Of a stretch of DNA of 64,000 nt, positions 1 through 64,000 are shown one piece after another. Positions within the stretch are counted from its first letter, which is position 1; each line of letters starts with the position of its first letter. This stretch comes from Apoderus coryli. Taxonomy: Eukaryota > Arthropoda > Insecta > Coleoptera > Attelabidae. The DNA lies in the NCBI GenBank assembly GCA_911728435.2, contig OU452199.1, positions 39,195,253-39,259,252 of the forward strand, read 5' to 3'. Both the position numbers and the translations under genes were made by a program. The notes below the pieces were generated by a model. The model was not told the origin of the DNA. It was given only the letters and a program-made list of their open reading frames with translations, and ran no database searches.

Positions 1-772
1 TTGAATGCGTCGCGTCATTTCCTATCTTCTTGTTTTTCAGATTCTCGTTGTTAATTCTTCTTCTTTGCTCGTATTTTTCTTCCTATTTTTTTCATAATCT
101 TTGAGACCCAAAAAAAAAACTTTTGGTGATTTCTGGTATTGACGAGAAGACAGAGAGCCGCAAGATGGAATTTCCATGGACCTGCATTTTCGTTAAGAAC
201 AAATAATTAGGTCTCGGGCTATAAAGATTTATTTGATTATAAACATATTTTTTATAATCCCGCTGGCAACAGTGTTAGGGTCAAAACCGCAACGTCGCTA
301 AGCGTTTGTTACTCAAAACCGTTAGCCGTGCATCATTAGCACTTTTTTCACCTAGTATATTATGGAAAATGAATAACAGGGGGTCCCAAAAAATAGGCCA
401 ATCCATTAACCACAGATTTCTTGAGCAAAATGAATTGCACTTTTCGTATGTTATTTTCCATTTCACAGCTCTATTTCGAAATTGTAGGAATATGGCCTGT
501 CATTTCAGAGGGAAATTGATTGTCTTTCAGAATATATGATAATATACAGGGTGTTCCTTTTGGGAAAATTGACTTATGCCTATAAATAGGAGATAATACC
601 ACAATAATTTGCGACCACCCTGTAACCTTATGGATCAACTTGTCAGTTTTTTCGGAAAACCTGTTTTGGGCGTATAAATTATTTCTTCAAAAACAGTTGA
701 AAATAGGTATATAGGAAAAGGTGAAGGAAAAATATTTACAATTGAACAGGGAATCTAAAAATGTAATAATGT
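1..772. other. Intergenic repeat-derived sequence
   Basis: No gene is visible. The stretch holds a partial repeat copy at about 381-465, which recurs at 1849-1916, 44930-44998 and 46036-46116 (starts near CAGGGGGTCCC and runs to TTGCACTTTT). It also holds a CAGGGTGTTCC terminus near 550 and a CCACCCTGTA terminus near 617, typical ends of small non-autonomous elements. Confidence 0.6.
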
Positions 773-1345
773 ATAGGCTGCTGGGTGAATGAAGAATGGG
801 ATCTAACTCAAGAAATCAAAAGCAGATTAGAGCAAGCGAGAACATCATTTAAGAACATGCAGAAACTCTTAACCAACAGAGCCCTAAGAATACGCATATT
901 GCGTTGCTATGTCTTCAGCATATTGTTCTATGGGTTGGAAGCATGGACCCTAACTGAGGCAATGAGTAGGAGGATTGAGGCTTTCGAAATGTGGGCTTAC
1001 CGAAGAATGTTGAAGATATCATGGATGGACAGAGTGACGAATGAAGCGGTTCTACAGCGTATGAATAAAGAAAGAGAGGTGCTTAATACCATAAAAAGAA
1101 AAAAGCTGGAGTACTTTGCCCACGTAATGAGAAATCCGAAATATGAATTGCTTCGTATAGTCATTCAAGGAAAAATAGAGGGAAAGCGTGGTCCTGGTCG
1201 CCGAAGAACATCGTGGCTCAGGAATCTTCGCCAGTGGTATGGAGTAAGCACTACGACACTGTTTAGGTCTGCTGTGGACAAAGTGAAGATCATGCGACGG
1301 ATCGCCAATGTTCTGGGAGGACAGGGCACTTGAAGAAGAAGATGT
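773..1345 (+). pseudogene. Non-LTR retrotransposon reverse transcriptase, C-terminal fragment
   Basis: An open frame runs from the codons for GCWVNEEWD through to a stop at 1331-1333. It matches the thumb and C-terminal part of endonuclease-reverse transcriptases: LGCW(V/I)NEEWD, then RCYVFSILFYGLEAWTL, then a basic GKRGPGRRRTSWLRNLRQW segment near the end. The catalytic palm and the endonuclease are absent, so this is a strongly 5'-truncated copy, as expected from incomplete target-primed reverse transcription. A GAAGAAGAAGATG tail after the stop looks like the element's 3' terminus. No host start context is present. I am confident it is a LINE remnant and less sure of the clade. Confidence 0.85.
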
Positions 1346-2655
1346 TCCATTTAAAATAAGGAACATGATATCCACTTCCGGTATAACCGGAAGTGCCGCC
1401 TTCTTTAAAATAATTTTAAAAAGAAGCTCTTTCCTTCTTATATAAATGTAGAAAGTTTGAAATCAACATTTTCTTTTTTTCTCCTAAAACTTGTAATGAC
1501 ACAGTTAGCTGAATCACCCTGTATATAATAAATACTTGATTAAACAAAAAAAATTTTAATCGACTTTTATGAAGAATAGCAAAATGTTTGTAGATAAATT
1601 GTTGTTCCAAAAAAAAGGTAGTCTAGTAGTAGTTATAGGCCGTATAGGTTCAAAAAATTTCATGTATTCATTTAAATGAAATATAATGTTTTTTAACTTT
1701 TGTTACCTAGAAAACATGCAGCTAAAATTGTAATAAATGCGATGATTAGAACGCAAGTTGTTATTGAGAAAAATGTTTTTTTAAATCTCAAACTTGGCCA
1801 CCCTGTATATCGGACATGTAGCCGTAAAATGGAAAAAGATATAAGAAAAGTGCAATTTATTTTGCTCAAAGAATCTGTCGTTAATAGATTAACCCATTTG
1901 TGGGACACCGTGTATAATTATACTTCGCAATTTTGTAGTTCCGGCGCCTATGATAAGTTGAACTGTATGGATTCGTGCTTCTGAATCAATTCTTTGACAA
2001 ATTGGCACTATAAGTGTAGTTGCTGTGGACGTTTTCTGTCTAAAAGCGAGAGAAACATTAATTTTTATTTCATTTCACAAATTTAACAAATATTTTTAAG
2101 ACAATCAATAACAAAAACTGACAGTTAGGGGCGCGAGCGAATAACAATTTCCTATAGATTAATGCCTGAAACTCAAAACAAATGGTTTGATCAAATGAAG
2201 ACGTATAGAAACAGATGGTGGTGATTTTAGGAAATAAATCAATCATAGCAATCCAGAAACAAACTTCACATTGTAGGTATACTGAAGTAAAAGCAATAAT
2301 ATCTTAGACACAATAGTACTGGCCGAGCTTTTGTGGTTTACTTTATATTTAGGGATTAAATATTGGCATGGCAGGGCGTCTGGACATTGATAAAGGTTCT
2401 CTCTTCTATACTAATTTAGTGGATATTGAAATAAATAATAGGATGGGTTGTTGGATTTGATCGAATTTTGTATGAAATAAATGAGATTATTTGGATCGCT
2501 TATTTCTCAGACAATGATGGTTAAGGTTATGTGGATGAATCGATTTCATTGCAGATTTTCATTAAAATAATAATAGCAATAAATTACTTGCAGCAAAGCC
2601 TGTGTTGTTAGTTTTTAGCTCTCCAAATCATATTTAAATTATGTATAGGTATATA
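1346..2655. repeat. Non-autonomous element fragments
   Basis: No gene is seen. At 1500-1916 lies a copy of a repeat found again at 29929-30230 and 45712-46116; shared blocks include CTAAAATTGTAAT and GCGATGATTAGAACGC, and the copy ends in GGGACACCGTGTATA. The start (1343-1395) carries a CCATTTAAAATAAGGAAC block next to a CTTCCGGTATAACCGG hairpin, which recurs near 21375-21430. From 1990 to 2650 nothing is recognisable. Confidence 0.6.
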
Positions 2656-2764
2656 CACTGTGTCCAAGAAAAGAATGGGATAGCATTGGAATCTTGGAAA
2701 CGGTAGGAGTTACAATGTCTGTTAAATTAGAGAAAAGTTGTACAATTTAAACACCTTTTAAAAG
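2656..2764 (+). mobile_element. Solo arm of a CACTGTGTCCAAG fold-back element
   Basis: This is a 109-bp copy of the left arm of the complete element at 17106-17898, beginning CACTGTGTCCAAG after a TA. It stops inside the ACACCTTTTAAA block, exactly where the piggyBac relic on the opposite strand begins. The last codons and the stop of that relic are therefore supplied by this arm. Other solo arms lie at 25324-25740 and 45003-45280. Confidence 0.8.
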
Positions 2765-4310
2765 GTGTTAATATGGGCTTTTGTAAGTTCCTTAGAAAGA
2801 TCTGTCAAATACATTCTTCGCTTTAGTTTGGTGTTTGTATTGCTGTAGTATATAATTTGGGAGTTTATACCACTAATATTCAGTAAAGAACAAAACACTG
2901 TAAAGGGCCATCGGTTGCTCACTCTTGTAGTAGAGTACTCTGACTTCATTCTATCCACCACATCGACAGCTCCTTTTGTGAGGTTGTAGAATGTGATAAC
3001 TGATGGTTTCATTGCATCGCCAGTTTCCAGATCAAAATCGTCATCTTCGTGAAATGTAGAAAGCATTAATACATTTTTATTAGCTTTAGGTACATATGTA
3101 GTAAGAAGACCGTTGTTGGAATCGACTCCCCATGCAAACATACTACTACGCGTTTTACGTAATTTACTATTCAAAAATATTGGAGGTACCTCTCGCTTGT
3201 TTTTTCGTAATGATCCCACTAATGTAATACGGTGATTATGTACCAAATCATTTGCTAACGGTACAGACGTGAAGTAGTTTTCAGTTGTTACATTTCGTCC
3301 AGTACCACTGTAGTGTCTTAGAAGTCTTGTTACGACGCTATGGGCATCATTCTTCAGTTGATAAGGTCCCGCAGGTTGTTTACCTGCATAGATTTCGATG
3401 TTATGTGTATAAAACATCCTTGAGTCTACAACTGCATAAATTTTAATTCCATACTTCTCAGGTTTATTGGCAATATACTGACGGAACTTACATCTACCTC
3501 TGAAACCGTCAAGCATTTCCTCAATAGTTATGTAAGAACCCACTGAGTTGAACGCACCTCCCAATGAAAGCTTGTAATATATATCGCACAGGCGCCAGAT
3601 TGTCTTCTTGAGCTCTTTCTACTCTGGAATCTATATCATCAAACCTAATAGCCTGTACCAGAGAGTGAAAACGACGTTCTGACATAGTAGCTGCAAAATA
3701 TTCAGGTGCTGTTCCGTCTGTGCTCCAAAGTTCTGAAGTATTTAAATGTTGGGCCCTTTTTACACCAGCAAGGTATAAAAGTCCTATGAATGCACTGATT
3801 TCTTCAAAATCTGTAGGCGTGTTATGTTTCAGACTCCCAGTATCTCGAATTTTCTGAAGTTTTCTATTTGTGCACTCCGTAATATGCTGAATAATGTCAT
3901 CTGGAAAATAGAGTTTCCAGCAGTCCAACACTGTTTTAGCCTCTTTGGCAACACCTTTTACACCTGACAGCTGTGTAACTATGGTTTCACGTTTGGTTTT
4001 TCGAATTTGTTTCTTATCTTTGTGCACTAACCACTTTGTACCGTCTTTACCAATATAGTAAGGTCCATTCATGTCATACTTTCCCAAATTTTTACAGGTA
4101 TTACCTGAATTGAATTGAGTAGGGACAGTGCTTACTACACTCTGTTCTTCTCCTTCACTATGTGTAGAGGTGGCTTCTGGAGTATCAGTGTTTGATTCAT
4201 CAGAATCACCTTGAGCCAGGTCATCACCTTCTTCCTCTATACACTCCCACAATGCTAATAAACGTTGCTGTTCCCGTTCAAATGAAATCAGTACCGCGTT
4301 AGATTCTTAC
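2758..4310 (-). pseudogene. piggyBac-like transposase relic
   Basis: Two minus-strand frames together cover most of a piggyBac-type transposase. The first (about 4308 to 3521) has the acidic N-terminus and the N-terminal core (LVHKDKKQIRKTKRET; FIGLLYLAGVKRAQHLNTSE). The second (3564 to 2758) has the RNase-H-like core with FRGRCKFRQY, NKPEKYGIKIYAV and KGAVDVVDRMKSEYS. The frame changes once, within 3521-3564. Two of the three catalytic aspartates are glutamate: TIDE is TIEE (residue 15 of the second frame) and TTDN is TTEN (residue 95); the third is kept (D201). The Cys-rich C-terminal domain is missing because the frame runs into a solo MITE arm, and no in-frame ATG follows the upstream stop. 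The 5' side stops against a truncated fold-back copy, and no piggyBac ends are visible. It looks inactive. Confidence 0.92.
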
Positions 4311-4354
4311 TAACATTATGACTTACACGAGTTTCACAGCGGCACTAACAAATG

Positions 4355-5144
4355 TCTGCATTTTTTGGCAAGCAATTAAGAATTTTATGTTCATTAGTGG
4401 CGCTCATACAAGTAATGGTCTCAATATTTTTAAAGAAAAAAATGGTACGCCACTGCAATTTTTCAAATAAAAAATCATTTTGCAATTCCTCATTCAATTT
4501 GTGATAAAAAATCTCTCTTGCTGTTTTATCGTAGGGGGCATCGTCTTTGTGCAAAAAAATAAAACATCTTACCCCGTATTTTTCATTTCTTTAATACAAT
4601 ATCAATATCAACATTAAACCAAAACAATAAGAGAAAATAACACTAATATAGAAACGCTAGTTTGAAATTTCGTTGAAATATTCGTATTTAACAGAATGTT
4701 GACAGTAGCCTACTAGCGTCGCCGCGAGATGTATTATTTCTTTTGATCAAATGCCCACTACGATAAAAAAGCAAAAGAGATTTTTTATCACGAATTGTAC
4801 GACGAATTCCAAAATGATTTTTAATTTGAAAAATTCCAGTGGCGGACCTTTTTTTTCTTCAAAAAATTGAGATCATTACCCGTATACTGATGAACATAAA
4901 ATTCTTAATTGCATATCAAAAAATGCGCAATAACTACCTCTTAAAACCGACTAAATTTCATTTGCATATCTCCACCGGTTTTAGAGCAATCAATAAATCT
5001 TCAGTTGTTAAGAAAAACTTTAACTGTATCTCAGCAGAAAACGAAGCATTTGCGGACATGTGTTTATATAGCAAACTGTCATTATTTTGTCATACAGAAT
5101 TACCTTCTGAAGTTTGTTGCACTTATTTACTAACACCCTGTGTA
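4355..5144. mobile_element. Fold-back element, family 1, copy A (left-truncated)
   Basis: This is an inverted-repeat element whose left arm starts only at GCATTTTTTGGCAAGC and whose right arm runs to the terminus ACACCCTG/TGTA. The arms share blocks such as AAATGGTACGCCA and GATAAAAAATCTCTC, and it is homologous to the complete copies at 6620-7673 and 9991-10978. About 280 bp of the outer left arm is missing where it abuts the piggyBac relic. Confidence 0.8.
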
Positions 5145-6099
5145 AATACACTTAGCAGTAATCTGTATTGTGATATGTAATTATTGGTAGTAATTATTAA
5201 CTTATTTTTAAAACTCCGATGTAATGTGTGTAATCAGTAGAAATTGTGGAAAATTCAAGCACCTGGGCGTACGCTGTAATTATCCAATTTACACAAGATA
5301 AATGCAGGACGGCGTAAACGTAATTGTTTTATGAAAAGTCCGTGTGAAACTTCTCTTTGTAGTACCTACCAACGTTATTTTAACATTTTGCGAACTACCG
5401 AAACAGAATCTAGTAGGTAACGGGTGATCCACTAAAGTCGCCCCCCTTTTATTTTTTTATTTTAAGGGTCCCAACAGATTTAAATGTATGTACTGAAAAA
5501 CACACGTTTGGTATAAAAAACTGTGACCATGATTCATTGAAATTCAACCGTTTCTGAAATATTCGCATTTGAAAAGTTATTTATTAATAAAATATAAAAT
5601 CAAGTATTTTATTAAACAACTATTAAATTAAATAAAAAACAAACAATAACAAAAAAAAATCGATGAGTAATTAAATATAAACATGCTCTACCGGGACTTT
5701 TTCGTCAACACATCATATATAAGAGTTCTTCGAAGTTTCTCTAATGAATCTGTTATTATTAAGAGGTTTAAATGTTTATTATATTTGAGGTTAAAATTAT
5801 ACTCTTTAAAAACACACAGACAAAGTCCTCCTTTCAACTAAACTTCCTCGTTTCTGACACGTCTCAAAACTTTTATTTTACATCCTTTTCAATTATTTAA
5901 TTCATATTATGATTTATAAAAAGAAAGCAAGTATTATTTACTAGTTGTTCCAATGCAACTCTTATGTTAATTTTGTTTAAATTTTGTGATCGTTGAATTA
6001 ATTTGAATTAGCATCTTAATTTTTATGAGTTTTCTTACAAGATTGATATATAAATGTTTAACTTCCATTTATTACTTTGACGGAAGATTGTATAAACTG
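5145..6099. other. AT-rich stretch without a gene
   Basis: No coding sequence is recognised. It ends in the upstream part of a hammerhead-bearing repeat (from about 6050), where a GAAGATTGTATAAACTG segment leads into the ribozyme core. Confidence 0.5.
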
Positions 6100-6144
6100 T
6101 AATCACTGATGATGAGACTAAGCGTCTTGAAACATGTCTGATTA
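6100..6144 (+). ncRNA. Hammerhead ribozyme motif 1
   Basis: The core CTGATGA (6106-6112) and GAAA (6129-6132) flank a short stem II (GAGAC 6114-6118 with GTCTT 6124-6128). Six bases before the core (TAATCA, 6100-6105) are fully complementary to six after the predicted cleavage site (TGATTA, 6139-6144), forming stem I. Stem III is the palindrome ACATGT (6132-6137), so a stable stem III needs pairing between two copies, as in double hammerheads of retrozymes and Penelope-like elements. Cleavage is predicted after C6138. One extra U sits between CUGAUGA and stem II, shared by the other copies here. A TCGTTTTATT block follows at 6181. Confidence 0.85.
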
Positions 6145-6615
6145 GTATGTATATACTCATATATATAATATCGCGTCGCGTCGTTTTATTTCTTTTGATA
6201 CTCACCGCTCCTCTCTACGAAGGATAACTACAATAAATAATAATAATTAGTAAAATGGACTATTTCAACAATATAATAATAATAATAATAAATGTCTTTA
6301 TTCATGGGCGAGTTTCAGTACTGTAATATTCAAAGAACATAATAGTCTGCTCAGATGCGAATATTTCAAAAATTGTTGAATTTAGGTATATGGTATGTCA
6401 TATGAATTATGTTTAGAACTTTACAAGGAATGGAAAAATAAATTCATTAATTCAGTGCTCCATTCAGAAAACAAAAGTTTTATTTTTCCCTGTACCTATC
6501 ATTTTTCCATTTTTTTTATACGTAGAAAAAAAAATATTTTGCCGTATATATACGGCAATTTTAAAATTTTTATGGACACTTAAAATAAAAATAATAATAA
6601 TAAAAGGGGGCGACA
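6145..6615. other. Ribozyme-repeat tail and simple repeats
   Basis: The first part (to about 6200) is the downstream body of the hammerhead repeat: AT-rich, a CGCGTCGCG block, then TCGTTTTATT. An (ATA)n tract follows at about 6273-6291. No gene is seen. Confidence 0.6.
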
Positions 6616-6619
6616 TATA

Positions 6620-7673
6620 CAGGGTGTTAGTAAATAAATGCGACAAACTTCAGGGGGTAATCCTGCATGAAAAAATAATGACAGTTTGCTATATAAACAT
6701 ATGTCCGCAAATGCTTCGTTTTCTGAGATACGGGGTGTTATAGTTTTTCTTAAAAACTGAAGATTTATTGATTGCTCTGAAACCGGTGGAGATATGCAAA
6801 TGAAATTTGGTGAGTTTTAAGAGATAGTTATTGCGCATTTTTTGGCTAGCAATTAAGAATTTTATGTTCATCAGTGGCGCGCATACGGATAATGATTTCA
6901 ATATTGTTAAAGAACAAAAATGGTACGCCACTGAAATTTTTCAAATAAAAAATCATTTTGCAATTCCTCGTTCAATTTTTGATAAAAAATCTCTCGGGCT
7001 GTTTTATCGTAGGTGGCATCGTCTTTGTGCAAAAAAATAAAACATCTTACCCCGTATTTTTCATTTCTTTAATACATTATTAAAACTATCTAATACAATA
7101 AACATTAAACCAAAACAATAGGAGAAAATAACACTAATAATAAAGAAACGCTAATTTGACATTTCGTTTACTAATTTGTACTTTTGAAAATGGTATGATT
7201 TATAAATATTCGTATAACAGAATGTGGACTGTAGCCTCCTAGCGTCGCGGCGAGATGTTTTATTTTTTTGCACAAATGCCCCCTACGATAAAAAAGCAAG
7301 AGAGATTTTTTATCACAAATTGAACGAGGAATTCCAAAATGATTTTTAATTTGAAGAAATCCAGTGGCATATTTTCAAAATAAAAAAAATTGAGATCATT
7401 ACCCGTAGGCGCGCCACTGATGAACATAAAATTCTTAATTGCATGTCAAAAAATGCGCAATAACTACCTCTTAACACCCACTAAAGTCCATTTGCATATA
7501 GATCTCCATCGGTTCCAGAGCAATCAATAAATCTTCAGTTTTTAAGAAAACTTTAACTGTATCTCAACAGAAAACGAAGCATTTGCGGACATGCGTTTAT
7601 ATAGCAAACTGTCATTATTTTTTCATTCAGAATTACCTCCTGCAATTTGTCGCACTTATTTACTAACACTCTG
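6620..7673. mobile_element. Fold-back element, family 1, copy B (complete)
   Basis: This is a 1.05-kb element with arms of about 450 bp as inverted repeats, ends CAGGGTGTTAGTAAATAA and its inverse (TTATTTACTAACACTCTG), and flanking TA on both sides (6618-6619, 7674-7675). A TA target duplication with CAGGG ends fits the Tc1/mariner (IS630) superfamily. No transposase remnant is visible in its short centre. Copies A and C lie within 6 kb. Confidence 0.85.
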
Positions 7674-7675
7674 TA

Positions 7676-8912
7676 TATAGTGGATCATCCGATACAGTAA
7701 GGTTTTTTGTTGATATTTTAGGGTATATAGGCTAAATGAGAGATAAAAAGAAACTAAGATTAGTGTCCCGTTCTCTTTTTGAGCGTTTATATTACTGGCG
7801 CAATCAGATTTAAGCCAACTATATTATCGTTTAGAAGATACAGGGTGATTCTCAAAATCTTGCAGTATTACTGTTTTATTGGTTTCTCTTATAATTCTGG
7901 TATTTATAGAGATAAGAAAAAACTTTAAATACAAATAATATTGATATATTTTGACATATTCTCAAAACTAGCATTTTCTTTAATGGTACACCCTATAAAA
8001 GTATCTAAACAAATGCAGTTTTTTTTTACCTTAAATGATAAATATTTTGCATTGTTCTAAATAGCTAAAATATCAACAAAAAAAAAAACAGGACATATTA
8101 TTTTTTTAGTTTACCATGGATTTGGTGTATCCAGAAGCATATTTACACTTTACTTCATTCTTATGGCAAAATGTTATGCAAAATCTGATCCATTCGTTAT
8201 AAAAAATAATGGTAAATCATCGCCCGTCCACAAAACACAAACACACAATTATTCGTAATGAATACACTGGCCCATTTCCCCTAAAATAAACATTGGAGTT
8301 CGACGTTAAAAACGAAAAGTTGCTTTGATCGTTAAAATTTCCTCATTTTGGCTGCCTTCAAAATTCTGGTGTACGGTGGTGATATGGTATATATCGCACC
8401 TCTCCATTAGCCAAATACGTGTACTGAATCTGATTCAACTCACGCGTGGTTTTAGCCCGAAACACTAATTCAATTTATTCTTTTTCCATTACTAAAATAC
8501 ACATGATATTCTTTCAATTACTGGTTCTGTACGTGCTAAGCACCAAAAATCATGATAAACTCGTGTATACACTGTTGAGCATAACACCACAGATTTTCAA
8601 GTGTGGTAACGTACAGGGTGATTGCTGGTCGATGGTCTTCAGCTGTTTTTGAATAAATCTTTATTTTGAATTCTTTTGGTCCAAAACAGGCATCCGTAAA
8701 ATATTCCTCATTTTGTCGGTTGAATAGACAAAATCTTGAATTTTGGAAGGTAGTTCAATAACATTTTAAGAATATCAACTATTTTGAGAGATTCACGCAC
8801 TTGGTTACAGCGTGGTCGCAAATTACTGTAGTATGCTCTACTACTAAAAATATAGACATAAGTCAATTTTTTTTTCTGAAGTAATCCATCTATCGAGGAG
8901 TGAATAGTATGA
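7676..8912. repeat. Non-autonomous element remnants
   Basis: At about 7755-8000 is a copy of a repeat found in inverse orientation at 31330-31620. The shared block around the terminus reads GAAGATACAGGGTGATTCTC and continues into CAAAACTAG. Between 8000 and 8880 there is nothing recognisable. Confidence 0.6.
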
Positions 8913-8980
8913 TTTGAATAAAACGACGTCTACTCCACAAAATGATCTACATATATATACGTTAAAACCTTGTTTTAAAT

Positions 8981-9019
8981 GCCAGGCATATTTCGGACTA
9001 CACGTCCATCATCAGTGGC
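8981..9019 (-). ncRNA. Hammerhead ribozyme motif 2 (decayed stem III)
   Basis: Read on the minus strand, stem I strands are GCCA (9019-9016) and TGGC (8984-8981), the core is CTGATGA (9015-9009) and GAAA (8994-8991), and stem II is a perfect GGAC/GTCC pair around a GTGTA loop. The palindrome ACATGT of the other copies has become ATATGC, so this copy is probably weakened. It is the mirror arm of motif 3. Confidence 0.75.
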
Positions 9020-9542
9020 TTAAGGAACCTTATACAGTATTGTCAGATGTGAGGGTCGTACTTCATACAAATGTTAATAGAGAGTTTTACATTGATTTAA
9101 ACGTTTATACACATCACCTTGTTGGAAATAAATTGAGTTGTTAAATTAATAAAATATAGTTAAATGGTTCGAAATTTGTCAATTATTTTTGTTTTTGTTT
9201 TGTGTTTTCTTCTTTTTCTCATTTTTAAAAGTAAATTGGCCACTCGACATTTTGTCCTATTTCATTTGTGAATCTTCAAACAGCCACACTGTTGTTGTGG
9301 GCTCTTACCAGATTGTAAAACTTTAATTTAATTTACTTTTAAAAATGAGAAAAAGAAGAAAACACAAAACAAAAATAATTGACAAATTTCGAACCATTTA
9401 ACTATATTTTATTAATTTAACAACTCAATTTATTTCCTACAAGGTGATGTGTATAAACGTTTAAATCAATGCAAAACTCTCCATTAACATTTGTATGAAG
9501 TACGTCCCCTCACATCTGACAATACTGTATAAGGGTCCTTAA

Positions 9543-9581
9543 GCCACTGATGATGGACGTTTAGACCGAAACATGTCTGGC
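9543..9581 (+). ncRNA. Hammerhead ribozyme motif 3
   Basis: Stem I is GCCA (9543-9546) with TGGC (9578-9581). The core is CTGATGA (9547-9553) and GAAA (9568-9571), separated by an extra U and a stem II of GGAC with GACC (one A-A mismatch). Stem III is the palindrome ACATGT (9571-9576), and cleavage is predicted after C9577. Confidence 0.82.
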
Positions 9582-9655
9582 ATTTAAAACAAGGTTTTAA
9601 CGTATATATATATAAATCATTTTGTGGAGTAGACGTCGTTTTATTCAAATCATAA

Positions 9656-9990
9656 GTCAATTTTCTCAAATGGCAATTCTTATACAATGTGTCCACCGAT
9701 AGAGTTCGGAAGAGGAATTTTTTTTTTATTTGTAGATTCAGAAGAAAAAGTCATTCTTTATAAAAACGTCTGCTTGTGTCGAAACTACAGTTTCAAATAC
9801 CAAATTTTCGATTACTATACAGGGTATATCAAAAATAACATTTTTAATGATTTAGATTTTTTTGTTTTTTTCTAATTTTATGAAAATATTTTCAAAACCG
9901 TGATTTTTTTTAAGGTATTCAATATAAAAACAGACACACACAAGACGTACATATTTAAAACGAGATTCAAAAAAAAAAATATGATATATA
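9656..9990. other. AT-rich remnant
   Basis: No gene is seen. A degenerate TATACAGGGTATATC terminus lies near 9818; otherwise the stretch is unassigned AT-rich sequence. Confidence 0.4.
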
Positions 9991-10978
9991 CAGAGTGTTA
10001 GTAATTCTGCATGAAAAAATAATGACAGTTTGCTATAGAAACATATGTCCGGAAATGCTTCGTTTTCTGATATACGGGGTATTAAAGTTTTTCTTAAAAA
10101 CTGAATATTTATTGATTGCTCTGAAACAGGTGAAGCTATGCAACTGAAATTTAGTTGGTTTTAAGAGGTAGTTATTGCGCATTTTTTGGCCTGCAATTAA
10201 GATTTTTATGTTCATCAGTGGCGCGCATACCAGTAATGATCTCAATTTTTTTAAAGAAAAAAATGGTACGCCACCGGAATTTTTCAAATTAAAAATCATT
10301 TTGAAATTCCTCGTTCAATTTGCAATAAAAAATCTTTCTTGCTTTTTTATCGTAGGGGGCATCGTTTTTGTGCAAAAAAAGAAAACATCTTACCCCGTAT
10401 TTTTTATTTATTTAATACATTATCAAGAACTATCCAAAACAATAAACATTAAACTAAAACAATAAGAGAAAGTAACACTAATAATAAAGAAACGCTAATT
10501 TGACATTTCGTTGAAATATTCGCATTTAACAGAATGTTGACAGTGGCCTTAGCGTCGCCGGGAGATGCTTTATTTTTTTGCACAAATGCCCCTTATGATA
10601 AAAAAGCAAGAGAGATTTTTTATCACAAATTGAACGAGGAATTCCAAAATGATTTTTAATTTGAAAATTTCCAGTGCCGTACCATTTTTTTTCTTTTAAA
10701 AAATTGAGATTATTACCCGTATGCACGCTACTGATGAACATACAATTCTTAATTACATGTCAAAAAATGCGCAATAACTACTTCTTAAAACCCACTAAAT
10801 TTCATTTGCATATTTCCACCGGTTGCAGAACAATCAATAAATCTTCAGTTATTAAGAAAAACTTCCGTCTCTCAGAAAACGAAGCATTTGCCGACATGTA
10901 TTTATATAGCAAACTGTCATTATTTTTTTATGCAGAATTACCTCCTAAAGTTTGTTGCACTTATTTACTAACACCCTG
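9991..10978. mobile_element. Fold-back element, family 1, copy C (complete)
   Basis: A complete copy with inverted arms, ends CAGAGTGTTAGTAA and its inverse TTACTAACACCCTG, flanked by TA. Its right end is only six bases (TATATA) from the left end of the 2-kb fold-back beginning at 10985, so the two elements sit end to end. Confidence 0.85.
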
Positions 10979-10984
10979 TATATA

Positions 10985-12946
10985 CAGGGTGGCCCATTAA
11001 TGTGTGGACGGAAGACATCTCAAGATCTATAAGCGATAGGCAAAAAAATCCTTTACAAAATTTTAGGCACTGAAGAGATGTACAACCCTAAAATATTTTA
11101 AATTATACAGGGTAGTTCACAAACGCGCAGCAGACCGAACTTGCTTTTTCTTAATGCGACACCCTGTATATTTTAACATAAATGAATGGCGCTCTAAAAT
11201 ACAACAACAATTACATAAGGGTTGATAAGCCTAGGTCCAGTGGTTTTTAAAATATTTGTAAATAATGGTTAATTTCGACGTAAATTTAAGGCGTTGTGGT
11301 TACTACAGAAACAAAATACATCCCAATTTTTCGTGTCAGATGCATTTGAATTCCCTTCTTGTCTTCGTTTTACTGGATTTCATTGACCTCTAGTTTGTAA
11401 TTTTTCAGGGTGGTCACATTATCTAAATTGTATTTTTATGGGACAATCTTAAAAGGGACACCCTATATATCTGCCTAAATTCGAGAAATTCCTTTCCCAT
11501 ACTTTTTATTGATATCATATTTCATGAGGCTATCCGTTTTTTTTATAAAAAATTATTGAAATAAAAAAAATTAAAGTTGCAATTTTTTGTCATTTTAATT
11601 ATTTTGTTTTCAATGTTTAAATGAAAGTCGGAGATTCGACTTTCATTTAAACATTAAAATTGCAACCCCACTTAAGAATGGACTATTTTTTCAAATTATT
11701 TTGTTTTCTATTTAAAAACCAAAATGTTAAATTACAGTTTTGTTTTAATAGTTTGCAAATAGTCCGTCTTAAAAAATAAAAATAAAAATAAAATGATTTT
11801 AACACATATTTTTGGACAATTTAACTTTAAACAGAATAAAAATTGGTTAAACCAAAATTTCACTGGAAGATGGATAGGACGTAGAGGAGCCACAAATTCT
11901 ATGGGGAGTATATTAAAGAAATATTTTACCGTGAGCCACCAACCACCATAGAAGACATGAAAATTAGAATTCGAAATTCTTTTGCATCCATTACTCCCCA
12001 ACTGCTCCAAGGAGCTAAAAACTCATTTATTTTAAGACTGCAGAAGGTGGTCGACATTTTGAGCATTTGCTAAAATAAATTTTCTAACACTCCACTATTG
12101 TTTATAGTTTAGTTTAGGATATATTTTTAGTATGTTATAATTAGTGTGTGCCTACTTGTTTAGTTGTTAACAAAAGAAATAGGTAATTTTGCATTTAATT
12201 TAAGTTTATATTTTATTCTATTTCAAGTTAAAATGTCCAAAAATGTGTTAAAACCATTTTATTTTTATTTTTTAAGAGCGTCTATTTGCAAACTATTAAA
12301 ACAAAACTGTAATTTAACTTTTTGGTTTTAAATAGATAAAAAATATAATTAAAATGACAAAAAACTTCTATTTTTTTTTTCAATAATTTTTTATAAAAAA
12401 ACGGTTAGCCTTAAGCTAATGAGATATGATATTAATAAAAAGTATAGGAAAGGAACTTCTCGAATTTAAGCACAGGGTGTCCCATTTAAGATTTTCCCAT
12501 AAAAATACAATTTAGATAACGTGACCACCCTGAAAAATTACAACTTAAAGGTCAATAAAATCTCGTAAAACGAAGAAAAGAAGGGAATTCAAATGGATCT
12601 GACATGAAAAATTGTTATGTATTTTGTTTCTGGAGTAAGCACAGCGCCTTAAATTTATGTCAAAATTAACTATTATTCACAAATATTTTAAAAACTACTA
12701 GACCTAGGCTTATCACCCCTTCACCTTGTTTTTTAGAGCGCCATTCATTTTTGTTAAAATATACAGGATGTCGCATTCAGAAAAAGCAAGTTTGGTCTGC
12801 TGCGCGTTTGTAAACTACACTGTATAATTGAAAACATTTTAGGGTTGTACATTTCTTTAGTGCCTAAAAGTTTTGTACAGGATTTTTTTGTCTATCGCTT
12901 ATAGATCCTGATATATCTTCCGCCCACATACTAAGTGGCCACCCTG
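10985..12946. mobile_element. 2-kb fold-back element with Tc1/IS630 remnant
   Basis: The left end CAGGGTGGCCCATTAATG and the right end CACTTAGTATG...GGCCACCCTG are inverses and flanked by TA. The arms extend about 720-850 bp inward (to about 11830 and from about 12230) with frequent mismatches; an additional local hairpin sits at 11620-11660. Internal CACCCTGTATA-type ends (for example 11160, 11460) show that smaller units are nested in the arms. The non-palindromic centre carries a decayed transposase tail, annotated separately. Confidence 0.88.
11865..12073 (+). pseudogene. Tc1/IS630-type transposase C-terminal remnant
   Basis: In one frame, codons from 11865 read GRWIGRRGAT, the conserved block after the second catalytic Asp in IS630/Tc1 transposases (typically RWIGRGGP). 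The next conserved block (SPDLxPLDFFLWG) is deleted, and a second frame from 11927 reads YREPPTTIEDMKIRI, continuing to LRLQKVVDILSIC and a stop at 12071-12073. That is the usual PxTIEDLKxRI helix and C-terminal tail of this family. The remnant therefore has an internal deletion and a frame change. It lies in the unique centre of the fold-back, as expected of a deletion derivative of an autonomous element. Confidence 0.75.
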
Positions 12947-12961
12947 TATATACACTGGGTT

Positions 12962-13015
12962 AGCACTGATGATGAGGATCTGAATGACGATCTGAATCCT
13001 CGAAACATGTATGTT
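12962..13015 (+). ncRNA. Hammerhead ribozyme motif 4
   Basis: The core is CTGATGA (12966-12972) and GAAA (13002-13005). Stem II is the longest of the set, GAGGAT (12974-12979) with ATCCTC (12996-13001), closing a 16-base loop. Stem III is the palindrome ACATGT (13005-13010) and the cleavage-site base is A13011. Stem I is weak: AGCA with TGTT, including one G-U pair. It starts 16 bases after the end of the 2-kb fold-back, so its upstream part may be displaced. Confidence 0.75.
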
Positions 13016-14246
13016 TTTTAACTGATTTTTACAAATAAAAAAAAAATTGTGGAGGTGACGATTTTGTAATCCAGTATGTCCACAGGAAATCTGTTCAACA
13101 GAAAAACACACAATAACAGATGTTCATTTCATCGAAAAAAGTTACTCTTGATAAAACGGTTTGCTGGTTCTTAAAGTAAGATTGGGATAGAAAATTTAAC
13201 ATTTGTTCAGCAAAATTGAAAAAAGTTTAAGTGGTACAAGAGTAAAGTGTACTTATTTCAGGAGATATGGAAATAAGTTACTAAGAAAAGTTGTTCAAAA
13301 ATAAAAGGCAGTCTCTAATACCAATTTTCGAAAAAAATCGGCCTACTATTATTTATGATTATTATAATCATTAAATTTACAAACTGTATTTTGGGTATTA
13401 GGCGCAATTTTATTGTGAGATCCTATTTCGAGTATATTTAATTATTTATTTTTTTCCACTATAAGCCTAACATCACTACCGCATTCAAAACCATTATATA
13501 GTTGCCACAAATTCTGCATACACTGCACTATATTTAATTATTCCGGATCTAGTTAAACGCACTCTCATAGGCACGGTAGTATAGGTACATATCTGGAAAC
13601 CGCGCTTTGTCACAGATTACTTTTTGCGGCATAACCCGGGCTGTCACTCCATGCCGTTCCTGAATTTTCAAAGAGATTAATTACCTGGCTGGGGTGAGCC
13701 GAACAAATCATGCAGCTTCGTTTACCAACATTATCCGCCCCTCTTTATACAAATCCCTGCATATTTGAGGTTAATAAATATACAAGGGAATTTGGTGATG
13801 ACTTGATTTATCTTACGAGGATGGAATGAGAAGTTTCCGGAAACGGCGTTAGCATGCAACATCGGTGGATGGCCAGTTCCAAGCTAGTGCCGAGTGTGCG
13901 TGTGTAGAACTCGTGCTTAGGGCGAGGCAAGAACAAACGATCTCTTATTCGAGTAGAATAATTATTGTGATGGTCACCGCAGGTTCGAGCCTGATTCTTA
14001 CTCTAAAATGTGACACAGAGCAATCTATACAAATAAATACACGGGACAGTGAGGAATTGTTAGTCCTGAAAACACGTTTGCAAGCCCCTGTATATCGAAT
14101 ATTAATTATATATCAAATTGATCTTGTTTGTTGTATAAAAACACTGGTTCATCTGCGTGCATCTATCTCAGATCACTATATTGCATGCGATAGCAATGTT
14201 TTCAAATAATGTGAAGCAACATTCCAGCTCCTGATGATTTTGATAT
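13016..14246. other. Unassigned sequence with a GC-richer block
   Basis: No gene is supported. The block 13550-14010 is clearly less AT-rich than its surroundings and holds a plus-strand open frame of 114 codons (13865-14209) with no recognisable domain, no splice context and no repeat match in this window. It might be a regulatory or untranslated piece of the long gene downstream, but nothing in the sequence shows that. Confidence 0.35.
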
Positions 14247-14249
14247 TTA

Positions 14250-14606
14250 TACGAAACGTACATACGGCCTCATTACAGAAGTCTGACTTACATCTGTCAT
14301 TTGGGCTATTTCATTTGTAGAAATATTTTTATTTTCTTCTACGTGTAATAACAGTTCTTCAATTTTGTTATTTGCTAACACTGAATTGAAACACACGCAA
14401 AAAATGTGTATAAAAAAGTTAGGGTAGCATTTCACGCCTGTATGCTCCTTTAATTTACCCGCCTCTGAGATTTATTTTTTCATAATGTTAACGACAAGTT
14501 GAATCTGCTGTTTGAGTTTGAATCTGCTGTTTGAGTTTGACAAAATAGTATTATTTTAGTCATTTCAAATTATTGTCTAAAACATTTAATGAACCAGCCC
14601 TGTATA
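14250..14606 (-). pseudogene. 5' end of a Tc1/IS630-type element with transposase N-terminus
   Basis: Read on the minus strand, a terminus TACAGGGCTGGTTCATTA (at 14606) is followed by about 200 bp of untranslated sequence and then a coding fragment (about 14390 to 14265) reading IEELLLHVEENKNISTNEIA then VSQTSV. This is the helix-turn-helix typical of IS630/mariner transposase N-termini (VEENPxxSTREIAxxxGVSxxTV). It breaks off after this helix. A 20-bp tandem duplication (TTGAATCTGCTGTTTGAGTT) lies at about 14499-14538. The same terminus is repeated in inverse orientation from 15066, with the interval 14606-15066 between them. Confidence 0.65.
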
Positions 14607-15065
14607 TTTATACTATTATAGTAATTTTTTTTTATTTTCGTACATACACATTAATCTTTGCGTAGATAGGTATACCATATAATTTTATATTACCCGACAA
14701 AAAACACTGCTGCACAGTAGTACCATCGAAAATATACTACGACTGGTAGTACATATATGATACCTATAATATAAAAACAAACTCCCACCTCGTAGGGGAA
14801 AGTATACTCGTCCTTGTCTAACATTGCCCATATGATTATTTTATTTCAACACAATACATATAACGCAATCTACAATTTCCATGGTTGCATGTTTTTCTAA
14901 TAGATGTAGCTCGTGTCGAGACAGTTTCAATTTTTGCTTTATTTCCCATATACGCTGACTATCTATTGTGTACATTAATCTTTTAATCTTTGCTATACTA
15001 ATGGAATATAACATCTACGCAAAGATATGATGTGTATGTACGAAAATAAAATGTTCAAGAGTATA
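14607..15065. repeat. Palindromic insert between two inverted termini
   Basis: The ends of this 460-bp interval are inverted: TTTTCGTACATACACAT and TTTGCGTAGAT at 14635-14670 match the inverse at about 15012-15048. It separates two head-to-head copies of the CAGGGCTGG terminus. A TGTACATTAATCTTT block at about 14972 resembles half of the micro-palindrome described at 49393 and 50676. Confidence 0.6.
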
Positions 15066-15725
15066 TACAAGGCTGGTTCATTACATGTTTTAGACAATTA
15101 TTTTAGGTCTCTAAAATTTCGGATATAAGGATGCATCAAAAAGTTCTATTTAAATTAACTAAATTTTGCATTATAAGTATGACTTCCGGTTATACCTGAT
15201 TCAGTTTTAAGGATCAAACTCATACAGCAGTTGCCATTTGTCTAAACATGAAAAAAAGATCATATTAACATGTGTTGACAAAGGCTTTGTTATCGAGATA
15301 CAGGGTGTTCATAATACCACCCTGGTTTTTCCGAATCGTTTTTCGATTTATTCATGAAATTTTACAAATGGTTAGTTTTTTAAAATCTCTGTCGAACAAT
15401 GTTAACATTATTAAAAAATAAATCTCAGAAGCGGGTAAATTAAACGGGAATGCACAACATTTTTTTTACGGAGGCTGCTTTTTGCAAGTGGCTGATGTAA
15501 AAAATGTCTGACATTTGCTGCATGACAATAATTATTTAAAAAATACAGTTTCTAAATAATACAGGATGTAAAAATTATACTTTTTATTGTTTTTATTCAA
15601 AATACAAATATATTGAGAAATAGGTTGAGGGTTTTGGTAAAGTGGTGAAACGTATTTTTTCTACGAATGTCTTTAAATGCCTTTATTATATGTTCAATCA
15701 TGATTTGACAATGTAGTACATTGTA
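15066..15725. repeat. Second copy of the GGCTGGTTCATTA element end
   Basis: It starts with a degenerate TATACAAGGCTGG terminus. At 15410-15445 it carries AAATAAATCTCAGA and GCGGGTAAATTAAA, which are the inverse of 14450-14485. Additional CAGGGTG and CCACCCTG termini occur near 15300-15325. No coding remnant is seen. Confidence 0.6.
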
Positions 15726-15824
15726 ATGCTGTTTATCATTTACCCGTGCGTAATAACATTTCCCACTAGTTGCTAGGTAACTAGTGGGAAATATTATTAC
15801 GCACGGGTAAATGATAAACAGCAT
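15726..15824. repeat. 99-bp near-perfect palindrome
   Basis: The arms ATGCTGTTTATCATTTACCC...CACTAGTTGC and their inverse pair over almost the whole length, with a very short loop at about 15773-15777 and only a few mismatches. As RNA or single-stranded DNA this would be a hairpin of nearly 48 bp. Its inner block TTTCCCACTAGT...ACTAGTGGGAAA recurs at 15926-15970 and 38166-38212. Confidence 0.9.
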
Positions 15825-15925
15825 AAATACCGAAACTGTCAATTTGGTGTTTGTATTTTCGGCGTTGCTATGGTGATTTTTCATGCCCGCCGCTACTTTG
15901 TCATTACCAGGAAATTTTATCCGTG

Positions 15926-15972
15926 CGTAATAATATTTCCCACTAGTTACCTAGCAACTAGTGGGAAATATA
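15926..15972. repeat. Second CACTAGT...ACTAGTG hairpin
   Basis: A palindrome with arms ATATTTCCCACTAGTT and AACTAGTGGGAAATAT around CCTAGC or similar. It is preceded by CCGTGCGTAATA, the inverse of the TATTACGCACGG flank of the first hairpin. The two hairpins therefore bound a unit of about 180 bp as inverted ends. Confidence 0.85.
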
Positions 15973-16198
15973 ATTAATAATAATTATAATTAAGTATTTC
16001 GCTAATTTCAAAACACATAAACAGTGATAGTGAATATAGTTTAACACCACCTAGTCAATTTCATACTTCTAATTTATCGTATTTAGGCTTATACGTTAAC
16101 AAGGGTAACTTTTGAAAAACAAATATTTTCCTAAGAATTATGTTAAATTTATTCAAAAGCATTAAAACAGGCGTAGAAAAAGTATAGTGTGAAACTTA

Positions 16199-16295
16199 CA
16201 TGAAATGACCATTTCCTACTCGTATGATTTGCAGCATGAGCCGCAGGCGAGTGCTGCAAACGATCATACTCGTAGGAAATATATGTCATTTCATG
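16199..16295. repeat. 97-bp hairpin
   Basis: The outer arms CATGAAATGAC and GTCATTTCATG, then ATTTCCTACTCGTATGAT with its inverse, and the inner arms TTTGCAGCA/TGCTGCAAA, enclose a loop of about 15 bases (TGAGCCGCAGGCGAG). It has the same style as the two hairpins just upstream but a different sequence. Confidence 0.85.
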
Positions 16296-17105
16296 TTCGT
16301 TGCACAATATACTATTTAATACAATTTATTTTACTTTAAAGGTCCTATAGTCATCGATTATAATCGAATATTAATTTACTTACTTGTGTACATTAATCTT
16401 TGATGCCACGTTACCAATTGCATTTATTATTATTTTGTATACATAATTTACTCAACAAATCGTAAATTTTTGAATATATTTATTATTATGTGTGTGACAT
16501 TAAAATTAGTTATGACAGCAAATGTTCACTGTCTATGTTCCATTTTAAAAAACTTGCACATTTATATTGCTGTCAAGGGTGACAAAACAATGAACAATAA
16601 ATCAAAATTAGTAGGGTGTTTTATTATTAATGCACTGTATACTATTCCTTATAAAGCCGGAAACTTCTTACCCCACCGACGTACTTTTGTATCCAGTGGA
16701 ATGCCAACTTCCCACACTTTTTATTTACTTAAACTTGCATTATAAAGTTCTAAAACTCTAAAGCGTTTTAATAAAAATTTGTTATTTCAATTTAGCTTGT
16801 AGTCATTTAAAGTTAATCCCATTTCCTCTCTGTTTTCTTAAGACAACCGCTGCGTCAAGACCGTCCTTTTTTTTTGTATTTCGTATAAAAAAGCTAAACA
16901 AGACGAAAACTGTAAAATTGTTTTTATTAAAACTATCCGGGGACGACGCGACGAGACAAAACTACGAAACAAAATCTAATTTAAAAAAACTGTACAGATG
17001 CAAAGATTTGTTCGAGAATCCCAGAATTGTCCGTTGAGGTTTCACACACGCTGAATGGATTTTTTATATAAAATAACTGAAACCTTGTTGAGAAGTTTGT
17101 TTATA
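16296..17105. other. AT-rich stretch without a gene
   Basis: No coding sequence is recognised. A TGTACATTAATCTTTG block at about 16388-16403 is identical to half of the micro-palindrome at 49393. Near 16520-16630, GACAGCAAATG, TTCCATTTTAAAAAA and AATCAAAATTAGT resemble, in inverse, the stretch at 35140-35250. Confidence 0.4.
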
Positions 17106-17898
17106 CACTGTGTCCAAGATAAGAATGGGAAAGCATTGGAAACGGTAGGAGTTACAATTTCTGTTAAATTAGAGAAAAGTTGTACAATTTAAACACCTTT
17201 TAAATGGTGTTTTCAAACCTTTAGCCGTTTTCCAGAATTTTTGAAAAAACGATTTGTTGCGATTTTAGTTTTTATTTATTTCTGACATTATTTTTACAGA
17301 TATAAAAAAAATTACAAGCACTTTGTCATTGTTACTTTTTGAGGAGAAAAAGAATGCGTTTACAAATTTTCTCTACCGACCGACGTTTCTTTTTGAAAAA
17401 TCATCATAATCTTGTTTTTTTTTTCAATACGGCCCTGGGTGTTTTATTGTTAAATTTAAAGCCAAACTATTGCGATTTTTCTTAAATAATTTTAAATAAC
17501 AGCTAAAAAAACTGACAACTTCTTCTACGTGTGACATACCACCTATTTTTGAAATGGCTTTAAATTTGGCAATAAGAAACCAAGTTGGTGGTTTTTCAAA
17601 AACGAAATGTCATAGTGAAAATTTGTAAACGCTATCTTATTCTCCTTAAAAAGTACCAATGAGAACGTGCTTTTAATTTTTTTATATTTGTAAAAATAAT
17701 GTCAGAAATAAATAAAAACTAGAATCGCAAAAAACCGGTTTTTCAAAAATCCTCGAAAACGGCTAAAGTTCGTTTACTTTTGAAAATACCATTTAAAGGG
17801 TTTTTAAATTGTACAACTTTTCTCTAATTTAACCGACATTGTAACTCCTACAGTTTCCAAGATTCCAATGCTATCCCATTCTTATCTTGGACGCAGTG
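17106..17898. mobile_element. Complete CACTGTGTCCAAG fold-back element
   Basis: This 793-bp element has two arms of about 380 bp that are inverse copies of each other. Its ends are CACTGTGTCCAAGATAAGAA and its inverse (one mismatch), flanked by TA on both sides. The TA duplication again points to Tc1/mariner-type mobilisation. There is no coding sequence. Solo arms of the same family are at 2656-2764, 25324-25740 and 45003-45280. Confidence 0.88.
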
Positions 17899-18188
17899 TA
17901 TATTTTATACAAACTTTTCAAATTAGAGAACTCTCTATATTCCGTTTAACTTTACTTGACCACTTTTTGAGAATGGATAATGAGGGCTAATGCATAATGC
18001 TCAATTTTTGCCCATTATTATCGCTTCATCATTTGCTAATGAAACAGTTTAAAACACTCATCAATACTAAATCATTCCGATATTGAGAGTACATTCCGAG
18101 GCCCCTCGTCGTTAACGGATGGGATAGAGATTATTATGACCCCCCTTCCCGGGATTGAAAAAAAAATCGGCTACAGGCAAAAGTAAGG
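17899..18188. other. Unassigned
   Basis: No feature is recognised. Confidence 0.4.
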
Positions 18189-18843
18189 GTAAGGCCAGAA
18201 CGCGGAGGCACGCTTGAAGGCAGGATAGAATGTCTAGGAATCAAGCGTTTGCTGAATATAGGTCAGGATAGTGGCTGCTTGGAAAAATTGACTTCTTCAG
18301 TACTAAATCAACCACTAACATTCAAGTGATGATGAGCTTGTTTATCATTAAAAATATTAGCAACAAAAGAATCCGGATCCACCTTGTTTAGAAAACCGGT
18401 TGGAATATGGGGAGTTTTACCATTTATTATCCCAAGTAGAGGAAGATTCGGGGAATGCACCGCGTATTTACGAATGTCAAAAGAAACTCTCTACTTTCAT
18501 CTATCCAGGGTAAACTGGACGAGAAATATGCATACCATAACTTCCACCACGCGCCGATTTCTCTAAGGAAATTTGACACATTAACAATTGACACTTTACA
18601 AAATTAGTACCTGATTTGTCAACTTTAGCTGCGGCAAAACTTGCGACAACGGCGGCGATCTGAATACAACCGATCACAGACAAGATAGCATCGATGATAG
18701 CGCGGCCGCGACCGCCTAGGATTAAAGAATTTTGAAAATCAAAATTGCGCTGACCTCTCAACAACAGTTGCTACGCTAGCCTCTCCGATACCTATAGCTA
18801 TCGACCCTCACCCTCAAGCATGCCTCCGCGTCTTGGCCTTACT
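18189..18843. mobile_element. GC-richer element with ~31-bp terminal inverted repeats
   Basis: The left end GTAAGGCCAGAACGCGGAGG and the inverse of the right end (GTAAGGCCAAGACGCGGAGG) agree over about 31 bp with a few differences. The 655-bp interior has blocks rich in CpG and G+C (for example around 18700, with GCGCGGCCGCGACCGCC), unlike the surrounding DNA. I see no transposase and no clear target duplication, so the class is open. Confidence 0.65.
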
Positions 18844-20540
18844 CTGAGAGAGTTTTTTTTTTAACTCACCTTACCTCTCCCCCAAAATAAGATCAGATCC
18901 GGAGTTTAAAACCTTTGGAAGCCAACGCACATCATTGTAAATATTTATTGTGAATATATGTTAGTTTCTTGACCATTAGGATCATATTGTGTTTTGTTTA
19001 TTGTTGAATCAGTATTTTAATCAAAGATTAAATTGTTTAAGAATATGAATTTTTGCTTTAATAATTTTTGTTGTTGTTCTGGTGTTGTGTTTCGTTCAGT
19101 TGTAATAACTTCATTTTTCTTATAAATACAATTGATTTCATAGATTAAGGATCCTATTTATAATCATCGACGTTGCGTTACTTATTTGTAGCATCCTCAG
19201 AATGATATTCTAGAATAAATTGGTTCTAAATTATGCCATTCTATGGCAACTGGTGCTTGACAATCATCGCCACAATGCTGATGTTTGTTTGTCGGTCCTG
19301 CCACTTAATTAAACTGAACTGTTCCTTTTTAAGATTGAAAAGAAGGTTGCGCAACCGATCATGACTGCTTAATTGGACCAAAGATTCTGTTGTGATATAG
19401 AAACAAATTGTGAGTGAGTCTGTATATTAGAATTAGTTCTCTGCGTCTCTGCCTTGTAGGTTCATACCTTGAAGGCGCATCTCATGGTCCTCTATTATTA
19501 CTAGTTGATCCTCATTTAGAAGGAGGACGCCCATTTTTACTAGTTGATTATACTACAGTAATTTGTAACCACCCTGTATTTTGATAGGGCAATCTGCCTT
19601 CAAAGCTATTTGTCAAAGGACTTTCCTAGAATCCTAAAAGTGAGTGTAAAGGTTATTGGAGTTGGAAAATCCCTAAAAATGAAAATTGATTTTTTTTTAA
19701 ATCAACTTTAAGCCACAAAAATAGTATCTGATACACCTCCTGCCAGCTTCAAGTCTACTAGAAACTGCCATATTGTGGCCATACAGTAATATTAGTTCGG
19801 TGTTGGGAAACTTTTGTTCCATAATGAAATGTGGAAATTGGATATAGTTTTAGTACGACCGCGCTGCTGTGGGTGTTGATGTCGTGTTAAATAGGTGGAT
19901 ATCAACTTTTCAAACGGAAAATATCATAAGGGTATGTGGGTAATTTCATTAGTAAATGGATAGTCCAATTACTTAAGAGTTTAGAATCATTCTATTATGT
20001 TGAGGGATTGAAGTTTATTCTATTATCCACATAGAACAAACGATTTGCTTTTGTAGGTATACAAACCAATTGAGTTAAACAAAGGTCCGGATATGTAAAT
20101 CCCTACAAAGGGAAACATAGGTGCATGAAATGTTATTGGTGCAGCATTCTTATAAAAACCTTTTTGCCGATGATTTTCTCTTCCAAATCGTCGTCAGCAA
20201 ATAAATATATTATGCACACATAATGTAACCTCTAAAACTTGATGAGCTCTCGCCAAAAAAAAAAAGGCGGAAACTGCTTCATTCATTCTTCATCGCTCGT
20301 ATATTTCTTCAGGAGGAATTCTTTTGTCATACTTGGGAACAAATAATAATAGTCGCTCTGGGCCAGGTCAGGTATTTTTTTCTCTGATTGCTTCTTTTAA
20401 CCAGTCTAAGATTGAAGTGAAGTATTTTTCAGTTGGACGTATATGCGCCATGAGTTATGCGGCTGACTGCGACCTTCAAATCCATGGATGGTGGTATGCC
20501 CTTTTGATGCAATAGCATGACTTGTATTTAATGTGTAATA
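18844..20540. other. Long stretch without recognisable features
   Basis: No gene or clear repeat is seen. A CCACCCTGTA terminus lies near 19570. Codon-like open stretches are short. Confidence 0.4.
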
Positions 20541-22183
20541 ATAAAATATACAGGGTGTGTCAATTTGGAGTTAACAATATCAACTTTTTAATGTTCCATT
20601 GACCGTACATACCAAATAATATTTTCTACAATTTATAATTACCCTAAAGACTCTTATTATGATAGAATAAATATAGTTTTTTAATTCTTAACCTCTTTCT
20701 ACAAAATTACAAAAAAAAATGGAGAAAACACTCGTGGGTGATTTTAATCGTTAAAAATTAATCTTTCTTAAAATAACCATGGTTTCGATGGTGCTCGATG
20801 TAGAAATGATATTTTAGATGTCTGATATTGCTAAAAAAAATCGATTATACAGGGTGTTTGAAGAACGATATGCAATTTATGCAATGCAATATAAAGGGAT
20901 CAAACTTCATTATTTCAAATGAGACACCCTGTATATTTATTGATTTTTCGAAGCCGCTTGCTAATACTTTTCATATGATATGTATATGTCCTATACCTAA
21001 CTTGAATAGCTTTTGAGCTATATTATGTTTACTACATGACTATAATTTAGAAACAAACTATGTAACACCGCAGGTGATTTTTATTACATATTTTGACTGA
21101 CTATTAGCAGATCTATTTTATTTTATTAGCAAATCTATGACAAATATATGTTGACCCTTTCGAATAACTCCTCTCGTGTGTTTATTGGTGTTTTATACAC
21201 ATTATTTTTTATTCTACCCCACAGGAAAAAGTCCTTGGGAGTCAAGTCGAAAAACGTCAAATTTTTCGCAAAAAAAAATTGTAGGGAAAAAATCTGTTAG
21301 GTTTTGGTATAGGAAATGCTTAATAAAGTGGCCTTTAAATTATATAGGGAATCTGAAAAAGAAATAAAATATATGGTCCTTCCATTTAAAATAAAAAAGT
21401 AGGGGGTTATTTCCGGTATAACCGGTTATAATATAAACCCGGATATAGTACATCAATATAGAGCCTTTCCGATATTACGGAACCCCAAAATTTCAGCAAC
21501 ATATCTTTTGTGGTTCCCGAGAACTTTATTGAATAGACCACTCAGGATGAATCACCCTGTATGCTGCTGGCGTTACAAAAAGACGAAAATACGACGTTGC
21601 ACTTATTCTATCATGGCCTGTAACGCTTATAAAACCAGTTTGTGAATTATAGGAAATCCATAAAGACGTAAACTTATTGAACTCCATGGTTTATGCATCT
21701 ACGCTACTGCATTCTGCAGTTGAAAAACGCCATACACTTTGCTGATCTTCTTAAGAAAAGTTTATAGTTTGTGTATACATTAAATAGGTAGTTGTAAGTT
21801 AATCTTCTATGAATACCTACCTATACTTCTTGTCGTTTATTATAACTCTAGGAAATTCTGTTTCAGCATGAATATATTCATAATATTCCGTATTACCATC
21901 GATTAGCATCTGCTGGGTTTCACAGTTAAATGGATATCAGGATACCTTGATGGCTTTGCTACTTTAAGCATAAATAGACGTATAATATGCGAGAATTCAT
22001 CTTCTGGAAGGATATTATTGATTTTATATTCAAAAGACATTTATTTACATTTACGGTTCGCTATAAATTACTAGTTTTGAAAATTATTTTTTTCTTTGGT
22101 TTGTGGGTTCAGAAATTATATACTGCTGATATGTTTGAAAAAAAAAACTATTATTATTGTGTAGTATTGTGGTTTGTTACATT
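20541..22183. repeat. Small CAGGGTGT elements and unassigned DNA
   Basis: CAGGGTGTGTC lies near 20550. An 88-bp unit at about 20848-20937 has TATACAGGGTGTTTG at one end and GAGACACCCTGTATA at the other. A CATTTAAAATAA plus CCGGTATAACCGG block at about 21377-21430 is shared with 1346-1395, and an ATCACCCTGTATG terminus lies near 21552. No gene is seen. From 21580 to 22180 the sequence is unassigned but leads into a hammerhead motif. Confidence 0.5.
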
Positions 22184-22246
22184 CTCGATACCTGAAGAAG
22201 GCAAAATGTAAAAAAAAAGAAAATTGCCGAAACGTACGTCGTATTG
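22184..22246 (+). ncRNA. Hammerhead ribozyme motif 5 (CUGAAGA type)
   Basis: Stem I is seven pairs: TCGATAC (22184-22190) with GTATTGA (22240-22246), one G-U. The core is CTGAAGA (22191-22197), with A at the naturally variable position 7, and GAAA (22228-22231). Stem II is GGCAA (22199-22203) with TTGCC (22223-22227). Stem III is the 8-base palindrome ACGTACGT (22231-22238), and cleavage is predicted after C22239. It has one extra base (A) before stem II, as the other copies have U. By arms and core this is the strongest of the set, and the CTGAAGA...GAAACG form fits hammerheads of Penelope-like elements. No PLE coding sequence is visible nearby. Confidence 0.85.
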
Positions 22247-23184
22247 AAAAGATAGTATAAAAGAAATGACAAATATTTAAAAAAATATATAAAATGTACG
22301 AATTAAAGTAAATAATATACCGGGGGGAAGGGATTCGATCGATTATGGAGAAACTACACTGTGCATCAATCTGAAAATCTGGTGTAATAGGTACGTAGGC
22401 CGACGGGACCTGTAAGCGCCGAATACGCTTACAGTGATTATGAATTGAAATAATATTGGTGAATTAACTGGAAAATGGCTTCCTACCTTTCCTGGTTGCT
22501 CGTGGTTGGTAATGGCCAGTTTATGTTCCAGTTTCTTCACACACACATTACACAATATGCGCGTACGGTTTGTATAACAATATGCGATTGTTATAACGAG
22601 GTTTTTCGAATATTCCAAATTAACGACATACGACAACGTATATCGGTTTTTACACCTACGCTCTCCGAATACCAATATGGCTCTTCTCGGAGTAGGTGAT
22701 CCCCACCAACTTCCAGTATAAAAATAAAAATTGCACTATACTGTGGGCAAAATAAATGAAACTTAAATATTTGTTGCTTTGACATAACTATTCAACTTAA
22801 ATATTCATAACCAACCAAAATGAAAATATTATAAATCTAACGAAACAATTACGGACGCACACAAGGCAGTGCGGTTACGCAACAGGGCTAATTCGGCTAA
22901 AATGTTTTCAAGGATCTAGTACTTCCTTATTTCAAATACGACCCTATATAAAATATTTTTTTTTTTTTTGATTCTGCTTGTAATTCTTAAATATATTTAA
23001 TGCAAAATATATTATACGTATCTCTAGTTGTTTTCGAAATATTTGAAATTTTATGTCAAAAATTTCGTTTTCAGAATAAAGAATAATTACAATTTTTTAT
23101 TATAAGGGAGGTTAATTAAATTAATTTGTTAGGAGCTATAGATCTACTTTAAGCACCTACGTATATTTTTTTAGTAAATATTAA
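22247..23184. other. Unassigned sequence
   Basis: The block 22330-22710 is less AT-rich but carries no recognisable domain on either strand. No gene is called. Confidence 0.4.
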
Positions 23185-23855
23185 AACAGGGTATTTGAAA
23201 AGAAGGGTAAAAAATCGAATTGAAAAAAATGTCACAATTCAAAATTTTTAAATGGCAACCCCCAATTTTATCTATTTTTAATTTTTTTTGCATCAAAAAT
23301 AAGGGCAAGTTTATGAAAGGATGTCTATTCCAAAAATTGATAGTTTTCAAAATATTGACAATTTTACATTCTGCTATTACAATAATTCTGATATGACTTT
23401 GAAATTTAATAGATTTTAGTTGCCCATGATGGCTTTAGAAAGCAAATAAATATGACAATTCTAGATACTAATAAATAATAAACAAATTTAGATAGTCTCC
23501 GTTGGTATAATTTGTACGCCCTGCCATGATTATTACTACCAAATTAATATCTACAATTTGTCATACTTGTTGATTATTTTTGAAGTGTCATATTTATTTG
23601 CTGTCTAAAGCCATCATGGCTAACTAAAATCAATTAAATTTCAAATTGATATCACTACTGTATTAGAAAAATATAAAATTGTCAATTTTTGAAATGGACA
23701 TCCTTTTATACACTTGCCCTTGTTTGGATGCAAAAAAATAAAAAATATATAAAATGTAAAACAAAAATTTGACACTTTTTTTCAATTTGATTTTTAGTTC
23801 TTTTTTTTTTCTCCCTAATGGATCGGAATCCCTTCCCGATGGGACACCCGGTATA
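23185..23855. mobile_element. Fold-back element
   Basis: An inverted repeat centred near 23520, with shared blocks such as CATGATGGCTTTAGA, AAGGATGTC and GGGCAAGT in opposite orientation. The right end is GGGACACCCGGTATA; the left end is a degenerate ACAGGGTATTTG. The total is about 670 bp. No coding remnant is seen. Confidence 0.7.
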
Positions 23856-24404
23856 ATTTCTGAACCCACAACCAAAGAAAATAAAATAAATTTTTAAAAT
23901 TCAAGGGTTCAAGAAAAAATAAAACAAAAAAATATAAATTACTAGTGATACTAATAGGTGTCCTAAAATAAATAAGGCTGAATATGAATATTGAAAATAA
24001 CCGTTTACTTATTCACAAATTTGGAAAAAATTACAGAAATTCAGAGAGTTAATGTTGCCACTTAGGGCTTTTTTGTCTGTTTTATAGCTGCAATTAATCA
24101 TCAATCTTTAGAATTCTGTAGTTTAACTATCAACTGATCCTTGAAGTATCCGTTGTACCCCTGTTTAAATATACAAAATCGTTTAAGGTTTAAAAGACAT
24201 ACTTGTTCGAATTGTTAGTAAAGTAATACATATTTGTGAAATTATTATAAATAATACAAATCGGTTGTGTCGCTCCCAAAACTTTCCCTACAAGATATAA
24301 TATAATCGAAAATCTATAGCCTGCGTACCGAAACATAAGTTTAATAATAATTATTATTATTATTGTATTATTTTCATTATTTCCAATAAACTAACGTAAC
24401 CCAA

Positions 24405-24510
24405 CTACTTTATTCAAAAATTAGAAAAAAAAATATTGCCAGAGGTGGGATTCGAACCCAGCACCTTCCGCATGCGAAGCGCACGCTCTGTCAATGACGC
24501 CAAAGTGTGG
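24405..24510 (-). repeat. tRNA-derived SINE
   Basis: On the minus strand an A-box-like TGGCGTCATTGACAGAGCG is followed by a B box GGTTCGAATCC (inverse of 24448-24458) with a complete T-arm. It then runs into a short AT-rich tail ending CTAATTTTTGAATAAA. A second copy with the same head-to-tail order is at 37722-37800. The anticodon arm is not convincing, so it is a SINE head rather than a tRNA gene. Confidence 0.7.
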
Positions 24511-24640
24511 AACAATACATACAGACACACACACAGACAGATAGACTTCCATCTGAAAATGGTCTCAAAATGGTTATCCGCCTTTATCTAAATTTTTTGG
24601 TTCAAAAACTGAAATAATTGGATTGTAAAAATTCTATCAG
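24511..24640 (-). repeat. GGATATAAC...CTGTCTGTCTGTG repeat fragment
   Basis: Contains ACACACACAGACAG and GACTTCCATCTGAAAATGG, the inverse of the blocks at about 38640-38680 and 39119-39170. It is part of a dispersed repeat that includes a short (TG)n run. Confidence 0.55.
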
Positions 24641-24717
24641 CGTCAGTGTGGTCCCATACCCATACTATATCATCTCTATCATTTAATATCGGAACTAAAT
24701 TTCTCTTTTCCTTACAG

Positions 24718-25039
24718 GACTACAATGACGACATCAGACAAGAACAAATGTGGGAGATGCAAGTATTATCAAGTCAACGCAATAACAACAATAAAACAGG
24801 CGACGACTTGTCCATTCAAGGCATTTCACCAGACTGTCAGATGACGAGTGCTGCAAATATAATAACTGTTATTGGTGATGACAGACTCAATTCGGAATTT
24901 AATTCAACAGGGGAAAGTAGTCCGCAACAAAGTCCACCACAATTTATGTCACAGCAACAACAACATCAACCACCTCAGCAATTAGTACAAGAGAATGTGG
25001 TGCCTATGGAGCATCCCGCTATGAGGGGAATAGTACCTG
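24718..25039 (+). CDS. Host gene, internal coding exon (third from the end)
   Basis: The exon begins after a polypyrimidine tract and CTTACAG (24711-24717) and ends at G25039 before GTAAGT (25040). It is open in one phase only; the other two frames meet stops early. The 107 codons start DYNDDIRQEQMWEMQV and are rich in Asn, Gln, Ser and Pro, with a polyglutamine-like stretch (QQQQHQPPQQ) and several SPQQSPPQ motifs, the composition of a disordered region in a nuclear regulatory protein. No catalytic or DNA-binding domain lies in this exon. The leftover G joins the AG of the next exon to make a Glu codon, so phase supports splicing to 34810. I do not recognise the gene. The upstream exons, and probably the defining domain, lie outside the window or in undetected exons. 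Confidence 0.85.
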
Positions 25040-25323
25040 GTAAGTACCTATACCAAACATAATTAACTAGGTACATATTTTTGATTAAGTTTTGGATGTC
25101 CAATATATTGGATAATATAACGCTGTCGCATCCACTAAATTGTTTTAATACCTGTCTTTTCTTCAAATAATAAATACATGTTTCGACCCTACCTAGGATT
25201 CTCACTTTGGATATGAGTTACATAACTACAAGGAAGTTAATTCAAGTACTGTCACCTGTCATTTAATAATTTGAAGTTGATAACAATTTGTGTTGTCGGA
25301 CGAAATAGTAAATCTATAAAGAT
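25040..25323. other. Start of 9.8-kb intron
   Basis: The intron 25040-34809 begins here. A GTCGAAACATGTA block at about 25174-25186 (minus strand) resembles the 3' half of the hammerheads, but the CUGANGA half is degraded. Confidence 0.6.
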
Positions 25324-25740
25324 CTGTGTGAGTCCAAGATAAGAATGGAATACCATTGGAATCTTGGAATCGGTAGGAGGTACAATGTCGGTTCAATTGG
25401 AGAAAATTTGTACAATTTAAACACCTTTTAAATAGTGTTTTCAAAAGTAATGTAACTTTAGCCGTTTTCGAGAATTTTTGACATAACGATTTTTTGCAAT
25501 TTTAGTTTTTATTTATTTCTGACATTATTTTTACAGATATGAAAAAAATCGAAAACACTTCCTGATTGTTACTTTTTGATAACAAAAATATAGCGTTTAC
25601 AAATTTTCACTACAACGTTTCGTTTTTGAAAAACCATCATCAACTTCGTTTTTTTAAATATTTTAAATACGGTCCTGGATTTTTTATTTTTAAATTTAAA
25701 GCCATTTTCGATTGAAAAATAGGTGGTATATCACACTTAA
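25324..25740 (+). mobile_element. Solo arm of the CACTGTGTCCAAG family
   Basis: The left half of the element seen complete at 17106-17898, beginning GTGTGAGTCCAAGATAAG and running to the family centre (AGGTGGTATATCACACTT). At that point it joins the 3' end of a hAT transposase relic on the opposite strand. Confidence 0.8.
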
Positions 25741-26064
25741 TGGTTTCAACAATATTAATAAGTTCTGCGTTGTTACTTAATGATGAATAAAATTCCGAAC
25801 AAGAAAGCTTAATGTTAGAACGAATGCAAAGTTCTGCTTTCACCATTTCAACTGTCAGTCTGTTTCTGTCGTCATCCCATAGTCGTTTCATGATGCTGAA
25901 AATCCTTTCCACATACGCATTGCTACAAGGAACAGACAAAACTACCTGAACTATTTTTCTTAAGATTGGAACATCACCGGCCTTTTTTGGATGCTGACCG
26001 GCACCCGGCCTTGTTAACGGGAAACCGGCCAGGCCGGTGGAAAAACGGCCAGGTGGCAACCCTA
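25739..26064 (-). pseudogene. hAT transposase dimerisation-domain relic with one terminus
   Basis: On the minus strand, the frame contains LSVPCSNAYVERIFSIMKRL followed by DRNRLTVEMVKAEL, the C-terminal hAT dimerisation domain (usual form LsxPxSSAxxERxFSxM...RN+L). It is preceded by a Gly/Pro-rich stretch from CCGGCC repeats and by the terminus TAGGGTTGCCACC (ending at 26064), typical of hAT ends. The central catalytic part is missing, so this is an internally deleted element. The other terminus is replaced by the solo MITE arm, which supplies the last 30 or so codons. The frame continues without a stop into the LINE fragment at 26065-26191, giving a chimeric open frame that I do not consider a gene. 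Confidence 0.8.
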
Positions 26065-26191
26065 GGCTGATCCTTGGCAGTTTCCAGAAATTCGGAAACT
26101 CATTACATTTCAATGACAAATTAAATATAGTTGAAATCGGTTTAGCAGCACAGTCGTTGACGACAAAGACAGGTATACCGTCTGGACCCGA
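26065..26191 (-). pseudogene. Non-LTR reverse transcriptase fragment
   Basis: The minus-strand codons read SGPDGIPVFVVNDC and then STIFNLSLKCNEFPNFWK. This is the conserved GPDGIP...L..iFN.SL....P..WK block at the start of the palm in LINE reverse transcriptases. The fragment is about 43 codons and is cut by the hAT terminus at 26064. Confidence 0.75.
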
Positions 26192-28009
26192 AGTATGTCT
26201 AGCTTCAAACGAATTATCTCTTTGCCTGCCAAGTGTATCGCTAGCCCAGCCAGGCTGGACCAAACTAGGCCACGTATATTGCTGCCGATACACCATATGC
26301 GAAGTTGCTTAGAAGCCTGGTGTATACCTACCACACACATTTCTATATGTTTGGAATTCTATTTTCTAACGTTTGGCCTGTGTGAACACTTTGCCATATG
26401 GAACTTGAGCCTAAGACGACCGAAAAACGTGATTTCGTTTGCGATACACCTAAAAAAAAAAACAAACTCAAAAAAGTAAATTTCAAGTCATTTTAAAGGA
26501 CATCAATCAAAAATAATGCTTTGAAAACATCATCTTCACCAATCTCTCTAATATAAATAGGATATGGAGAGAAAAAAAAAAGAAACCTATGGAAATGACA
26601 TTGTATATTGAATAATATATCGAAAATATAGAAGATACAGAGGTAAGAGATAAAGTATCTAATTAGAATATAAAAAATAAACTAAAAGAGAATAATGTCA
26701 AAAAGAGAAATAGCGTGAGGACGCACCAAAACCTCCACGAAATGGGTATGCACTTTTAATTCCAAGATAATGAAACACAAAATATAAAACTGTTTGTAAA
26801 ATTGGATAAAAATGCCATTTCCTCACAGTAATAAGACGAAATTGTAACACCAAACCATTACGGACATAATGAAATTTCGTGACAGCACGTACGTCTACTA
26901 GCACAGCGCTAGATAAGTATATAAATAACATTCTCCGTTCTAATATATTGCAACAAACTTGACTTTAATTCCTTTTTGTTCTTCATTCGGTGTCTCTTTT
27001 TTCCTGCTGTATTTTTGAGGTACGTATACACAATACGTTATATCTACGTTTCTACTCTTTTTTGACCGCATAAACCCGCAATATATGGTAAGTATAAAAT
27101 AAACAGGAAACATATTTTGCACATCATGTCAACTGACGGAAGAAACCGGGGGAATTATTGTGGAAAATCGTAAAAGCTTTATCACTTCAAAATTTCGTGA
27201 ATTAAACTGAAATTAGGGAGTTAAGGCAAAGCCAGTGACGAATACGTAAACGTATCTTTTGACATCTACGCATGCGCTCTTTAAATTTTTGATACGTTTA
27301 ACGATAAGAAGGCCGTAAACATATGTACCTCTACGCGTAACGTATACTTAAACGTATTGAACCGATTGTTGTCGGAATTACATGAATTTGTACGAATATC
27401 TAGAATAGAACATTAAAAACTCAATCTAAATTGAAAATTAAGCTAAGCTATTTTGCAATAAATACTTTATTATTATTAGTAGTAGTAGTAGTTTATTTTG
27501 TAACAATTATAAACATTTTTCTGTTATTGTTTATAGGTATACATAATAAAATATATAGGTATTTGGTTAATAATTAAAAAAACAATAATATTAACAACAT
27601 AGTACATGGAAGTAGATAAATCTAAAATAGTCTTTTTCTCAAGTAAAGTGTTATCTCTACCTTCCGCATACGATACGTATTGGATGGCACCTTACTCTAT
27701 TTTGAATGACTGCTTATCTAGTGTAAACATAACCAAAATCTCACGTTTACGTATGGCGATACGTATACGCCCTTTGTTTTGCCTTAACTCCCTAATATTC
27801 AGATTAGTAAAGACGTATCGCAACGTCTGTGAAGTTAGCGTTCACAGCGTCGAACATAGGATCAGGGCAATCTGCACCAAACCAATTTTGATATTTAATA
27901 AAGGGTGTCCCAAAATTAACGTAAGATTTGAATTAAAACATACAAAACACAGTTTTTAGACTTTTGATTTTAAGTTTTTTTATTGAATCATAAAGTACAT
28001 AGGATAGTG
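26192..28009. other. Intronic sequence without a gene
   Basis: No coding sequence is supported. It includes an (ATT)n/(AGT)n microsatellite at about 27470-27492 and a GGGTGTCCCAAAATTAACG terminus at about 27902-27920, which is the 3' terminus of the mariner remnant that follows. Confidence 0.45.
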
Positions 28010-28105
28010 TTATTTATGGAATAACAAATCGGACAAATGGCCTCCACGGCTTTGCATACACATACGCACCCGTTTGTCGAAATTTTGCATGACCATTCTA
28101 ACCAG
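28010..28105 (-). pseudogene. mariner/Tc-type transposase C-terminus
   Basis: The minus-strand codons read VMQNFDKRVRMCMQSRGGHL, then SDLLFHK and a stop at 28012-28010. The RVRxCxxxRGGHLxDxLFH tail is the usual C-terminal end of insect IS630/mariner-like transposases. Downstream (leftward) the terminal GGGTGTCCCAAAATTAACG follows after about 90 bp. Only this tail is left; it is joined to a tRNA-like segment upstream. Confidence 0.7.
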
Positions 28106-28121
28106 ATTAGACAAATAAAAA

Positions 28122-28200
28122 CATGATTCGAATATCCTGCAGTTAATCTGACACTTTAAATGACTTCCAACCAAGCGCTTTACCAGTTAAGCTATTTGCC
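28122..28200 (-). repeat. tRNA-like SINE head
   Basis: The minus strand shows an A-box-like TAGCTTAACTGGTAAAGCGC and a B-box-like GATATTCGAATC about 45 bases later. The arms do not fold into a complete cloverleaf, so it is called a tRNA-derived repeat, not a tRNA gene. Confidence 0.5.
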
Positions 28201-31200
28201 TATATATTACTTGTGGTGAACTTCCTTTGCGTGAAGTTATTTGCCAAGGTGCCACACATTTCCTCATCGCAAGTGTGAAACCAAGTTGCATAGAAGCAAT
28301 GGAATTACAGTGTTCACAACACGAAGCCAATTTAATATAATTAACATGTTGGAAACGTAAGGGGACGCAACACTGAAAGCCAATTACTTCTTATTGTTTA
28401 ATTCAGAAGTAGAACCATAGTAATTAATTAATATTAAGCACCGTTTTCCGCAAGATAGTTTTGGAAAACCTATCTTATCTCATATAAATACCAGGTGTGC
28501 AAAAAAATATAATTTTTTTTTTCTCGAAAAATATTTTTTCTGGTAAATTATTTATTTATTTGATACGTATAGGGCGGCAATATTTAAGGTCGTGATTTCA
28601 CAGGTCATTTTATGAAAACAAGTTCCCATAAACAACGTCCGGAAATGCATTGTTTCCAACATTCAAGTTGTTAAAGTTTTTTCGTAAATAGCGCATTTTT
28701 TTAATTAACTCCTTCACAACCATAGTATCCAGTATCCACATATGGATATGTTTACCCATACGTTTATATACCAAAATATCCACCATAAACTTGAAATACA
28801 ATATTTTTGTAAGCACACATTAAAAACAAACTCAAATTAATGTTTTCTATATATCAAAACAACTACGAGTACCTCGCTGTTGTGACGTCAGACAGTGTTG
28901 CCAAACTTAGTCCCCGGTCCTTGTAAATTGCCTACGCAACTGTACCTGTATAAAAGCTAAATTTTCAAAAACATGAATTTGGAAATTGCAGATTACTAAG
29001 TTAATTTTCGTCCTATTGCAGGGCTCGAGATCTCATTATTTTAGCAAAAGAGAGATCTTTTAGAAAAACTTGGTTACCGTTACACAGGGTGGTCCAAAAA
29101 AGCCCCTGCAACTTTTGAACACTACCAATAGTTGATTATGTTTGCCGTCTTGATTTTTTTTAAATGTCAAAACAGTCACTGACTTTCGATATCCTAATCA
29201 TTTCTCATTTAAACAAGACTAAAATTGCAAAACTCGGTCAATTTATAAAAAAGTTATAATGAAAAAAGAAAATTTCGGAATTTTGATGCGCGTTGAAAAA
29301 CATTAAAAAATCGATTTAATTTCCCTTCTCAATCTATGTAGGTATATCATATACTATTTTGTGTGGTCTAACGATATTTAATAACTATTACATATTCACG
29401 AGTCCAAACTTTACAATCGAACTTTAAAGGTAATCTGTGCTGGGTATGCATAGGAGACGCCTCGATTGGACCATTTCTTTCGAACCCTTTCGGCTTTAAA
29501 TGCATAGACGATATTAATTTCCAATCAGTGCAATTTAACGTCGCCGTGTTTTCTCTTTCGAACAGAGATAAGACTGATCCCTGTTTCGTCTAAAAACTTT
29601 CGTAATTTTCTCCAGCAAACTGAAACGGAATACAAAGGAGCTTATTTCGCATTGCATGAGGATAAATTTTGTCTACTTTATTATTTTATGTTAGATATAT
29701 ATATAATATCGTGTCGCATTAGTGGTTGTTTTCTTTATCTCTGTAGTACATGTTCTTCACTGATATCATAGATACATTGTATACTTTGGATATGGGATTA
29801 TTATATAGTTTGAAAAATTTCGGTGAATTTAGTACGTTTTTTCACTTTTTACAGCTTAAATGCATTTTCCGCCATTAAGCTTAGAAAGTTAGTTTGCTTT
29901 TGGAATTTCCTGAATGTGAGTTATGCAAATTTGTTAGGCCATTTCTAGTTTTTAAATCTAATTTTGTGACAAAATAACATCTGATATTTATCAAATTATC
30001 TCTGAAACCAATAATTGTATCGACTTTTGTAAACGATAGCAAAATGTTTGTAAATGAATTGTTGTTCTAAAAAAAGGTATAGTCTTGGAGTAATTGCCGT
30101 AGGTACAAAAAATTAGGGGGTCAGAGGGTACAAAACCCCCCGTCTTTTAAATGAAGTACCATGTTTTTTTAACTTTTTCGACCTTGATAACATGCGGCTA
30201 AAATTGTAATATTAATGTATAGAATTTTTAATCTCAATTGGGTTGGGTTCTTCTTTATGTTCGTTTTTAAGGCACTCATGCATATTTAAATTATTATATT
30301 AAATTAAATGTTTATTTTTAAATTCTCTACAGGGTAAAGTTTAAATTATCATGTTCGAATGGTCTCCAAAACGTCATAGTTAGCGTAGTTTGTGTAGGTA
30401 TCTTTAAAATATTAACGTAATAAAGTTAACATTTTCTAAGGTCTGGCAAATTTAGTTTGCAGAACCGCAGTACCAAAATATCAATATCCGCCACTGACAT
30501 GTACCATATTGAAATTTATTCCATTAACGATATTAAAGACGCGATATGTTCAAGAATAGGATGTTATTATAACACAAAAAAAATATGATACAAGACAAGA
30601 AAATGTAAATTTTTCACCACAAAATAAGGGGATATTTATATTAAAAAATTTTAATATGAATTCACCCTCCTTTATAATTTCAATATTATTCCCGTCTCAG
30701 TTACAATATACTGTTTTCATTAAAAGATGTCGACCTAACTTGATAGAAATTCCATCCAAAAGTATCGAAACTCTCTAAAACAAGACATCATATTACATTC
30801 TTTATTTTCTACGTAACTACAACATGCGACCATTTGATTTAAAGGTTGGATAGCCAACCACTTTAGTTCGATTAGGCTCATCTTGAGACACTCATGCAGT
30901 CGATTTCTGTGTATATACGTTCCCGCTCACACGCAGAGATATATGGTTCGTCACCTGTTCCAATATTTTGAAGCATCACCATTGCATTTTTTGAGCTAAA
31001 ATTAGCTCTTTTTTCCAATACTTCAATACAATGTCCTGTACCTATTTTCAGCTGTTTCGGAAATATTAAGTGTTTTCACATCTATTGCAAAACAAATATT
31101 TTATGAAATTTAAACAAACAAAATGTCAAATCCATAAAAAAAATTGATTTTTTTCTGTTTTCTATATTTTAGCTCTTTGAACAATTCAAAATATTAATTG

Positions 31201-31744
31201 TTAAATATTATTGAAATAAAAGTCGACCTCCAAGAATATTTAATTATTCTACTCCACTTCGATATGGACTACTTCTTTCGAATATTAATTGTTATATATT
31301 TTTGCATTTGGAAGAAAAAATAAAAAATTTTGATATACTCAGTTGTTCCACTCAAAAAACAATTCTAGTTTTGAGAATATCTCAAAAATTAAAACATCGA
31401 TATTATTTTTGAGTGCGCCACTGGATTCTACAGTAAATATTATAAAACTTTGATATTTAAAGTTTTTTCTCATCTCCATAAATATCAGAGTTAGGTATAA
31501 TAGAAAATAAAAAACCAGTAGATTTTGAGAATCACCCTGTATCTTCTAAACGAATATAGTTAGCCTAAATCTGATTGCTATCAAAAGAAGAGAATGGGAC
31601 ACATATATTAGTTTTTACCATACACTCCCAAAAACTGCTATTTTACGGACTAATTTAAATCTGTCAAATGCTTCTTTTTCGGCCTTGTCCCTAAAAGTTG
31701 AAAAAATCCTTTAAATGCAAAAGTTGTAAAGTTTCTTGTATATT
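28201..31744. repeat. Intronic repeat fragments
   Basis: No gene is seen. ACAGGGTGGTCCAAAAAAGC (about 29083) is one element end. At 29929-30230 is a copy of the repeat also at 1500-1916 and 45712-46116. At 31330-31620 is an inverse copy of 7755-8000, with ATCACCCTGTATC near 31533. The AT-rich block ATATATATAATATCGTGTCGC at about 29698 resembles the tail of hammerhead repeat 1 (6163-6180), but no ribozyme core is present. Confidence 0.5.
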
Positions 31745-33056
31745 TCCTTCCATTTATTATTGAATTACAAAAATGGAATTGGAAATCTGTCAAAATTGCA
31801 TAAATTATATTTTTTTAAATAGGACACCTTGTATATATTATATTTTTTTAATTATTTTTCTTCCTGATTTCAAAATTATAAAGTTTGTCTATCTATATAT
31901 CTATCTTTAACCGTCTTTCCTATTATACTCATGTTTAAATTTCACAATTTAAGAGAAATTACAAAACCTTACAATAAAATGTAGATAGCCATGGATTTCA
32001 TTTATTTGCAAATAATAATAATAATAAACAGTTTATTTGCAGTCATATATAAAGAAAAATTTACAATGCATAACGTGTAAACATAATAAAAACGCAATCA
32101 CAATTACAATATAGCAACGGCAATCCTAACTACAAGAAGCCAAAAAATAACTGCAAAAGGGGTTAGAAGGCAGTAAAACTGATTTTGATATTCTTACCCG
32201 TACGGAAAAATTAACACTTTATACTACTATATCTATAACAGTTCCCGAAAACTTACAATTAACTAAATCTATTTGAACTGCGATGAATACAAAGAAAGAA
32301 AAACAGCATTAAAATAAATTTAAATTTGAAATCATAACCACTACACAATATGAAAATTAAACCAAATTTAATAGTTTTCTTCTAAGAAGTACACGAAATG
32401 TTGTTATTTTATAAGTCTTAAAATTGTGAGGAATTCCATTGTAGATGCTATAGACGTTATAGGAAAAGGATCGCTCGAATAACAAGGTACAATGAGTTGG
32501 AGACAATAAACTCTTAAACCTCAGATTAAGATTGTGTACATCAGACCTAAACCTAATCTTTTCGAACAAATATGGTGGATGCCCGTCAAGCAGTAAATTG
32601 TGATAAAAGCATGCAGCGTGATGAAATCGTCTATCTTTCATAGAAAGCCATTTTGCACTAACCAATTTGTGCCTTATTGGATCATATTTTCTAATTAAAT
32701 ACCTTAAACAGGACTTTTGTATACGCTGAATACGATCTTGATCTGACTTCAACAAACAAGGACCATACACAATAATTGAAGTTACTTAGCACAAGAGTGT
32801 CTGTTAATTTTATTTTTAAATGTATTGTAAGACAATGTCTACGTAGCCATAGATGTTATTGTTGTGTACATCTACATTTTATTGTAAAGTTTAAACATTA
32901 TTCTAAGACAAACGGCTAAAGATACTATAGACAACCCTTACATTTTTGAAATCAGGAAGAAAAATCCTTAAAAAAAATTTAAATAAATATATACAGGGTG
33001 TCCCATTTAAAAAATTTATGCCATTTCGACAGATTTGCATTTCCATTTAAAAAAAC
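31745..33056. mobile_element. Long inverted repeat split by a LINE
   Basis: The arms 31745-31995 and about 32830-33056 are inverse copies, sharing TTACAATAAAATGTAGATAG, GATTTCAAAA...TTTTTCTTCCTGA and two CAGGGTGTCC-type ends (31824, 32996). A 5'-truncated LINE occupies the centre (about 32010-32790). The palindrome was therefore present before the LINE landed in it. Confidence 0.75.
32010..32790 (-). pseudogene. Jockey-like LINE, 3' part
   Basis: The minus-strand frame 32770-32357 encodes the post-RT C-terminal region of a non-LTR element: MYGPCLLKSDQDRIQRIQKS, then CLRYLIRK, and further on FERSFSYNVYSIYNGIP and a stop. LINE families commonly have the order RIQ(R/K)xFLRYL ... R....F.......YN.LP here. 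The 3' end is an (AAT)n tail (plus strand about 32016-32031). The RT palm is not present. The second copy of a similar element, with the palm, lies at 35358-36690. Confidence 0.8.
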
Positions 33057-34809
33057 ATAGGTACACCAAATAAAAAAAATAAATGTACGCCTATGGACTC
33101 CACATAAAAATATCTATATATATTTCTCATATCTGTTATAGTTTCCGAGATGCTAGTGGGGTCCAAAAAGTCATTTTTTTTAATTCAGCCCTATAACTCG
33201 ATAACTGCATGTGTTACCCAAAATATGATTAGGGCATCGTGAGTGTCACAAAAAAGTAGCAATCTGTCGCAAAAACCGCATCTCGCTAACTTTCACCGTA
33301 CCGGAGCTATACCCTGCACTTACAATGAGATCTGGACACCATGTACATTAATAGCCATATAAAACACTTGACATTCTTCTCTTATGTGTATACATTATAA
33401 CAATTAGACTCGCTCCTATATGTAAAATATACCAATTTTGTTGAATAAAACTCCGCGTAGCATAATGCGCTTTTGCTCAAACACCAAATATATCCCTTAA
33501 AAAACACATGTAAAAACTATATAAGTACAGCAGATAGAAAAAAAACAAAGGCAAACCATTATTTTCAATGAACATCCTTAACAAAAGCCTCTCCCAGCAA
33601 CTGTGTCTAGTTAAACACTAATTGGAGTATAACACTTGTAGACGGGAAACTTTTTATATTTTAAACTTTCCCTGTACCTATTTATTTCCTTGTTGGAGCG
33701 AAGCTCCCTTTGTTTCTGTTTTCTTTACAGTTATGTTCTGTCGATGACTTTTTAGCATTCCATGCGATGTACAAAGGGAAGAAAGGTATTGACTTCAGAG
33801 ACGATTTTCTGATTTTTAACCGAGATAGTGTGTGTGTTTAGACGTACCATAAAGTTCAATGACTTTGGGTCAATCTTTTTTGCTATTGTAACGATTTTCT
33901 GAGTTCGATGTGTGAAATAATAACGAAATTTGAATTTACATTTAAACAAACTAATATAACTATATTTATTTTCACTATTTATTTATATTTATTTTATTAT
34001 AATTTATTTGTCACAACATTGTTCTCAGCTATTCATCTTCACTTCATTACTGATTGTCTGTCCCCGTTAAACGTTTGCTATTTATATGGTTTTTTCCTTT
34101 CTCGAACACTTCCAGTAAATAGTCGTTTGTTCTACAACATTCTGGCGCGCGTATGTCCATTCCAGGTTCATACGGTAAGCGAGGCACATCCTAGCAAATT
34201 TACACAGCGCTGCCGGTTTTTTTAAATATAATTGGATAAAAATCACTAAATTGAGAGAAAAGAACGCTAAATATTATATGGAATAATAATATGCAAATAG
34301 GAACAGCATTTTTTGCTATTTATGTTAAATATAATTTTGCAAAACTATAGTTTCACTATTTACATATGACAACAACTGAACATATATTCACAGAGTGTAC
34401 CTATAGTTTTAAGCCGTATTTATTGTTTTAAATCATCAATTATTTATTCATAGTAGGATTAATATTTATACTGGCCAACACAATAATTACATTCGTATCT
34501 AAAATATTAAATACCATTAATTAATATAGATTAGTTTGAATAAATTGTTAATTAGTTTACTTATTTGGTATCATAACAATAATTGAAATAAACACACCAG
34601 CATATAGGCAAAATGAATCGGACTACCTTCCACGTTGCCAGATCACCTTATTAAGTCAAGAAAGCTGCGATTACTAACTATGAAAAGTGTCCAAGAGAAA
34701 TTAATATTCTAATGATGTAATGCTGATTATCATAATTCTTCAAGGAATAATAATAAGATAAAAATGTGTTTGATTGTTTGTTATTACTATATTTTCTTTT
34801 GTTTTCCAG
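33057..34809. other. Intronic sequence up to the splice acceptor
   Basis: The part to about 33345 is a small element that begins CAGGGTGTCCCATTT at 32996 and ends near ATCTGGACACCATGTA. The remainder has no recognised feature. The last bases, TTTTGTTTTCCAG, form the acceptor of the next exon. Confidence 0.5.
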
Positions 34810-35080
34810 AGACCACGTCAACCGTAATTAATCCATCAATAGTTACCCCGATTACCACACAAGTGGCAACAGCTGCTCAACTATCACCAACAAATGGTTG
34901 TTTCAATAACAACATTCTGGCGAGTGGAGGTGGGCGCAAAAGACCATTACTAGCTGCCAGTGGACCCAGAACCTCAATGACGCCCACAAAACGAACGGTG
35001 ATGAGTTTGTTGGCCAGAGCAAGGGCGGCACAAGCTAAACAATTGCCTACAGCGGCATTCCCGAGAGTGGCTGTGCCAGA
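34810..35080 (+). CDS. Host gene, penultimate coding exon
   Basis: The exon lies between TTTTCCAG (ending 34809) and GTAAGT (35081). It enters with two bases completing a Glu codon and leaves with two bases (GA). The 90 codons encode a Ser/Thr-rich stretch (TTSTVINPSIVTPITTQV), then GGGRKRPLLAASGPR, then a conserved-looking basic helix TPTKRTVMSLLARARAAQAK. GRKRP resembles an AT-hook core; the basic, Ala-rich segment could be a nuclear localisation or helical interaction motif. This is inference from composition. Together with the flanking exons it makes the C-terminal 221 residues of the protein. Reading past the donor gives an immediate stop, as expected for an exon end. Confidence 0.85.
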
Positions 35081-35357
35081 GTAAGTAAATTACCATACAG
35101 AATGATTTTTAACATAACACATGCCTAGTATTATACAGTGAACATAGGAACATGCATTAATAATAAAACACCCAACTAATTTTGATTTATTGTTGATTTG
35201 TTTGTCACCTTTGATAGCAATATAAATTTGCAATTTTTTTCTTAAATGAAACATAGCAGTTTTCCAGTGCTGAGGTACGAAAATATTTCGGCAACTCCCA
35301 CTACCGTTCAGGGGTCCCACATACGTAACCGTTTGCCCATACTATAGTTAGGTTAGG
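35081..35357. other. Start of 5.6-kb last intron
   Basis: The intron 35081-40669 begins here. No other feature is seen in this piece apart from a segment (about 35140-35250) resembling 16520-16630 in inverse. Confidence 0.5.
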
Positions 35358-36690
35358 TTTAATAATAATAATAATATAATAATAATAATTGCTTTATTGC
35401 TCGACAGAAAATCCATTTACAGAGCAATCTTACAAAATTACTTAATCTTAATAATAACAATACAAATAAACCGAAACAGAAAGAAAGAAACATCATACAT
35501 TCAACTTAAATGTTCATTCAAAACACCCAAAACAGTACTTAAGTGATCAAAAAAAATATCACTCTCATCGCTTATAAAGTTATATGTCCGACACATTGTG
35601 TAGACAGGCGACTTCATCAACAAATTGGTCCTAGGTCGGTCGTTATAAAATAAATTAGAAGATCTCGAATTTTGCCTTGCTACCAGAAAATACAACTTTT
35701 GCAAGAGTTCAGCGCAATCAATCTTACTATGCAATATATTAAAAAGGAATTTTACTGCATGAATTTTTCGTCTTAATTCTAAACTTTGTATTTGACATCT
35801 TATTAACAAGATGTCATACTCTAATCTTCTTTCTGGATATGATCCATCAGTTTTGAAACATAAGTATTTTAAGAACTTACGCTGAACTCTTTCAACAGAA
35901 ACATTGTAACAGTTATAATATGGAAATCATATTAAAGAGCAGAATTCCAGCTTTGACCTGACATAAGCATAGTATAAGGTTTTTATTGTACCCATATTCT
36001 CAAAAGATCTGGAATTTCTCACAATGTAGCCATAAGACCTAGATGCACTCAGAATTATGTTATTATTAAAGGTCACACCAAGATCCTTAATGGACTCAGG
36101 ACGATTTAAAATCGTCTCACCAATCGTATACTCGAAATGAATGGTTGATTTTTTTCTGGGATATGACATAACTTTACACTTGGAAGAGTTCAAGTTCAGC
36201 TTGTTTTCCTCACACCAGCATTGAACCAAATCCATATCACGCTGCAAACGATTACAATCGTCAAGATTATTAACGGAATTAAATATTTTCATATCGTCCA
36301 CAAAGAGCATTCTCTGACAATTCAGTAGTCCGGCTAAGTCATTTATAAAAATTGAAAACAATAATGGGCCCAGATTCGACCCTTGCGGAACACCAGGTGG
36401 CATATGGTATCTTGACGATTTATATCCATTATGGAGAACATATTGGGATCTATTAGTGATATAGGAATGGATTAGCGAAACAGATCCAGCTCCAAGCCCA
36501 AACACAGTAAGCTTATTCAACAGAACCACGTGATTTATTCTGTCAAATGCTTTGGCAAAGTCCGTATAAATCACATCGACCTGCCCTCCTGCCAAAGATC
36601 TATTGCCAACCTTGAATATAGTATCGATTCGCAGGATCAAGTCAGATGCTTGGGGATAATCGATCAAATACTAGTGTCCGACATCTTAAA
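35358..36690 (-). pseudogene. Jockey-like LINE with reverse transcriptase, broken
   Basis: The minus-strand frame 36667-35927 carries the RT palm: DVIYTDFAKAFDRINH, then GVPQGSNLGPLLFSIFINDL, then LFVDDMKIF (the catalytic FxDD box, with Val where Ala is usual). A second frame (35809-35501) holds the C-terminal region. The frame changes between about 35930 and 35810. The 3' end is an (AAT)n tail at plus 35360-35390. The endonuclease half is missing, so the copy is 5'-truncated and frameshifted. It sits inside the last intron of the host gene on the opposite strand. Confidence 0.88.
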
Positions 36691-37721
36691 GATTGCCCGG
36701 CATCATTTAGCCGATGGGGAGAGACCTTAGACAAGATCTAAGGGAGAGACCATCACTTAGTCTCGGATACTACCGCAGGGCGATCCGCATCCACACCTCA
36801 AGCAACTAGCAACGGGTATCTCTCCCCCTACTACTCAGACTCGAGATAGACAGCCACGCGAAGACAGTCAAAATACTGTAGGATACTAAATACTATCTTT
36901 TATAAAAAGAAAGTAAATTCGTTCTTGGATAAAAGTCGTGCCAAGTATGAAAATCCAGATGGAACAATTTAACAAAAAACAACAGTTTTTCAAGAGATAA
37001 TCATTAACTACAACTTGACTTAGTTTTCGTATGTCTATGTCCAAGAAAGTTTCCAAAAATGTCTGTATATTAGGTACCTACTCGAAAAAGCCTCTATTTC
37101 GTTTTAATTACTATACTTATTCCAACCCTTATAACATTTGTATTGCATTAAAAGTCGAAAGAATAGAGCCATCAAATAATACACAATCTCAAAGAAATGA
37201 TGAGTAAATGTCGAGATATAAGGTTACTCACAAGGTTTTGATTTACTAGACAAATAACTTTTATATTATTTTGCTTGGAATACACCTACGTATGTATCTA
37301 CAGTCTTTTTATATTATTTTAAAACACTAATGTACATAATGGTAGGTACTCAAGTACATGGTTGGAAGGTTACAATGTTACATCATTGTTTTGTTATTCG
37401 TATACTTCCACTACTGTGGAAATCGCACATTTATCATAGAATAATATTGTTTCTTTCATGATATACAATTTGTTGGGTTGGGTTGGGTTTATTTCATGTA
37501 TCCCTTATGTGTTTCTTTGAAACAACGTTTGGACAACCAACACCGTTGTCTTCCTCCTCAGGCGATGCGAACTTGCCCTACAGCAGCGATACGAGCATTA
37601 CTGCATCTAACTCCAATGCTGATCCTGCAAGAAAGAGGCAGCACTACGCGTTCTGAATACAAATCCGAAGATCTAGACGGCTATATGAAAATCCTGAATC
37701 TGATACCTAACTAACTAATTC
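36691..37721. other. Intronic sequence, GC-richer at the start
   Basis: The block 36690-36880 is noticeably less AT-rich (GGGAGAGACC and its near-inverse GGTATCTCTCCC, CCGCAGGGCGATCCGC) and directly abuts the LINE; it may be another repeat's end. The remainder is unassigned. Confidence 0.4.
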
Positions 37722-37800
37722 ATTCAAAAATTAGAAAAAAAAATTGCCAGAACTGGGATTCAAACCCAGAATCTTCCGCATGCGAAGCATACATACAGAT
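37722..37800 (-). repeat. tRNA-derived SINE, second copy
   Basis: A copy of the SINE at 24405-24510, with the same B-box region (minus GGTTTGAATCC), the same CGCATGCG block and the same AAAAATTAG tail. It is truncated after the anticodon region. Confidence 0.65.
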
Positions 37801-37859
37801 ACTGTATTATATTGTAATAAGAGTTATAGGTTCAAACTACCTAACTGGTGGAATTTTAA

Positions 37860-39290
37860 ACATAATTTTCGCGAGACCTATGCAGGTAAATTTCAAAAGT
37901 AAATGAAGCAGATAGAAAAATGTTTTCAAATGATGGTCACTCGACCCCTACTGCTATTAAAGAATTGGAGAATTGTGTGCTAAGGCGATTTTAACAGAAA
38001 ACTAATGGGTTCATCCTAGGACATCTCCAAACTCCTATACCAAAATTTAGCTGAATTGGTTGAAGCGTTTAGGCGCGGTTTCCCTCTGTTGCGGTTTACA
38101 AAACAACATTACCTACGATTTTACCATGGAAAATCAACATAGCAACGCCGACAATACAAACACATAAAATATTTCCCACTATACTTGCTAGGCAACTAGT
38201 GGTAAATATTTATTACGGACGGGTAAATAAAAAACAGCTGAACGCCACTGATAATTGTAATTCAAAGTTGTTTGTATGTATATATATATTTGAGCTCAGA
38301 TTTGTCAAGCGGGATTAGTATATAAAGCGAATAGCACAATTTTAAATCCGGGCTTTTAAAAATAATACAAATTGAACTTTGTTTTTTAACTGCAACAAAA
38401 TTTAATTTTGTTGTGTGTACTTTCAGATTTATTAGTCTAAATATACCTATAGTAAATATGAAAGGATCGCACACTCGCGATGAATGATGATGATATAAAA
38501 TTATTTCATATAATAGGGCTGAATTTTTCTATGGACTAAAGTAATTACTTTCCAGAAGAGAAAGCGCGAAAGTATTATGAACGCGCTAAAAGAAATGTTG
38601 AGATAAAGACGGATATAACCATTTTTAAGTTCCCTGAGACGATTAAGACCACTTCCAGATGGAAGTCTGTCTGTGTGTCGGTAATGTATTTTTTCCACCA
38701 TAAAAACGCTTTAACCAATTTAGCTAAATTTTGGTATGAGTTTGGGTGAGTCCTAGTATGAATATATTCGTTTTCGGTTGGAATCGCTCTAGCCCTGTGA
38801 TAGGGGTGGACAAAACAGCTAAATTTTCATATATCAGTAAGGGTCGAGTGATACATCATTTTAAAGCGAGATTGAAGAGAGGAGATTGAAAATATCTGAT
38901 CCCTCTGATACTGGTATTCTTTTTGCGAGAAAATAACAATGACCAAACCAGATATTGGCTAAATTGACTGGTATTGAAGCTATTATACAGAGCGATTGAC
39001 CTCTATAGCTTGTTTATCCTATAAATTTTACTTTCCCGCACAGGGAAAGTATTGTGAACCAGCTAAAAAAAAAAATTGATATAAAGACGGATATAACAAT
39101 TTTGAAGTTCCCTGAGACGATTAAGACCATTTCCAGATGGAAGTCTGTCTGTCTGTGTGTGTGTGTCTCTATGTATTCTTCCACGATACCGCCCAAACAC
39201 TTTATCCAATTGAGCCACAAAACATACCCCTTTAGAATACGAACTGCAATGTTAACAATCTGTACTAAAAGAAGCGCCATCTATTGATGT
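37860..39290. repeat. Cluster of a dispersed GGATATAAC repeat with inverted ends and a hairpin
   Basis: The segment 38039-38100 (ACCAAAATTTAGCTGAATTG) is the inverse of 38702-38745. Two direct copies of a unit with AGACGGATATAACNATTTT, TTCCCTGAGACGATTAAGAC and CAGATGGAAGTCTGTCTG lie at about 38590-38680 and 39070-39170. A CACTAGT hairpin of the kind at 15726 lies at 38166-38212. TTTCCCGCACAGGGAAA at about 39031-39047 is a short palindrome at one unit start. Confidence 0.65.
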
Positions 39291-39369
39291 GTCGCATACT
39301 CAAAAATTAGTTGAAAATAATATTAGTGATGGTATTTCTAATACATTTAAATAGTTGCATATACACATA

Positions 39370-40205
39370 GTTGCTACGTTGGGCTACGCGAGGCTAAGCA
39401 AGGCTGCGCAAATCTAAACAAGGCTACGCAAGTTTACGCAAAGCTACGAAAGGCTACACAAAGCTCTCTTGGACTCGTCTGAGTCTGACTCGGACTCGTC
39501 TGATTCAGACTCAACTGACTCGGAATGTCTAATTCAGAGTCACCTAACTCGGACTCGTCTGACACTGATTCGTCTGATTGTGACTCGCTTGACTAGGGTT
39601 CGTCTGGTTCTGACTCGCCTGACTAGGGGTCGTCTGATTCTGACTCGCATGACTCGCACTTGTCTGATTCGGACTCGCCTAACTCTGACTCGGACTCCTC
39701 TGAATCGAACTCGGACTCGTCTGAATCCGTGTCGCCTGACTCTGACGCGCCGGACTCGGCCTCGTCTGATTAGGACTCGCCTAACTCTGACTCGTCTGAT
39801 TAGGACGCGGACTCGTATGACTCCGACTCGTCTGACTCAGACTCGTCTGACTCAGACTTGTCTGAATCAATCTCAGACTCGTATGATTCGGACGCTACGC
39901 GAGGCTAAGCAAGGCTGCGCAAAGCTAAGCAAGGCTACGCAAGTTTACGCAAAGTAAGCAATGCTACGCAAGTCTACGCAAAGCTACGAAAGGCTACACA
40001 AAGCTCTGCAGAGCTACGCGAGGCTACGCACAGCTACGCTAGGCTACGCAAAGCTATGCAAGGAATAGAACTCACTCGTCTGATTCGGACTCGCCTGACT
40101 CGGACTCGCCTGACTTTTCTGAATCGAACGCGGACTCGTATGATTCGGTCTCTCCTGAATCGGGCTCGTCTGACTCAGACTCGTCTGATTCAGCATGGAC
40201 TCAGT
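39370..40205. repeat. Composite minisatellite (two alternating units)
   Basis: Blocks of a GGCTACGCAA-type unit of about 9-10 bp (39370-39465 and 39890-40065) alternate with blocks of a GACTCGTCTGATTCG-type unit of about 9-15 bp (39470-39890 and 40075-40205), giving an A-B-A-B order. The stretch is strongly GC- and CpG-richer than the rest of the intron. In one frame the second unit encodes an Asp-Ser run (DSDSSDSDSTDSE) and in another an Arg-Thr-Leu run. These open frames are products of the repeat, not a supported gene. It lies about 500 bp upstream of the last exon of the host gene. Confidence 0.9.
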
Positions 40206-40669
40206 CTCAATTGTGTTTTGAATGACACATGACACTATAAAAATCATAATTATTAATAATGATAATATGATAAAGTCTGCTCTGAATTTAAAAGCAAGGT
40301 GCATACATTACGATTGACCAGCAATAATCTTAAAAAGAATGCTCAAGTGTTATTAGAGACTTTTTGCACATTCGACGTTAAACTTTACGGTAACGCTTAA
40401 ATACGCAAAGGTATGCCTATGCCTAGTTCAGAAATTATAAAACATTAAAAAAGAAAAATCGATATGCAAACCATCTAGAGCTATATTCAACTTAAATTTG
40501 AAAAGAACCTTTGCACACTGTATCTAAAACTCAAATTCCATTAGGAATTGCCATAACAGTATTTTTGTTACAAAAAGTAATATTGAGCTACCACACTCTC
40601 TGAAATTAGCTTTCACCCAATAAAATAATAATTTGGTTTTAATTCACATGTTTTTTTTGTATGTTACAG

Positions 40670-40742
40670 ACGTCCACCAACGTTAGTGCCCCTACTACGA
40701 GAAGATTACATTACCGGCGCGGTTAACTTAAATTTAATTTAA
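40670..40742 (+). CDS. Host gene, last coding exon
   Basis: It starts after TTTTTTTTGTATGTTACAG (40669). The first A completes the Glu codon carried over from 35080. It then reads RRPPTLVPLLREDYITGAVN, LNLI and TAA at 40740-40742. The short, charged C-terminus with VPLLREDYITGAV looks like a conserved tail motif, since all three exon phases agree and the sequence is not repeat-like. The three exons in the window sum to 666 bases including the stop, so 221 residues. The 3' UTR follows, with possible polyadenylation signals at 40993 and 41116. I cannot name the family. Confidence 0.85.
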
Positions 40743-41140
40743 TTCCCAGCTTGGAGTTTTCGGTAAAAGCTTTCCAAACACAAACTAAGTGTAACTACGG
40801 TACCTAGGAGCCATAGAAATTCGACAGAACAGAAACAACTATAACTCATCATATATATTGTGTATATATTTTAATTACTTTTAATTTTTTACTTTTTGAA
40901 AGTATCTGATAAGAAAATTAATAATGTAATTAATTTTTCGACATTATGTTGTTTGCGGCAGACTCGAACCATCAGACTAATCAAGCTCGCAAAATAAACA
41001 CACCGGCAAAATTAGCGGAACGGTCAAAATTTACTCTAAGTTTAACATCGAATTTCTCTTAAAAATTTCCAACATAACTTAAAGTCTTGTTACATTTTGT
41101 AACAAGCAATTCTTAAATAAAGCCCATCGTTTATTAAAAA
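40743..41140 (+). other. Probable 3' UTR with poly(A) signals
   Basis: The sequence after the stop has AATAAA at 40993-40998 and 41116-41121. Either could end the transcript. No repeat signature is seen here. Confidence 0.55.
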
Positions 41141-41839
41141 ACTAGAAAAACCATTGACTTCAATACTGCTCCTACTTTTTCCCTGCAATACCCCATGCGA
41201 ATTTTGAGCTGGAATTCTTTCTGTGAGTTCCTTCATGATGCTGTTTCTTTCAGTTCATAGAATTGAAATTTCATTCCGTTTATGAAACTTTGGCAAACAG
41301 ATAAAACTCACATGGAGGAAGACGTCCAAAGCCGATGGTCTACACTGGAATAATTTACTCGTACTAGAAACATCTTTAGAGCCAATACAAAATCAGCTTA
41401 CGTGTTGTATAAATCACGACCAGTTTGTGGATCACAAGTGAAAATGCAACATACGTCACTTCAGTCTTCCCAAGAAGCTTGGTCAGATCAAACCAGATTA
41501 TTGCACTTTTTCTTCAATATACCAAACAGCTACTACAACAACGTGACCACTGCAAGACAGACGTGTGACAGAGGAAGTGCTTTAAAAAGTGCATTCTGTT
41601 ATAGAGGACGTTGTTCATACTCCAGGCTTGATTCTAGTTTTGCTAGAGACGATTAGGTATTAGAAATTCTACATGTTTTGTCCTTCTATGCGATGTCTAC
41701 AATATATATCACATAGAAATAACATTTATCAATCTTGTGAAACATGAATCTAAAGTAGTTTCAAATCCTCGGGACACGGCGAAAGTTTCAATATATTATG
41801 TGTTCCCATTTCATCGGGGTCAACTTTTGTAAACGTTTG
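41141..41839. other. Unassigned
   Basis: An 84-codon open frame at 41402-41656 has no recognisable domain. It may be an old element interior belonging with the next feature. No gene is called. Confidence 0.35.
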
Positions 41840-42058
41840 CGCTTCTTAGGTTCAAGTCTGTATAATAAAACGGGAATTGTCGTTCCACTCTTTGAGAATG
41901 TTTTCATTTGAGATGTTTCGATTGAAGTTGAAGCCTTTTTCAATCTTCATCATGATGTCCCGACCATAATGGTGTTCGATGTTTATGATAGAAACATTTT
42001 CAACCAGTAGAACGACAATTCGTGTTTTATTATACTGACTTCAACCCAAGAAAGGCAA
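41840..42058 (-). mobile_element. Short fold-back with a possible GIY-YIG/PLE-type tail
   Basis: The ends (about 45 bp) are inverted repeats containing GTATAATAAAAC and AATTGTCGTTC. On the minus strand one frame reads EHHYGRDIMMKIEKGFNFNR, then NISNENILKEWNDNSRFI and a stop. The pattern EIxKxxxNFNRxxxxxLxxxW resembles the segment after the GIY-YIG endonuclease in Penelope-like proteins, but the match is short and may be chance. Confidence 0.4.
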
Positions 42059-43640
42059 ACTAAACATTAGAAGTCTATGAGATGATTTACATATGCTTTG
42101 ATAGTCAGACAGTTTTGAACGTTTTGGATGCATCAATGACTGCCTGGTCCAAGAATACAGAGACAGGCTATCGTTTTTGCCTGCAAAACACGAGTGATGA
42201 ATTGTCAAGAATCCGCGACTTACTGGAGTGGCTATATACGAGGTAGGTTAGGTCCTAATTAAATCAATACGTTGGACCTCAGCTATTCCGAGCCTTTTCA
42301 ATTCATGTTTTGTGAAATCTTCAAAGAAGTGATGGAAGGAAATCAGTGCCTATAGGCAGGTTATGTAAGGATTTGTGTGCTATATGTAAGTCCCAAGTCT
42401 GTACCTTTTTTATTTAGGTATAAGACATAACACACAGTAGAGACCTATTTCGAGTGTAACTGACATTTTGAAAACATGTTAGTCGAATTTTTCCCATTGC
42501 GAAAATTTTCCAATGATTAATTTTCGAGAAATCGATCGCCGCAGTGGGTTTTCACGATAGCCGGCCGTTAGAAGTATTCATTTGTTAGAAAAGACTTTTC
42601 TGGACTTCAGGGATGTTCTAGATTCCTTTTTATTATAAAATATGTTCAAGGTCGTAGCACTTTCTTTTATACCGGAAAGCGTTTATTCATTTTCGACTGG
42701 CGGTAAGTCAATTTCCGGTAGACTAAAGAACAGGAAAGATACTTTTGAATTCCGCATTGACAATTATTAATTTATTGCATACAGAGTGTCCAAAATTTGA
42801 TGACCAATTACATCATTTTCAAAACGGAATTTTTTTTTTTTTCAAATAAGACACCATATATTATTGGAGGTCAAGTGCAGAACTTAATTTTTCATCGATT
42901 TGCTATAACTTTATATATATTTTTAGCAAAAGCCGATGAAATCCAAAAGTCTTAACTAGTAAGCCTTGATTTTGAGATAAATTGAAAAACCGTTCTTGAT
43001 TTAATTGTTTAAACTCAAATTTGTAAGGTATTTACGTCCTTTTTCAGTGATTTTATCAATGTGATCAAGTTCAATGTATAATGGAGAATATTCCAATTTC
43101 GGAACCCGAAGTGGTACGACCTTTTGAATATTTTAAAATAAAATAGAACATTGAATAACTCTGTAATCCAAAAATTCAGATTTTCAAGTTTTTTCTAACA
43201 ACGAATAAATCTAACAAACCGCTATATACCGTGAGAGGAACCCTGTACATTAAATAGAAAATGTTAAACTGACTAAATTCGACTTTGTTGCAAACAATTG
43301 TAATAAGCTGCATTGCTAAACTATTGTGTCGTAAAAAACTAATTTAACGTAATTTGTTTGGTATTCAGTTAAAGCGAATGAATTAATAAATATTGAAATG
43401 TCACTTTGTCTAAATCCGCTTTCATCCATCTAGCGCCGCTATATTACATAGCGTTCCAAACAAATTGAAAAGAGTGTAGCTTACAAAGATGGAATTTCAG
43501 TAACGGAATGTTATAGACTCATTCAACGGCCGGGATAGATTTTTAAAAAATTTGAATAAATTTGCATGGCTTCTTGTGGGCCAGAGAAACGATTTTTATG
43601 TTCAACTAAATGAAAATGTGTACTGGTTGTGACAGAGTGT
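42059..43640. other. Unassigned AT-rich sequence
   Basis: No gene is seen. A degraded CAGAGTGTCCAAAATTTG-type element end lies near 42783. Confidence 0.4.
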
Positions 43641-43641
43641 A

Positions 43642-44454
43642 CACTGAAAAAAAATCTAAAAATGAACCCTAATAAATAATTATTTGGCTTTTATTTGTTT
43701 AACTCAATTAAAATTTATTTGAGTCAAATAAACAGTGTTTGTCCGGAATAAATAGAGTTATTTGATTTTTTTAAAATATTTATTTGGCCTGGGCTGCTTT
43801 GCCAGAAATAAATATTTATTTAATTTAAATAACAGATTAAAATTAATTCCTGGTTATTTGAAACAAGTCCACCGTTATTTGAATCAAATAAATAATAATA
43901 AAATGATCTTAAATCAGATCTACAGGGTGTTCAAAACGAAACAATCTCCAAATTATTACGTGAGTAGGTGTTTTTTGAACAGTTCATCCAAACAGTTCCT
44001 ATAGTTTTATTAAGAAAAATATTTGTAAATTAATTTCTAGAAAAAAATATTTTTGAAGAAATAAATATTTATTTGTAACAAACAACGTATTTATTGGAAG
44101 CAAACTCAGATTCTCCGGAGCAAATTATTTGTTTGGATAGAAAAAATCATATATTTAATATAACAAAAGGTTTATTCAGAATAAACAAATATTTATTTAT
44201 TCCAAGTAGCAGCACCTTTGGTCCAAGTACATGGAATCTTTCTTCTAAATAACTCTAGTTAGTTCAAGCAAACAAATATATCCTTACATTTTCGGGCCTT
44301 GTTAACAAGTAAGTATAAGTACTATATAATATTAGTTGGGTATTTCAAATAAACCATATATTTGTCTCAAGTACATGGGTTTTTTGTCGTATAATATTTG
44401 TTTGGTTCAACTTCATTTTTTTTTTGTTGATCCAAACAGACCTTTATTTCAGTG
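43642..44454. mobile_element. Element with CACTGAAA ends and dense TTTATTTG motifs
   Basis: The ends CACTGAAAAAAA and its near-inverse CTTTATTTCAGTG are flanked by TA (43640-43641, 44455-44456), giving 813 bp. The interior is unusual: AAATAAATATTTATTT-like words and TTATTTG(A/G) or CAAATAA in both orientations recur throughout. A CAGGGTGTTC word at 43923 may be an internal nested end. No coding sequence is present. Confidence 0.75.
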
Positions 44455-44456
44455 TA

Positions 44457-45002
44457 GACGCTTGTTGAAAAGCCAGAGTTTATAGTTATCCAAGAAAATT
44501 TCACTACAATGTGCAGAGTTTTCTTGTTTAGATGACCACCACTCGTTTGTTGATACAGTCAAAAACCGTTTTTGAAGGCATCAACTAATTCTTTTGGCGA
44601 CTGCCCTTTTGACCACAGAATTTGGGATTTTCTTAAAGGTAAGAAAATTGTTGAGTCCGAATTGAGATCGAACTAGACATAGCAGAAACTCGGATCCTTT
44701 TTATATACCCTTTCACCGGAGAATGCGCAGAATGGTTTGTTCCTAGAGCATCCAGACTGGTGAATCTTCTTTCCGACTGTGATAATGACTTTTGCGCTGC
44801 ATTCCTTGGTGGTGCATTCTCTTTTAGTCCGGGTTATATTTTACTTGTATTAGCATTTACGTATTTTGCTTTATATTATCTGTTAGTCTTCAGTATTAAG
44901 ATTAACTCATTTTTCTCTACATATTGTACAGAGTGTCCCAAAAATGGGTAAATTCATTAACCGCAGATTCCTTGAGCTAAATGAGTTGCACTTTTATCAT
45001 GC
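44457..45002. other. Unassigned, ending in a repeat fragment
   Basis: No gene is seen. At 44930-44998 lies a copy of the repeat at 381-465 (ACAGAGTGTCCCAAAAATGG, then CATTAACCGCAGATTC). Confidence 0.5.
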
Positions 45003-45280
45003 CATTGTGTCCAAGATAAGAATGGAATACCATTGGAATCTTGGAAACGGTAGGAGTTACAATGTCGCTTAAATTAGAGAAAATTTTCACAATTTAAACA
45101 CCTTTTAAATGTTTTCAAAAGTAAACTAAGTTTACTCGTTTTCGTGAATTCTTGCATAGACGATTTTTTTCGATTTTAGTTTTTATTTATTTCTGAAATT
45201 ATTTTTACCGATTTAAATCATCAACTTCGCTTTTTTAGATACGACACTGGATTTTTATTTTTAAATTTAAAGCCAAATCT
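45003..45280 (+). mobile_element. Solo arm of the CACTGTGTCCAAG family
   Basis: It starts CATTGTGTCCAAGATAAG and follows the family to the TTTTTAAATTTAAAGCCA block near its centre, where a transposase fragment on the opposite strand begins. This is the third solo arm in the window. Confidence 0.8.
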
Positions 45281-45496
45281 CAATTTTTGGGAAATATTTG
45301 ATTTCCACTGGAACTGCTCCCTAGCTTCGAAAATTTTTTCCTTTAATTGATCTTCGTTTAAAATAGGAACCTTATGCACAAAATCTTTCAGAAATCCCCA
45401 AATATAAATATCCAATGGGGTGGGGTATAGAGAACAGGCTGACCATTTAACAGGTGCATCTTGACCTAGACCAATCTGCCAAGTGCGCGGGAACAC
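45276..45496 (-). pseudogene. Tc1/IS630-type transposase fragment
   Basis: The minus-strand frame reads PRTWQIGLGQDAPVKW, then SLYPTPLDIYIWGFLKDFVH, then LNEDQLKEKIFEA. This corresponds to RWIGRGGPxxWPxRSPDLTPLDFFLWGxLKxxVY...LKxRI of IS630/Tc1-like transposases. The Asp of SPDL is changed in SLYP, so a catalytic residue appears lost. The C-terminal end is replaced by sequence from the adjacent solo arm. Confidence 0.75.
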
Positions 45497-46116
45497 TATC
45501 TAATTAAAATCACATATTTTGCCGCAATTGCAGAGGCAACTCATCAAGTAAATCTGACAGGGTCTCCTGAAGAAATAGCGAAAATGAAGCGATTGTCAAA
45601 TTCCCTGGTAAAATCACCGGTCCCAAAAAATCTCTACGACGCTGCTCAAACATTAACTTTAAAACTTCTCTGATGATTTGCCTCTACAATAGCTTTTGGA
45701 TTTTCCTGACAGTAATGCATATTTGTTAGGCCATTTCTAGTTTTTAAATCCAAATTTGTGACATAATAACATCTGATATGTATCAATTTAGAATTTTATC
45801 GACTTTTATGAAAAATTGGGTGGGTCAGAGGGTACAAAAACCGCCATTTAAATGAAGTAGCATGTTTTTTAACTTTTGCTACCTTGAAGATGAAGATGCG
45901 GCTAAAATTGTAATATTAACGTACAAACTGTCATATAAATGCGATGATTAGAACGCGAGTTTTGAGAAAAATCTTTTTCAAAAATAAAACTTTGACACCC
46001 TGAATATCGGACATGGAGCCGTAAAATAAAAAATTTCATAACAAAAGTGCAATTCATTTTGCTCAGGAAATCTGCGATTAATGGATTGGCCCATTCTTTG
46101 GGACACCCTGTATAAC
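45497..46116. repeat. Element remnants incl. copy of the 1500-1916 repeat
   Basis: From 45712 to 46116 the sequence matches 29929-30230 and 1500-1916 (TTGTTAGGCCATTTCTAG; GCTAAAATTGTAATATTAA) and ends GGGACACCCTGTATA. The part before has no clear assignment. Confidence 0.65.
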
Positions 46117-48533
46117 AATGGAACTTATCCGTTGATTAATAAATAAACTGTACCGAGGATGGTTTAAAAATACGATATTTTCTTGCTCTAAACATTCAAT
46201 TGCCTCACGAACTGCATTGTCTTAGTGTAGGAGTATTCGTCGTTAAGGGTTGGTTAAACTTTCAAATATATTTCGCAAAGGCTGACGTCATTCTGGGTAT
46301 CGATTAAAAAGAGGGTATTGACAACTGCTGCATCTTAATTACATTCCCTAAATCCTTGTAACATATCATATTTCTCAAACATATTGTAAAACACTTTGAT
46401 ACTATCTAAATATTTTAACAACTGTCAAATCTGACAGTTTTGTAAATTATCATGAAATGCTCTATAAAAATATACAGAGAGTCCCATCTAACGTTCATGA
46501 GTCAAGACACAAGAGGTGTACAATTAACTCTTACGAAATTCGGTTCCTCATGAAAAGGTTCTACAGGTACCAGCGGCGCACCCAAGGAGGGAGCACCAGG
46601 ACACGTCCAGTTTGGGCAACCTTGTACAAGTTAGTTTACTTGATCACAGACAATCGAGCATCATTTCAAACGTTCCAGTCCAATATTCAACACTACTTAG
46701 AATTCGATTTTCGATATTATTTGTTGATGTTAAATGTTGAATTAAAAACTCATCCAATCCAATATAAATAACAACTTCACTGGATAAATAAAAATATTCC
46801 GATTTCATCCAGAATTTATGCATTTAAAAGTAATTTCATATGTGGAATAATATTTATTCTGGATAAATGATTATCATGACGATATGTTTCAAAAACACCC
46901 ATATAACCCGACTAATGTTATTCCTGCTTTCATATTTTTCTTTCCTTCGAAGTATTTTTAAAATCGCCACAATGGAAGCCATTTGTTATTTTTTGTATTG
47001 TTGTTTTTTTACCTTTGTATGTTGCTTCAAACAGCGATTGGTTCGATATATCACTCTAATGTACCAACATTTTTCAGATTAGAAAAATACAAAAACCGAT
47101 GAGATATATAAATGCGATATTTCCATTTTTATTGGATTTCTATAACATTTTGTCTAGGAAAATCCATGGTACATAATACACGATTTTTTTATATGAATTT
47201 TAACTACTTTTCAATAATCGGTAAAAGCTGGATAAAACCTATAACATGTTGTTCCGGAGTGTAGGAATTTATGACCAGATTCATAATGATTCCCTTGGAT
47301 TAATGCCATTGGAATTATGTTCATTTTTATAAACAGCACCAACAATTACTTCGTATTTTATAGCAATGCATTGTTTCGGTGTGTATAGATTTATCAACAA
47401 TTCAATATCAAAATGGTATAGTATTTCTAATCTTAATTTAAAATATATAAATTTCACGATTCTACCTGGGCTATCCGTTCCCATGCCTCTTTAGATTAGA
47501 AATTGGCATCGAATGCAGCATTTTTTTTGATACATTTCTCCCTCGTATAAAAGACCTATAATAAATCATGCCTGCCAAAAGATACCGACAGTAATAAAAA
47601 TAACTACAGTGACTGCATAAAGTTGGGTTAATGATTAGAGTTTGCAAATAAATATAATATGAATGAAACAAATAATTTCTGGCAACGTGTTATTTTCTCA
47701 GATTAATCTAAATATAATCGGATGGACATCATATGGTATGGCGAAGACTTAATAAAGAATTGAAAAAAGAAAATTTGTCTCCGAGAGTAAAACCCAGTGG
47801 CAGAATATTTTAACCATTATCTGTTCAATACTCTTTCTTAGATTAATAAAATGAAAGAAGATCTATCAAATTACATAATAATTTTTAATAATACCTCAAG
47901 TGGATGAAACTTTTTGCAGTCACTGTCTCAGACACCGCCGGTATTAGGTTGCAATGTAGTTACATATACATAAGGCAGTATACCAGTGACACGAGCGGAA
48001 CAGGTTTGTTTTCGTTTTGAGGGGGAATTATTTTGCGCCAAGTATAAGTATAAGTATATAATATAATATTTGTTTTTAAAAATATTTTTCAATTGGCAAA
48101 ACATTTAACATTGTTATTGTTAATACATAAAGGATTTTTAAAATATTGTAGAGCATGTATTATTATGAAAAGTTAAAAGGGTGCGCCTATGGACGGCTGA
48201 GGTCGGTATTGACATTACAAAGGGATATCGAGTTGTGGTTTTTTATATCATTTTAAATTAAGATTAGAAAGACTATACCCATCCAGCAGCTTCTTTGTTG
48301 ATGTGCTAGCTCTAAAATTTGGTGTGCTAGGTGTCATTTATGTGTGCTAGCATTTTGGCAAAAAAAGTCCAACCAGGGGGGGCTAGCGTGAACCTAGTCA
48401 ATGCCAATATTACCATCATGCAAATAAAAATATGCGACGATATGTCCCAGTAGAGGTGATACGTAATAAATCTGTCGATAGTTTTTTTTTTTGATTCTTT
48501 AGTATATTAGTGGCAAAAACGTTAAGTTTAGAA
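46117..48533. other. Unassigned AT-rich sequence
   Basis: No gene is supported on either strand. Open frames of 60-104 codons have no recognisable domain. Confidence 0.4.
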
Positions 48534-48620
48534 CAGAGGTTCCCAAACTCTTTTGTTTCATAGACCAGTTTCAAAAACCCACTTTGGGTATTACTGGTTT
48601 AGAATATTAATTGAGATAGA
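48534..48620 (+). mobile_element. hAT-type terminus
   Basis: CAGAGGTTCCCAAACTCTTT at 48534 is the terminal sequence style of Charlie/Tip100-group hAT elements (CAGNGGTTC(T/C)CAAACTTTTT). The opposite end and a transposase are not visible, so it is probably a fragment. Confidence 0.5.
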
Positions 48621-49329
48621 ATAATGGCACTCAATTTCTGCAACTGGTCTATTGGCCGCTTGTAGTACATATTTATATGATATGGAGAGGTAATAATAAA
48701 GTGACATTCAATAATTATTACTTTAAAAAATCCGTTATTATTACATGTAATTCTATGCACGGACCAAAATACAATATATTATTGTAAATTAATTTTTAAA
48801 TAAACAAAAAGAAAATCAAAATGACAAACTTAGCGCAAAGAATTGTATAGCAAAAACATATTATTCTAATATAAACAATTAAGTCAAAATGATGAAAATA
48901 AAATATTATAACAACGAATATGTATTTATTGTTATTTAAAATTTTAAAAATATATAAAATGTATTTTAAAAAATTATATTTAATGGAAATAAGTAGTTAA
49001 TATTATTATTATCCAATATAAGTTAAGTGTAGATAATTTTAATTTATCTTTCACCTCGTATCATTGTAGAGGACATATCGCTCGGAAAATTTAAACTATT
49101 TTATGAAGGCCTTTTTTGACCTAAAATGTTTTTCGATAGTAAAATTTTATGGACCAATTTGTTTGTCGACAGCAAAGCGGGACAGAACTTCAGCGTTTTC
49201 TATTAAGCCCCTAGATGCCTCTTTCATGAAGGTCCCATTAAAGCGTACCTGCACCAGTTGAGTTGTATATTCCTCAACTTGTAACCTTTTTCTAATTTTT
49301 AAATTTTGTTCTTTGGCTAGTTTTAGGTC
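48621..49329. other. Unassigned AT-rich sequence
   Basis: No gene or clear repeat is seen. Confidence 0.4.
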
Positions 49330-49480
49330 TTTTGTCTGTTAATTAAAAAATTTGAAGACATAAAAATTGACTTTTCTCTCATACACCTCAACCAAAGATT
49401 AATGTACATTAATCTTTGCCTCAACCTATGAGGAAAAAGTGCACTTTTATGTATATGTCCTCAAATTTTGAATTAATAGA
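49330..49480. repeat. Imperfect hairpin carrying a micro-palindrome at its tip
   Basis: The arms (TTAATTAAAAAATTTGAAGA and the inverse of TCAAATTTTGAATTAA) are about 55 bp of imperfect inverted repeat. The 26-bp palindrome 49393-49418 sits at the tip. Confidence 0.6.
49393..49418. repeat. 26-bp perfect palindrome with 7-bp target duplication
   Basis: Two abutting copies of CAAAGATTAATGT in inverse orientation form a perfect palindrome. It is flanked by CCTCAAC at 49386-49392 and again at 49419-49425. A palindrome bounded by a direct repeat is the structure of a transposition insertion reduced to its two ends. The second instance is at 50676. Confidence 0.85.
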
Positions 49481-50170
49481 GAAAAAAAAAAGAGAAAATT
49501 GTTTTAATTCAATCTGACCTATATTTATTATATATATTATCCTATCTTTAGTGTTTTAAAAAATACACAAATTTAAATCTTATCACATGGGACAAAATTG
49601 AAGTTAAATATTTAATAAAATTTAATTAATTATTAGATAATAATTTCAAAGTATTATTAAGCGAATATTTCGGAGAACCACTTAAATTAAATGTTTTTTT
49701 TTTATAATTTCCGACAAAAATTGAGAATAGTAAATTTTTAATTACCGCTCTGTCTTATAAATCCAAAATTTCATTACGAATCGCTTGACATGTTGTTCGC
49801 TCTGGCTGGAATGACTTTTACATTTTCACATTCTAAAACACTTCGGAATATATAAACTGCAATACAATATCGATCTGAAATGTGTACTTAAAGACAGTAC
49901 CGTACTAAAAAAAAAAAGTTTTATTTAGTAGAACATCATTTATTTGAAGTTGTGTACTTTGTTAATTTTTATGTCATCCATGATTGTTAAATAAGTGGTT
50001 TCCAAGTATTCAAAAGTCTTCGTTGAATTAGTTTTTTGATTCGTCAAATTAACGAATCCCACCGACAGGCCGCAAAAATCACGAATTGCTCCGGGCGTAA
50101 GAATTGAATTTCATAACATTTAATAGACCAATTGTATTTTTTCTAGCAAACATTTATAAAAACAAAATCA
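49481..50170. other. Unassigned AT-rich sequence
   Basis: No gene is seen. Confidence 0.4.
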
Positions 50171-50675
50171 GTCGACTTTAGGGACAGTGGAATCTTCTGG
50201 TTTCTTCGTGTTTATTAGAAAGACAGCATTTGAAAAATCTGCGGTAAGACCATTATTAAAGCCAAAAATCAAAATTTAAGTCCCATAAAAATCCACTTTT
50301 CCACCTTTTACATACCTAGTAATTTTGTCATTTTTTCCATAAAGATTGAATCAAAATATGTTATTTTAACACTAATTTATATTCTATAGGCGTTTATTTA
50401 CCTAATTAATGCATCAATGTTTAATAAAACACATAAAACAAATTTGCAATGTAAAAAATAAAATAGTATGTAAAATATAAACAAATTGTTAAATTTTAGT
50501 AATAGGTTAAATTCTTTTTACATCGAAGTGAAGTTAGCTGCGTACTACATTTTGGATATTAGTACTGGTCTTTCATACCGCGACGTTGCCACTTATAATT
50601 TTAGAACAAAGTAGGTAGTTGGAGAGTTTTGATTTTATAACTAATATTTTTTAACTTTTGTATTTATAATTTTAG

Positions 50676-50703
50676 CAAAGATTAATGTGTAGATTAATCT
50701 TTG
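50676..50703. repeat. 28-bp palindrome with 7-bp target duplication
   Basis: CAAAGATTAATG, a GTAG centre and ATTAATCTTTG form an almost perfect palindrome, flanked by ATTTTAG at 50669-50675 and 50704-50710. The sequence without it is present nearby: TATAATTTTAGAACAAAGTA at about 50596 continues as the inserted copy does (AGAATAAAGTAGG). That paralogue therefore represents the empty site. Confidence 0.88.
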
Positions 50704-50739
50704 ATTTTAGAATAAAGTAGGTAGTTGGAGTAGTTGAGG

Positions 50740-51175
50740 ATGAACAAAAGACGGGGAATGTCATCGGTAAGGGAAAAGCACTGATCTGATGCGCTCAATA
50801 ACGGGCGTTGGTCGAGGATGTTATGATTCGGAAAGTGCGTATACTGTTCGTCGTATTCAACGTCTATGTTGAAACGGTGGTGATTTATTTATGATTATCC
50901 AGTTGTATTTGCTTAGGATGAGCATAAAACGGGAGAAGTTATCGGTAAGGGAAAAGCACTCAATAACGGGCGTTGGTCGAGGATGTTATGATTCGGAAAG
51001 TGCGTATACTGTTAGTGGTATTCAACGTCTATGTTTTAACGGTGGTGATTTATTTATGATTATCCAGTTGTATTAGCTTAGGATGAGCATAAGACGGAGA
51101 AGTCATCGGTAAGGGAAAAACACTGATCTGAGGCGCTCAATAACGGGCGTATACTGTTAGTCGTATTCAACGTCT
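50740..51175 (+). repeat. Tandem repeat, two and a half units of ~163-180 bp
   Basis: Units begin at about 50740, 50919 and 51081 (GATGAGCATAA(A/G)ACGG, then ATCGGTAAGGGAAAA, then AATAACGGGCG and GTATTCAACGTCT). The second unit lacks a 12-bp segment (TGATCTGATGCG) and the third lacks an internal block. An open frame across it reflects the repeat, not a recognised gene. Confidence 0.85.
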
Positions 51176-51632
51176 GTTTTTTTAAATATATGTAATGGTA
51201 ACTTATTATTACAATCTGGCAACATTGCAACGTTACTAATCTCCAATATTTTTTACGCACCAAACTTCACTTCGTTAGTCTAATTTAGAATTCTGTTTAC
51301 ATTTTACATACTATTTTATTTTTTTAGATTGCAAATGTGTTGTATGTGTTTTATTAAACATTGGTGCATTAGTTAGGTAAATAAATGACTATAGAAGATA
51401 ACCTATTGTTAAAATATCATATTTTTCTTCAATCTTTATGGAAAAAGTGACAAAATTACCAGGAATGTAATAAGTGAAAAAGTCCATTTTTATGGAAATT
51501 AAATTTTGATTTTTGGCTTTAATAATGGTTTTACCGCAGATTTTTTTTTTGAAATATACTATTTCAAATGCTGTCTTTCTAATAATAAAAAAAAATCATA
51601 AGATTCCACTGTCTCTAAAGTCGACTCGACCC

Positions 51633-52931
51633 CAAAATCATTATAAATATCATCTAGATTTACCATTTTCACGTTAATTTCAAAAAATTTATTTTTAAAT
51701 ATAATTTTAGTGTAATATATAGTATAAAGTTATTAGTTGCTTAATTAAGTAAATTGAGTCTACAAATAATGTAATTACATGCATCCCTTAATGCAGAATG
51801 TTAAAAAAGTTTTGCTACTAATCTCAAAATAAATTAAATTAAATAGCCTTAAGTTGTTATTGTATTTTGAAAGACTTTTTGACTTGAAATTTAGATTTTT
51901 CATAGCTAAACAGATGGCTATAGCTATTAAGCTATAGCTGAACTGTAACTAGCCTAATTAAAAATAAGAGCCCTTATTATTTATTTTTCACTGTTGGTTA
52001 TTGTAATTTTCATAAATGTCATCTACAATCTACATACCTAAGAGACAATATAGCAATAGTAAAAATTTTTGAACATTCTGTATCATTTAGATGAATTAAA
52101 TTGTGAAATTAATACATTTTCATATTCATCGTTAAACTCGTAGTAAATTAATAAAAAAAAATATAAATAATATAATAATTTAAAAAAATACTAACTACAT
52201 AGGTAATTTCCCTAATATTAATTAAATCATCTAATATCTCAATGTTATTAGCATAATTATACAAATTAAAATTAATTAATCCAACACATTTTTAATACTC
52301 ACATAATATAAACGTTTTATTACACTCTGTAAGGGCTAGTTCACACGATCATACGACTACAACAAATAAATGAATCGTGTGAAATAGTTAATATTGGATA
52401 CGTGTATGTTTAAATTAACTTAACTAGGTATAATACTAAATATAGGACCATTAATTCATAAATATATTAAAAAAAAATTGATACAGGGTATTTCAAGTAA
52501 CCATTTGATTCGATTAAATGTTTAGCTATTTTTACAATGTACCACAACTATGTTGCAATGATTTCTGTATTAAATAAAATATTTTATTTATTTATCAATT
52601 TGTCTAAATTAAAATGCGTATTTTATAATTAAGATTTATTTTAAATTTAAAGAAACGTGTTAGGATAAAATATTGTAAAAATGAACCAGGTAATCTGCTA
52701 TATTTTTTTCATTCTTTAACTCAGTTAATTTTGATAACACCCTGTATAGTTTAAATTAACAACATGTAGCATTTTCCAGAATCCTCAGAATCTGATGCTA
52801 TAAACAGGATACATTTTTGGTATATTATGCTTTGCGTAGTTTAAATGGAATACCCTGTATTTTACTTTCTTAACCACGACAACTTTGATAAAAACAAATT
52901 GGCATAGAAAGCATAATATATACCAACTTCT
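51633..52931. other. AT-rich sequence with small element ends
   Basis: No gene is seen. ACAGGGTATTTCAAG (52485), ACACCCTGTATAG (52738) and ATACCCTGTAT (52851) are termini of small CAGGGT-type elements. Confidence 0.5.
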
Positions 52932-53003
52932 TCCGTTATAGTTCAATTGATAGAACACCTGACTGGCAACTGGGGCATGTGGGTTCGAATCCCACTTGTG
53001 TCA
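52932..53003 (+). tRNA. tRNA-like sequence (pseudogene or SINE head)
   Basis: The D-arm GTTC-AATTGATA-GAAC and the T-arm GTGGG-TTCGAAT-CCCAC are perfect, with correct A- and B-box spacing, and a T-run (53010-53019) could end Pol III transcription. The acceptor ends do not pair and the anticodon stem is poor. A loop CTGGCAA would give a GGC (Ala) anticodon, which is unusual in eukaryotes. I treat it as a tRNA pseudogene or SINE head. Confidence 0.55.
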
Positions 53004-53742
53004 TGGATTTCTTTTTTTTTAGTTCGAAAATATTTTTTTTTCTGTAAGTATATTGGTGATATATACTACACGTTCTCTACTTACTGGAATATCTTCCTCT
53101 TGTATGTAAATGAAATCAGAAGATACAGCTTTGCCGCATTAGAAAATAAAATACAAGGTAAATTTAAAATAAGCAAAACGCTTGTCAAAAATTTGACATT
53201 CGATCGACATACCTACATCATTTTTGGCATGAGATTCTGAGAATTCGTGAAAATACCTCAACTTATTCGTTATGTTAAACTATATACAGGGTTATCCAAA
53301 GTAACCGAGATAGCTTTTGTTCTACGGCATTACCGTCAAAGTTCAGTTGATGTTTTCGTTTCAAAAGAATATGTAGATTGTTTGTAATTCCCTGTGTCAT
53401 AATATATTATAACATTATCATTCTATAATAAACATTTACATTAATTATTCATTATAAGAAATTAATAATCCAAAACAATTAAAACTGTGTTCTGATAAAC
53501 AAAAATAATGTACTATATGCTGCATTAACAATATGAATTATTATTATATGTGTAAATAAAATATTTAACAAACATTTGAAAGTGTGATTTTATTTCATCT
53601 ATCTTATCCCCGTCCATCCTTGTAAATCCAGGAATTCCCAGTACATCCATGGTAATCCTTAGATATCTTAATGAAATATTTTTAACAGACGCCAATGCTA
53701 TTGCTATCGGGATTCTACTCGTAATTAAAGCGAAAAACAAAT
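53004..53742. other. Unassigned sequence
   Basis: No gene is seen. An ACAGGGTTATCC element end lies near 53286. Confidence 0.4.
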
Positions 53743-53789
53743 TCTATAATAATTATTTAAACGATGTCTACTCCCCAAAACGATCTATA

Positions 53790-55586
53790 CAGGGTGAGTC
53801 ACGAGGACCTGTACATAAGTAGAGGCACGTTAGGGAATTATCAAATGACCATTAAAAAATTTCTCCTTGTTTTGATTATTAATATACAGGGTGAATTAGG
53901 GATCTTCACCAAAACAATGTTTCCTTATATCTTTTAAACGAATAAGTCAATTTATCTCATTTTTTTATAAAAGTGTGTATTGGTGTCTTGCAACTCACTG
54001 ACATATTCAGAGTTGAAAAAATCCAGGTCCGTCTTCGAGAAAATTAGTGGGACTGCTTCATATTCAACACTTCACCCTGTATATGATTTTTCAAAAATCT
54101 AATATAATTTTTTTAGAGGGCATACATAGACAGTTAAGCCTGGGTATTTGAATTTTTTGATACACTTTCCGTTTCCAATTAAAGATTCATTCAAAAGTCA
54201 AATTGAAAATTGGCAATAATGAACTATCTTACTGTATAATAATGTTTAGTTATAAAAAGTCTTCAAAATAAATAGAAACGACACACACTGTGCCCCAGTA
54301 TGGTAAATACCATAATTTGAATTGATTTACAGGGCCGGATTTCAAAATCTGGCATATCTGGTTCATCCTGATAATTCACCCTGTATGTAACTTTTTCCAC
54401 CCGTAATAGACAGAAAACAGATAAAAATATTTGTAATAAACTAGTTTTCTTATTTGCTTGAGGAAAACTCATGTGTCTAATTATTGTAATCGGAATGAAA
54501 TGAACAAGCCAGGGAAATGATGATTCATAAAATAAATAACAACAACCGAACAATAAAATAGTTTTAACAATGTGGAACAAAGTAAAAAACAATTTAATGA
54601 ACATTTCGATTATAAAAGATGTTCAAAATGAAGTCCATCTGCCTCAATACTTTTTTCTTCACGGATGTTCAAATGTGTAATGGACTTTCTGATTGTCAGT
54701 GGGTCATTTCTGATAATATTGCAACAGTGAATAATTCTGTCAATGAGCTGTTGCCGCGTACCTATTTATATTTTCTTCGTAGACCAACTCTTTTAATCGT
54801 CCCCAAATGTAATAATCAACAGGGTTATAGTCTTGTGGATTTTGGTGCCCATGGAATAGGACCCCCGCGTCCTATCCATCGGTTTCCATAAATGGTATCT
54901 AAATGCTGGCGACCGGTTATTACAAACATATTTTATCTGTTTTCTGTCTGTTACGGGTGGAAAAAGTTATATACAGGGTGAATTATTCGGATGAACCAGA
55001 TATGCCAGATTTTTAAGTCCGGCCCTGTAAATCAATTCAAATTATGGTATTTACCATACTGGAGCACAGTGTGTGTCGTTTCTGTTTATTTTGAAGGTTT
55101 ATTTGTAATAACCAAACATTATTATACAGTAAGATATTTCATTATTGCCAATTTTCAATTTGACTCTAAAATGAAGCCTTAATTGGAAATGTGAGGTGAG
55201 TGTAACAAAAAATTCAAATACCCAGGTCTAACGGTCTATTTATGCCCCCTGAAAAAATTATATCAGATTTTTGAAAAATCATATACAGGGTGAAGTGTTG
55301 AATATGAAGGAGTCCCACAAATTTTCTCGAAGACGGACCTGAATTTTTTCAATTTTGAATATGTCAGGTAGTTGCCAGACATCAATACACATTTTTATAA
55401 AAAAATTAGATAAATCGACTTAATCATTGAAAAGATATGACGAAACATTGTGTTGGTGAAGATCCATAATTCACCCTGTATATTAATAATCAAAACAAGC
55501 AGATATTTTTTAATGGTCATTTGATAATCCCCTAACGTGTCTCTACTTATGGTAGGTGTATGTACAGTTCCTCGTGACTCACCCTG
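53790..55586. mobile_element. 1.8-kb fold-back element with Tc1/IS630 remnant
   Basis: The ends CAGGGTGAGTCACGAGGACC and its near-inverse are flanked by TA. Arms of about 630 bp are inverse copies, each containing nested CAGGGTGAATTA and TTCACCCTGTATATGATTTT units. The centre (54420-54950) is not palindromic and contains a decayed transposase tail. It is inserted in a hammerhead repeat, so it is the younger of the two. Confidence 0.88.
54610..54890 (-). pseudogene. Tc1/IS630-type transposase C-terminal remnant
   Basis: The minus-strand codons from about 54890 read RWIGRGGPIPWAPKSTRL then a stop. After a frame change come VDYYIWGRLKELVYEENINR, then, after further decay, ADGLHFEHLL and a stop at 54612-54610. 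These are the WIGRGGP, (L/V)DxxxWGxLKxxVY and NGxHFEHLL blocks of the IS630/Tc1 family. At least two frame breaks are present. It occupies the unique centre of the surrounding fold-back, like the remnant in the 10985-12946 element. Confidence 0.8.
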
Positions 55587-55619
55587 TATATAACATATAC
55601 TTTAAAACTGGTTCTTTTC

Positions 55620-55660
55620 TGCCAGACATGTTTCGGACTACTTGTACATCATCAGTGGCA
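55620..55660 (-). ncRNA. Hammerhead ribozyme motif 6
   Basis: On the minus strand stem I is five perfect pairs, TGCCA (55660-55656) with TGGCA (55624-55620). The core is CTGATGA (55655-55649) and GAAA (55634-55631), stem II is GTAC with GTCC (one mismatch) around AAGTA, stem III is the palindrome ACATGT (55631-55626), and cleavage is predicted after the C at 55625. The extra U after CUGAUGA is present. Confidence 0.82.
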
Positions 55661-55720
55661 TAAGGAACCTTATACACTATCGTTACATGTGACGATCATA
55701 CTTCTATAATATAAGTTTAT

Positions 55721-56943
55721 GAGAATCGTTAGTCTTAGTTATGGTTTAAGCGTTTATACTGTAAAAGAGAATCACTTATTTTAGTATATTGTGTAGGTAT
55801 ATTATTAGGTATTCTGTATATAGAATTCTTACCATGTTGGTGGAATTCAGTTGTTAATAAAGTAAATTCAATAGTCTTCAAACATAAATTCTTTGTGTTT
55901 GGTATTTTAAAGAGCGTTGTTTCTTTCTCATTTTAATTTTTAAGTTATATAGAGCTTTAGTAAGAATATAACTACTAGAACGACGTGGTTGTTCGTTGAG
56001 TAACAAATTAAATGAGGACAAAGTGTCGAGCTGAAGGTATTAAGTCATTTACTTATGTGAATAGGTTTGGTCAAAGCTACACTTTCTAAGTGTGAAGTGA
56101 GGTGAGTATGTGAAGTGGAGTTTTAGGTAGGTATTTAGGAATCATGGGGGTTGTTCGGTGTCTTATTTTGATCAATTGTATAATTTTCATTGATTTTTAA
56201 AAGTTGTTCTTTTTTAAATGTAATGACAAATTGTTATATATATATATACATGTTTATGTTGAGTACATGAGTTAAGTGGAGTGAAATGAACAAATGAACT
56301 GAAATGAATGAACTAGGTGTGATGTGTGATAAAGATATCTTTATCACTCATTAATTTGATAAAGCGTTCGATAATAAATAATTGTGTATTTTTTAGATTT
56401 TATGTCTTTGATGAAAACACAGGTGATATCATAGTTTAAATTACAATTTATAGCATCCGCAATGAACTCCACTATAAATTATTGTGGCGATATCGATAGT
56501 TCAACCTTGGGGAAAGTTTTGGGGTGACACAACCGATTTTTTTTTTTTTTTGATTAGAGACGTCATTTTTGAGTTATTCGTGAAAAATCGTTAAAAAAAG
56601 TGGCATTTTTTTGATGAAAATTCAAGATTAAGGTGCAACCCCCCTGGGGCAAAAGCAGACAACCGCAATTATACCTAATTTGTACTAGTATAACATGCAG
56701 AACAAAATGCATTGCCGGATTTAATAATAGAAAAAAATGCTTGTAGTTGAGGTAAATCCTGACATTTTAATAATGCTTCAGTTTTTTTGTGTTATTTTTT
56801 TCTTGTGTGCTACTTAATACTTCACTTAACATTTCAATTATTGATTTACAATGCAATTAATCTGGCAAATATTCATTAATTAAGGGTATATTAACATGAT
56901 TGACTGTAATCATTCGTTAATATTTAGTTTTTATTTCTAGTTC
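55721..56943. other. Intergenic sequence upstream of the SIAH-like gene
   Basis: No gene is seen. A (TA)n run lies at about 56235-56248 and a T-run near 56540. The end of this stretch would hold the promoter of the next gene; a TCAGTT initiator-like word occurs at 56942-56947, without a convincing TATA or DPE. Confidence 0.4.
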
Positions 56944-57009
56944 AGTTATTAGGGTTAATTGAACAGCAAAGTCTTAGCTTTACTTTAAGGCAACGCTGAA
57001 CTTCGTCCA
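56944..57009 (+). other. Possible 5' UTR exon of the SIAH-like gene
   Basis: From the initiator-like TCAGTT the sequence runs 66 bases to CCA followed by a consensus donor GTAAGT (57010-57015). A good acceptor (GTATTCCAG, ending 57586) lies four bases before the ATG of the next gene. This is an inference from splice signals only. Confidence 0.45.
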
Positions 57010-57590
57010 GTAAGTACTTATGTAATATTGTACAGTGTATTTTTTTTCTCAGTTTGTGCTGCGAAATAAAGACATTTATTTTTATTATTTGATCTATTTA
57101 AGTGACAAAACTAAGAAACATCAAGAATTAAACAACTTTTACACAATCAAATTGAATACTCCCTATTCGGTTCGGTTAATTTTACCATCAAATTCGTCTA
57201 AAAACTTGACGAACATCTAGGTAAGTTTTTAAAGGAACATATGTAAAGAAAATCATACCGATGTCCCAATTAATGGTAGTGTATTTAGGTATCTACAGCA
57301 CCTCTAGTTTTTAGCATCACGAGCCGCCACTGGGCTCATATAAAAGATTTTATATACACCGTAATAAAAGCCTACAATATCTAATTTCGAAAAACAAATT
57401 TGCCTGGAATAATATTCAAATAAATTCATAGAAATGGAATGGTATTTACCTGAACTAGGTAATACAAATAAATTGACTTGAATATTGTTGAACAGGTAAA
57501 TATTTTGCCTTCTACTTAAAGTAACCTCTGGTGATATTTTTTATCATTTCTCGTTGAAGTTTTACTCTGTTAGCGTCGTATTCCAGTTAA

Positions 57591-58562
57591 ATGATAAAAA
57601 AAATGTCATCAGTGATAGTTAATGATCCGTTTGAAATAACAAAGTATAAATGTAAAATTTGCAATTATACTTTGTCGATGGGGCCTGTCTTCTCTACACG
57701 GAATATAGAAAATAGCATTTGCGGAAGATGTCCATTGCCGGAGGACAATAAGGACTACTTCAGAAATTATATGTTTGAACATTTGGCCTCGAAATTGAAG
57801 TTTTCGTGCAATTATAGTGAAGAATGTGAAAAAATGGATTTTAACTGTGTGAGATTGCATGAATCTCTTTGTGAGTACAGGTTGATACGATGTCCCGTCT
57901 ATTGTTGTAGGAAACAACTCCCGGTCATGCATATAGCAGAGCATTACGAGTTGATGCATCCACGTGGCGCGAGTACGAGGCATGATGGCGTTATCAAGAT
58001 CATTTGTCGATTAGATAGTCTAATGGCGCCATACAGTGGATGTTTATTTATCAACAAAGGGTGTGTTTTTGTCACCAGTTTCTTTTTGCAAAAGAGACAC
58101 ATATACTTCAATGTTTTTAAATTATTAGGAAATAGTCACCCATTTGTATTCTGGATCGAGACCACAATAATTGACAACAAGACCAAACTATGCAGTGCAC
58201 GGCAACGAGTACTGCATCTTGATTCCTGGGTCCGATCGAAAGCTATTCCAACCGAATGGTTCAGTATAGACAGAGCAGTACTGGGACAACAACCTATTTT
58301 TAGGGTTCGTTTGGAGCTAAACACACAGGAACCGATAACGAGCACTCCCCTTGACAGGTTGTATTTCTGCAGTACATGCAATAGCCCATATAAAAACGAT
58401 GTGTATATTTGCCTCGCTGGCCATACGATCTGCAATAAATGTAGGAACACTGGTGAGATGCAACATAGATGTATCTTGTGTAAGGAGGAAATTGCTCCGG
58501 GTGCTAAGAATTTTCTTATGGAAAATGTTGTGGATAATCTTAATGGAATCGCGTTGGAGTGA
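57591..58562 (+). CDS. SIAH-like zinc-finger and RING protein (putative E3 ubiquitin ligase)
   Basis: An intact frame of 323 codons. Residues 21-47 hold two CxxC pairs (C21, C24, C44, C47), like a degenerate RING or zinc ribbon. Residues 56-123 follow the SIAH-type zinc finger: YFRNYMFEHLASKLKFSC, then C79, C86, H90, C94 (HESLCEYRLIRCP), C101 and H118/H123. Residues 124-255 resemble in length and position the SINA substrate-binding domain but are poorly conserved to my eye. Residues 260-297 form a C3HC4 RING (C260, C263, C274, H278, C281, C284, C294, C297; CLAGHTICNKC). A RING at the C-terminus is not the order in canonical Siah, where it is N-terminal. RING-SIAH proteins typically transfer ubiquitin from an E2 to a substrate. 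The start at 57591 is the first ATG after a good splice acceptor; an in-frame ATG at 57603 is possible. Confidence 0.85.
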   Translation: MIKKMSSVIVNDPFEITKYKCKICNYTLSMGPVFSTRNIENSICGRCPLPEDNKDYFRNYMFEHLASKLKFSCNYSEECEKMDFNCVRLHESLCEYRLIRCPVYCCRKQLPVMHIAEHYELMHPRGASTRHDGVIKIICRLDSLMAPYSGCLFINKGCVFVTSFFLQKRHIYFNVFKLLGNSHPFVFWIETTIIDNKTKLCSARQRVLHLDSWVRSKAIPTEWFSIDRAVLGQQPIFRVRLELNTQEPITSTPLDRLYFCSTCNSPYKNDVYICLAGHTICNKCRNTGEMQHRCILCKEEIAPGAKNFLMENVVDNLNGIALE

Positions 58563-59430
58563 ATTTAAGGTAAGAAGTTAATAATAATAATTTTTAGATT
58601 TGTATCGAAAGTCAATTACCAAATTCCATAGGTAGGTACTTTATTGTGGAATTATTTGTATTACAATTTGACGGAAAATCATGCGCATTTAACCCTGTTT
58701 GATCAGTCCTCAAAAGGAGAGCTGTGACATATGGCTAAATATGCATTTATTTTTCATTGTCGTGAAAAAAATTGTTGAGCATATAAAGAACGCTTTAACA
58801 GATGATTCGCCTAAACCAAATTTACTGTTAACAATTTCTTTGCTTAACAAAATGCAAAATTAACTAGATTAGTTTATTCTGTAGATTAAGATATCGAAAT
58901 TCTACTTTTATAAAAGCACATAATTAACCTTAATCTTTTCATTAAACAAACTGTTGTCCACGAGGCACGAATGGCTTTCTATATTTCAGTATATAAAAGT
59001 AATATTTTTGTGACCTTTTTGTCATTTATCTTTCTCGTAAGCCTTTTGGTGACCAGCTATATTTTGCAAATAAAATTTTTGTATTGTAGATATTTTTTTC
59101 CACGGATGGTATATACATTTTTTTTTTGTCGTGTATTTTTAACACCAATTCAACTTACGTTAAGTCTCAATATATCATTTTTAGAGTCTAATTTTGTTAC
59201 CCTTTTATTCTATTTATGAACAACTATGTTAACAAGTTTTTTTATTTGTTTTGTAGGTTCTCTTATACCAAAACTATTGTATATAATTAGAAAGAATAGA
59301 CATGATTTTTCTGCGAGAATGGTCCAAAAACGCTTTACTGGCATCGCGAGTTTACGCTCAAAGGTCTCCGGCGCAAAATCATCCCAGCGGTATTCAAGAG
59401 ACTGTTAAGGCAGTTTAACGAAAGATACGG
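58563..59430. other. Downstream of the SIAH-like gene
   Basis: A donor-like AAGGTAAGAAG lies at 58567-58577, after the stop, and an acceptor-like TTTGTTTTGTAG ends at 59257. A 3' UTR intron is possible. An AATAAA lies near 59067. A 49-codon open frame after 59258 has no recognised domain. Otherwise unassigned. Confidence 0.4.
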
Positions 59431-59795
59431 TTCTTGTAAACTATCGACCAGAAAGAAATAACGACTTTTTTTTAATTTTTTTTTCATAGGATTACAATAC
59501 AATCTGGCAACGCTGGCATCTAGTTATTCTATTATGACACTAACCACAACATATTATGCATGTCAATGATATACAGTGCGTAAGCCCAGATAAAAAACTT
59601 ACGTATCTGGGGCGTAAGTACATACCTACGTTAAGTATGCAATAGTCTATTACATATTAGATTAAAAATAATATAAACACTGATTATTTTGTGTCCATCC
59701 GTACCTAATTTTGTTCAAAATAGTCTTATTATTAATCCCATGGAAAAAAAATTAAAAAAAGTCGTTATTTCTTTCTGGTCGATAATTTACAAGAC
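59431..59795. mobile_element. Fold-back element, ~60-bp arms
   Basis: The left CTTGTAAACTATCGACCAG, then AAAGAAATAACGACTTTTTT, and the right inverse (59735-59795) agree over about 60 bp with two or three differences, enclosing about 245 bp. No coding sequence or clear target duplication is seen. Confidence 0.75.
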
Positions 59796-61299
59796 CCAAA
59801 GATACCACCTAAACACAGTGCAATTGCATCAAAAACTTTTCCATATTGATTTTCAATCGTGTTGAATTTTGTACATGGGCAAGAACAAAATGAAAACGTT
59901 TTTAATAAAGGAGATGAAGGAACAAATAAACGAAGCGTTTAAAAGCGTCACACCAGGTTAAAGTTGTTGAAGGATTTAAGAAAAGGATTCAAATGTGCCT
60001 AGAGTCAAATCATTTTGAAAATTTATTATAAAATTTATCAGTATTTATGTATATCTTGTTATTTAATTTAAGTTAAAAATGTATTTATGTATTATGTTAT
60101 TGTTTAAATATATGGTTTGTCAAATTCTCAGGCATGTCTAACTTGACAAATATTAAAATTTTGAAAATTCTTCCTATTATTACCAATATGTGTGCCTCTT
60201 CCATGCAAAATTAAATATATACATATCTATAGGAAAACTTTACTTTAACTTTAATTTTTGCATCATCAACTACATGGTTGTCCACATGAAACTAAGAGAT
60301 GCAATTAAAAATTCGACTAATATTATGAATATGTGCATTTTCCACGAAAACGTCATGAGTTATCCATAGGAAAGTATTATAATATTTGACAGAGAATTTT
60401 TGCATCTAATTTTGAACTCATATACCGGCTGTTCCATTTGAAATAAACAAGTTATTTAGAATTAAACTTTCCGTTCATAAATGTAGGCAAAATATTGAAG
60501 ATAAAGGCGAATAAATTCGAAACGGTGCATGTAAACCCCATACTATTAGATATCGTTGAATTTGTCTTTTACGGCTCTATCTAAATAGGTATGTATCAAT
60601 ATATAGGTTGTGCTATTTAAAATAAGGAAGTTGAATGCCGTAACTGCAATATGAGCCACCGTGTATATGTAGAAATTAAATAAATAAAAACTTCAAGTTA
60701 CCCGAACAAAAGTCTCTATTTAACTTTTTGTTGTACCGTTTATAGTTTCTCAGATAAGGTAGTGGTCCCTCTTAAACGGGCACCCGGTACAATGCAAAAA
60801 AAACTAAGCCTTTCATCGAAAAAACAAAAATTCAGTACAATATGATGCAAAATACTTAGCATTCCATAAAAAAAATAATAACCGTTTCATATTCTGTATA
60901 GTTCATGCGAACCTCATTTCTTTGAAATTTGTTACATCTAACTTAAATGAAAATGTCGTCTCTACCTTATAATAATTTCGTTTTGTGTGTTCCGTCTTAG
61001 TTGTTTATTCACTTTATATCACTTTCAGTTCCCCCTTTTTTGTGTACCTAAGTATAAAGTGAAACAATATTTGTTTGCTGCATTCGCGTTTATAAAGCCA
61101 CTCTAAACTGAGAGCGAAGTCACAACACGAGCGGTGACTTTTTCAGTCATTTCTCAAGAACCTTGCACAATCATTTCTTATTTACTTATTCACAGTGCAG
61201 TTGCTTAATAGAAATAATTAATAGAAAGTCTTTCAGTGCCTGTAGGGTAGAATAGCACACTATAGTTTTTCATTGATCGTTCCATTGTTTTCCAACCCA
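59796..61299. other. Intergenic sequence with small element ends
   Basis: No gene is seen. Words resembling the 1346 repeat (CTGTTCCATTTGAAATAA at about 60429; GTGCTATTTAAAATAAGGAA at 60609) and a GGGCACCCGGTACA end near 60777 show small non-autonomous elements. Confidence 0.45.
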
Positions 61300-61378
61300 T
61301 AAATTCGGCCTTGTGAGCGTTCAAATTGTCCATTATTTGACGAGATGTGTGAACACTCACATTGTCTTTATGAAGAAT
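61300..61378 (-). pseudogene. mariner transposase catalytic fragment
   Basis: The minus-strand codons read ILHKDNVSVHTSRQIMDNLN, then AHKAEFMG. This is the second catalytic Asp block of mariner-type transposases (HxDNASVHTS...LN). About 28 codons are left; the frames on both sides are broken. Confidence 0.7.
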
Positions 61379-61445
61379 TTTCCGACAACTATTGATGATA
61401 TGTGATTTCTACAAAGACTTCTGAAAAAACAGGCAACGATTTGTT

Positions 61446-61815
61446 TTGAGGTGCCTTGATCGCTCATATGTTTCAATATTGAAACACAACCATTGTCTTT
61501 TTGAGAATTTATTTGCACCAATTGATAAGCTCACTAACCCCGATAACATGCCACTAGTTAATTTTTTAAAAAGATTGTTTATGTCAAAATATGACTTGGA
61601 TCAAGCTGCAAAGTATCGTCCAATTGCACTTCTATCTACTCTATTCAAGATCATTGAAAGACTGGTTAAAAGGAGACTTCTATCATTCCTGCACAAATAT
61701 GAAGTATTAACTAGCCACCAATTTGGATGTTTAGCTAACAAATGCACTAATGATGCTATATTCTCCGATTTCAACAATGTTTACTCCAACTTGAACAATC
61801 TCCACTTTACAGCAT
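61446..61815 (+). pseudogene. Non-LTR reverse transcriptase fragment
   Basis: The plus-strand frame contains YRPIALLSTLFKIIERLVKR, then LTSHQFGCLANKCTNDAI, the start of the palm in LINE reverse transcriptases (YRPISLLxxxxKxxExxxxxRL...L...QFGFxxxxST..A). The catalytic Asp boxes are absent. After about 61800 the frame runs into a different element on the opposite strand, so the last 35 codons are not RT. Confidence 0.8.
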
Positions 61816-62049
61816 TTACATTAATAACTGCGTCCTCTGTCCTTGCAGGACGGCGTCTTCTTATTGAGGGTACAGGCCGAACACAACCATATTGTCTCAA
61901 ACAGCGAGCTAAACGTTGAAAAACTCTCCGTGAATGGTGAACTCTATGAGGATAACGCAAAGCGTATTCTCTTGAAGACACCACTGCATTTTCAAATGAT
62001 TGAAAATAAATAGCAACATCTCGTATGCTTCTTCATTTGTAAACGGCAT
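61803..62049 (-). pseudogene. IS630/mariner-like transposase N-terminus
   Basis: The minus strand starts ATG at 62049 with MPFTNEEAYEML. After a frame change near 61990 it continues VSSREYALRYPHRVHHSRRV, then FQRLARCLRQYGCVRPVPS and RRRRPARTEDAVI. The order (MxFTxEExxxML, AxxYxxRxPxRxxPxxxxFxRLxxxLRxxG, RPRxxRTxDxE) is that of the N-terminal helix-turn-helix region of an insect IS630/mariner-like transposase family. It stops where the RT fragment begins. Confidence 0.7.
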
Positions 62050-64000
62050 TCTAACTTAAAATATTAGCTATTGCTTCAAATTAAATATTAATTATTTAAC
62101 ACTATTTGAGTAATTGTTAAAACACGTTTAGAAAATGTCACATACAATTTTACATAGAAATGTCAGTAGTGTTGTCTAATAAATAATCTAATTTATCTCC
62201 ATGGAAACCTGCCAAATTTGTTTGACGGCTAGGTATCTTGATTTATTTTTTAGAAGGCCCAGATTGTTGTTTTGGCGATAACTTTGAAACGAACAAAGAT
62301 ATCGAACTGCGGTTTCCACATTTTTCTTGCAAAGATAATCTAGTTTGCGATTATCGGATTGTAGTTATACCGTGCCATTTAAGTTTTTGGAGAAAAATCG
62401 AAAAATCTCTGATTACAAATTGCGCCATCTGGCAAGTTTATTAGGAACTATTGTGTATTAGCGGATACTACAGGTAAAAATGCTTGGTTTTTTCTTCCAA
62501 TCAATCTCAATTCTGTCAAAATCGAATAGGTGGTTTAGAAGTTACAGCAATTTAAATAATTATACTTTGAATGGCTTCCCCCACTCTTATTAAGGATCAT
62601 ACATCAATAAGCCTCAGACAAAAGTGGTGTAAAATTATCTAGGCTTTCTCACGATGTTACCAAATATTTGACTACATTTGAGAATTTTCGCAGAAATCAA
62701 GCATTTTAAATTTTTAAATGAAATAACGCCCCCTTGTGGCGAAATGCGGAACTTGAAAATAATTTCTAGAATTTGCTCATGACCACTTTAATTGAAAAAA
62801 ATTTTCCCCAAGGTTCTACGACAAATAGTTTCCGAGATACAGCCGCTGGCCACGCTTAGTAGATCAGCCTGTATATTAAAAATGTTTAAAGAACATATTA
62901 TCGGTCACTAATTTTGAAAAATAGTTATTTATCTACGACTATTTATTAATAGACGTATTTTTCTTGTGATACTAAGTACAAAATGTAACTCATATTACAC
63001 AGGTGTGCGAACACTCCACCGGAGTCAGTAGAAGCAGCAAAAGTAGCATCACAAATTATTGCCAGTTGTGATATATAAAGAAAATGTAACTTTTGTATAA
63101 TAAAATTTCCTAAAATTAAATATCTACCGTTACTTATGTGTCCGGGAAAAAAGTGCTCACTTTTTTCCCGGGGATAAAAAGTGACATTTTATTACCTGTC
63201 AAGAGAGTAAATATGTCAAACTTTTTTCCCGTCACAGAAAAAAAATATTTAATGGCGTTTTTGAACTATAACAAATTGTCGATTGTAAATTTGTGCCTAT
63301 ACCTAACAAAATGCATGAATTAGCGAGAGCATTCTGGGATAAATAAAATGCTTTCCTCAGAAATTAATAACAAACAAAAAAAAAACAGCAAGCGCTTAGT
63401 TTTTTCGTCGAAATTGCAAGTCTAACAAAAAGTTTGTTGATTCTACTCGCGGCAATACATCATACAGCCAGCATACAACGATTGATGGTTTCCTTTTTGA
63501 AAAAACATTAATAACATTTTGTCGCTTTCAACTAACGAAAATGACTTATCTCGCGAAAGCACAATTTCCTTTTTTAAAACGGTTATCCAAATAGCTATCA
63601 CTGCAACTGTTGTTGTATAGTTATATACAGTACTTTCATTTTAAAACTACTACAATGTAAAGAACGAGCATAAATTAATGGATTTTCCAACAAACACAAT
63701 CTTGTGTATAAATGTTGTATATTTTGAGTTTATGGTTTTGGATTTTTAATTGGAAATAGATTTAATTATAAGGACTTGTCAAGATTAAGCATTGACGAAA
63801 AACTTGTAATTGGCCGGGAACAAATTGGAGGGCCTACGCCTGACTTTAATATTGAGGTATCTTCCATAAGCCGGGCAACAGTTATTTAAGTAAATTATTC
63901 AAGTCAATTCAATTTATTTGCTTATAATTTTTTTTTACAAATTTACAGCAAAATGTTTGTGTACAATGTCAAATTTAGAAGAACAAAAACAAAAATATCT
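62050..64000. other. Unassigned sequence to the window end
   Basis: No gene is supported. An ATCAGCCTGTATA element end lies near 62867. A near-perfect hairpin (CCGGGAAAAAAGTG, CT, CACTTTTTTCCCGG) is at 63142-63171, with a related ACTTTTTTCCCG at 63219-63230. Confidence 0.45.

Follow-up and report, generated by a model that had tools for sequence, protein, structure and literature searches.

A 28-bp palindrome lying between two copies of the heptamer ATTTTAG (site 2) in the 64-kb stretch of DNA analysed here, hereafter the window, is very probably the end-joining footprint of an excised P-superfamily transposon that makes 7-bp target duplications, with a putative cut 18 to 19 nt inside its ends. 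A larger transposon probably inserted at this site and then left, and numerous other places in this genome resemble scars of the same kind. This reading builds on the target duplications, on empty sites, on termini common to inserts of 16 bp to more than 1 kb, on the composition of the insert cores and on the transposase genes, all of which were observed; from these we infer the excision event, the position of the cut and the route of repair.

Two palindromes in the window and the state of their targets

We scanned the window for palindromes of 18 to 60 bp with arms of at least 9, flanked by a direct repeat of 7 to 10 bp. Site 2 and a second palindrome (site 1) were the only ones found in the 64 kb, and none was found in each of 60 dinucleotide shuffles. 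When the scan was relaxed to repeats of 5 to 10 bp, four palindromes were recovered, sites 1 and 2 among them. A 34-bp insert considered at position 19022 of the window is probably due to chance. The features of the two sites are as follows.

49386..49392, + strand: left target-site duplication of site 1, CCTCAAC (read directly; scan)
49393..49418, + strand: candidate excision footprint of site 1, 26 bp, two ends overlapping by TGTACA at 49403-49408 (read directly; longest-microhomology product)
49419..49425, + strand: right target-site duplication of site 1, CCTCAAC (read directly; scan)
50170..51626, strand not assigned: host foldback repeat carrying site 2, with inverted arms at about 50170-50564 and 51234-51626 (self-comparison; partial copy at locus L031)
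50593..50624, + strand: uninserted duplicate of the site 2 target, with a single ATTTTAG (read directly; alignment)
50669..50675, + strand: left target-site duplication of site 2, ATTTTAG (read directly; repeat-flanked palindrome scan)
50676..50703, + strand: candidate excision footprint of site 2, 28 bp, CAAAGATTAATGTGTAGATTAATCTTTG (read directly; same terminus as the transposase unit described below)
50704..50710, + strand: right target-site duplication of site 2, ATTTTAG (read directly; scan)

Site 2 consists of perfect 11-bp arms around the 6-nt centre GTGTAG. The original prediction of a 28-bp palindrome between two copies of ATTTTAG was borne out by direct reading of 50669-50710, and the nearby empty duplicate that it described, with a single ATTTTAG, was found at 50593-50624: in an alignment, 50598-50624 and 50704-50730 are 96% identical over 27 nt. 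The target also differs from that of site 1, as had been claimed, CCTCAAC being duplicated there and ATTTTAG here. Site 1 itself is a perfect 26-bp palindrome, CAAAGATTAA-TGTACA-TTAATCTTTG. It lies close to the tip of an imperfect hairpin of 156 bp (49330-49485, 74% self-complementary), with the CCTCAAC target about at the loop.

Within the foldback repeat around site 2 there are internal tandem repeats of about 165 bp and a local duplication of 72 bp. Locus L031 has another, partial copy of this host repeat, in which the 72-bp duplication is present too. At the position of site 2, L031 harbors one ATTTTAG and is empty; it carries a 28-mer of its own beside the host-repeat copy, and the window copy is without that insert. 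Since each copy thus lacks the insert of the other, the uninserted state at site 2 is most likely ancestral, and the insertions at L031 and at site 2 most likely represent independent events. At L031, homology to the window starts at the target duplication, and the 28-bp scar forms its left limit, i.e., a rearrangement boundary, as if the excision break had also yielded the rearrangement.

Candidate scars across the genome and the composition of their cores

The 428-Mb assembly containing the window, which lies on contig C5, was searched with the pattern CAAAGATTAAT-N6-ATTAATCTTTG, which occurs at 68 places, and the reversed pattern occurs at none. We fetched 49 of these 68 places, site 2 being a further one, and tabulated 40; L045 to L053 were used only for the list of inserts and the target motif. 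Among the 40 tabulated 28-bp sites (three of which, L005, L022, and L034, have common flanks and count as one event), the 7-bp duplication was exact at 31, matched at 6 of 7 positions at 8, and matched at 2 of 7 at the remaining one. The same 11-bp arms around 0 to 30 bp were found at 1,156 places in the genome, and the reversed-pattern control gave 0; this search covers forms of 22 bp or longer, and duplications were checked only at the loci examined.

At the loci examined, 74 distinct inserts of 16 to 55 bp had a duplication of at least 6 of 7, with L097 counted solely as a 6-of-7 case. Inserts with the same ends and duplications measured 16, 18, 20, 21, 22, 24, 26, 28, 29, 31, 32, 35, 39, and 46 bp. 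The 28-bp form is over-represented among these loci because the N6 pattern selected for it. The 55-bp insert, in L014, consists of two scars in a row. Downstream 7-mer matches at L065, L074, L078 (two of four rows), and L119 had no terminus before them and were taken as chance. An exact 26-mer search of viral contigs gave no match.

We derived the target motif from 61 distinct sites with exact duplications; in symmetrised form it reads W T A V Y A W T R B T A W. Of the 61 sites, 58 have a pyrimidine as second and a purine as sixth base of the duplication, and the unsymmetrised columns have the same trend on both sides. Mirrored pairs matched in 202 of 610 cases, for a background mean of 174.9 and a maximum of 212 in 1,000 draws. 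The overall mirrored-pair count is thus only moderately raised, and the palindromic character of the motif is clear in single columns only.

Core composition was analysed in the first 50 of the 1,156 places listed, which come from the initial 16.3 Mb of contig C1 and at which duplications were not checked one by one. In this sample, 43 of the 50 cores consisted of exactly two termini with an overlap of at least 0, versus 7% of random cores; among inserts of at least 26 bp, two-terminus cores made up 39 of 46, versus 0.6%. The other seven cores contain extra or altered bases, which could reflect insertion during repair or mutation at a later time. With reverse complements merged, 21 different forms were seen, the 26-bp class being the commonest (16/50); the 29-bp class accounted for 6/50. 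At least 18 nt of one end were needed in 15 of the 50 cores and 19 nt in five of these, and none needed more, the repeat being 31 nt long and longer stretches being allowed. In addition, 18 nt are retained on the left side of the 39-bp form at L083, and likewise 18 nt on its right side if an extra ATC is set aside. The transposase would therefore be expected, going by the retained lengths, to cut at nt 18 to 19 inside the end.

We also modelled the joining of two identical tails. The longest microhomologies gave products of 26 bp (6 nt) and 16 bp (6 nt), then 28 bp (2 to 3 nt); because the 26-, 28-, and 16-bp forms were already known when the model was computed, it is not a blind prediction. 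The expected core was present in 22 of the 40 tabulated 28-bp sites. For the 29-bp class the microhomology is 0 if tails are 18 nt and 1 to 2 nt if they are 19 to 20, so that microhomology fails to account for all of the common classes.

Longer elements with the same ends and a P-type transposase unit

Exact 7-bp duplications also enclose elements of 106, 155, 504, 642, and 1,239 bp, with one outermost base differing in the 155-bp element. A 996-bp element (L093/L121, C1:10067878-10068873, duplication GTACCGC) matches the terminus over no more than about its first 15 nt, the subterminal sequence being different, which indicates that several families have a common outermost end.

A genome search for solo ends returned 1,177 and 1,067 on the two strands, versus 13 and 6 for the control. 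About two-fifths of the listed solo ends are an internal copy with the near-constant flank ATCTACG, located about 300 bp inside one end. Loci were drawn from this search as 30 regions and then as 38 regions skipping the internal class, two of which repeat earlier loci. The near-constant flank shows CAAAGATTAATGTGTATGGACGAAA to be internal, about 300 bp inside an end, and not a transposon end; the idea that the 28-bp form arose by joining at a GTGTA microhomology was dropped with it.

The window also holds two remnants of parent-family elements.

14383..14983, - strand: parent-family element remnant with its terminus at 14983, outermost base altered (identity to an L055-type element)
14993..16402, + strand: second parent-family remnant, L062 type, with terminus TGTGTACATTAATCTTTG at 16385-16402 (identity to L062)

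In the minus-strand remnant, 14538-14983 and 14383-14521 are 90% and 99% identical, respectively, to the L055-type element; in the plus-strand one, 14993-15459, 15468-15659, and 16315-16379 are 92 to 95% identical to the 1,239-bp L062 element. The half-sites at 14648, 14967, and 16385 are terminal or subterminal motifs of these two adjacent P-family remnants (14383-16402).

A candidate source of transposase was found in the same genome. The P-transposase RNase H domain (PF21787) gave at least 151 genome matches (150 of 252 candidates scored) and 0 in 14 control genomes. An open frame of 859 aa scored above cut-off for PF21787, PF21788, and PF21789 and matched the solved P transposase (PDB 6p5a) with an E value of 1.1e-40; it has the TNP-type RNase H fold with the GTP-binding insertion expected of a P-superfamily transposase. 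No THAP domain (PF05485) was found in the 859-aa open frame. Its homologues number 68 among 7,994 scored, most of them unnamed; the named ones include sequences from aphids, ticks, butterflies, and a fruit fly, and some carry the name Transposable element P transposase.

The left ends of four copies of this transposase unit read CAAAGATTAATCTACACAATAGATAGTCAGC, the same 31-bp terminus, with different flanking DNA. The 642-bp element has 350 bp in common with the left end of the unit, at 86%, and the L055-type end matches the P-unit end exactly over its first 31 nt and no further. The unit is longer than 7.7 kb; it was read from its left end, copy B being truncated toward the right end, and the footprints are accordingly linked to it through that left end. 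Duplications of 7 to 8 bp, as in the P superfamily, were seen in the short forms (exact in 31 of 40) and in the five non-autonomous elements of 106 to 1,239 bp.

Over the domain, 20 P-transposase copies (L132 to L151) are identical at at least 398 of 399 positions, many of them lying in open frames as long as 859 codons; because of this near identity, their amplification must be very recent. A 16-bp footprint, ATGCAAT[CAAAGATTAATCTTTG]ATGCAAT, lies inside the transposase unit and is common to L140, L153, L159, and L161. A nested relative probably left the transposase unit before the unit amplified.

Proposed excision model, alternatives, and known systems

We propose that a P-superfamily cut-and-paste transposon with the 31-bp terminal repeat CAAAGATTAAT[G/C]TACACAATAGATAGTCAGC entered ATTTTAG, duplicating 7 bp. 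Its transposase would later have excised it by a staggered cut about 18 to 19 nt inside each end, leaving on each donor end a single-stranded tail of transposon sequence. Both tails would have the same sequence because they derive from inverted repeats, and their joining, often at a short microhomology, would leave the two target duplications separated by a small palindrome. At site 1, the 26-bp insert would be a join at the 6-nt self-complementary TGTACA. Site 2 would combine about 10 nt from one end (50676-50685) with 18 nt, TGTGTAGATTAATCTTTG, from the other (50686-50703), the 18-nt part being a C-variant end as at the start of the transposase unit.

MITEs are short, have inverted repeats and target duplications, and possess a common body. 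The short forms described here are likewise short, with inverted repeats and target duplications, but unlike MITEs they have no body beyond the joined ends. The 26- to 32-bp palindrome could still be an extreme MITE, a mobile micro-element moved by the P-type transposase, since identical forms recur at different places, as do the 26-bp (16/50) and 29-bp (6/50) forms among the first listed, and since 7-bp duplications accompany, where checked, the 68 occurrences of exact arms around a 6-nt centre. Against this, 21 forms among 50 listed places is not what a common body copied between sites looks like, 43 of the 50 contain terminus sequence only and stop at about 19 to 20 nt, and microhomology favours the 26- and 28-bp forms; moreover, 26 to 32 bp could presumably not hold two ends that are each cut 18 to 19 nt inside. 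We therefore regard a mobile micro-element as extremely unlikely. The original prediction had spoken of two independent insertions of a tiny palindrome. Its view of the events as independent stands, and the 7-bp repeats do behave as target-site duplications, but the claim that the palindrome itself had inserted is not supported: length and core vary as expected of the joined ends of one terminus, and longer elements with the same ends exist, as does a P-transposase unit. The original prediction had also named the case that would overturn it, an ancestral palindrome deleted from the other copy. All that speaks for it is that the two states stand side by side; the second host-repeat copy, L031, was inspected and is empty too, so that there are two empty target copies (50593-50624 and L031) with exactly one ATTTTAG each, and duplications are exact at 31 of the 40 tabulated sites. 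We accord this possibility practically no probability.

Two further alternatives accept a larger transposon. The short forms may be tiny internal-deletion derivatives that arose by interrupted sister-chromatid gap repair rather than by direct end joining. A graded series of lengths does exist (106, 155, 504, and 642 bp), and for P excision, synthesis that breaks off and is completed by end joining has been described (PMC2895639). However, the short forms stop at about 19 to 20 nt and do not taper through the 31-nt repeat, as expected from the joining of overhangs, which makes gap repair a quite unlikely source. Footprints of a transposon from another superfamily with 7-bp duplications would be compatible with a link to the transposase unit that runs through its left end, but four copies of the transposase unit have an identical 31-bp terminus as their left end, and the 642-bp element matches that same end (350 bp at 86%); we consider such an origin very unlikely.

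Drosophila P is among the closest known systems. There, cleavage by the P transposase leaves the donor site with single-stranded tails of 17 nt. When Rad51 is mutated, many P-excision joins keep both duplications together with joined remnants, e.g., CATGATGAAATAAC(AT)GTTATTTCATCATG; in others a duplication is partly lost (PMC2895639, Table 1). Many of these P{w[a]} junctions harbor both target duplications and joined remnants of the inverted-repeat ends, often palindromic, as seen here; they often have 2-nt microhomology and some have templated insertions (PMC2895639). The two systems differ in that P{w[a]} has 17-nt overhangs and 8-bp duplications and was studied in laboratory crosses of spn-A (Rad51) mutants, whereas here we deduce 18 to 19 nt, find 7 bp, and see many candidate scars in one natural genome (PMC2895639).

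As in P footprints, the short forms consist of two target duplications and joined end remnants with little else (43 of 50 listed cores; 74 duplication sites). Unlike P footprints, in which each end keeps at most 17 nt, 15 of the first 50 listed cores need at least 18. The footprints described here work like P footprints with a slightly longer overhang. The terminal repeat is 31 bp long, as in the P element, and the transposase has the RNase H domain, the GTP-binding insertion, and the C-terminal RNase H domain of the P superfamily; P has 8-bp duplications and a 17-nt staggered cut, and the unit found here is larger than 7.7 kb.

Galileo, another member of the P superfamily, likewise combines 7-bp duplications, an AT-rich target motif (GTANTAC), and a P-type transposase, but its repeats are long and internally repetitive and the common terminal repeat here is 31 bp (PMC4168063, PMC2775673). 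We found neither long repetitive repeats nor the AANGT/ACNTT motif of Galileo, and the target motif differs at the flanking pair.

On balance, we lean toward the broader view that up to 1,156 germ-line scars, plus shorter ones that were not counted, stem from a recently amplified P-superfamily transposon that cuts at 18 to 19 nt rather than 17 and makes 7-bp rather than 8-bp duplications, offset and duplication together amounting to about 25 to 26 as in Drosophila P (17 + 8), and that scar length and core record how the host made the join. Read as footprints, such scars would count past excisions, reveal the cut position of the transposase, and sample the spectrum of animal germ-line end joining over evolutionary time with no need for a laboratory construct. 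In the literature searched, which was accessible in part, we found no genome-wide catalogue of P-type footprints, which is weak evidence of absence; repeat annotation likely misses scars of 16 to 40 bp or labels them as tiny palindromic insertions.

Other mobile-element traces were seen elsewhere in the window. Fragments of a piggyBac-type transposase (PF13843) occupy two frames at 2761-4306 on the minus strand, and a hAT dimerisation domain (PF05699) lies at 25643-26308, also on the minus strand. Finally, the stretch at 39382-40191 holds long, degenerate tandem arrays, whose periods include 10, 15, and 30 bp.
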